Below are positions 1 through 37,790 of a stretch of DNA of 37,790 nt, in pieces; positions within the stretch are counted from its first letter, which is position 1, and every line of letters begins with the position of its first letter. The notes beneath the pieces were generated by a model. It did not search any database. It was given only the letters and a program-made list of their open reading frames with translations, and was not told the origin of the DNA. This DNA is from Candidatus Helarchaeota ASGARD archaeon Hel_GB_B (lineage in GTDB: Archaea; Asgardarchaeota; Lokiarchaeia; Helarchaeales; HEL-GB-B). The stretch covers positions 1 to 37,790 of the forward strand of contig SUPR01000027.1 in the NCBI GenBank assembly GCA_005191425.1, written 5' to 3'. A program made the translations under genes and the position numbers.

Positions 1-792
1 CTTCACTGCAGCTTCAATAGCATCCATTACATCTTGGAAAGACCCCAATAAATTTAAGCCCCACTGTATTATCATGTTTATTAAATTGACTATGAAGTTT
101 GCAATTGCCACTATAACATTATAGAGCAGCTGAATTACATTCTGCCAGAACTGGACGAACGCCTGCCATAAGGTTTTTGGCATTAGTCCTTGTGGCGAAT
201 TTTTCATTATAGAGCCGTCAAATGGTATTAATTCGAGCACTTCGGGGGCGACTCCGGACAGCTCTGCTACCACCCTCGTATAATTGTATATGACACCTTC
301 TGTCTCGTTGGCACTGATCTGGCATAGTTCTAATATTTGCATTGCTTCAGAAACTGGCACTGCCTCTTTTGTTATTATCGACTCCACGTATTGGTTAATG
401 CTTTCAGAACCACGGTCAATTCCCGAGAAATTAGCTGCCTTCAAGTAGTCTGAGAGTTTATTTAAGCCTAATTGTCCCGTAGTATCATTTACCGCTTGTT
501 CAATTATCGCGTGTAGTTTTGTGTCGGCGAAGAGTGGGACTGGTACCATTATTACGTTAATTCCGCTATCAAATACCTCATTAGACCCGTCAACGTCCCG
601 TATTATTAAGTTCATGCGCTCAATTGACGGGTAATGCCCATCATTAAAAGACACATTGGAATATACCGCGATTGTATTTACTTTCGGTAGTGGTATGGTA
701 TCCACTTTAAATTTAAGCCAGTTATTACCCGCAATGCTCGTGAAATTTTGGGAATTGTTGTTATTATCATTAGTAATCAACTTCCGATGCTT
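1..792 (-). CDS. 3' portion of a secreted/surface-type protein, running off the left edge (open frame, no stop to position 1)
   Basis: Reverse-strand frame is open for 264 codons from 792 to 1 (..NNWLKFKVDTIPLPKVNTIAVYSNVSFNDGHYPSIERMNLIIRDVDGSNEVFDSG..LLYNVIVAIANFIVNLINMIIQWGLNLLGSFQDVMDAIEAAVK). N-x-S/T-rich, with a hydrophobic segment near the left edge. Absent from the supplied ORF track because it is truncated. Confidence 0.65.
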
Positions 793-795
793 TTA

Positions 796-978
796 CTACC
801 TGGAACTCTCCACACAAACAGTCCCCGACTTTAATTTCTCACCACTTTTTAATACCCTCCAGAATAAATTTTCAGACCTCCCTGCGATTATCGGGCCTGC
901 TTTTATTTCCTCTACTACATCTTCGACCAGATCAGGAAACCGACGAACTGTAAAATGAAAATCTAAAATTAATTTCAA
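796..978 (-). pseudogene. Short 5' fragment in the same frame as the left-edge ORF, separated from it by tandem TAG TAA
   Basis: LKLILDFHFTVRRFPDLVEDVVEEIKAGPIIAGRSENLFWRVLKSGEKLKSGTVCVESSR then TAG TAA, then the open frame continues in phase. TTG start only. Confidence 0.35.
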
Positions 979-1223
979 GGACTATACAGTTCAATTATCA
1001 TTTAAAATCGAATAGCTTCTTGAACATACTAAACTTTTGTTCAACAAGGTGTCTAAGTCGGAATGTTTTTATTCGAGGAGTAATATTTTTCATCAGTAAA
1101 AGAAGAATTTGTAAAAAGTTAAAAATAGTCATTTATTAGTAATTTCATGTATTTAATTTTATTAACTTTAAAATTATATTGAACTAATTAAATTGTAAAT
1201 TGTTTTATAATAAATTTTAATGG

Positions 1224-1892
1224 ATGATATCAATGTATAACGCAGAGCAAATGAATTATCAAATTAAATTTAGTAATCAAGAACTTAAGGATTTATTTAT
1301 AGCAGTTGGAGCTTTAACACTGATGTTTACGTTAATGAATATAAATATATTTAATTTGTTTCTTTATTTTACATTAGACAATATAGTAATTTTTCTTTTT
1401 GTAATTTTTGAATGTTTTGTTGGTGCATTTACAGGTTTTTTTTTACATGAGTTAGGACACAAGTTTACTGCCCAAAAATTTGGGTGTTGGGCTGAATTTA
1501 GGGTAAATTATTCGGGATTATTATTGGGATTATTATTTTCGTTATCGGGGTTTTTTATATTTTTTGTACCTGGTGCGGTTTACATTAAAGGAGATATTGA
1601 TTTAGAGAAAAATGGTAAAATTTCATTGATGGGTCCTCTTACGAATTTGATAATTGGTGGTTTATCATTTGGGGTTTATTGGCTTATTCGCATTTTTAAT
1701 TTAACGTATTATTTTTTATTTCTTTATGATTTAACCTATTTTGTTTCTACTATAAACATATCACTAGCACTTTTTAATCTTATACCTTTTGGACCTTTAG
1801 ATGGAAAAAAGATTTTTAATTGGAATAGATCGCTTCTAATTTTCTTGCTAATTGGTTCGATTGTTTTAATGATATTAATTTATATATTTTAA
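1224..1892 (+). CDS. Membrane metallopeptidase, M50 / site-2-protease-like
   Basis: HExxH motif in a TM segment (FFLHELGHKFTAQKFG) and C-terminal FNLIPFGPLDGKKIF resembling the M50 (N)xPxxxLDG motif; several TM segments. Confidence 0.85.
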   Translation: MISMYNAEQMNYQIKFSNQELKDLFIAVGALTLMFTLMNINIFNLFLYFTLDNIVIFLFVIFECFVGAFTGFFLHELGHKFTAQKFGCWAEFRVNYSGLLLGLLFSLSGFFIFFVPGAVYIKGDIDLEKNGKISLMGPLTNLIIGGLSFGVYWLIRIFNLTYYFLFLYDLTYFVSTINISLALFNLIPFGPLDGKKIFNWNRSLLIFLLIGSIVLMILIYIF

Positions 1893-1931
1893 AATAAATA
1901 TGTAAATTTATAAAAGTTTTAAAAGATAAAA

Positions 1932-2591
1932 ATGCAAGATATTATTGTATTATCTGATCAAATCTTAGTTTATGTAAATTCGATAGTATTTTGGGTATGT
2001 GCTATAGTATTCTGGGCTAAATCAAAGAAATCTGAATTAAAATCGCAGAAGAGATTCTTTATTGGGATTTCATTTTTTTTCATATTTTGGGGTATTATGA
2101 GAATAATGTTTATATTTTCTAATTATTATTATGAAATCGATTTATCTTTATATTCATTTTATTGGAAAATTGCTTCTACTATAGGGATTGGTGGACTACT
2201 TTCGATTTTAATTGTATTAGAAATATATATGGTCAAATCTAAATTTATTTTTTCGATAATTACATTTATTGGGTTATTACTTGCAATAATCCTTCCAATA
2301 AATGGAACTGAAATTTCTGGCGCCAGACTTGCAACTTACATTTTTCTCCCTACGGGAGCTCTTTCCATCCTTGGGCTTTATATATATCTTTATATCAAAT
2401 TATCAGGTAGAGCTCGACATGAAACTGGTATAATAGCTTGGGGACTAACCTTAATTTTTTTAGGTTATACTTTAACTATCGAATTAATTAAACACATATT
2501 TAATACAGAGTTAATAAGCCCAATAGCTTCAGTTGTAATGATTTGTGGCGCTTTACTCTACACAACTATGTACTATTTTAAGAAAGCCTGA
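1932..2591 (+). CDS. Multipass (about 7 TM) membrane protein of unknown function
   Basis: About seven hydrophobic segments along 219 aa, no recognised catalytic motif; about 40 bp after the M50 gene. Confidence 0.7.
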   Translation: MQDIIVLSDQILVYVNSIVFWVCAIVFWAKSKKSELKSQKRFFIGISFFFIFWGIMRIMFIFSNYYYEIDLSLYSFYWKIASTIGIGGLLSILIVLEIYMVKSKFIFSIITFIGLLLAIILPINGTEISGARLATYIFLPTGALSILGLYIYLYIKLSGRARHETGIIAWGLTLIFLGYTLTIELIKHIFNTELISPIASVVMICGALLYTTMYYFKKA

Positions 2592-2598
2592 AATCTAT

Positions 2599-3816
2599 TT
2601 AATATCGAACGATTTCAATTGTAAAGTCATTATCTGACTTCTTTAGCATTTTAGATATACTACCATGTTTTGAAATTACTCTTAACATCCTTTCTATTTT
2701 TTTAATTTCTATTGTTGATATTGATCTATCTGCATATATAATCCATTTTTTCAAAGGCTCGTTAAATCCAACGTAGGCACCCGAAGTAGGTAAACTTTTC
2801 AGTTCAATCAAATTATTGTTTCTAATTTTAAAATAAATAACTTTATGACCATTTTTTTTATCCCCATATTTCGGTCGTTCTGGGATAACTGAATAATTCT
2901 TATTTTCTATTCCGTATTTTATAAGATTTAAATTATCAAGTTGCTTTTCATAACGTTCTTTCATAAATATAATTTCATCATTCAGTTCGGTATTTTCTTT
3001 CTCTAGTTTTTCGATTTTTTGTTCTAATTCTTTGATTTTTCTGATGCTTTCCTTCTTAATTTCAAAATTTTGTTTTTCAAGGTTTTCAATTTCAGTTAAT
3101 AATGTATTTTTTTCCTCCAATAATTTGGAATTTTCATTTTGAAAGGATTTTGAAATTTCATTTAATTCTGATTTATATGAATTTATTTCATTTTTTAGAA
3201 AAGAATTTTCTTGAGTTAATTTTTCGATCTCTTTTTGTAAATTTTCAATCTTTTTATCTTCTAAAAAATTTTTATTATTTTCTAATTCGTGTATTTTCTT
3301 CAAATAATATTCCTTTTCTTTAGACAATTTCTCTATGTATTCATTTTCTTGTTTTTTTAGTTGTTCCTTTAATTCATTAATAATTTTTTCATAGGATTTT
3401 TTTTGGTCATTAAGTTGCCTATCTTTTTCAATTTTTAGATATTCGATCTTTTTTTCATAATCTACACTAATCTCTTCAATTCCAGAAATAAAACCAGAAT
3501 GATCCACCGATTTCTTTTTCAATTCTAGGATTCTTTTTTGCAGAAACTCAGTAGATTCTTTAAGTTCTTGTTTTTCTTTTTCAAGTTTTTTAACTTTTTC
3601 TTCTATTTCACTATTTTTTATTTTGAGATCGTGAATATTATTTTTATATTCTGCAATAGTAGAATTTAAATTTGATATTTGTTGATTTTTTTCATTAATA
3701 ATTTTATTTAGTTCTAAAATTCTTTTTTCAGTAGTTTGTTCTAAAAATATTAATTTTTGGTTTAATTCTTCCAAATTATTTATCAACGCATTACCTCTAA
3801 CATTATTTGAATTCAT
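2599..3816 (-). CDS. Long coiled-coil protein with small C-terminal globular domain
   Basis: About 290 aa of E/K/L/N heptad-like sequence followed by a non-coiled C-terminus (VIYFKIRNNNLIELKSLPTSGAYVGFNEPLKKWIIYADRSISTIEIKKIERMLRVISKHG..). Confidence 0.75.
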   Translation of the reverse strand: MNSNNVRGNALINNLEELNQKLIFLEQTTEKRILELNKIINEKNQQISNLNSTIAEYKNNIHDLKIKNSEIEEKVKKLEKEKQELKESTEFLQKRILELKKKSVDHSGFISGIEEISVDYEKKIEYLKIEKDRQLNDQKKSYEKIINELKEQLKKQENEYIEKLSKEKEYYLKKIHELENNKNFLEDKKIENLQKEIEKLTQENSFLKNEINSYKSELNEISKSFQNENSKLLEEKNTLLTEIENLEKQNFEIKKESIRKIKELEQKIEKLEKENTELNDEIIFMKERYEKQLDNLNLIKYGIENKNYSVIPERPKYGDKKNGHKVIYFKIRNNNLIELKSLPTSGAYVGFNEPLKKWIIYADRSISTIEIKKIERMLRVISKHGSISKMLKKSDNDFTIEIVRY

Positions 3817-3934
3817 TACATTTTTTCATTTTTTAATAATTTTTGTAAAAAATATATCTAATTTATTAAGAATTGAAAAATTAGGTTAAAATTTTTATAG
3901 AAAAATCAGACAGCAAAAGTTTTTTTTAAAATTT

Positions 3935-5776
3935 TTAGTGAGTTTTCTTAATTTTGCCATATAATTTTTCAATACCATTTTTAAAAGTCAATAACATTTG
4001 ATAAAAATCTTTTCTTTCCTCTTTATCTTCAAAAATATGCTTAATTTTAATATATTTATTAAAAATTGATGAAAAATTTTTAAGAATAATGATATAATCT
4101 ATTAAAAATAAAATGGTCTTAGGTGGTACTTTTTCAAAATCAGTGAAATTCTCAATATATTCATTAAAACTTGAGCATTTATCTTTAATTTTTGTGATAA
4201 CTTGTAAAATTAACGGAGATTTCTTAAATAATAATTCCAATTCGATTAAGTCGTTATTGATTTCGGCATAATTGTAATTTTTGATAATAAAATCTTTAAA
4301 TTTAATATAATTTTCAACGATAATCTCTTTATTTTTTAAAATCATCTTTTTGATTTCAGAATAAAGTTCATTTATAATATAATTATCCGTTAATTTTTCT
4401 AAATAGATCGGGATTTGTGGAAATAAGATTTTAGGATGTAATTTTAAGATGTTCCTTATTATTTCAATAATATCAGTACGGGAACTTTCATATTCTAATA
4501 AATTAAAAAGGTCAAGAATATATTCATATAATAAATGTGGATATCTCAGTGAAATGTTTAATAATATATCTGTAATATCAGCTCTTATTTCGTTAATGGA
4601 GAAAAAATCCAATAATAATTCTATATTATCCTTAAATAAATCTGGATTTTTGCGTCCTATAATTTTTAATAATTCAATTGCCTCGAATTTTAGGTTTTCA
4701 TTTTTTATTAGATTGATAATTTCTGAAATATTATTTTTAATTAATTCAGGCTCATCATATGTAATATTTCTTAATATCCCCCATAAATTTAAGCGATAAT
4801 TAAAATCTTTATCGTATAAAAGTTTTATTAAATGAGCAATTTCGTCTTTAAAAAAGGACGGATTTGTTTCACTTATATTCCTTAGCAATCTTGCTAAATC
4901 TAATTTAACTTCCTGGATATTTAATTTTTCAATAATAAAATGGACGTGCGATTGAAATAAGCGCGGTATTTGGACAAGATTCATTAGTATTTCTACAATA
5001 TCAAATCTAAATATTTCTAAATCTAGAAAAGAAATTAACCTATGAATATATTTTTCAAAATATAGTGCATTAGATTTTGAGATATTTTTAAGAATATCAA
5101 TAATATACAATTGAATAGATTCATTTTCTAATGAATCGATCAAATATCCCATCGAATCTCTAAAAATTTCAGGAGCATTTTCACTAAAAGATGTTAATAA
5201 ATCAATTGGATCTAAATTGTCTTTATTTATATCTTTTTGAATTATTTCCTTATAATTAGATAGTAAGTTATCATAAATATTTACGATATTTATATCTTGA
5301 TTTTCTATTTCTTTAATTAATGATTCAATTGGATCTAAAATTTTTTCTGGAAATTTGCTTTTTAAATCCTTATAAATTCCAATTAAATCTGGTTTAACAA
5401 TACTCCCATTCAATTCATCAATAACTTTTTTGAAATTTTCAATTTCATCTACAAAAACATGTGGATCTTTCTCTAAAATATTTTCAAGAATAGAAAGTAT
5501 GTCTAATTGTATATTTTCGATTTTTAAACATGATAACAATAGTGTTATAGAACCCTCAAATACTTCAGGATTATTAACAGATACTTGATCAAAAATATCC
5601 AGAATGTATAATTGATAATCTGGAATATTTAATAAATCAAAAAAATCCTTTAAAAAATCTGTCAAAAGAAGAGGATTCTTTAAAACAATTTGTTCTAATT
5701 TCTTAAAAAGTTCTTTTATTTCATTAAATTTTAAATTTTTCTGTTTTAAATTATCAATAATTGAATTTATGTCCAT
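3935..5776 (-). CDS. HEAT/ARM-like helical repeat protein
   Basis: Regular repeat of about 35-38 aa with consensus (P)xLFxxxIxxLIxLLxxxxxxxDIxxILxNISxxxP across most of 613 aa. Confidence 0.8.
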   Translation of the reverse strand: MDINSIIDNLKQKNLKFNEIKELFKKLEQIVLKNPLLLTDFLKDFFDLLNIPDYQLYILDIFDQVSVNNPEVFEGSITLLLSCLKIENIQLDILSILENILEKDPHVFVDEIENFKKVIDELNGSIVKPDLIGIYKDLKSKFPEKILDPIESLIKEIENQDINIVNIYDNLLSNYKEIIQKDINKDNLDPIDLLTSFSENAPEIFRDSMGYLIDSLENESIQLYIIDILKNISKSNALYFEKYIHRLISFLDLEIFRFDIVEILMNLVQIPRLFQSHVHFIIEKLNIQEVKLDLARLLRNISETNPSFFKDEIAHLIKLLYDKDFNYRLNLWGILRNITYDEPELIKNNISEIINLIKNENLKFEAIELLKIIGRKNPDLFKDNIELLLDFFSINEIRADITDILLNISLRYPHLLYEYILDLFNLLEYESSRTDIIEIIRNILKLHPKILFPQIPIYLEKLTDNYIINELYSEIKKMILKNKEIIVENYIKFKDFIIKNYNYAEINNDLIELELLFKKSPLILQVITKIKDKCSSFNEYIENFTDFEKVPPKTILFLIDYIIILKNFSSIFNKYIKIKHIFEDKEERKDFYQMLLTFKNGIEKLYGKIKKTH

Positions 5777-6331
5777 AAATTATCATTATACTTATTATTC
5801 TTTAAAATAAAAAACTTATCTTTTCTATTAAAATGTAGTCTAACGATAATCAAAAAATTGCTCTAAGTTTCTATTGAACTATTTATGGTTTAAAAATTTA
5901 GAAGAATTTTTACGTAAATGATGTATCTATTAGAAAGATAAAAGAAATTAAATAAATTTTATTAAAAATACATTAAAATAAATTAAAAATATACAAATAA
6001 ATTAAGATGGTAATAATATTTTGAATAAAAATTGGTTTTATTTAATTGATATGATTAATAGAATCCAATAAATTCTAAAATTTAAGATTATAAAAATAAT
6101 AAATCAAATTGGCTGGTTATTTCTCAATAAATTTAACAAATTTTTGTCCGAATTTTAAAAATTTGCAATTCAAAAAAAGATTTTCAACAGATATATTTTA
6201 AAATATTTCAATAAATTAATTTGCCTAAAAATTTTTATTAAAAAATTTAATATCTCCTTTAGAATTACATTTATAAAATTATGAAAAGTTTATTTAAATT
6301 AGAATATTAAGTTTTTATTCGAGAATTAATT

Positions 6332-8062
6332 ATGTTTAAAATTCGGTGGTATAAAATCGAACTAGATGGCATTCTTGAAGATCTAAGAAAAGATGACCTC
6401 CAGAAAATAGAGGAGGCAACAAAAAAATTATTAGATTTAGATAAAGAAGATTTTGAAAATTATGGTTTTGATGATGCTATCAATAAGATCTTTGAAATTA
6501 TAGAATTATTTGAAGATATTGAATCAAAAAGACCGGAATTTTGGAAAAGGCTTAAAGATAAAAAAAAGATAGAGAAATGGGATAAAATAATAGAAAATAT
6601 TCGAGATAAATTGCGCGACCTTGATTTAACTTCTTATGATTTAAATGATAAGGGAATTGAAGCTCAAGATAAAGATGATGATGACCGGGCTTTAATTTAT
6701 TATAAACAAGCAGTATTATTAGACCCAAATTATCGGTGGAGTTGGTACAACCTTGGTAATGTATATCGAAATAAAGATAATAATGAAAAAGCAATAGAAT
6801 GTTATAAAAAAGCGGTGAAAATTTACCCTGACTATGGAGATGCTTGGAACAATATGGGTAATGCATATAGCGATTTAGATAAATTAAATGATGCATTAGA
6901 AGTCTATGAAAAAGCTGCAAGTATTGAGTCATATGAAAATAGGAATTTTCCGATATATAATATAGGGCTTATTTATGAAAAAAAAGGCGATAAACATAAA
7001 GCATTAGAGTATTTTAAAAAAGCATTGGAAGTTAAAGGAGACTATGCTAAAGCCCAGTATAATGCTGGTAGAATTTTATATGAGATGGGAAATATTTTAG
7101 AGGCCCAAAAATATTTTACTTTAGCATTAACGAATGATTTTGAAAATTATTATAAAGATATTGCTGAATTTAATATAAATGTATATAATTTACTTGCTAA
7201 ACATTTAATTAACGATTTTATTGATTTCAAGAACTTAAATGTTGACATTATCCAAAAAGATGTCAAAGAGATAATTAAAAATATTTTTTCAAGGAATTAT
7301 TTTGGCGAAAAAGAAATCAATTTTTTATTAAATGATCCAGAATATATTAAAAATTGGAAAAAAAGCTTTACCACAGGGAAAGCTGAAATTATTGAAAATT
7401 TTATAAATAATTGTCTTGCTTCTATTTTTATTAGTAAGGATGAAGATCTTTTAAATGGTTGGATAAATGAAGATATTAGTAAAATGTTAAATAATAATGA
7501 AATTGATTATGAGTTTTTAAGAATAGAACTGATCTTAAAATTCATTAATAATTTTCCTGGAGATGAATTATCTCAAAATATTAGAGATAAATTAAATTCT
7601 GTAATTATTGAGAGTTATGATTATTTTAAAAAGACATTTAGACTTATCCGGAATTATATTTTATCTCATAATATTAATTCAGCTGAAGAATATATTGATA
7701 AATTTTTAGATCAAATAGAAAATGAAGAGATAAAGACAAAATATAGGAAGGAATATGTAGCAACAACTATAAAAATTTCTGAATTTTTAAGAGATTACGC
7801 ATTAATCAATAATAATTTACTCTTTATAAATTTAAATGAAAAAATAATTTTGTGGTTATTGGAGAATTTAGATAATAGAGATGCTTCAATTGAAGTTGCA
7901 TTTTTTTTATTAGAATCGGTCGACTTATTTTATAAGAATAAAAAATTTGAGACCAGTTTAAAATGCGCAATAAAAGCAAAAGAATTTTTTAACAAGTTGG
8001 AATTTATTAAGGATTCTCAAAAAGTCGAAAAAATTATTAAAAAAATTGAGATATTAAATTAA
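6332..8062 (+). CDS. TPR repeat protein
   Basis: Consecutive TPR motifs: ALIYYKQAVLLDPNYRWSWYNLGNVYRNKDNNEKAIECYKKAVKIYPDYGDAWNNMGNAYSDLDKLNDALEVYEKAASI.. KHKALEYFKKALEVKGDYAKAQYNAGRILYEMGNILEAQKYFTLAL. Confidence 0.9.
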   Translation: MFKIRWYKIELDGILEDLRKDDLQKIEEATKKLLDLDKEDFENYGFDDAINKIFEIIELFEDIESKRPEFWKRLKDKKKIEKWDKIIENIRDKLRDLDLTSYDLNDKGIEAQDKDDDDRALIYYKQAVLLDPNYRWSWYNLGNVYRNKDNNEKAIECYKKAVKIYPDYGDAWNNMGNAYSDLDKLNDALEVYEKAASIESYENRNFPIYNIGLIYEKKGDKHKALEYFKKALEVKGDYAKAQYNAGRILYEMGNILEAQKYFTLALTNDFENYYKDIAEFNINVYNLLAKHLINDFIDFKNLNVDIIQKDVKEIIKNIFSRNYFGEKEINFLLNDPEYIKNWKKSFTTGKAEIIENFINNCLASIFISKDEDLLNGWINEDISKMLNNNEIDYEFLRIELILKFINNFPGDELSQNIRDKLNSVIIESYDYFKKTFRLIRNYILSHNINSAEEYIDKFLDQIENEEIKTKYRKEYVATTIKISEFLRDYALINNNLLFINLNEKIILWLLENLDNRDASIEVAFFLLESVDLFYKNKKFETSLKCAIKAKEFFNKLEFIKDSQKVEKIIKKIEILN

Positions 8063-8090
8063 TTCAGGAGCAATTGAGTTTGAACCAAAT

Positions 8091-10727
8091 ATGACTGATA
8101 AATGTAAGTATTTAGATGAAAAAGATATTTTGGGCGAAATCTTCTATTTATGTAACATCCAAAAAAAAGGTATTTCTACCGATTTTGTTTTGGAAACATG
8201 TTTATCTCCAAACTGGAAAGATTGCGAGTTTGTATTTAGTCCATCGAAATCGCATTTAAAAGGCAAATGGAAGGAAATAATTGGATTAGAGGATATCAAA
8301 AAAGAGCTCATCCAGAAGGTCCAACATCCCTTCATTTTATCTCAGATTAAAAATATGAAAATAGAACCAGTAAAAACGCTTATTCTTTTTGGTCCAGATG
8401 GGTGTGAAAAATTATCATTGGTCCATGCATTAGCTGAAGAGAGCCATGTTAATTTAGAGACTATTTCATTCAGACAAATTGAAGAATTGAACACAAAAAT
8501 TGATGAAATTGGAGAAAATGACCCGACTATTATTTTAATTGATGAGGTAGACCTAGTTGCACCACCAATAGAATCAAAACAAGTATATTTAGCAACATTT
8601 AGAATCCAAGATCCTATAATTATATTAATGTCTGCTATTCAGAAAATTAAATCTTCTAATAAACCTATATCCTTGATTATGATTACTGATAATCCTGATT
8701 TAGTTTCTCCATTAATTTTAAAACAGGAATATATTTCTGATATAATTTACGTTCATCCTCCAACGGAAAAAGATAGGAAGGAAATTTTAAAAAATTTATT
8801 ACAAAATAAACCGCTGGAGAAAAATATTGATTTTGATTTACTGGCCAAAAAAACATTTAATTTTTCGGTGCAGGACCTTAAAAAACTAGTTAGAATAACC
8901 GAATTAAAATGGGCTGAAGATTCTTATGAAAATGAGCGAAAAATTTCAATGGACGACATACTCAAGGCTCTAAAAGAAGTAATCCCCTCATTGACAAAAT
9001 CAATGATTAAAAAATTTGAGATAACTGCGATTCGTTATGGTGCAATGGAAAAAAGGTTTAGTAAAGAACGATTAACGTGGGATGATGTAGGAGGATATGA
9101 TTCTATTAAAAAGCAATTAAAAAATATTATTTCAATGTTAACATCAAGTGATATGTATAAAAAATATGATGTTAATGCACCAACAGGTGTGCTTTTATTT
9201 GGACCTCCTGGGTGTGGTAAAACTTATATTGCCAGAGTAATGGCTGATATTGCTAATGCTAATTTCATATATGCAAGCGCTCCTGATTTATTATCAAAAT
9301 GGTTGGGTGAAAGTGAACAAAAAATTCACGATTTATTTACAACCGCAAAATTAAACCCACCTACAATTCTCTTTTTTGATGAATTAGACGGAATTGCATT
9401 TGAAAGATCAAGAACAACTGATCATCCGTATTTGACGACTATATTGTCTACATTTCTATCTGAATTCTCTGATCTCCGTCCTGAAGACCATATTTTAGTA
9501 ATTGGAGCTACTAATAGAATTGAAGATATAGATCCAGCATTTCTTAGACCTGGACGTCTTGATGAGCGAATTGCAGTTCCACCACCAGATTTTAATGCAA
9601 GAAAAGAAATTTTTCAAATTTATTTAAGAAAAGTAGAATTGAGTGATGATGTTGATTTTGATTTTTTAGCAGAAAAAACTAAAAATTATACTGGAGCTGA
9701 AATCGCTTATATTTGTGATACCACTAAACGCAATAAAGCTTTTAAGGCTATTGAAAATGGCAAATATACTAAAATAAAAATGAAAGATATTTTAGAAGTT
9801 TTAGATTCAATTAAACCAGATCTATCATCTGAAGATATTGATGAATTTAATGAAATGATTGAAAAATTTGAACGCCGTGGTAAATTTTCCCCTGAAATAC
9901 TTCATGAGCCTATATACTGGAATGAAATTGGAGGTTTAAAAGAAGTTAAAGATTTTTTACAAAATCACGTTATACGGCCATTAATTAATTACAGAGATGC
10001 TCTGGAATTCGGTATTACACCAAAAAAAGGGATAATTATTTACGGTTTACCTGGAACTGGAAAAACATCAATAGCAAAAGCAATTACAACCGAATCCAAT
10101 GCAAATTTCTTTAGATTTTCAGCATTAGAATTATCTAATGTCTTTCTTTATAGAACTGATACACCAAAAAGTTTTAAAGATTTGATACGCGATGCCGAAA
10201 GAGTTGCACCTTCTATTATACTACTCGAAAATGTAGAAGCTATCGATTCATTTGAAATAGCCCTTTTTATTCAAAGTGAAATTGAAAAAATAAAAAAGGA
10301 AATTCCAATTTTAATTATATGTGAAACCAATAATTTTGAAGGAATACCTGAAATTTTAAAAGCAAGCAACCAAATTCAATATGTTGTTATTATAAATCCA
10401 CCTACTTTTGAAGAACGAATCGAAATTTTAAAAATTAAAACAAAAAATCTTATTCTTAAGGACGATTTTGACTTCAAATTTATTGCAAATAGAACTAATT
10501 ATTATACTGGTTCGGACCTTGATAAATTGATAAAAGAAGCTGCTCATATTGCCTTTACAAGGAAATTAAATAACAGTTCAAAAGATTCTGTTAAAATAAA
10601 CGAGGATGACTTTTTAAATGCAATGAAAATAGTCGAACCATCACTATCACAAAAGATAATCGATGAATTCAAAAATTCAATCGACAGAATCCAAAAAAAC
10701 AAAACTCGTATTGGTTATTATGGTTAA
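8091..10727 (+). CDS. Cdc48/p97-like AAA+ ATPase with three AAA modules
   Basis: Module 1: degenerate Walker A (LFGPDGCEKLSL) with Walker B IILIDEVD. Module 2: canonical GPPGCGKT, ILFFDELD, ATNRIEDIDPAFLRPGRLDERI. Module 3: GLPGTGKT with degenerate Walker B (IILLENVEAID). Confidence 0.9.
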   Translation: MTDKCKYLDEKDILGEIFYLCNIQKKGISTDFVLETCLSPNWKDCEFVFSPSKSHLKGKWKEIIGLEDIKKELIQKVQHPFILSQIKNMKIEPVKTLILFGPDGCEKLSLVHALAEESHVNLETISFRQIEELNTKIDEIGENDPTIILIDEVDLVAPPIESKQVYLATFRIQDPIIILMSAIQKIKSSNKPISLIMITDNPDLVSPLILKQEYISDIIYVHPPTEKDRKEILKNLLQNKPLEKNIDFDLLAKKTFNFSVQDLKKLVRITELKWAEDSYENERKISMDDILKALKEVIPSLTKSMIKKFEITAIRYGAMEKRFSKERLTWDDVGGYDSIKKQLKNIISMLTSSDMYKKYDVNAPTGVLLFGPPGCGKTYIARVMADIANANFIYASAPDLLSKWLGESEQKIHDLFTTAKLNPPTILFFDELDGIAFERSRTTDHPYLTTILSTFLSEFSDLRPEDHILVIGATNRIEDIDPAFLRPGRLDERIAVPPPDFNARKEIFQIYLRKVELSDDVDFDFLAEKTKNYTGAEIAYICDTTKRNKAFKAIENGKYTKIKMKDILEVLDSIKPDLSSEDIDEFNEMIEKFERRGKFSPEILHEPIYWNEIGGLKEVKDFLQNHVIRPLINYRDALEFGITPKKGIIIYGLPGTGKTSIAKAITTESNANFFRFSALELSNVFLYRTDTPKSFKDLIRDAERVAPSIILLENVEAIDSFEIALFIQSEIEKIKKEIPILIICETNNFEGIPEILKASNQIQYVVIINPPTFEERIEILKIKTKNLILKDDFDFKFIANRTNYYTGSDLDKLIKEAAHIAFTRKLNNSSKDSVKINEDDFLNAMKIVEPSLSQKIIDEFKNSIDRIQKNKTRIGYYG

Positions 10728-10840
10728 AAAAAATAGTAGTGCAATATACTTGATAATAAAATCTAAATATTTAAATCTAAAAAAATAATTAATATAATTT
10801 AATAAAACATAGTGTTTATTTTCCTTTATTAGGGATTAAA

Positions 10841-11461
10841 TTGGAAAACAATAATTTAAAAGGCGGAACTGAAAAAGAGGAAGAAAAAAATGAGCTTGTC
10901 AACTTCTTAAAAGATACTCGCGAGATTATTTTAAATGGTGTGCGAGATGCCTTTATTGATAGAAAAACTGATAATATTCAAAAACTCTACCAATTAGCAG
11001 CTAAAATCTCGGAAGAATTGGGTGATATCGAATCTAAGAAACGATTTGAAAACAGGTCAAAATTGTTTAATAGAAAAAATGCAAACGAAATTTTAGAAGA
11101 TATTGATTTAACCATTAAAAGCATCATTCAAATTATTAATTATGAATTTCAAGATAAAATTAAAAGGGTACTATACACTATAAATTTGCTAATAAATACT
11201 GCAAAAGAAATAGAAATCGCAGAAAAAACCTTTAGAAGGGCAAATGCCCAATTAAATTTCTCACTTATTCAATATATTCGAAAAATGCGGGCATTTAGAA
11301 ATGAATTATTTAGGTTAATACCTAAGGAATTAATACAAACATCCTTCGAAGAATGGGAAAATGAACATAAAAAAATAAAACTAAACCTTGAAAAATTAAA
11401 GGTAAAATTAGATCTTCTTATTTTAAAGTATAAAAAAGATTATAATGAAGAATTAATTTAG
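10841..11461 (+). CDS. Small helical/coiled-coil protein of unknown function (TTG start)
   Basis: 206-aa all-helical-looking sequence with coding-like composition, co-oriented downstream of the AAA+ gene. Confidence 0.65.
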   Translation: MENNNLKGGTEKEEEKNELVNFLKDTREIILNGVRDAFIDRKTDNIQKLYQLAAKISEELGDIESKKRFENRSKLFNRKNANEILEDIDLTIKSIIQIINYEFQDKIKRVLYTINLLINTAKEIEIAEKTFRRANAQLNFSLIQYIRKMRAFRNELFRLIPKELIQTSFEEWENEHKKIKLNLEKLKVKLDLLILKYKKDYNEELI

Positions 11462-11636
11462 TTATCGTGTTTTTTAAACTTTTTACTTTTCTATTTTAAT
11501 TTTTATTATGGATTTTTGTTTATTACAATTTTTCAATTAAATTTCCGCATTTTTTTCCATTAAAAAATACAATAATAATATAAATAACTTAAATTAATAC
11601 AAATTATAAAATAAATATATGATTAAGTAAGTAAAG

Positions 11637-12743
11637 GTGATTGGTTTACAAGTTTGTGCTTGGGATCTTGAAGGGCCATTATCAATGACTGATTTTGCTG
11701 CTGAAATTTTTAAATATCTAAAAATAAAGATTAAATCTAAAATTAAAGGTAATTTAGGTGATTTATTCTATTTAATCAGTAAGTATGACGATTATCTAAT
11801 AGACTATCCTCTAAATCAGCAAAAATTAAATATTGAACGATATAATCCTGGAGATACATTAAGATTATTAGCCCCATTTTATGTAAATTATTTTTCTAAC
11901 GCAGAATTATTTGAAATTGCTAAAAAAAAGTTAGGTATTATTCCAGGTGCAATTGAAACAATTTCATTATTACAAGACGAATGGGATATTTACGTAATCT
12001 CCACAAGTTATACTTATTTTGCATATCAAGTAACAGAAAAATTAGGAATCTCTAAAGACCATGTATATTGTACATTATTAGATGTAGATAATTTAAAAGA
12101 GTTTAAAGATCAATTAGAAACAAAAATTAATCATCTTTTGTATAAAATATTTCCGAAATATATTGATAATAATAAGAACTTTGAGATTATAGTTGATGAT
12201 CTAAATGATTTTTTCTGGGGCGACCGAAACTCTGGATATTTTCAAATAATGGAAAAAGTAGTTGTGCGGGGTGGCAAACAAAAAGAACTGGCTATTGAGA
12301 GTATTTCTGAACGAACCGGCTGTCCAATTGAAGAAATAATTGTAACTGGCGATTCCATAACCGACATTAACATGTTAAATAGAGTAAAAAATGAAAATGG
12401 TATTGCAATATCTTTTAACGGCAATAATTATTCTATACCGCATGCAAATATAGCAGTAACAACTCCTAATGTCATGGGTATTATGCCAATTTTTTATAAT
12501 TACAAAAAAATTTGGGATTTTATTAAAGACTGGAACGAAAATTTTGAAAAATTTAAGATGGACCCCTCTAAAATTCCAGATGATTTAATTCCGTCTTCTC
12601 TGAAAGCATATTTTATTAAAGAAAATTTTGTCCCACAAATTAATGATATTAGGTCAATCACTAATGAAAAATTAAATGAACTAATAAAAATACAAAAAGA
12701 AATGCGAAAAAAAGTAAGAGGTTGGGTTGGTGGTCTAGGATGA
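11637..12743 (+). CDS. HAD-superfamily hydrolase (archaeal, EhaR/COG4030-like in appearance)
   Basis: N-terminal DLEGPLS resembles HAD motif I; motif II-like ISTS; motif IV-like VTGDSITDINML. GTG start. Confidence 0.75.
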   Translation: MIGLQVCAWDLEGPLSMTDFAAEIFKYLKIKIKSKIKGNLGDLFYLISKYDDYLIDYPLNQQKLNIERYNPGDTLRLLAPFYVNYFSNAELFEIAKKKLGIIPGAIETISLLQDEWDIYVISTSYTYFAYQVTEKLGISKDHVYCTLLDVDNLKEFKDQLETKINHLLYKIFPKYIDNNKNFEIIVDDLNDFFWGDRNSGYFQIMEKVVVRGGKQKELAIESISERTGCPIEEIIVTGDSITDINMLNRVKNENGIAISFNGNNYSIPHANIAVTTPNVMGIMPIFYNYKKIWDFIKDWNENFEKFKMDPSKIPDDLIPSSLKAYFIKENFVPQINDIRSITNEKLNELIKIQKEMRKKVRGWVGGLG

Positions 12744-13654
12744 AATTAGATATAATTTGCGAAGGTGCTGCATTAATTGATATGGTCGCATTAGTCGACC
12801 GATTTCCAAACATAGATGATGAAGTTTTTGTACCAAAATTAGAATTCAAATGCGGGGGTTCTGCAGCAAATACTGCTGTTGCATGTTCCAAATTAAATTT
12901 AAAAACAGGTTTCATTGGAAAAATAGGTAAAGATCCATTTGGTTCTCTATTAATTGATGATTTTAATAGAAATTCTATTAATATAGAAAACTTGGTAATT
13001 TCTGAAGTCTTGCCTACTGGAAATTGTTATGCTGCTGTCGATAAAAAAGGTAATCGTATCTTATATGCTTTTAGCGGTGCAGCAAATGAGTTAAATCCAA
13101 ATGAATTAAAAGAAGATTATATTAAAAATTCAAGATTAATACATCTTGCAAGTCTTAAAAATATTCTTCCATTAATAAAATCTGCTGAAATCGCGCAGAA
13201 AAATGATGTATTAATTTCGCTCAACCCTGGTGCATTGATAGCAGACCAACCTTTTGAAAATATTAAGCCTTTAATATCAAAAATTGATATTTTTATCAGC
13301 TCAGAAAGTGAATTGAAAAAAATTTTTGATGATAATTTGGAAAATTCTTTGAAGAAGTTAAAAAAATTTGTGAAAATTTGTGCTATTACTCAAGGTTCCC
13401 GTGGATCTTTGATCAACGATTATGAAAATAATGAGCAATTTGTAATTCCGTCGTACAAAGTAGATGTAAAGGATACTACGGGCGCTGGAGACGCTTATTC
13501 TGCAGGGTTTCTCTCAGGTTTGCTACATAATAAAGATTTATTTACATGTGGAAAAATGGGAAACGCAGCTGCAGCTTTATGTATCCAAAAAATTGGTGCT
13601 CGATTTGGAATACCCAGTTATAATGAATTAATGACTTTTATTGAAGAAAATTAG
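12722..13654 (+). CDS. PfkB/ribokinase-family carbohydrate kinase
   Basis: GGSAANTAVACSKL and C-terminal DTTGAGDAYSAGFLSGL signature; start overlaps the HAD gene by 22 bp. Confidence 0.92.
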   Translation: MGWWSRMKLDIICEGAALIDMVALVDRFPNIDDEVFVPKLEFKCGGSAANTAVACSKLNLKTGFIGKIGKDPFGSLLIDDFNRNSINIENLVISEVLPTGNCYAAVDKKGNRILYAFSGAANELNPNELKEDYIKNSRLIHLASLKNILPLIKSAEIAQKNDVLISLNPGALIADQPFENIKPLISKIDIFISSESELKKIFDDNLENSLKKLKKFVKICAITQGSRGSLINDYENNEQFVIPSYKVDVKDTTGAGDAYSAGFLSGLLHNKDLFTCGKMGNAAAALCIQKIGARFGIPSYNELMTFIEEN

Positions 13655-13663
13655 GAGTTAAAA

Positions 13664-14692
13664 TTGTATCATCTTAATTTTTGTATTACTGATAAATGTA
13701 ATCAAAATTGTATTCATTGCTTTGTGAACCCAAATCAATGTAATTTTAATGGATTAGAAGAAAATTTTATAATTGGATTATGTGAAAAAGCTTTCAGATT
13801 TGGCCTAAAATCAGTCCACATTTTTGGTGGAGAACCATTTTTAAGACCTGATTTAAAAAATATTTGCGAAAAATTAAATGAATTAAAAATAAATATAAGT
13901 ATTGCTACAAATGGTCATTTTCTTAATCCTGAACAAGTTGAATGGATCGAAAAATTCAATATTTTTCTTACTATTTCACTTCATGGGACTGAAAAAATCC
14001 ATGATGAAATTGCGAATATGCAGGGCTCTTTTAAGACTACTTTAAACAACATCAAATATCTTTTAAATAAAAAAATTAAATTTGCTATTACAACCTGCGT
14101 TAATAAATTAAACATGGAAAGTTATCCTAGTTTACTACAAGAATTAACTAAAATAGGAATAAAAAATTTTATAATACTTTATTTTTCTCCAATAGGCCGA
14201 GGAATGGAATTAATTGATTATATAATTTCTAATGAAGAATGGGAGCAATTTATTTTTGATGTCCAGCGTTTTAAATGGAAACTAGACCCGGAAATTGAGA
14301 TTTCATTTGAGCCGAGCATTTTTAATCGTAAATATATTAATTTATTTACTTATAGACAACAATGGGCATCATGCCAAATAAATTATAAAAATAATTTTGT
14401 AATTGATGCAAATGGCGATGTCTATCCTTGCATTTTATTACTACGGGATAAGAGGTACCTATTAGGTAATGTTTTAAAATCAGATATAATTGAAATATAT
14501 AATAAAGACCTTACCTTATCTATTAACTCTGCTTATGATATTCCAAATACTTGTTTAAATTGCAATTTATTTGATTTATGCAAAAGCGGGTGTATTGCTT
14601 ATAAAGGAAAAGGTAATATTGATTTTAGATGTAATCCACAGAATAAAAATTATGCACTTTTATGTCCACTTTTTACTAAAATCCTATATTAA
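13664..14692 (+). CDS. Radical SAM/SPASM protein
   Basis: CNQNCIHC (CxxxCxxC), FGGEPFLRPD motif, C-terminal Cys-rich SPASM-like CLNCNLFDLCKSGC...C...C. Confidence 0.92.
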   Translation: MYHLNFCITDKCNQNCIHCFVNPNQCNFNGLEENFIIGLCEKAFRFGLKSVHIFGGEPFLRPDLKNICEKLNELKINISIATNGHFLNPEQVEWIEKFNIFLTISLHGTEKIHDEIANMQGSFKTTLNNIKYLLNKKIKFAITTCVNKLNMESYPSLLQELTKIGIKNFIILYFSPIGRGMELIDYIISNEEWEQFIFDVQRFKWKLDPEIEISFEPSIFNRKYINLFTYRQQWASCQINYKNNFVIDANGDVYPCILLLRDKRYLLGNVLKSDIIEIYNKDLTLSINSAYDIPNTCLNCNLFDLCKSGCIAYKGKGNIDFRCNPQNKNYALLCPLFTKILY

Positions 14693-14839
14693 AACAAATG
14701 TTATCAATATTTCATAAATAATATTGGAAAATATAAATAGATAATTAATTAATTTTTATCTGATTTTAAAATGTCATATAAAAGTAAAATATTAAATTAC
14801 AAATTGCATTAATTTATTAATTTAAGTTGAGGATTTCAA

Positions 14840-17257
14840 ATGCTTTATAAGCGTCAGATATTAGGTACTAAGATTTCTACAAATCAAAATTTTATCAAAA
14901 CAATTTCGGTTTCTCCTGATGGTAGATATATTATATCTGGTCATTGGGATAATATTATCAAAATTTTTGATATACAAACATGCAGATGTACTAAAATTTT
15001 AGAAAATCATTCGGATTCAATATATTCTATTGCATTTTCTCCTGATAACAAATATTTTGCTTCAAGCTCTTTTGATAAAACAATTAAGATATGGGAATTG
15101 GAAACCGGTAAATGTATCAAAAATTTCAAAGGCCATAACGACTGCGTTAATTCTGTAATTTTTTCTCAAAATGGTAAATATCTTATCAGTGGCTCTAGAG
15201 ATAAAACTATAAAAATATGGAATATACAAACAGAAAATTGTATTAAAACATTAAAAGGGCATGTTGGTTCGGTTGAAATAATAATTATGACCCACGATGG
15301 TTCTAAAATAATCTCTGGTTCAACTGATGGTTCTATCCGGTTATGGAACTTTAAAAATGGTAAGTTAATTGGAACAATACATGATTTCGGCGTTATAATT
15401 TATTCATTAAAAATATCTTCTAATGGAAAATTTCTAATATCTAACTCATTAGATAATATAAAAATCTGGGATTTAGAAGAACTTGAGCTGATTTTTACAT
15501 TAGAACTACATAAAGGACAGATAAATTCATTCACTGTTACATCTGATGGTAAATATTTAATTTGTGGCACTGAAAATGGTCATATTGCTGTCTGGGATTT
15601 TAATAATAAAAATATAATTAATGAATTAGAAGTTAGTAATAGTATTGAAGTGATTGAATCAATTGATAACAAAACTTACAATATAATTTTAGATCAATGT
15701 TTCGCTCATTTAGATGAAAATGGAAATATAGTCCAATGGATTAAATTTAAAAATGATATCATTCAAAACTTTCCAATTTTCCACAAATTAGATTATGATG
15801 AATTTAATTCATTTCTATCTAATTTGACGCATTCTAAAATGTCCATAAATAAGTTAGCCGATGAAATCAAACTTGAAAGAGCCGATATAATAAATTTTAT
15901 TTCCTTCTTAGAAGATCATGAACTAATAAGTGGTCAAATTGATAAAGATAATAATTTTCTTTCTTATCTATATATTCAAGAATCAATTAAAGAAATTCTA
16001 AATTTATCAGGAAAAATTGAAATTGAGAAAATTACGCAAGTTATTGGTATTCCACAAGATATATTATTAAGAATTATGAAAAATATGATAAAAGAAAATG
16101 TATTAAATGGTTTTTTTAACGATCAAGAGTCAATTTTTACTACAAATGAAGAATTTATGTCTAATATTGTCCTTGAATTAAAAAAGAATAAAATTCTAAA
16201 CCTAACAAAATTATCTGATGAATTTGGAATTAATAAAGATTATATTTTGAAAATTATTGAAGACTTAAAACAAAGAGGCGATATTCCTCAAGTTAAAATT
16301 TCTGCTGATGTTGTTCAAGTCCTTGAAGAAGAAGTTTTACCACCAATTATAGAACTTAAGCCTGAAGAAATTGTTGAAATTCCTGAAATTAAAGAAATAA
16401 CTGAGCCAATCCATGAAAAAACTCAATCTAAAAAAGAGCTAAAAATTACTGCTAAAGAATCTAAAAAAAAGACAAAAGTTGATATTTATATAGAAGAAAT
16501 TAATGAAATATTTCTCAAATTAATAAAAATATTCGAAATCCTAGAAATACCTGCTTTTTACGAAGAAACTGAAAAGTTTTTTAACGAAATTTTTAACTTT
16601 AACAAATCTACATTAGAAAAATTTACAAATGAAAAGTTTATTTCCGTAATTACTAATTTTCAACAAATTATTAACGAAATTACTTCTAAACAAGATAAAA
16701 TTGAATCAATTCAATGTCATAATTTAGAATTTAAATTTATTTCAATTATTAAGGACTTTTTAAATTATAGTAATAAACAATTAAAAGAGATTATCAATAA
16801 TTTAAAGGAACCCAGTTTTTATAAAGTAATAAATGACGCATTTAATGAATTTGACTACCATTTTATTAAGCAAAATAACTTATATATTGAAAATATTCTT
16901 GATTCCATTATTTTAATTGATAAAAACAATACTATTTTGTTTGATTACAGATTTCGACCAACTTATGATCAAAATTTAACTGAAAAAATATTAGATTTAA
17001 TCAAAAATAAAGAGAAAAATTTAATTCACGAAGAATTTGAAATTTTTGAATTAAAATCTGATACTATCTTTTGTTATCTAAAGAAAATCAATGATATTCA
17101 ATTATTATTAATAACAACTGGACAATTTATACCAAATTACCTCAGTTATATTAATGATCTTGCTTCTGATATTAAAGCAGAATTTAGAGACCTCTCAAAC
17201 TCCGGTAAACAGAAAATAAAAAGTATCATAAAATCCAAATTCTTTTTTAACCTTTAA
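14840..17257 (+). CDS. WD40 beta-propeller protein with winged-helix-like repeats and C-terminal longin/roadblock-like region
   Basis: At least six WD40 repeats (e.g. GHNDCVNSVIFSQNGKYLISGSRDKTIKIWNIQT). Then repeated helical units (LTKLSDEFGINKDYILKIIEDLKQRGDI). C-terminus (ILDSIILIDKNNTILFDYRF...FCYLKKINDIQLLLITTGQ) looks like a small alpha/beta regulatory domain. Confidence 0.88.
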   Translation: MLYKRQILGTKISTNQNFIKTISVSPDGRYIISGHWDNIIKIFDIQTCRCTKILENHSDSIYSIAFSPDNKYFASSSFDKTIKIWELETGKCIKNFKGHNDCVNSVIFSQNGKYLISGSRDKTIKIWNIQTENCIKTLKGHVGSVEIIIMTHDGSKIISGSTDGSIRLWNFKNGKLIGTIHDFGVIIYSLKISSNGKFLISNSLDNIKIWDLEELELIFTLELHKGQINSFTVTSDGKYLICGTENGHIAVWDFNNKNIINELEVSNSIEVIESIDNKTYNIILDQCFAHLDENGNIVQWIKFKNDIIQNFPIFHKLDYDEFNSFLSNLTHSKMSINKLADEIKLERADIINFISFLEDHELISGQIDKDNNFLSYLYIQESIKEILNLSGKIEIEKITQVIGIPQDILLRIMKNMIKENVLNGFFNDQESIFTTNEEFMSNIVLELKKNKILNLTKLSDEFGINKDYILKIIEDLKQRGDIPQVKISADVVQVLEEEVLPPIIELKPEEIVEIPEIKEITEPIHEKTQSKKELKITAKESKKKTKVDIYIEEINEIFLKLIKIFEILEIPAFYEETEKFFNEIFNFNKSTLEKFTNEKFISVITNFQQIINEITSKQDKIESIQCHNLEFKFISIIKDFLNYSNKQLKEIINNLKEPSFYKVINDAFNEFDYHFIKQNNLYIENILDSIILIDKNNTILFDYRFRPTYDQNLTEKILDLIKNKEKNLIHEEFEIFELKSDTIFCYLKKINDIQLLLITTGQFIPNYLSYINDLASDIKAEFRDLSNSGKQKIKSIIKSKFFFNL

Positions 17258-17539
17258 ATTAACCAATATATTTTATTTATTTAATTTTTTGACTTATTCA
17301 TTATTTTTAATGTGTATTTTGAACTTTTTTTCAAATAATATACTCAATGTAGCTATTAATTTTTAATTTATTTATTTGTATAATTTTAATTTATTAATTA
17401 AAATCTAAAATTGAAATATCATAAATAACTCATAAATTTATTAAATATAAAAAATATTTTTAACAGAATTTAATTAATTGCCATTATTAATCAATAAATT
17501 AGATATGTTTGGTGCATTAAAATTCCATCTTTTGAGCAA

Positions 17540-18958
17540 ATGGACAAATTTTTCAACCCAGAATCATTAGTAATAATAGGTGCTAGTAGAAAAAATTGGG
17601 GTGCTTCTAATTCTATTTTGACAAGTTTAATCTATAAAAAATATAAAGGAAAAATATATCTAGTCAATGCGAATGCGCGTCATGGTGAGCAATTAAAGGG
17701 ATTTCCGCTTTATAAAAATGTAAAGGAAATACCATGCGTCGATTTGGCATATATAATAGTCCCAGGTCGGTTTGTTAAATCAGTAATTGAAGATTGTATT
17801 GAAGTTGGAATAAAAAATGCAAGTATCATATCTGCAGGTTTTAAAGAGTCGTTGTTATACAACAAACAAAAAGTGGAATTAGAGCAAGAAATTGTAGAGT
17901 TAGCTCGAAAACATGACCTCCGATTTGTTGGCCCTAATTGTAATGGTATTATAAATGTTCCAGAATCATTTTATGCACTTTTTGGCCCCCGTGTAAAGAT
18001 TGAGCCTGGGGCATGCTCTTATGTCTCTCGAGGAGGTACTGCCATCGCAAACATCCTTATACAATCATCATTATCTGGTTTCGGCGCTAATAAATTAATA
18101 AATATTGGTGACCAAGCAGATTTAACTGTCCAAGATTTTATAGAATATTATGATAAGGATCCAACAACAAAAGTTATCGGAGTCTATACAGAAGGGATTT
18201 CTAATGGTACAGAAATGGTTAAAATATTAAAGAATGTCTCTAAACCGGTAATTTTCTATAAATCTGGGCATTCAAATGCAGGAATGCGAGCTGCACTATC
18301 ACATGTTGGTGCTATTGCGAAAAAGGGGACTAATGAAATTTATAAGGGGTTTATTAGACAAACTAAAATAATACCTGTTAATAGTATAATTGAAATGGTC
18401 GATGTTGCAATGGCAATAAGTCTAGCTCCACCACCAAAAGGAAATAGAGTTGGGATTTTCACTTATGGTGGGTCTCTTGGAGTTATGATGTCTGATGCTG
18501 CTGAAGATAATGGACTAATCGTAGGAAAATTGAGTAGAAATCAAATAGAAACTCTAAACAAAATTTTACCTGAATATTGGTCTCATAATAATCCTGTCGA
18601 TGTTACTGATGGAAATGAAGCATATTTACCGCAAAATATTTTGAAAATTTTCAGAATTATTCTTGAAGAATTTGATGCACTTTTTATTGTAGCTCCTGTA
18701 TTTGAAGATGATTCCATTTTTGATGTTTCACCAAATGAAGTTAATTTCAGGAAAATGTATCAACAAGTGGTCAAAGATAATATCAAAAAATATAAGAAGA
18801 TAATCGACGAAGTCCAAAAACCAATTTTTGTCCTTGGGGATCGTGGTGAATTCTCTAAGCTTTTTATTAAAAATAACATACCAGTATATCCAACATTTCA
18901 AAGTCTTGCTAGAGCTTATGGGGCATATTATCATTATATCAAAAATAGAGAAAAATAA
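17540..18958 (+). CDS. NDP-forming acyl-CoA synthetase alpha-subunit-like protein
   Basis: CoA-binding start FFNPESLVIIGASRKNWGASNSILTSL; FVGPNCNGIIN; KSGHSNAGMRAALSHVGAIA (conserved His region); FTYGGSLGVMMSDAAEDNGL. Confidence 0.88.
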   Translation: MDKFFNPESLVIIGASRKNWGASNSILTSLIYKKYKGKIYLVNANARHGEQLKGFPLYKNVKEIPCVDLAYIIVPGRFVKSVIEDCIEVGIKNASIISAGFKESLLYNKQKVELEQEIVELARKHDLRFVGPNCNGIINVPESFYALFGPRVKIEPGACSYVSRGGTAIANILIQSSLSGFGANKLINIGDQADLTVQDFIEYYDKDPTTKVIGVYTEGISNGTEMVKILKNVSKPVIFYKSGHSNAGMRAALSHVGAIAKKGTNEIYKGFIRQTKIIPVNSIIEMVDVAMAISLAPPPKGNRVGIFTYGGSLGVMMSDAAEDNGLIVGKLSRNQIETLNKILPEYWSHNNPVDVTDGNEAYLPQNILKIFRIILEEFDALFIVAPVFEDDSIFDVSPNEVNFRKMYQQVVKDNIKKYKKIIDEVQKPIFVLGDRGEFSKLFIKNNIPVYPTFQSLARAYGAYYHYIKNREK

Positions 18959-18969
18959 TGCAATCTTGG

Positions 18970-19398
18970 TTAATTTTTATTCTCTATGTTAATAATTTGA
19001 ATTAATAATTTTCTATTTCTTGGTCCATCATACTCATTAAAATATATACCTTGCCAAGTCCCCAAGATCAGATTTTTATTTTTTATCATTATTAATTGAG
19101 AAAATCCTGTTATTATTGACTTGGCATGTGCTGCTGAGTTACCTTCAATATGCTGGTAATCTCCAAAATAGGGGATTAATTTATCAAATATTTTTAGAAT
19201 ATCTTTTTTTACTGATGGGTCGGCATTTTCATTAATTGTAATCCCAGCTGTAGTATGTGGGACAAATAAAATACAAAATCCATTTTTAATTCCTGATTTT
19301 AAGATAATTTCTTGCACATCGTTGGTAATATCAATGATTTCTTCTCTTTCTGAAGTTTTAATTTCAATTTCATAAATTTCCATTTCTAAAAACCTCAA
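18970..19398 (-). CDS. YjbQ/UPF0047 family protein
   Basis: FVPHTTAGITINENADPSVKKDIL, HIEGNSAAHAKSIITG, GTWQGIYFNEYDGPRNRKLLIQI are hallmark blocks of the family. Confidence 0.92.
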   Translation of the reverse strand: MRFLEMEIYEIEIKTSEREEIIDITNDVQEIILKSGIKNGFCILFVPHTTAGITINENADPSVKKDILKIFDKLIPYFGDYQHIEGNSAAHAKSIITGFSQLIMIKNKNLILGTWQGIYFNEYDGPRNRKLLIQIINIENKN

Positions 19399-19600
19399 AA
19401 TTAATTTTGCTAATTAATAATTTGTTAATTATTATATTCTATTTTTACTAATTTTCAAATCTATAATTCTCAAACTTATTTTTTGCACCAATGAATTTAG
19501 TAAAATATATTTGTGCAAAGACATAATTAGCAATAACATTTTAAGAAAATCACGAATAAATGTTTAGTTTAAATATTGTTTTTATAATAAAAAAATTATT

Positions 19601-19717
19601 ATGACTGTAACTAATAATCTTGATAAGGAAATTGTTGAAAAAATTATAAAGGTAAAAGCATTCAAAGAAAAATTTTATAAATTTATATACAATACTAAAT
19701 TTAATTCATCAAATTGA
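19601..19717 (+). CDS. Possible small ORF (38 aa)
   Basis: ATG...TGA reading MTVTNNLDKEIVEKIIKVKAFKEKFYKFIYNTKFNSSN; not in supplied track; could be chance. Confidence 0.2.
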   Translation: MTVTNNLDKEIVEKIIKVKAFKEKFYKFIYNTKFNSSN

Positions 19718-19747
19718 AAATTATCTGTTTTATATGAAGTATCTATT

Positions 19748-20239
19748 TTAAGTTAAATCTACTTCAATCAGAAAATCGCTCTCTTTAGCAGTAAATCCTT
19801 TATATTCAATGATTTCAAAATATTTCTTAAGAATTAAAAAAGAACCTGCACATATTCCAAGAATACTTCCTATAACAAATCCAGAAGCTGCAAATATATT
19901 TGTTATACTAAATATCAACATTAGAATTCCAATAATAAATGTAGTTATTTTAATATCGAATATTATTATTGTCGTCTTTTTGATTAAACAAACAGTTAAA
20001 AATAATAAAATAAAGGAGAATAATCCTCCCCAAAATAATCTTAAACTCATTACTGAATAGTCCCAAATTGCTGGCCCAATTTGATTTAAATTCGAATAAT
20101 AAATATTTGCTAAAAGTAATCTAAAAAATTGCACTTGGTCTAAATAGATTATAACAAACCAGCTAATAAAATCTAAAATAGTTGCTCCAAATGCTAAAAT
20201 AAATGCATTTCTCACATTAAAGATCTTATTTAAATCCAA
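19748..20239 (-). CDS. Small four-TM membrane protein
   Basis: About four hydrophobic helices in 163 aa; no known motif. Confidence 0.65.
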   Translation of the reverse strand: MDLNKIFNVRNAFILAFGATILDFISWFVIIYLDQVQFFRLLLANIYYSNLNQIGPAIWDYSVMSLRLFWGGLFSFILLFLTVCLIKKTTIIIFDIKITTFIIGILMLIFSITNIFAASGFVIGSILGICAGSFLILKKYFEIIEYKGFTAKESDFLIEVDLT

Positions 20240-20292
20240 TTTCTTTATCTCCTTATTTTAAGATTATTATTTTAAATGCACTAAACTGGTAT

Positions 20293-22914
20293 TTATAAAT
20301 TATCATTTTCAAATTTTTTAAAATGATTTTTTCCTTTAATTTTTTTCGTTCTTAGATGGTTATAAAAAGTGTGGTATCTTCTTTTATACCAATTTTCAAT
20401 TTCATTTATATCTTCATTTGATAACTGATATAATTTATATACAAGATAATCTATTTTTGTTTGTTCATAAATAAAATATGGATATTTTTGGTCATCATGC
20501 TGCTTTTGAATGATTTTGTTGACCAAATCTTCAATCTGATACATTATAGATTTATTATCTTTGTCTATTAAAGGGATTGGAATTTGTTTAATTCCACCAA
20601 CTTGCGTGTGAACAGTTGAATTAATATAATTTTTTAAAAGATATTTCACAAGTTTTGAACATAAAATACCTAAACAAAATTCTAAACTATAAAATTCTGT
20701 GAAAATTGTCATTCCCATTACATCAAAAACTGAAGAGTGGTTTAATCTAAAGGTCGGGGCGTAAAATCCAGTATCTGAATAGGTAATTCCTTTTTTAAAA
20801 TAATATTTAAAATTTTGAAGTCTTGAAGCTATTTTATTAGAGGAAAACAATTCAATCTTGTCTTTTTTACCATAATATCTTTCTCGGTCTATTATTGTTA
20901 AATTTTTTAATCTATTTATTGCTTCTTTTGACCAATTAATATAATAGTTTGTTGGTACCCAATAATTTGGAAGCCACCCCTCTTTGATATTTGATTCAGC
21001 ACCTTTATCATATGGAATGTATTTTTTACCACCATAATCATTGTCATCAATTCCCAATATATCTCCAGTCTTTTCATAATATCGTCTATATTTTTTAGAG
21101 AACTCTATCAATTGTTCTCCATTTAAAATTAATTTCTTATCTACGACCTTATAATTTCCATAAACTTTTTCATTACTTTTTCTAATATAATATTTATTAT
21201 CTCCTGTCCCTAATCCTTGTTTTATTATTGATATATCTCCAAATTTTAATAAATTTAAGCGATTTCCATTAAAGATTATTTTATATATTAACAATGATTT
21301 ATTTTTAGATGGAAATGAATGTTTATCACATTCTTGGTCATTCATAAGGGAAAAAATTTTGGGGCTGGCAATAATTATTGGAATTTTCGAATATTTTAAT
21401 AATATTTTTTGCTGGTATTTATAAAAACCCACATTTGTTTTTAAAAAGTTACCATCTAGCCTATCAAAAATTAGTTTACCAAGGATATCTATTAAAATAT
21501 TTTTATTTTTAACTGGAATCCCTGTCAAATCAATTGCTTGAACATCTGAATTTAATCTTAAAAATCTGTTTTTATCACCTGGTAAACTTTTCAGGATAAA
21601 TATCGAAGTGTTTACGGTAGCTTCAAATAACCAAATTGGGAGTGATACAATAAAAATTAATCCACAAGAATTTAAAACTCTCCTTCTTAAAGGTAAATGG
21701 CTCTCAATAGTACGCCAAGTATCACTCGTAAGAAAGGATAAATAACCATTCACTTTTAGAAATTCTAATGATTTGACTATAAAAGCTCCATAAAGATCCA
21801 TACTCATTAATCCAAGCTTTTTTGCAGTTTCTTTAGAAATGCCTCTTCCTCTTGCTGCATAAGGTGGATTTCCAATTATAATATCAAATTTAAATGAGAT
21901 ATTCGAATTATTTATTTTTAAAAAATCAGATCTTAGAAAGTTAAATTTCAAATTTCTAAACTTTAAGTTTCTACTACTTATAAAAAATGGTAGTAATATC
22001 ATTAAAGCTGCAATATCCATTGCCTCTTTTTCTATATCAATGCCATATAGAGATTCGTTTATAATTTTAAATTTTATGCGTAATAATTCATTTTTATCAA
22101 TATTATTTGAATTCATAATTATCTTTTTACAATTTAACAAAATTAATGTAATATCTTCTAGAATTGAAATTAAAAAAGTGCCAGTTCCCATTGCTGGGTC
22201 TAAAACTTTAAAATTATCAAATATCTTTATAATTTTTAAAGCATTTTCTTTATTAATAGTAGAGACATTAACATTTATGTCTTTTGAAAATAAAATTTTT
22301 ATGTCCTCTTTTTCTATGCCTAATTTCTCTTCAATATACCTAATTAATACTTTCTTGGTCAGAAAGTTTGCAATAAATTTATTTGTATAATAAATCCCAA
22401 ATCTTTTTTTCTCCGAACCTTTGTATAATTCATAAATATAACTAAAAATATCTGTACCAATTTTATATTCCTCAAAAATAAAGAATTCCGTAGAAATTTT
22501 ATTTCTGGAAAAAAAGTTTAAAACAGAATTCTTCTTATTTGGGTCAAAAATTTCGTTGGGTATAAAAATATTATTAATAATTTTCCATTCTTCTGGTGTA
22601 AAATCGTCAAATCTTAAATCTATTTGATTGAAAAATTTGATATTTGACCATTCTTCTGAAAAATTATCTAAAAATCTTCTCAAAAATAAATCAAAATAAT
22701 TTCCATTATTTTTATTTACCTTAAATCTTTCAAATATGTCAGAAAAGTGTTCTTTTATTATTTTTCTATCCTTAATGAAATAATATAATGTAATTTTAAA
22801 TAATAGATCTTTTACAAACTTTAAAATCAATTTCTTATTAGATAAATTTGGGTTATACTTTATTATATTTCTTACAATATTATTGTATAGGATTTTAATT
22901 TCTTTATTTGTCAT
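20293..22914 (-). CDS. Eco57I/type IIG-like N6-adenine DNA methyltransferase
   Basis: GIYYTNKFIANFLTKKVL (motif X-like), DPAMGTGTFLISILEDI (motif I), FDIIIGNPPYAARGRGISKETAKKLG (motif IV NPPY), long C-terminal target-recognition-like region. Confidence 0.88.
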   Translation of the reverse strand: MTNKEIKILYNNIVRNIIKYNPNLSNKKLILKFVKDLLFKITLYYFIKDRKIIKEHFSDIFERFKVNKNNGNYFDLFLRRFLDNFSEEWSNIKFFNQIDLRFDDFTPEEWKIINNIFIPNEIFDPNKKNSVLNFFSRNKISTEFFIFEEYKIGTDIFSYIYELYKGSEKKRFGIYYTNKFIANFLTKKVLIRYIEEKLGIEKEDIKILFSKDINVNVSTINKENALKIIKIFDNFKVLDPAMGTGTFLISILEDITLILLNCKKIIMNSNNIDKNELLRIKFKIINESLYGIDIEKEAMDIAALMILLPFFISSRNLKFRNLKFNFLRSDFLKINNSNISFKFDIIIGNPPYAARGRGISKETAKKLGLMSMDLYGAFIVKSLEFLKVNGYLSFLTSDTWRTIESHLPLRRRVLNSCGLIFIVSLPIWLFEATVNTSIFILKSLPGDKNRFLRLNSDVQAIDLTGIPVKNKNILIDILGKLIFDRLDGNFLKTNVGFYKYQQKILLKYSKIPIIIASPKIFSLMNDQECDKHSFPSKNKSLLIYKIIFNGNRLNLLKFGDISIIKQGLGTGDNKYYIRKSNEKVYGNYKVVDKKLILNGEQLIEFSKKYRRYYEKTGDILGIDDNDYGGKKYIPYDKGAESNIKEGWLPNYWVPTNYYINWSKEAINRLKNLTIIDRERYYGKKDKIELFSSNKIASRLQNFKYYFKKGITYSDTGFYAPTFRLNHSSVFDVMGMTIFTEFYSLEFCLGILCSKLVKYLLKNYINSTVHTQVGGIKQIPIPLIDKDNKSIMYQIEDLVNKIIQKQHDDQKYPYFIYEQTKIDYLVYKLYQLSNEDINEIENWYKRRYHTFYNHLRTKKIKGKNHFKKFENDNL

Positions 22915-23139
22915 TCTTTTTTCATTTATTTACATCTGTATTAAAAGAAATTATATTTTTTAAGTTGAACTTAAATAAATTTAGCATAATAATTTTAAAT
23001 TGTTAAATTATTTTAATAATTTATCTAAATTATCGCGACCTAATGTTATTTTAAAGGTTTAGATTTTGAATTAAAATTTTCAATAAGAACTTCGAACCAC
23101 TTAATAATTAATTACATTTAAGAAATCTTTTTATAAAAT

Positions 23140-23733
23140 ATGATTCATAAATATTTCAGATTTTATTTTTCTAAAAATAATCGAAAAATAACGGAGTTAA
23201 TAACCATGAATGAAAAAACTGAAATTGTTACAAATTCTGGAGATCCAAAAATGTTCTATAAATGGAAATTAAATAGTTTAATTCTTCGAATGGTATATCC
23301 TCAAATATTGAGTAATTTTGTTATAAAGTATAATCATGATATTAGTAAAATTAATAAAGCATTACTTAATATCGGAAAAAATTCAGCCCGTAGAGTTATA
23401 TCTGAATTTCCAATTAAAGAGTTTAATACAAAAATTCTGATCAGAAAAATAACTTGGAGGCATTGGGGGACTAAATCCATTGTAAAAGGTAATATTAAAG
23501 ATGGTGAATTAAAAATAATTGTTAAAAAATGCCCACTTTGTATGGGACTTGCTCCATTGGAGATTGAAGGTCTGCATTATTGCATATCATTTGCAGGTTT
23601 CTTACAAGGTGCTTTTGAAGTTCTTCAAAAAAAATATAAGAAATTAATCCAAAATAAAATGACTTTTGAGACAATAGAATCAAAAGGTTCAAATGATCTA
23701 AATTGCGTCCATTTATGTAGAATTGAGGAATGA
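23140..23733 (+). CDS. V4R-like protein, copy 1
   Basis: CPLCMGLAPLEIEGLHYCISFAGFLQGAFEVLQKKYKKL..FETIESKGSNDLNCVHLCRI follows the V4R pattern (Cys cluster, FxxGFLxGxxE helix, C-terminal Cys/strand). Confidence 0.6.
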   Translation: MIHKYFRFYFSKNNRKITELITMNEKTEIVTNSGDPKMFYKWKLNSLILRMVYPQILSNFVIKYNHDISKINKALLNIGKNSARRVISEFPIKEFNTKILIRKITWRHWGTKSIVKGNIKDGELKIIVKKCPLCMGLAPLEIEGLHYCISFAGFLQGAFEVLQKKYKKLIQNKMTFETIESKGSNDLNCVHLCRIEE

Positions 23734-23736
23734 AAA

Positions 23737-24369
23737 ATGGTTGTTGATAAATTAAATTTTTTTACAAAATTATTAGGTTCATTTGGCGGGAGATATATAT
23801 TTAATACTGCGCAAAAAATTAATTTATATACTTGTGGGTTAATTGTTCAAGAAACTATGAAGATATTTATGGACATATATGGAGATTATGAAATTGGCAT
23901 AGAAGAATTTAATGAAGCCCTCGCAACTGGTGTTAAAGAAATGATTGCCGATATGTTGGACCAATCTTATTTATTTGGAAAAGGATTGGGTGATATTGTT
24001 TCAAGAACTCCTTCTGATTCTTGTAGTGCAATTGAAATAGGGTTCTGGGCTCTGATGGGTAAGGAATCTAAACAATTAATTGAGAAACCAATTTGGGTTC
24101 CTTTTGAACAGCCTAATGAATATATTGGTAAATTGGTAGTTGGAATTAAAAGATGCCCATTTTGCTTTGGAATGGACAAAAATATTGAGTCCAAACTAAC
24201 TAAAGTTCATTACGGAGATTTTTTTGCCATTATGATCGGAGGTATTCTTCAAGAAATAATGGAATATGTTGGAAACGATTTTGAAATGATCTCTAAAGAG
24301 ACTAAATGCTTTATGCGGGGCGATGAAAAAGGTGAATTAACCATCTATTTCAAACAAAGAAAAAACTAA
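23737..24369 (+). CDS. V4R-like protein, copy 2
   Basis: KRCPFCFGMDK..VHYGDFFAIMIGGILQEIMEYVGNDFEMISKETKCFMRGDEKGELTIYF; same layout as copy 1, 3 bp apart. Confidence 0.65.
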   Translation: MVVDKLNFFTKLLGSFGGRYIFNTAQKINLYTCGLIVQETMKIFMDIYGDYEIGIEEFNEALATGVKEMIADMLDQSYLFGKGLGDIVSRTPSDSCSAIEIGFWALMGKESKQLIEKPIWVPFEQPNEYIGKLVVGIKRCPFCFGMDKNIESKLTKVHYGDFFAIMIGGILQEIMEYVGNDFEMISKETKCFMRGDEKGELTIYFKQRKN

Positions 24370-24487
24370 AAAATAGAGAAATTAGGGGTAGTAACTTTTA
24401 CTAATTTTTATACAAATATTATATTTTTAATAATAGAGCTGCTTTTAAGATTAAAAATTATATTTCTAAGAAATATTTCATTTCACA

Positions 24488-24622
24488 ATGATAGAATTTC
24501 CAGAATTAATAAAGGAAATATTTAAAGAGATAACGATCAGTCAAGGAATTGTTGGAGAATCTATTTATCGTTTGTTTAAAATTACAGATATTAATAGTAA
24601 AACCAAATCGGAATGTTTATAA
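24488..24622 (+). CDS. Possible small ORF (44 aa)
   Basis: ATG...TAA reading MIEFPELIKEIFKEITISQGIVGESIYRLFKITDINSKTKSECL; not in track; weak evidence. Confidence 0.25.
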   Translation: MIEFPELIKEIFKEITISQGIVGESIYRLFKITDINSKTKSECL

Positions 24623-24701
24623 TTAAAAATACGCATTTTATAGCAATGCCGGAATTTATAAAAACTCAGAACAAATAAAATCCAATAAAAGAGAGAGATG
24701 A

Positions 24702-25673
24702 ATGAATAAAAAAGACTCCTACTCGAGAAACAAAATATTAAAAAAATTCCTGGGTTTAAAGACCTATTTTAAGTCAGCATTTCAGGAGACCATGTCTGAG
24801 CATAGTCATTTTTCCATGTATTATTGTAATGGGGTTATGCGATTTGTGTCATATCTCAAGAAATATGGGAGAGCAATAGACAAAGGGCTAATTCACGATA
24901 TATTTAAAGTATTTTTTTCACAGTTAAAATATGGAGAGAATGGAGTCGCGATAGAAAAAGAGATGGGTAAAAAGAGGTTAGACCTATATAGAATGGTTGA
25001 GGACGAAATAATAGAAGTAAAAACGATAAGCAATATTTCGTTTAAAAAGATATTCGGGACTGTCAAATCTGTATTCAAACTGGTGCCAAAGGCTGACCGG
25101 TTATGGCTATTTTTCTTTATGAAATTAGGGGCTTCAACTCTAAAAAATAAGAAAAATGAAAAAGATAGTGTGGAAGACTTGAAATGCAAATATTTTTTAA
25201 TATTCCTTGACATAATACTATCAGGTGTAGATGACTTGACCGAAATAAATAAAGAATTAGAGAGCGGAATAAAAGAGTTAATAGAGAGTGGAGCAGAGGA
25301 ATTGGACCTATCGAAGGAAATAATAATTCCATTAGAAAATGTAGTGTTTGTAGAAGATTTAAAAAGGGAGTTGGAGGAAAATAAGAGGGAGTTAGAGGAA
25401 AATAAGAGGGAACTAAAGGAAAATAAGAGGGAGTTGGAGGAAAATAAGAGGGAACTAAAGGAAAATAAGAAGGAATTAAAGAGAAAAGAGAAGGAATTAA
25501 AGGAAAAAGAGAAGGAATTAAAGAAAGAGAAAATGGAAAAAGAGAAGAAATTAAAAGAATTAAAGAGAGAATTAGAGAGAGAAAAATTAGAGAAAAAGAA
25601 AATAAAAGATGAGCTGAAGAAAAAGGAAAAAGAATTACAAGAACTTAGAAAAAAATTAAAAAACACGGAATAA
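24702..25673 (+). CDS. Predicted PD-(D/E)XK-nuclease-like domain fused to long charged coiled coil
   Basis: GVAIEKEMGKKRLDLYRMVEDEIIEVKTI matches an E..D..ExK nuclease core spacing; residues about 222-323 are heptad repeat (RELEENK)n / (KELKxKE)n. Confidence 0.6.
   Translation: MNKKDSYSRNKILKKFLGLKTYFKSAFQETMSEHSHFSMYYCNGVMRFVSYLKKYGRAIDKGLIHDIFKVFFSQLKYGENGVAIEKEMGKKRLDLYRMVEDEIIEVKTISNISFKKIFGTVKSVFKLVPKADRLWLFFFMKLGASTLKNKKNEKDSVEDLKCKYFLIFLDIILSGVDDLTEINKELESGIKELIESGAEELDLSKEIIIPLENVVFVEDLKRELEENKRELEENKRELKENKRELEENKRELKENKKELKRKEKELKEKEKELKKEKMEKEKKLKELKRELEREKLEKKKIKDELKKKEKELQELRKKLKNTE
25365..25532 (+). repeat. 21-bp tandem repeat (about 8 units) encoding 7-aa heptads
   Basis: AGGGAGTTGGAGGAAAATAAG / AGGGAGTTAGAGGAAAATAAG / AGGGAACTAAAGGAAAATAAG / AGGGAGTTGGAGGAAAATAAG / AGGGAACTAAAGGAAAATAAG, then three diverged units. 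Confidence 0.9.
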
Positions 25674-25696
25674 ACGAAAAAGAGGGATATGGATAT

Positions 25697-26073
25697 ACAA
25701 GAGAGTAGATTTAAAATACAAATATTTTTTAATATTCCTTGATATAATACTATTATGTATAGATGACTTGATTGAAATAAATAAAGAATTGTAGAGTGAA
25801 ATAAAAGAGTTAATAGAGAGTGAAGCAGAGGAATTTGATGTATCAAATGGAATAATAATTATTCTAGAAAATGTAGTATTTGTGGAGGATTTAAAAAAGG
25901 AATTAAAGGAAACAAAGCGAAAATCAAAGGAAATAGAGAGAAGATCAAAGGAAATAGAGAAAGAATTGAAGAGAGTGAAATTAGAAAAAAAGAAAATAAA
26001 AAAAGAACTGGAAAAAAGGAAAAAAGGAAAAAAGGTACAAAAACTTAGAAAAAAATTAAAAGATATGAAATAA
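25697..26073 (+). pseudogene. Decayed partial duplicate of the 3' half of the 24702..25673 gene
   Basis: TTTAAAATACAAATATTTTTTAATATTCCTTGATATAATACTAT... parallels ACTTGAAATGCAAATATTTTTTAATATTCCTTGACATAATACTAT...; in-frame TAG where the parent has TTAGAG (GAATTG TAG AGT vs GAATTAGAGAGC); ends with the same KLRKKLK-type C-terminus. Confidence 0.85.
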
Positions 26074-26207
26074 ATGAGAATAAGGAGTATATACTGGTAA
26101 TAGATGATAATCTTGTTCTATTTTTTAAAATTATAACTGAAAGGTAATTCTAATAATGTAATATAAAGAGAAATAGACCTAATACTTCTGTAAAATGCCA
26201 GTCTTAA

Positions 26208-26264
26208 AAATATTATTGTAGGGATTGTAATAGGTCTTTTTATGTTCAAAAAATATTAAAAAAA
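26208..26264 (+). mobile_element. Possible remnant of a transposase zinc-ribbon (IS fragment)
   Basis: Frame reads KYYCRDCNRSFYVQKILKK*, resembling the (R/K)YYCxDCxRxF zinc-ribbon of several IS transposases; no intact transposase or terminal inverted repeats seen. Confidence 0.3.
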
Positions 26265-26284
26265 TAAAATTTAATTAAATATAA

Positions 26285-26755
26285 TTATTCTTTTTCATCA
26301 GTATTCTTTTCTTGCATTTCCTTTTTTTCGTCTAAAGTTTCAATTTCAATTTTTTTAGGTGGTTCTATTTCGGTTTTATTTAATATAATTTTTAGGATTC
26401 CATTTTCCATATTTGCTTTAATATTTTCTTTATCGACATTTTCAGGTAATGTTAAGCTTCTTGAAAAGTTTTGACGAGAAATCTCTTTATATATATAGCA
26501 ACCTTCTTCATCTTTTTCTTCTTTTTTAGTTTCTTTTTCTGATTTTATGGTCAAAATATCATTTTTAATTTCGATATTAATGTCGCTTTTGTCAAAGCCT
26601 GGAACTTCTAATTTAATTTCATAATGATCGTCAAGTTCTTTAATATCCATCTTAGGCATTTCGAATCGAGTTGTTATTTCAAATGGTTCAATAAATAAGT
26701 CATCAAAAAATCTATCTATATCAAACAAACTATGTGGTCTTAATATCAAACTCAT
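26285..26755 (-). CDS. Hsp20/alpha-crystallin small heat shock protein
   Basis: Alpha-crystallin domain: YEIKLEVPGFDKSDINIEIKNDILTIKSEKE...FSRSLTLPENVDKENIKANMENGILKIILNK. Confidence 0.95.
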   Translation of the reverse strand: MSLILRPHSLFDIDRFFDDLFIEPFEITTRFEMPKMDIKELDDHYEIKLEVPGFDKSDINIEIKNDILTIKSEKETKKEEKDEEGCYIYKEISRQNFSRSLTLPENVDKENIKANMENGILKIILNKTEIEPPKKIEIETLDEKKEMQEKNTDEKE

Positions 26756-26762
26756 TCCACAT

Positions 26763-26768
26763 CACCTC
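26763..26768 (-). promoter_or_regulatory. Shine-Dalgarno of the Hsp20 gene
   Basis: Reverse-strand GAGGTG (within ATGAGGTGAT), 7 nt before the ATG at 26755. Confidence 0.8.
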
Positions 26769-26835
26769 ATTTTATCTTAATTATCAATGTTTTGATATTT
26801 TTTTCAAGCATTTTAATCAATTTATTAAAGACACA

Positions 26836-26842
26836 TTTATAT
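26836..26842 (-). promoter_or_regulatory. Putative TATA box of the Hsp20 gene
   Basis: Reverse strand ATATAAA about 80 nt upstream of the start codon. Confidence 0.5.
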
Positions 26843-26857
26843 GTCACACTTTGTGAC
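26843..26857. promoter_or_regulatory. Perfect inverted repeat GTCACA-CTT-TGTGAC (candidate operator)
   Basis: 6-bp arms, 3-bp spacer, directly adjoining the putative TATA box in the BRE position. Confidence 0.6.
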
Positions 26858-27170
26858 TATAGAATGAACGACTATTTATAAATTTTTCGAAGTTAAATTT
26901 TTAACAAATCTCAATTAAAACACAAAAAAATTAACATTTTTTTCATATTTATTTTAAAATTTGATTAGATAACCAAGTAATTATGAAAATTAATCAATGT
27001 ATGATAAAAAGAAAATTGAAAATTTTTTCTATAAAAATATATTAAAAGATATTTTTCAAATAAATTTAAAATAATTGGTCATAAATATTTATTTTAAATA
27101 AAATAATAAGTAAGAGTAGTTCTATAAGAATTTCCATTAAATATTTAATAAACATTTAAAAAATAGGAAT

Positions 27171-28013
27171 ATGTATGTTAATTTAATTTTTTCAAATAAG
27201 ATGCTTATTCATAGTGGAAAAATAGAGTCTGGATTTATTAAATGGGCTTTATATGGGTTTAGTAATCATCATTTAAATCCAGAAGTTTTTGAAATACAGC
27301 CGAAAGCCAAAATAAGGACAGAAGGAGAGGAAAAAAATACTTTTGCTTATTTTAAGATATCCAAATTGTCAGCTGGGGATGAATTTAATTTCAGGTGTGC
27401 AATTCAATTTTATACAATTCCCCTCAATATTCCTTTAATAAGTTTTAGTTTTAATGAGTATCCAAATCAAATAATTACTAAGTATTGTAGTTATTCAAAA
27501 TATTGGCCAATATACGATAAAGAAATACAAAAAATAGCGGCAGATTTAAAGAAGGAATCAAAAAACGATGTTAAAAAATTTTTAAAGGACACTTATAAAT
27601 TCGTAGAAAAATCAGTCAAATTGCGAGAAAATATGAATGAACGACTTGGGGCGTCAAGAGCTTTACAGGAGAAAATAGGTGATTGTGATGAATTTTCTGA
27701 TTTATTTATAACCATTTTAAGGGCAGCAAAAGTCCCAGCAAGAAGAGTTGTTGGAATATACATCTCAAAAAACAAGCACGAATTTCATGCATGGACTGAA
27801 GTATTTATACCGCATTATAATACATTTATTCCTTTTGATATTGCATTAAACTATTTTTCAAGTATATCTCAATTTCATATTATCCGGTTAAAAATGGCTC
27901 AATCTGAATATCCTCCATTTGTATATGTAAAATATAAAGGTTCTTCAAATGTAAATTTAGAATTTACAGAAAACGATTTAGAAAAAATTGAAATTTTATA
28001 TCCTAACGAATAA
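27171..28013 (+). CDS. Transglutaminase-like cysteine peptidase-fold protein
   Basis: Cys-His-Asp triad context: GDCDEFSDLFITILRAAKVPARRVVGI ... HEFHAWTEVFIP..NTFIPFDIAL. Confidence 0.9.
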   Translation: MYVNLIFSNKMLIHSGKIESGFIKWALYGFSNHHLNPEVFEIQPKAKIRTEGEEKNTFAYFKISKLSAGDEFNFRCAIQFYTIPLNIPLISFSFNEYPNQIITKYCSYSKYWPIYDKEIQKIAADLKKESKNDVKKFLKDTYKFVEKSVKLRENMNERLGASRALQEKIGDCDEFSDLFITILRAAKVPARRVVGIYISKNKHEFHAWTEVFIPHYNTFIPFDIALNYFSSISQFHIIRLKMAQSEYPPFVYVKYKGSSNVNLEFTENDLEKIEILYPNE

Positions 28014-28098
28014 AAAGTAATTAATTGGATAATATTTAAATTAGTATGGGTAAAACATTTTTCCAGTTAAAATTAGTAATTATAATTTCCTTATAATA

Positions 28099-29904
28099 TT
28101 AAAAATCTCTTTTGTATTTATCGGAATAAAATTTATCTGCCTTTTTTGATTCTAATATATTAACAATATTAATAATTTTAAAAACAAATGTGAAAAAAAA
28201 GCCAAAGGGAATTGCTAATCTAGAAATGAAGGTAAATTTTCGTGTAATTCTCTTTTTTTTAAGAATTTTTGGTAATAATCTTGCAATTAATTTAAATTCG
28301 TTTTTATCAGAAACAATACCTTTTCTATTAAAACCATTTTGATATTTATTGTCTCTAAAGGCACTTTTGAAGTCTCTATAGATCCAAATGAACCAACCAG
28401 AAATCCAATCTTTTGAATTAAAAATTTCTATAGACCTAATCAAAATTGAAGCCTGTTTTTCTTCTGAAAAGCGCTCGAAAATGTTAGAATGATAATTATA
28501 TTTTGCTCCAGCTCCAAATTCTGTAATAAACCAAGGTTTATTATAACATAAAGATATGCCTCGCGTCATCTCAAGTATAAAATTTAAATTTTTTTCGCTT
28601 AACAAATACCAACCGAAGTATTCATTTAAAGTAGCTATGTCTGTTTTAGACCGATAATGATCTGACAAGAAACGTGATGAAACATAGCTAATAGGCCTAG
28701 ATGGGTCTATTTTCTTTGCAAAACTTATTAAATTTAAAATAAATTTGTGGCAATCATACGATTCAATAGGTATTTCATTTCCTACAGACCAAAAAATAAC
28801 TGATGGATGATTAAAATCTCTATATATCAAATCCTGAATCATTTTAGCTGCTAATTTAAATACTTTTGGGCTCTTGAAATTGATATTCCAATAGACTGGA
28901 ATTTCCTCGAGTATCAATAACCCAATTTTATCAGCCAAACAAAGAAGTGATTCATCATGAGGATAATGGGCAGTTCTAATTGCATTAAACCCTAATTTTT
29001 TAATATTTAATAAGTCCTTTTTTCTCAATTCAAATGGAATGGCCCTCCCAAATGGTATTAACTCCTCATGAAGATTAATACCGTATAATTTAATTTTTTT
29101 ATTATTGAGATATAAAAATCGTCCATTAATTTTAATTTCTCTAATTCCAAATTGGATTTTTGTAAAATAATTACTGTCGCTAAAATTTAATAAAATTGTA
29201 TAAATATTAGGAGTATCAGGAGACCAAAACAACGGATTTTCAATGTGGATATAAAAAACCCCTTTTTCAGTATCTGGTTTAACTTGACCTTTTAAAATAG
29301 TCTTATTTGTAAATTTAAGTTCATAATTGAATGATTTTACTTCTGTAATATAATATTTACATATTAATTTTGCAGAATTTTTGCTAATTTGAGTATAAAT
29401 ATGCACCCAATCTATTCGACTCTTAGGTAGAATCTCATAAAATACATCTCTATATATTCCACCCCAGTTATACCAATCAAAAAGTTTGCTAGGGATTCTA
29501 TTTTTTTTCCTAATATTATCAACTTGAACAGCAAGATAATTTTTTTCGGATTTTTTAAGATATGAATTTTTAATTTTAAATTTAAATGGTAAGAAACCAC
29601 CTTCATGCAAACCAATATAATTATTATTTAACCAAATTTTTGTTTGATAATTACTACCGTTGAACAACAAAAAGAATTCCTCGTTATTTTCGTCTAATTC
29701 ATTTATTTCAAAAATTTTAAAATACCAACATATCCCTTCATATTTTTCAAGTCCCTGATAAGAATTCCAGCTTGACGGAATTTGGATTTTTTTAAAATTC
29801 GAAATTCTATTTTTAATATTTGAGATTAAAAACAATTTATTCTTAATTCCATCATTATTAAAATCAACGTAAAATAGCCATTCTCCCGAAAGTAGTTTTT
29901 TCAT
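28099..29904 (-). CDS. Glycoside hydrolase family 2 (beta-galactosidase/beta-glucuronidase-like) with C-terminal hydrophobic segment
   Basis: IRTAHYPHDESLLCLADKIGLLILEEIPVYW; FWSVGNEIP (acid/base Glu); WFITEFGAGA (nucleophile Glu); C-terminal LAIPFGFFFTFVFKIINIVNIL. Confidence 0.9.
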   Translation of the reverse strand: MKKLLSGEWLFYVDFNNDGIKNKLFLISNIKNRISNFKKIQIPSSWNSYQGLEKYEGICWYFKIFEINELDENNEEFFLLFNGSNYQTKIWLNNNYIGLHEGGFLPFKFKIKNSYLKKSEKNYLAVQVDNIRKKNRIPSKLFDWYNWGGIYRDVFYEILPKSRIDWVHIYTQISKNSAKLICKYYITEVKSFNYELKFTNKTILKGQVKPDTEKGVFYIHIENPLFWSPDTPNIYTILLNFSDSNYFTKIQFGIREIKINGRFLYLNNKKIKLYGINLHEELIPFGRAIPFELRKKDLLNIKKLGFNAIRTAHYPHDESLLCLADKIGLLILEEIPVYWNINFKSPKVFKLAAKMIQDLIYRDFNHPSVIFWSVGNEIPIESYDCHKFILNLISFAKKIDPSRPISYVSSRFLSDHYRSKTDIATLNEYFGWYLLSEKNLNFILEMTRGISLCYNKPWFITEFGAGAKYNYHSNIFERFSEEKQASILIRSIEIFNSKDWISGWFIWIYRDFKSAFRDNKYQNGFNRKGIVSDKNEFKLIARLLPKILKKKRITRKFTFISRLAIPFGFFFTFVFKIINIVNILESKKADKFYSDKYKRDF

Positions 29905-30007
29905 GATATTTACCTTATTAAAATCGAATTTAGGATTTGGTAATCAAAAAATAATCTTTAAAAGTATGCTATAATAAATTTTAATATTAATATAACCTCT
30001 ATAAGGG

Positions 30008-31456
30008 GTGAAAAATAAAACGATAGAACCGTCAATACCTAACGAAATTCTAAAAGCACTTGAGCAGAATGGTTTTACTTTATTGATTAAAGGCGATGCT
30101 GGTACTGGAAAAACTACTTTAAGCCTAGAGATATTAAAATTTGCAAAATCTAAAATTTATATTAGTTCTAGAATATCTCCTACAATGATTAAAAAGCAAT
30201 TTCCATGGTTAGAAAATGAAGACATTATTTTTATTGATGCAACACAAACCTTTTTTCAAGAAGACAGTATAACAACCCAAATTGAGCGTGCAATAAAATT
30301 TAGGGAAATGCCTGGTTTTTTACAAAAGTTATACGAAATTGTTAAAAATAAAGATTCCTCTACCATAGTAGTAATAGATTCTTGGGATGCGATTTACAAT
30401 AGTATTTTAGAAGAGTCATTAGAATCTAAAAGAATTGAAACAGTTCTTACTGAAATGGTTCGGTTTTTAAAATTCAATTTAATATTAATCACTGAATCCA
30501 ATCAAACTTCACTAGATTATATTTCTGATGGTGTTGTAGAATTAAAAAGTGAAATTATTTGTAATAGAAGTAAAAGAGTTATAAAAATAAAAAAGATGAG
30601 AGGAATTGAAATTACACAACCTGAATATCTTTTTTCATTACACCAATCCAGGTTTAAGCATTTTCAGAGAATGATGGAATTTATTCCTCTTAAAAAGTTA
30701 AACAATAAACCTCCTTTAATCAAAAATACTAAAAATAAATTATTAAGTTATTCAGAGTCATTAAACAATTTTTTCAATTATGGGTTAAAAAGGGGCACTA
30801 TTAGTTTACTTGAAATTAGTGAGGATGTTGGGTTCGATTATATTTGGGTCCTAATTCCAATAATGATTAATCAGTTGCAACAAAATCACGGGATTACTTT
30901 AATCCCAGATGAAGGATTAGATTTTAAAGTTATATATAATGTACTTTCCAGATATATATCTCAAGATATTCTCGAAAAATATTTAACATTTTTTGATTTT
31001 TCTCCTACCTATACTGAACCTAATGAATTTATCAAATTAATAAGAATACTTGACTATAAAAAAGATATTGAGCATATTTATAACGATATTAAAGAGGACA
31101 TGATAAAAAAGATAACTGAACGACAGAACCTTTCACAAGACCAAATTTATGGTGGTACTGCCTTTTTTGGTAGTAATAGATTCGAAAATCGGTTCGGAAT
31201 CGAAAATATAAAGAAATATCTTATAGTAATTGGTGAATTTATTAAATTATTTAAAACTAGCAGGATGGTCTATATATCTTATTTTAATCAAAAAATCCGA
31301 GAGATTATTTCTCCAATGGTCTCCACTCATTTTAAAATTGAAAAAATTTGTAATGTCATGGTAATCTATGGAGAACGTCCGTTCGCTAATATGCATGTAA
31401 TTATAATAAATTTTGATAAAGGTTATCCGGAAATTAATTTATATCCCATAGTCTGA
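30008..31456 (+). CDS. RecA-fold/KaiC-like (GvpD-like) ATPase
   Basis: Walker A KGDAGTGKTTLSLEILKFA; Walker B-like STIVVIDSWDAI; GTG start. Confidence 0.75.
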   Translation: MKNKTIEPSIPNEILKALEQNGFTLLIKGDAGTGKTTLSLEILKFAKSKIYISSRISPTMIKKQFPWLENEDIIFIDATQTFFQEDSITTQIERAIKFREMPGFLQKLYEIVKNKDSSTIVVIDSWDAIYNSILEESLESKRIETVLTEMVRFLKFNLILITESNQTSLDYISDGVVELKSEIICNRSKRVIKIKKMRGIEITQPEYLFSLHQSRFKHFQRMMEFIPLKKLNNKPPLIKNTKNKLLSYSESLNNFFNYGLKRGTISLLEISEDVGFDYIWVLIPIMINQLQQNHGITLIPDEGLDFKVIYNVLSRYISQDILEKYLTFFDFSPTYTEPNEFIKLIRILDYKKDIEHIYNDIKEDMIKKITERQNLSQDQIYGGTAFFGSNRFENRFGIENIKKYLIVIGEFIKLFKTSRMVYISYFNQKIREIISPMVSTHFKIEKICNVMVIYGERPFANMHVIIINFDKGYPEINLYPIV

Positions 31457-31496
31457 TAATTAAAATCTTTTAATCTAAATTATAAATTGAACCTAA

Positions 31497-32720
31497 ATGA
31501 ACATCTTTATTTTTGAGTACTTAACTGGTGGCGGATTTATTAATGATAAGCTACCACCATCTCTTGTATGTGAAGGCGCAGCAATGCTTTTAACATTGAT
31601 AAAAGGGTTAAACCCCGATTTTGATGTTAAAATTTTATTAGACTACCGATTAGCCGGGTATAAGGAGTTTTTTAAAAACATTTCCCCTAAAATAATTAAG
31701 AATACAAGCGATTTCAATGAGAATTTCAAAGATTATATTAATAATTCTGATTATTATCTCATAATAGCGCCTGAGTTTAATAATATATTAAGAGATTTAA
31801 CTCTAGAAGCTGAAAATAGTAGCGCAATTAATTTAGGATGTAATTCATATTCTATTGAAAAAACTGGAAATAAATTTGAGACTTTTAAAAAATTATTTCA
31901 TTTAAAAAAGTATTTGCCGGCTACTCTAAAAGCAAATCATAGCAATGCTAAAATTAGCGAAATTTATAAATTTTGTAAAGATTTAGGCTATCCTGTAGTT
32001 TTTAAGCCAATTGATGGCGTAGGTGGAGGTGGGATCAGTCTAATTAGGAATAAAGATGAAATAAATCCAGGAATTAAAAAAATTAAAATCAATTCCAATG
32101 AAAATGAATTTATTATCCAAGAATATATTAAAGGAAATGATGTCAGTGTATCTCTTTTTATTGATAATAATGTAATCCATCCTTTAACTTTAAATGGACA
32201 GCTTATAACTTTAGGTGATATAACAAATGAAACGAAATATAACGGTGGTTATATTCCATTCAATAATCGGGATTTTAACCATGATGATATTTTTAAAATT
32301 GCGATTGATTGTGTGTCTTCGATTACCGGATTAAATGGATATGTTGGAATCGATTTTGTAATAGGTGAAAAACCATCTATCATTGAAATAAACCCAAGAT
32401 TGACTACTTCCTATATTGGTGTTAGAGAACTCCTTAAATCTGACTTATATACTCAAAAAATTATTGGTACAATCATAAAGCCAGAGATTGATACTCATAA
32501 GAACGTATATTTTACAAGATTAGAACTTAGAAATGTACATCACCGTATAATAGAAAAATCTGAATTTAATAAGTTAATTCTTTCTAATTTGATAACGCCA
32601 TTTTTTAAATTTAAGGATAATTATTCTGGATTTATACTTTTAAAATCAAAATCTTTTAAAAAGAACCTAAAGAAATTAACTAGGATAAAAAATTTTATTT
32701 TAAAAAACAAAATTAATTAA
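31497..32720 (+). CDS. ATP-grasp ligase (MfnD/COG1821-like)
   Basis: N-term MNIFIFEYLTGGGF; GYPVVFKPIDGVGGGGI; EFIIQEYIKGNDVSVSLFI; GYVGIDFVIGEKPSIIEINPRLTTSYIG. Confidence 0.8.
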   Translation: MNIFIFEYLTGGGFINDKLPPSLVCEGAAMLLTLIKGLNPDFDVKILLDYRLAGYKEFFKNISPKIIKNTSDFNENFKDYINNSDYYLIIAPEFNNILRDLTLEAENSSAINLGCNSYSIEKTGNKFETFKKLFHLKKYLPATLKANHSNAKISEIYKFCKDLGYPVVFKPIDGVGGGGISLIRNKDEINPGIKKIKINSNENEFIIQEYIKGNDVSVSLFIDNNVIHPLTLNGQLITLGDITNETKYNGGYIPFNNRDFNHDDIFKIAIDCVSSITGLNGYVGIDFVIGEKPSIIEINPRLTTSYIGVRELLKSDLYTQKIIGTIIKPEIDTHKNVYFTRLELRNVHHRIIEKSEFNKLILSNLITPFFKFKDNYSGFILLKSKSFKKNLKKLTRIKNFILKNKIN

Positions 32721-32770
32721 ATAAATTCAGATAAAATCATATTAAAATTAATTTGGTGTGAAATTTCAAA

Positions 32771-33334
32771 ATGACTGAAGTAATTTATTTTGATAAAGCA
32801 GGTGCATCCAATACAGAGGATGCATTACAAGCTGCCAAGAGATGTGCAACAGCAAATAATATTAAGAAAATAGTAATAGCAACGACAACAGGTGAAACTG
32901 GTGTTAAAGCTTCCAAGATATTAAACGGATTTGATTTAATATTTGTAACCCATGCTTATAGTTTTATGAAAACTGGGGAACAAGAATTAAAAGAAAATAA
33001 TAAAGAGATTTTAATAAAAAATGGAAAAATTGTAACAGGCGTACATGCGTTATCTGGTGTTGCAAGAGGTATACGATCAAAATTAAAAAGTTGGGATCCA
33101 GTTGAGTTAATAGCATATGCGATGAGAGTAATTTTTTGTCAAGGAATAAAAGTCGTTCTGGAGATAGTAATGATGGCGGTTGATTCAGGTGTAATTGAGT
33201 ATGGGGAAGAGGTTGTGGCTATTGCAGGTACAGGTACAGGTGCAGATACTGTATGTTTAATTAAGGCTGCAGATACTTCGCATTTTTTTGATCTAAGATT
33301 AAAAGAAATAATTTGTAAGCCAAGAAATTTCTAA
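32771..33334 (+). CDS. Pyruvate kinase C-terminal-domain-like protein (COG1751-type)
   Basis: MTEVIYFDKAGASNTEDALQAAKRCATANNIKKIVIATTTGETGVKASKIL; GTGTGADTVCLIKAADTSHFFDLRLKEIICKP. Confidence 0.82.
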   Translation: MTEVIYFDKAGASNTEDALQAAKRCATANNIKKIVIATTTGETGVKASKILNGFDLIFVTHAYSFMKTGEQELKENNKEILIKNGKIVTGVHALSGVARGIRSKLKSWDPVELIAYAMRVIFCQGIKVVLEIVMMAVDSGVIEYGEEVVAIAGTGTGADTVCLIKAADTSHFFDLRLKEIICKPRNF

Positions 33335-33352
33335 TTATAAATTGTAAAAAGG

Positions 33353-34516
33353 TTAAGTGTCTCCACTTTTAATTTCATCTTTGATTTCTTCTTTAATTTC
33401 ATCTTTTAATTCTTTTTTTAATTCATCTCTAATTTCATCTTTAATTTTCTTGATTTCTTTAGATTCTTTACTCTTTTTACTTTTTATATGAAATTTCTTC
33501 TTTTCTAGAGATTTTTTAGGTTGTTCTCGTGGTGTTTCAGAAACTTTTTCTATTTCTGGTTTTTTTTCAGGTAATTTTGGTGGTCTCCACCATCGAATCC
33601 ATGTTTTTGATGGTTTTTTAATCTTTTTAATCTTAAAAATTAGGATTGCTGTTATATTAATACTTAAAATATTCACAATACAAATTAGAAAGCTACCCAA
33701 GCTAATAGAGAATTCGCCTAATATCAAAGTAATTCCGATGTTAACAATTGGTGGCATCAATGAAACGCCAACTGCAAGTCCGACTAATGAAGAATAAAAT
33801 TTACCCCCAGTTAATGAGAATCCGGTAGCAATACCTATTATAAGGGCAATAAAAAAGTCTAAGATAGTAACATTTTCACGTTTTAATATTTCCTGCGATT
33901 TTATGGGCAATGGAAACATAGAATTATTAAAATAATTTAATGAATAATATAAGAGTCCTATTAAAATCCCACAAACAACTGAAATTAAAAATCCAAATAT
34001 TTCGGTCTTAGCTGCTTTTTTTATTAAAATTTTATCTCTTATAATAATCCCAAAGCTAAGGCCTAAAATTGGACCCATTAAAGGTGCAAGTACCATTGAT
34101 GCCATTACAATTAGAACATTATCACTAATTAGACCAAACCCGGCAGTAAATGCGGACAAAATTACGAAAATAATGTAATCAATAGAGAATTCTGAATTAT
34201 TAGAAATATCTTTGAGTATTTCCTCAACCGAAATTTTTGAAGATATACGCTCTTTTTCCTTTGAAAGCATTTCAAGAGGTGGTAAAGTAGCTTTAACTTC
34301 TAAAATATCTATTATTCCATAGGAGCTACCTACACCAATTGAATTTAAAGATTCAATAATATCTGGAGCTTTTATATCCTGCACTCTAAATATAATAAGT
34401 GCATCCGTCTCTCCTTGAATTGTATGAATTCCCTTAACTTTTAATTCTAATAATTTATCTATGACTATCTTAAGTTTTTCTAGGGGAATTGTAATTTGAA
34501 TTTGTCTAATAATTAG
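33353..34516 (-). CDS. DUF389 family membrane protein with charged C-terminal tail (annotated start at 34384 appears internal)
   Basis: FVILSAFTAGFGLISDNVLIVMASMVLAPLMGPILGLSFGIIIRD is the DUF389 core. Upstream in-frame codons read GLIIRQIQITIPLEKLKIVIDKLLELKVKGIHTIQGETDALIIFR-V(start)QDIKAPD, a coherent domain N-terminus. Confidence 0.8.
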   Translation of the reverse strand, partial: LIIRQIQITIPLEKLKIVIDKLLELKVKGIHTIQGETDALIIFRVQDIKAPDIIESLNSIGVGSSYGIIDILEVKATLPPLEMLSKEKERISSKISVEEILKDISNNSEFSIDYIIFVILSAFTAGFGLISDNVLIVMASMVLAPLMGPILGLSFGIIIRDKILIKKAAKTEIFGFLISVVCGILIGLLYYSLNYFNNSMFPLPIKSQEILKRENVTILDFFIALIIGIATGFSLTGGKFYSSLVGLAVGVSLMPPIVNIGITLILGEFSISLGSFLICIVNILSINITAILIFKIKKIKKPSKTWIRWWRPPKLPEKKPEIEKVSETPREQPKKSLEKKKFHIKSKKSKESKEIKKIKDEIRDELKKELKDEIKEEIKDEIKSGDT

Positions 34517-35266
34517 TCCATCCTTAAATATCTTATTTTTATAAGGTAATTAATATGTTTTTAATTAGAATTTTATTTCATTATAATACTTATTAAGGAA
34601 TATTTAAATCATTGTAATGTTTACTTTTTAAATTTAATCAAATTTATTAAAGCCTTATATTTAAAGTATAACTAAAATTTTTTGGTCTGAATAAAAAAGT
34701 AAAAAGATCAAAACATAAATTTAAAATACATATTTCATGTAATATTTAATCCGAAGAAGAGATATAGAAACTTTCCGAAATTTTACTGAGTTTTTTTAAT
34801 CATTTTGTCTTTTTCTAACTTATTATTAATTGAATAATTACCTATTCTTTTTAATTTCTATACTAAAATCTTTTAAATCATATTTTTATCCGATAATAGG
34901 GCTTCAATTAATTTAATTTTAACCATTTTAATAACTTTTTCCTAAAGATATTTATGATGATTTAAGGTTAATCGGGATTTTTGTTTAATAAAAAATCAAT
35001 AATAATAAATTGTTACTTAGTATTTGTTAATATTACATTTCAATTTTAAATTTTATTTGAATATTTTTTTCCAGAAGGTTCTTTCATTTATCTTTTTTAA
35101 AAATAATGTATACTTTCGAAATTGGCTTTTTGGAAGAATATATAGTTTTTAGTCGGTATTTCAGAAAAACAGACTTTAAATTTTTTTATGATAATATATT
35201 TTTACAGTACTAATCCTAAATCAAATCATTATAATTTACAATTTTTTTTAATGGATTAACGAAATG

Positions 35267-35280
35267 TTTATATATATAAA
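35267..35280 (+). promoter_or_regulatory. Histone promoter TATA box (BRE-like CGAAATG just upstream)
   Basis: CGAAATG-TTTATATATATAAA about 50 nt before the ATG at 35332. Confidence 0.6.
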
Positions 35281-35331
35281 GATTTACTATTAAAATATAG
35301 AAAATTAAAATTCCAAATTAATAAAAAAAGA

Positions 35332-35562
35332 ATGAAGGTGTTTAGAACGACAAAAAGAAGATTTTTTGCTTGGTCACCAATTAGAGCTGTTATGGCTGAT
35401 GTCGGGGCAAAAATAGTTGCAAGAGATGCAGTGGATTATTTAATAGAATATTTATCCGAATATACTATTGATCTGACTAAAAGGTCATTAGTATTAGCAA
35501 AACACGCAAATAGAAAGAAAATTACAAAAGATGATATACTCTTGGCAGTAAAAGGCTTTTAA
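35332..35562 (+). CDS. Archaeal histone
   Basis: 76 aa histone fold: PIRAVMADVGAKIVARDAVDYLIEYLSEYTIDLTKRSLVLAKHANRKKITKDDILLAVKGF. Confidence 0.93.
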   Translation: MKVFRTTKRRFFAWSPIRAVMADVGAKIVARDAVDYLIEYLSEYTIDLTKRSLVLAKHANRKKITKDDILLAVKGF

Positions 35563-35587
35563 AAAAAGTTAAAAAAAATTTTACTCC

Positions 35588-35595
35588 TTTTTTTT
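35588..35595 (+). terminator. T-tract terminator of the histone gene
   Basis: Run of eight T after TTTTACTCC, shortly downstream of the histone stop. Confidence 0.4.
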
Positions 35596-35620
35596 CTAAT
35601 TTATTTAAATCGATAAAATC

Positions 35621-35935
35621 TTAAATTCCTTCATTAAAGGTACTATTACTTAAATCTAATCTGAAGGACTCTATATCTCCAGTTAAGGCAATAAGGGTCA
35701 TTGAACGCTTAACAAATTTAGAGCGCCTTATTTTAAGAACAAGTGAATTTAATTCTGCCATTGACTCTGTTTGAATCTTTATAATGATGTCCCAAGCTCC
35801 ATATACTATATAACTTTCTACTACATTTTTTTCCATTTCCCGAATTCGACTAATTACATCATACTCTTTTCCTGTATCTACATTCATCATTAAATAAGCG
35901 ATTGTTAAATTTTCATCATCATTCATTTTAAACAA
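35621..35935 (-). CDS. Stand-alone Lrp/AsnC ligand-binding (RAM) domain protein
   Basis: AYLMMNVDTGKEYDVISRIREMEKNVVESYIVYGAWDIIIKIQTESMAELNSLVLKIRRSKFVKRSMTLIAL; no HTH. Confidence 0.88.
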   Translation of the reverse strand: MFKMNDDENLTIAYLMMNVDTGKEYDVISRIREMEKNVVESYIVYGAWDIIIKIQTESMAELNSLVLKIRRSKFVKRSMTLIALTGDIESFRLDLSNSTFNEGI

Positions 35936-36127
35936 CTCTTTTTTTCAAGTGGATTTTATATTAAATAGGTTTATTTTTATACAATATAAATATTATTTAA
36001 GTAATTAAATAAATACATAATATCTTCCGAATATTAATTATTACTTATTATTAGTTAAATTTTACTTTTCTAAAAACATAATTAAATAAATAATATTCCT
36101 CTAAAAAATAGAAATGGGTAAATAAAA

Positions 36128-37078
36128 TTGATAATTGATGTACATTGCCATCTTGGGCAATTAAAAATGTTTCCAGACAGTTATATCGACATTTTTGCTA
36201 CACATATATCTCATATAGTTCCAGGTTTATCTAAGGAAGCAGTATATCAATCTGAAATAATGAAAAAGAGTTTTGATGGATCACCGGAGCGACTTATTAA
36301 AGAAATGGACGAAGCTCATATTGACAAAGCAGTAGTTTTTGGTGTAGACTGGGGTCTTGCATTAGGTGAACCAAAAATTCCAATAGAAGAATATAATAAA
36401 TATATTGCTAAGGCATCTCAAGACTATTCTGATAGATTAATTGGGTTCTTTACTATAGATCCACGTAGAAAAAATGCTATTGAATTATTTGAAACTGCTA
36501 TCACAAAATGGGAGATGCGTGGGCTAAAAATACATCCAACAACTGGTTATAAATTAACAGATGAAAAGTCAAGGGCGTTATTCAAGAAAGCTATTGAGTT
36601 AGAGGTACCTATTGTATCCCATTTAGGATATATTACTGCTTTAAAGGGGTATTTAGCAAAACCGCGATATTTTGATGAGATAACCACTGATTTTCCCGAT
36701 CTGAAAATTTCTTTAGCTCATTTAAATTACGGTGAAATAGAAGATTTATTAAATTTAATGTTCTGTAAAACTGGCGTTTATTGCGATTTCTCTTCACATG
36801 GACAGATTCTTATGATGAATTCACCACCAGATTTTTATCGTCAATTGAGGTTCTTTATGAATTTTGAAGGAGTAAAAGACAGGGTAATGTTTGGCACTGA
36901 TTGGCCAATGACCTCAAACATAATGTCTTTGAAAGATTGGGTTGCAACTATTAAAAATCTAGGAAATGAAAAAGTGTCTCAAATATTAAATGTAAATGGA
37001 TATAAACGATTTAAAAAGTCAGAAATTACAAAATTATTAAGTAAAAATGCTCAAAATTTTCTTAAAAATATTTTATAA
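36128..37078 (+). CDS. Metal-dependent amidohydrolase (amidohydrolase_2 type)
   Basis: MIIDVHCHLG, GLKIHPTTGY, VSHLGY, LAHLNYGE, VMFGTDWPM. Confidence 0.9.
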   Translation: MIIDVHCHLGQLKMFPDSYIDIFATHISHIVPGLSKEAVYQSEIMKKSFDGSPERLIKEMDEAHIDKAVVFGVDWGLALGEPKIPIEEYNKYIAKASQDYSDRLIGFFTIDPRRKNAIELFETAITKWEMRGLKIHPTTGYKLTDEKSRALFKKAIELEVPIVSHLGYITALKGYLAKPRYFDEITTDFPDLKISLAHLNYGEIEDLLNLMFCKTGVYCDFSSHGQILMMNSPPDFYRQLRFFMNFEGVKDRVMFGTDWPMTSNIMSLKDWVATIKNLGNEKVSQILNVNGYKRFKKSEITKLLSKNAQNFLKNIL

Positions 37079-37087
37079 TTTATAAAG

Positions 37088-37465
37088 TTGATAATCTTGA
37101 TTAAAAAATTCATTGTACAAATTGGAATGGGCGTTGATCAACATGGTCATAATATGGACGCTACAAAGGCTGCCATAAAAGCAGTGAAAAATGCAATATC
37201 TAATAATTGTCTGGCGGGGCTGAATGAAATATTAAATATAAAAGATCCTCTTGAGATGATTGTGGATATTCTAATTGCTAAACCTAATAATACTACTATT
37301 AACGAAAAAAAAGTTCTCCGGGCTATTCCATTTGGAAAAAAGTCTATTCAGGTTATTGATGGTGGAATGATCGCAAGTGGTATATATATCAAGGAATTAG
37401 GTGATATAAATGATAATATGCTGGTAGTCAATGCTGCAATAACTGTATCATTTGATATAAATTAA
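37088..37465 (+). CDS. Lin0512-family conserved protein
   Basis: FIVQIGMGVDQHGHNMDATKAAIKAVKNAISNNCLAGLNEIL ... IQVIDGGMIASGIYIKELGDINDNMLVVNAAITVSFD. Confidence 0.75.
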   Translation: MIILIKKFIVQIGMGVDQHGHNMDATKAAIKAVKNAISNNCLAGLNEILNIKDPLEMIVDILIAKPNNTTINEKKVLRAIPFGKKSIQVIDGGMIASGIYIKELGDINDNMLVVNAAITVSFDIN

Positions 37466-37478
37466 AAAATTAAATCCA

Positions 37479-37790
37479 TTAGCCCTTTTTTATAAAATAT
37501 TTTTTTCCAAATTTTTTAAAATCCCTAGTCCCTCCGCCATTTAATATTATATCTCGAACTTTAAATGGTGCTATAATCATAGTGCCTGCAATTCGAGTTA
37601 AACCTCTTTTGAATAAAGGGTTTGGGATGCAGCTTGCTGTAGGACCAATTAATATGCATTCTGGACAATTTTTACCTTTTTCTAAAATTTCATCAATAGT
37701 ACCGTTAACTAGTGACGATCCTGTAATAAGTAAAACGTTTATTTCATCAATAAATTCCAAATTATTAACAATCGAGATACCAGAGAGAGA
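37479..37790 (-). CDS. DUF364 (putative heavy-metal-chelation Rossmann-like) protein, truncated at right edge
   Basis: Frame stays open to position 37790 (SLSGISIVNNLEFIDEINVLLITGSSLVNGTIDEILEKGKNCPECILIGPTASCIPNPLFKRGLTRIAGT), so the track's TTG start at 37760 is probably internal. Confidence 0.7.
   Translation of the reverse strand, partial: SLSGISIVNNLEFIDEINVLLITGSSLVNGTIDEILEKGKNCPECILIGPTASCIPNPLFKRGLTRIAGTMIIAPFKVRDIILNGGGTRDFKKFGKKYFIKKG

Follow-up and report, generated by a model that had tools for sequence, protein, structure and literature searches.

Three- and four-module AAA proteins of Asgard archaea with intact middle modules between degenerate ends

Dynein and midasin carry more than two AAA modules per chain, with active and inactive modules mixed and set side by side in one ring. 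Tandem AAA proteins of the Cdc48 family, by comparison, are double-ring proteins, generally of one type in prokaryotes according to a survey of 3,911 family sequences (PMC5070193), and the archaeal representative, Cdc48/VAT, carries an HbYX-type C-terminal tail (PMC5070193). Termini of this kind, as defined in the source followed here, are found on 0.93% of archaeal proteins (PMC11475706). The proteasomal ATPase PAN depends on its arginine fingers to relay the ATP signal to the HbYX motif or to expose it (PMC4608255). Another arrangement is found in NSF: D1 hydrolyses ATP, D2 is degenerate and serves nucleotide-dependent hexamerisation, and SNAP acts as a separate adaptor (PMC5070193).

The locus and its three AAA modules

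The window, that is, the whole stretch of 37,790 nucleotides analysed here, lies on contig C104 of a 3.54-Mb assembly from the Helarchaeales (Asgard). The features listed here are all on the forward strand.

6332-8062, +, TPR protein fused to a family-specific helical partner region (about 7247-8059), ending 28 bases upstream of the AAA gene
8091-10727, +, three-module AAA gene, 878 aa, one ATG open reading frame with PF00004 in three stretches
8091-8255, +, N-terminal Cys4 module (C5, C21, C37, C45), family-specific, 55 residues
8256-9029, +, module 1, a degenerate AAA module by profile (E 2.3e-27) and motif state
8391-8414, +, module 1 Walker A position, GPDGCEKL; Lys kept, Gly to Glu, Thr to Leu
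8529-8552, +, module 1 Walker B, IILIDEVD; Asp and Glu kept
9066-9860, +, module 2, an intact AAA module and putative motor, by profile and motif state (all ten middle modules have every motif)
9201-9224, +, module 2 Walker A, GPPGCGKT
9366-9389, +, module 2 Walker B, ILFFDELD
9540-9566, +, module 2 arginine fingers, FLRPGRLDE; no other such motif in the protein
9906-10682, +, module 3 (last), P-loop intact and hydrolysis machinery gone, by profile and motif state
10044-10067, +, module 3 Walker A, GLPGTGKT
10215-10238, +, module 3 Walker B position, IILLENVE; Asp to Glu, catalytic Glu to Asn
10716-10724, +, C-terminal Tyr-Tyr-Gly, a predicted HbYX-type 20S proteasome docking tripeptide
10841-11461, +, 206-aa protein with no Pfam match

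The AAA family profile PF00004 matches the 878-aa protein significantly over each of its three modules, in separate stretches (E 1.6e-67). Domain limits were set by a profile built only from intact middle modules, which placed module 1 at residues 56-313 (E 2.3e-27), module 2 at residues 326-590 (E 1.1e-143), and module 3 at residues 606-864 (E 2.5e-35). Since the middle-module profile recovers it, module 1 is AAA by homology. Both profiles bear out the three modules proposed in a sequence-only reading of this DNA, and the prospect raised there that module 1 might not have an AAA fold did not materialise: an AAA-like order of strands and helices is seen in all three modules of the predicted full-length structure as well, a low-confidence model (mean pLDDT 56, from a two-sequence alignment) that carries no information on stacking. 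Both this model and that of the TPR-partner protein rest on shallow alignments. The closest solved structures to the AAA protein are archaeal and eukaryotic Cdc48/p97. A promoter scan gave a signal no better than shuffled sequence.

Module 2 is as intact as it first appeared, with the sensor-1 Asn, RPGR, and an aromatic pore loop (KWLGE) alongside its Walker motifs. Module 1 retains IDEVD, as had been noted, but the reported loss of both Lys and Thr from its Walker A holds only for the Thr; the alignment shows the Lys in place in each of the seven homologues, so that its loss is rejected. The sensor-1 Asn of module 1 has given way to Asp, LKQEY replaces the arginine-finger loop, and pore loop 1 is absent. 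In module 3 the P-loop is indeed accompanied by replaced Walker B acids, and the pore loops are divergent. The decay of the two end modules had been described as complementary. It is not simply so, because arginine fingers are missing from both. The accompanying picture of one hydrolysing, one dead, and one binding-only ring is partly supported: the pattern is conserved, but module 1 is better called degenerate than plainly nucleotide-free, as it keeps the Lys and usually the Asp-Glu pair.

Only 55 residues precede module 1, in agreement with the earlier remark that a Cdc48 N-domain is absent. The four cysteines of this stretch, spaced C-x15-C-x15-C-x7-C in the window protein, are invariant in six complete homologues, and a profile of the module matches only the same 6 of 231 Asgard genomes as the AAA family. 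The stretch possibly binds a metal or an Fe-S cluster. No Pfam family matched it above cut-off, and a PDB profile search returned antibody noise only. Below the cut-off, it weakly resembles the Cys-rich D27-like C-terminal domain (PF13225, E 4.5e-4).

Distribution and history of the family

When 231 genomes of the Asgard phylum were searched with a profile covering the N-terminus and module 1, seven strong matches came up in six genomes (E 5e-80 or better); the next match was an ordinary Cdc48 at 1.9e-38. The members are the window gene, another copy, 71% identical to it, on contig C69 of this assembly, and homologues in G003, G182, G178, G180, and G181. The G003 homologue, 50% identical, comes from the same order as the window genome, and its contig is identical with that of Candidatus Helarchaeota LW55_61, the nearest named relative. 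The other four genomes are outside the window genome's class, and the seven proteins together span four Asgard families. The G182 homologue has three modules, while those of G178, G180, and G181 have four, the middle one being doubled; the G178 sequence is cut at its start.

L070:8265-11771, L071:7846-11367, L072:4511-7888, four-module AAA proteins (1125-1173 aa) in which degenerate ends flank two intact middle modules

The motif states are shared throughout this set. First modules keep the Walker A Lys and the Walker B Glu in 7 of 7 cases, the Ser/Thr in 2 of 7, and the sensor-1 Asn and arginine fingers in none. Every motif is present in the ten middle modules, whose aromatic pore loop (KWLGE/KWYGE) has Trp in eight and Phe in two. 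Last modules invariably have a P-loop, never the catalytic Glu (0/7), and in no case both arginine fingers together (0/7). The exception is module 1 of G003, where the Walker A looks intact (GPDGCGKS), and this counts against a uniformly "dead" module 1. By comparison, two-module Cdc48 proteins of the same phylum have Walker A, Walker B, and arginine fingers intact in both modules in 34 of 34 cases. Close homologues with intact motifs would have pointed to sequencing error, but the close homologues show the same decay. Sequencing error is rejected because the pattern recurs in six other sequences, and chance is rejected on the same recurrence taken together with the 34 intact Cdc48 proteins.

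Scans of viral and plasmid sequences found only ordinary AAA proteins, judged by identity. Literature searches returned no description of a three- or four-module Cdc48-like protein, which is weak evidence of absence; as far as the literature searched shows, the family may be previously undescribed.

In a tree of 101 modules, built with FastTree only, the first, middle, and last modules each form one clade across the members (support 0.999-1.0). In the four-module proteins the paired middle modules join each other with weak support (0.54-0.63), next to the one middle module of the remaining members. It is most likely, on this phylogeny, that the first/middle/last layout was already in place in the common ancestor and that the four-module form arose by copying the motor. 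Because each module class is monophyletic and the middle module was copied, the decay of the end modules appears to be old and to have been kept while motors multiplied. The tree gave no resolution of where the module clades lie relative to Cdc48 D1/D2 and Vps4.

Although G182 does not belong to the class of the window genome, the modules of its protein (L073) fall with those of the Helarchaeales and apart from the four-module proteins. Transfer from one Asgard lineage to another may explain this, as may differential loss. G182 was missing from the results of an EF-2 search intended for a species tree.

The second copy in the window's own assembly belongs to a like cluster of TPR-partner, AAA, and small-protein genes (C69:1230-5587, locus L075) on a 6.2-kb contig, whose flanks show no match to those of the window. 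It may be a paralogous or duplicated operon, or a contig from another organism, the assembly contamination being 4.93%. Between the two copies, dN for modules 1, 2, and 3 is 0.19, 0.15, and 0.21 against dS of 1.5, 1.0, and 1.6, the latter near saturation, so the ratios are rough. Comparison of the coding sequences indicates that all three modules, both ends included, are under purifying selection. The 206-aa protein downstream of the window AAA gene has its homologue downstream of the C69 copy (51% identity over 152 aa). The case for relating it to a 79-aa ORF next to the four-module genes is unconvincing.

The linked partner, the proteasome link, and proposed mechanisms

The partner region that is fused to a TPR protein in the window is a free-standing protein in G003 and G182, encoded immediately upstream of the AAA gene. 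In G180 and G181 it lies one small ORF further upstream, and the G178 contig ends before its position could be seen. Where the two genes are directly adjacent, the gap is 12-47 bases. TPR genes adjoin in G003, G180, and G181. Across the 231 genomes, strong matches to a partner profile (E 1e-91 or better) occur only in genomes of the AAA family, together with three weak ones, each under 60 residues, in other genomes; as the profile was derived from the AAA loci, it is the lack of strong matches elsewhere that carries information. The TPR-partner protein is modelled as all helical (pLDDT 72.5). A PDB profile search with the partner gave coiled-coil noise only.

Further from the AAA locus, the window encodes an 805-aa WD40-repeat beta-propeller protein with eukaryote-like Pfam matches (14840-17257), an Eco57I-type restriction-modification methylase of 873 aa (20293-22914, reverse strand), and a GvpD/KaiC-like P-loop ATPase of 482 aa (30008-31456) that adjoins an ATP-grasp protein (31497-32720).

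All seven members end in hydrophobic-Tyr-X, compared with 7 of 350 local ORFs, and the Tyr column is invariant. The tripeptides themselves differ (YYG, YYA, PYS, FYG, and three LYS), with that of G003, PYS, placing Pro at the hydrophobic position. The tails amount to about four independent ones, so that the arguments from both partner and tail stand on about four independent lineages, and a motif of three residues limits the weight that can be put on docking. The host 20S proteasome is present, with PF00227 found in all six genomes; the genes looked at around the AAA loci include no proteasome subunit. A single-module AAA protein on contig C29 of the same genome also ends in such a tripeptide, FYS.

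The best interpretation of these sequences is a putative stacked-ring AAA machine that probably feeds the proteasome. The account that we prefer, and to which we give about even credence, is a Cdc48-related unfoldase of three (or four) stacked homotypic rings, each presumably hexameric, with the motor or motors in the middle and the last ring docked on the 20S particle. Walker site and arginine finger occur together only in the middle module, for which reason homotypic stacked rings seem the better interpretation; a side-by-side, dynein-like ring is disfavoured because the module 2 site would need a finger from module 1 or 3, neither of which has any. The first ring would form a structural entrance beneath the Cys4 N-termini and, with the TPR protein and helical partner, would receive or select substrate. 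It could not hydrolyse ATP efficiently, given the absent arginine finger, the lost sensor-1 Asn, and a mostly decayed Walker A. The middle ring or rings would hydrolyse ATP and thread the substrate by means of the aromatic pore loop. In the last ring, the intact P-loop would hold ATP and, as the catalytic Glu and arginine fingers are lost, hydrolysis would not follow, leaving this ring a static role in assembly. Through its HbYX tails the stack would attach to the 20S proteasome, where the threaded chain would be degraded; since the last module has no arginine fingers, the attachment would need to be either constitutive or under the control of the middle ring. A more specific proposal is offered tentatively, as possible rather than likely: that these three- and four-ring stacks, with an inert ring at the entrance, an ATP-locked ring for docking, the motors in between, and a TPR/helical partner of their own, are an extra gatekeeper of the 20S proteasome.

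The last module is in the same state as NSF D2, and a TPR/helical partner is genetically linked, both of which would suit an NSF-like disassembly machine. Here the motor ring would act on complexes whose components are recycled, the last ring would bind ATP for the sake of the hexamer, the TPR/helical protein would serve as the SNAP, and the C-terminal Tyr would be kept for some reason other than proteasome docking. NSF, however, has no third ring and is argued to have lost the handover of substrate to the proteasome (PMC5070193), while the HbYX terminus is kept here in all seven proteins. Moreover, the partner folds like generic TPR proteins, with no SNAP among the 50 matches listed in its fold search. 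We consider this explanation unlikely.

Less probable still is a regulatory scaffold, in which the end modules are platforms for TPR and partner proteins and remodelling proceeds without threading through all the rings. Conservation of end modules without catalysis is what such a scaffold would lead one to expect, as are the missing pore loop 1 of module 1 and the divergent pore loops of module 3. That said, a canonical aromatic pore loop is retained in every middle module (8 Trp and 2 Phe of 10), and the type II AAA protein Rix7, one ring of which has no aromatic pore motif, still engages substrate along its whole channel (PMC6355894). Neutral decay of a duplicated Cdc48-like gene, losing two modules with no special mechanism, could account for the variation of the decayed sites between members (EKL, MKT, EKR, GKA; ENVE, ERAE, QNLE, DDLE), but is already disfavoured and very improbable, as the end modules, kept at full length in seven proteins that represent four Asgard families, are under purifying selection, have invariant residues of their own, among them GPDGC and LKQ-Y (module 1) and VAPS and CET (last module), and persisted while the middle module was duplicated.

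Under the preferred stacked-ring unfoldase reading, a conserved Asgard family would show that the number of AAA rings can grow and that end rings can turn passive. Asgard archaea are the closest known relatives of eukaryotes, and the family may represent a further proteasome cap. It would also allow, in a natural system, the pulling ring of a stack to be told apart from rings that serve only for holding or docking.

Comparison with known AAA systems

The mixture of active and inactive modules recalls dynein and midasin, but here arginine fingers occur only in modules with an intact site, and the modules number three or four. Divergent type II AAA proteins such as Pex1/Pex6 and Yta7/ATAD2 likewise have a divergent first or second module within a working machine (PMC5070193); they differ in being eukaryotic, with two modules and other accessory domains. 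With PAN and PAN-2, the proteins described here would share HbYX docking on the 20S proteasome. Those ATPases have a single AAA module and an OB/coiled-coil N-terminus, and they dock through a catalytically active ring.

NSF is the best functional parallel for a motor ring joined to a nucleotide-binding ring (PMC5070193). A motor followed by a non-hydrolysing, degenerate last module fits in kind, as does a helical adaptor. The family lacks the NSF N-domain and has a third module, and the N-terminus, the HbYX tail, and a partner with TPR-like matches only set the family further apart.

The nearest likeness is to Cdc48/VAT and p97, the classic type II AAA proteins, which share tandem classic modules and an HbYX-type tail and include the best solved-structure relatives. 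They differ in having two modules, where there are three or four here with inactive ends and clades of their own, and in the double-psi N-domain, in place of which lies the Cys4 stretch, with no N-domain among the Pfam families shown. Instead of two modules with both active sites intact, the window protein has three with one intact. The CDC48 family model (TIGR01243, cut-off 802.65) scores it at 461.9, the G182 homologue at 476.5, and the four-module G180 protein at 648.2. With a score below cut-off, the wrong number of modules, and no N-domain, the window protein is best regarded, on its sequence, as related to the CDC48 family but outside it, a member of the tandem classic-AAA kind.
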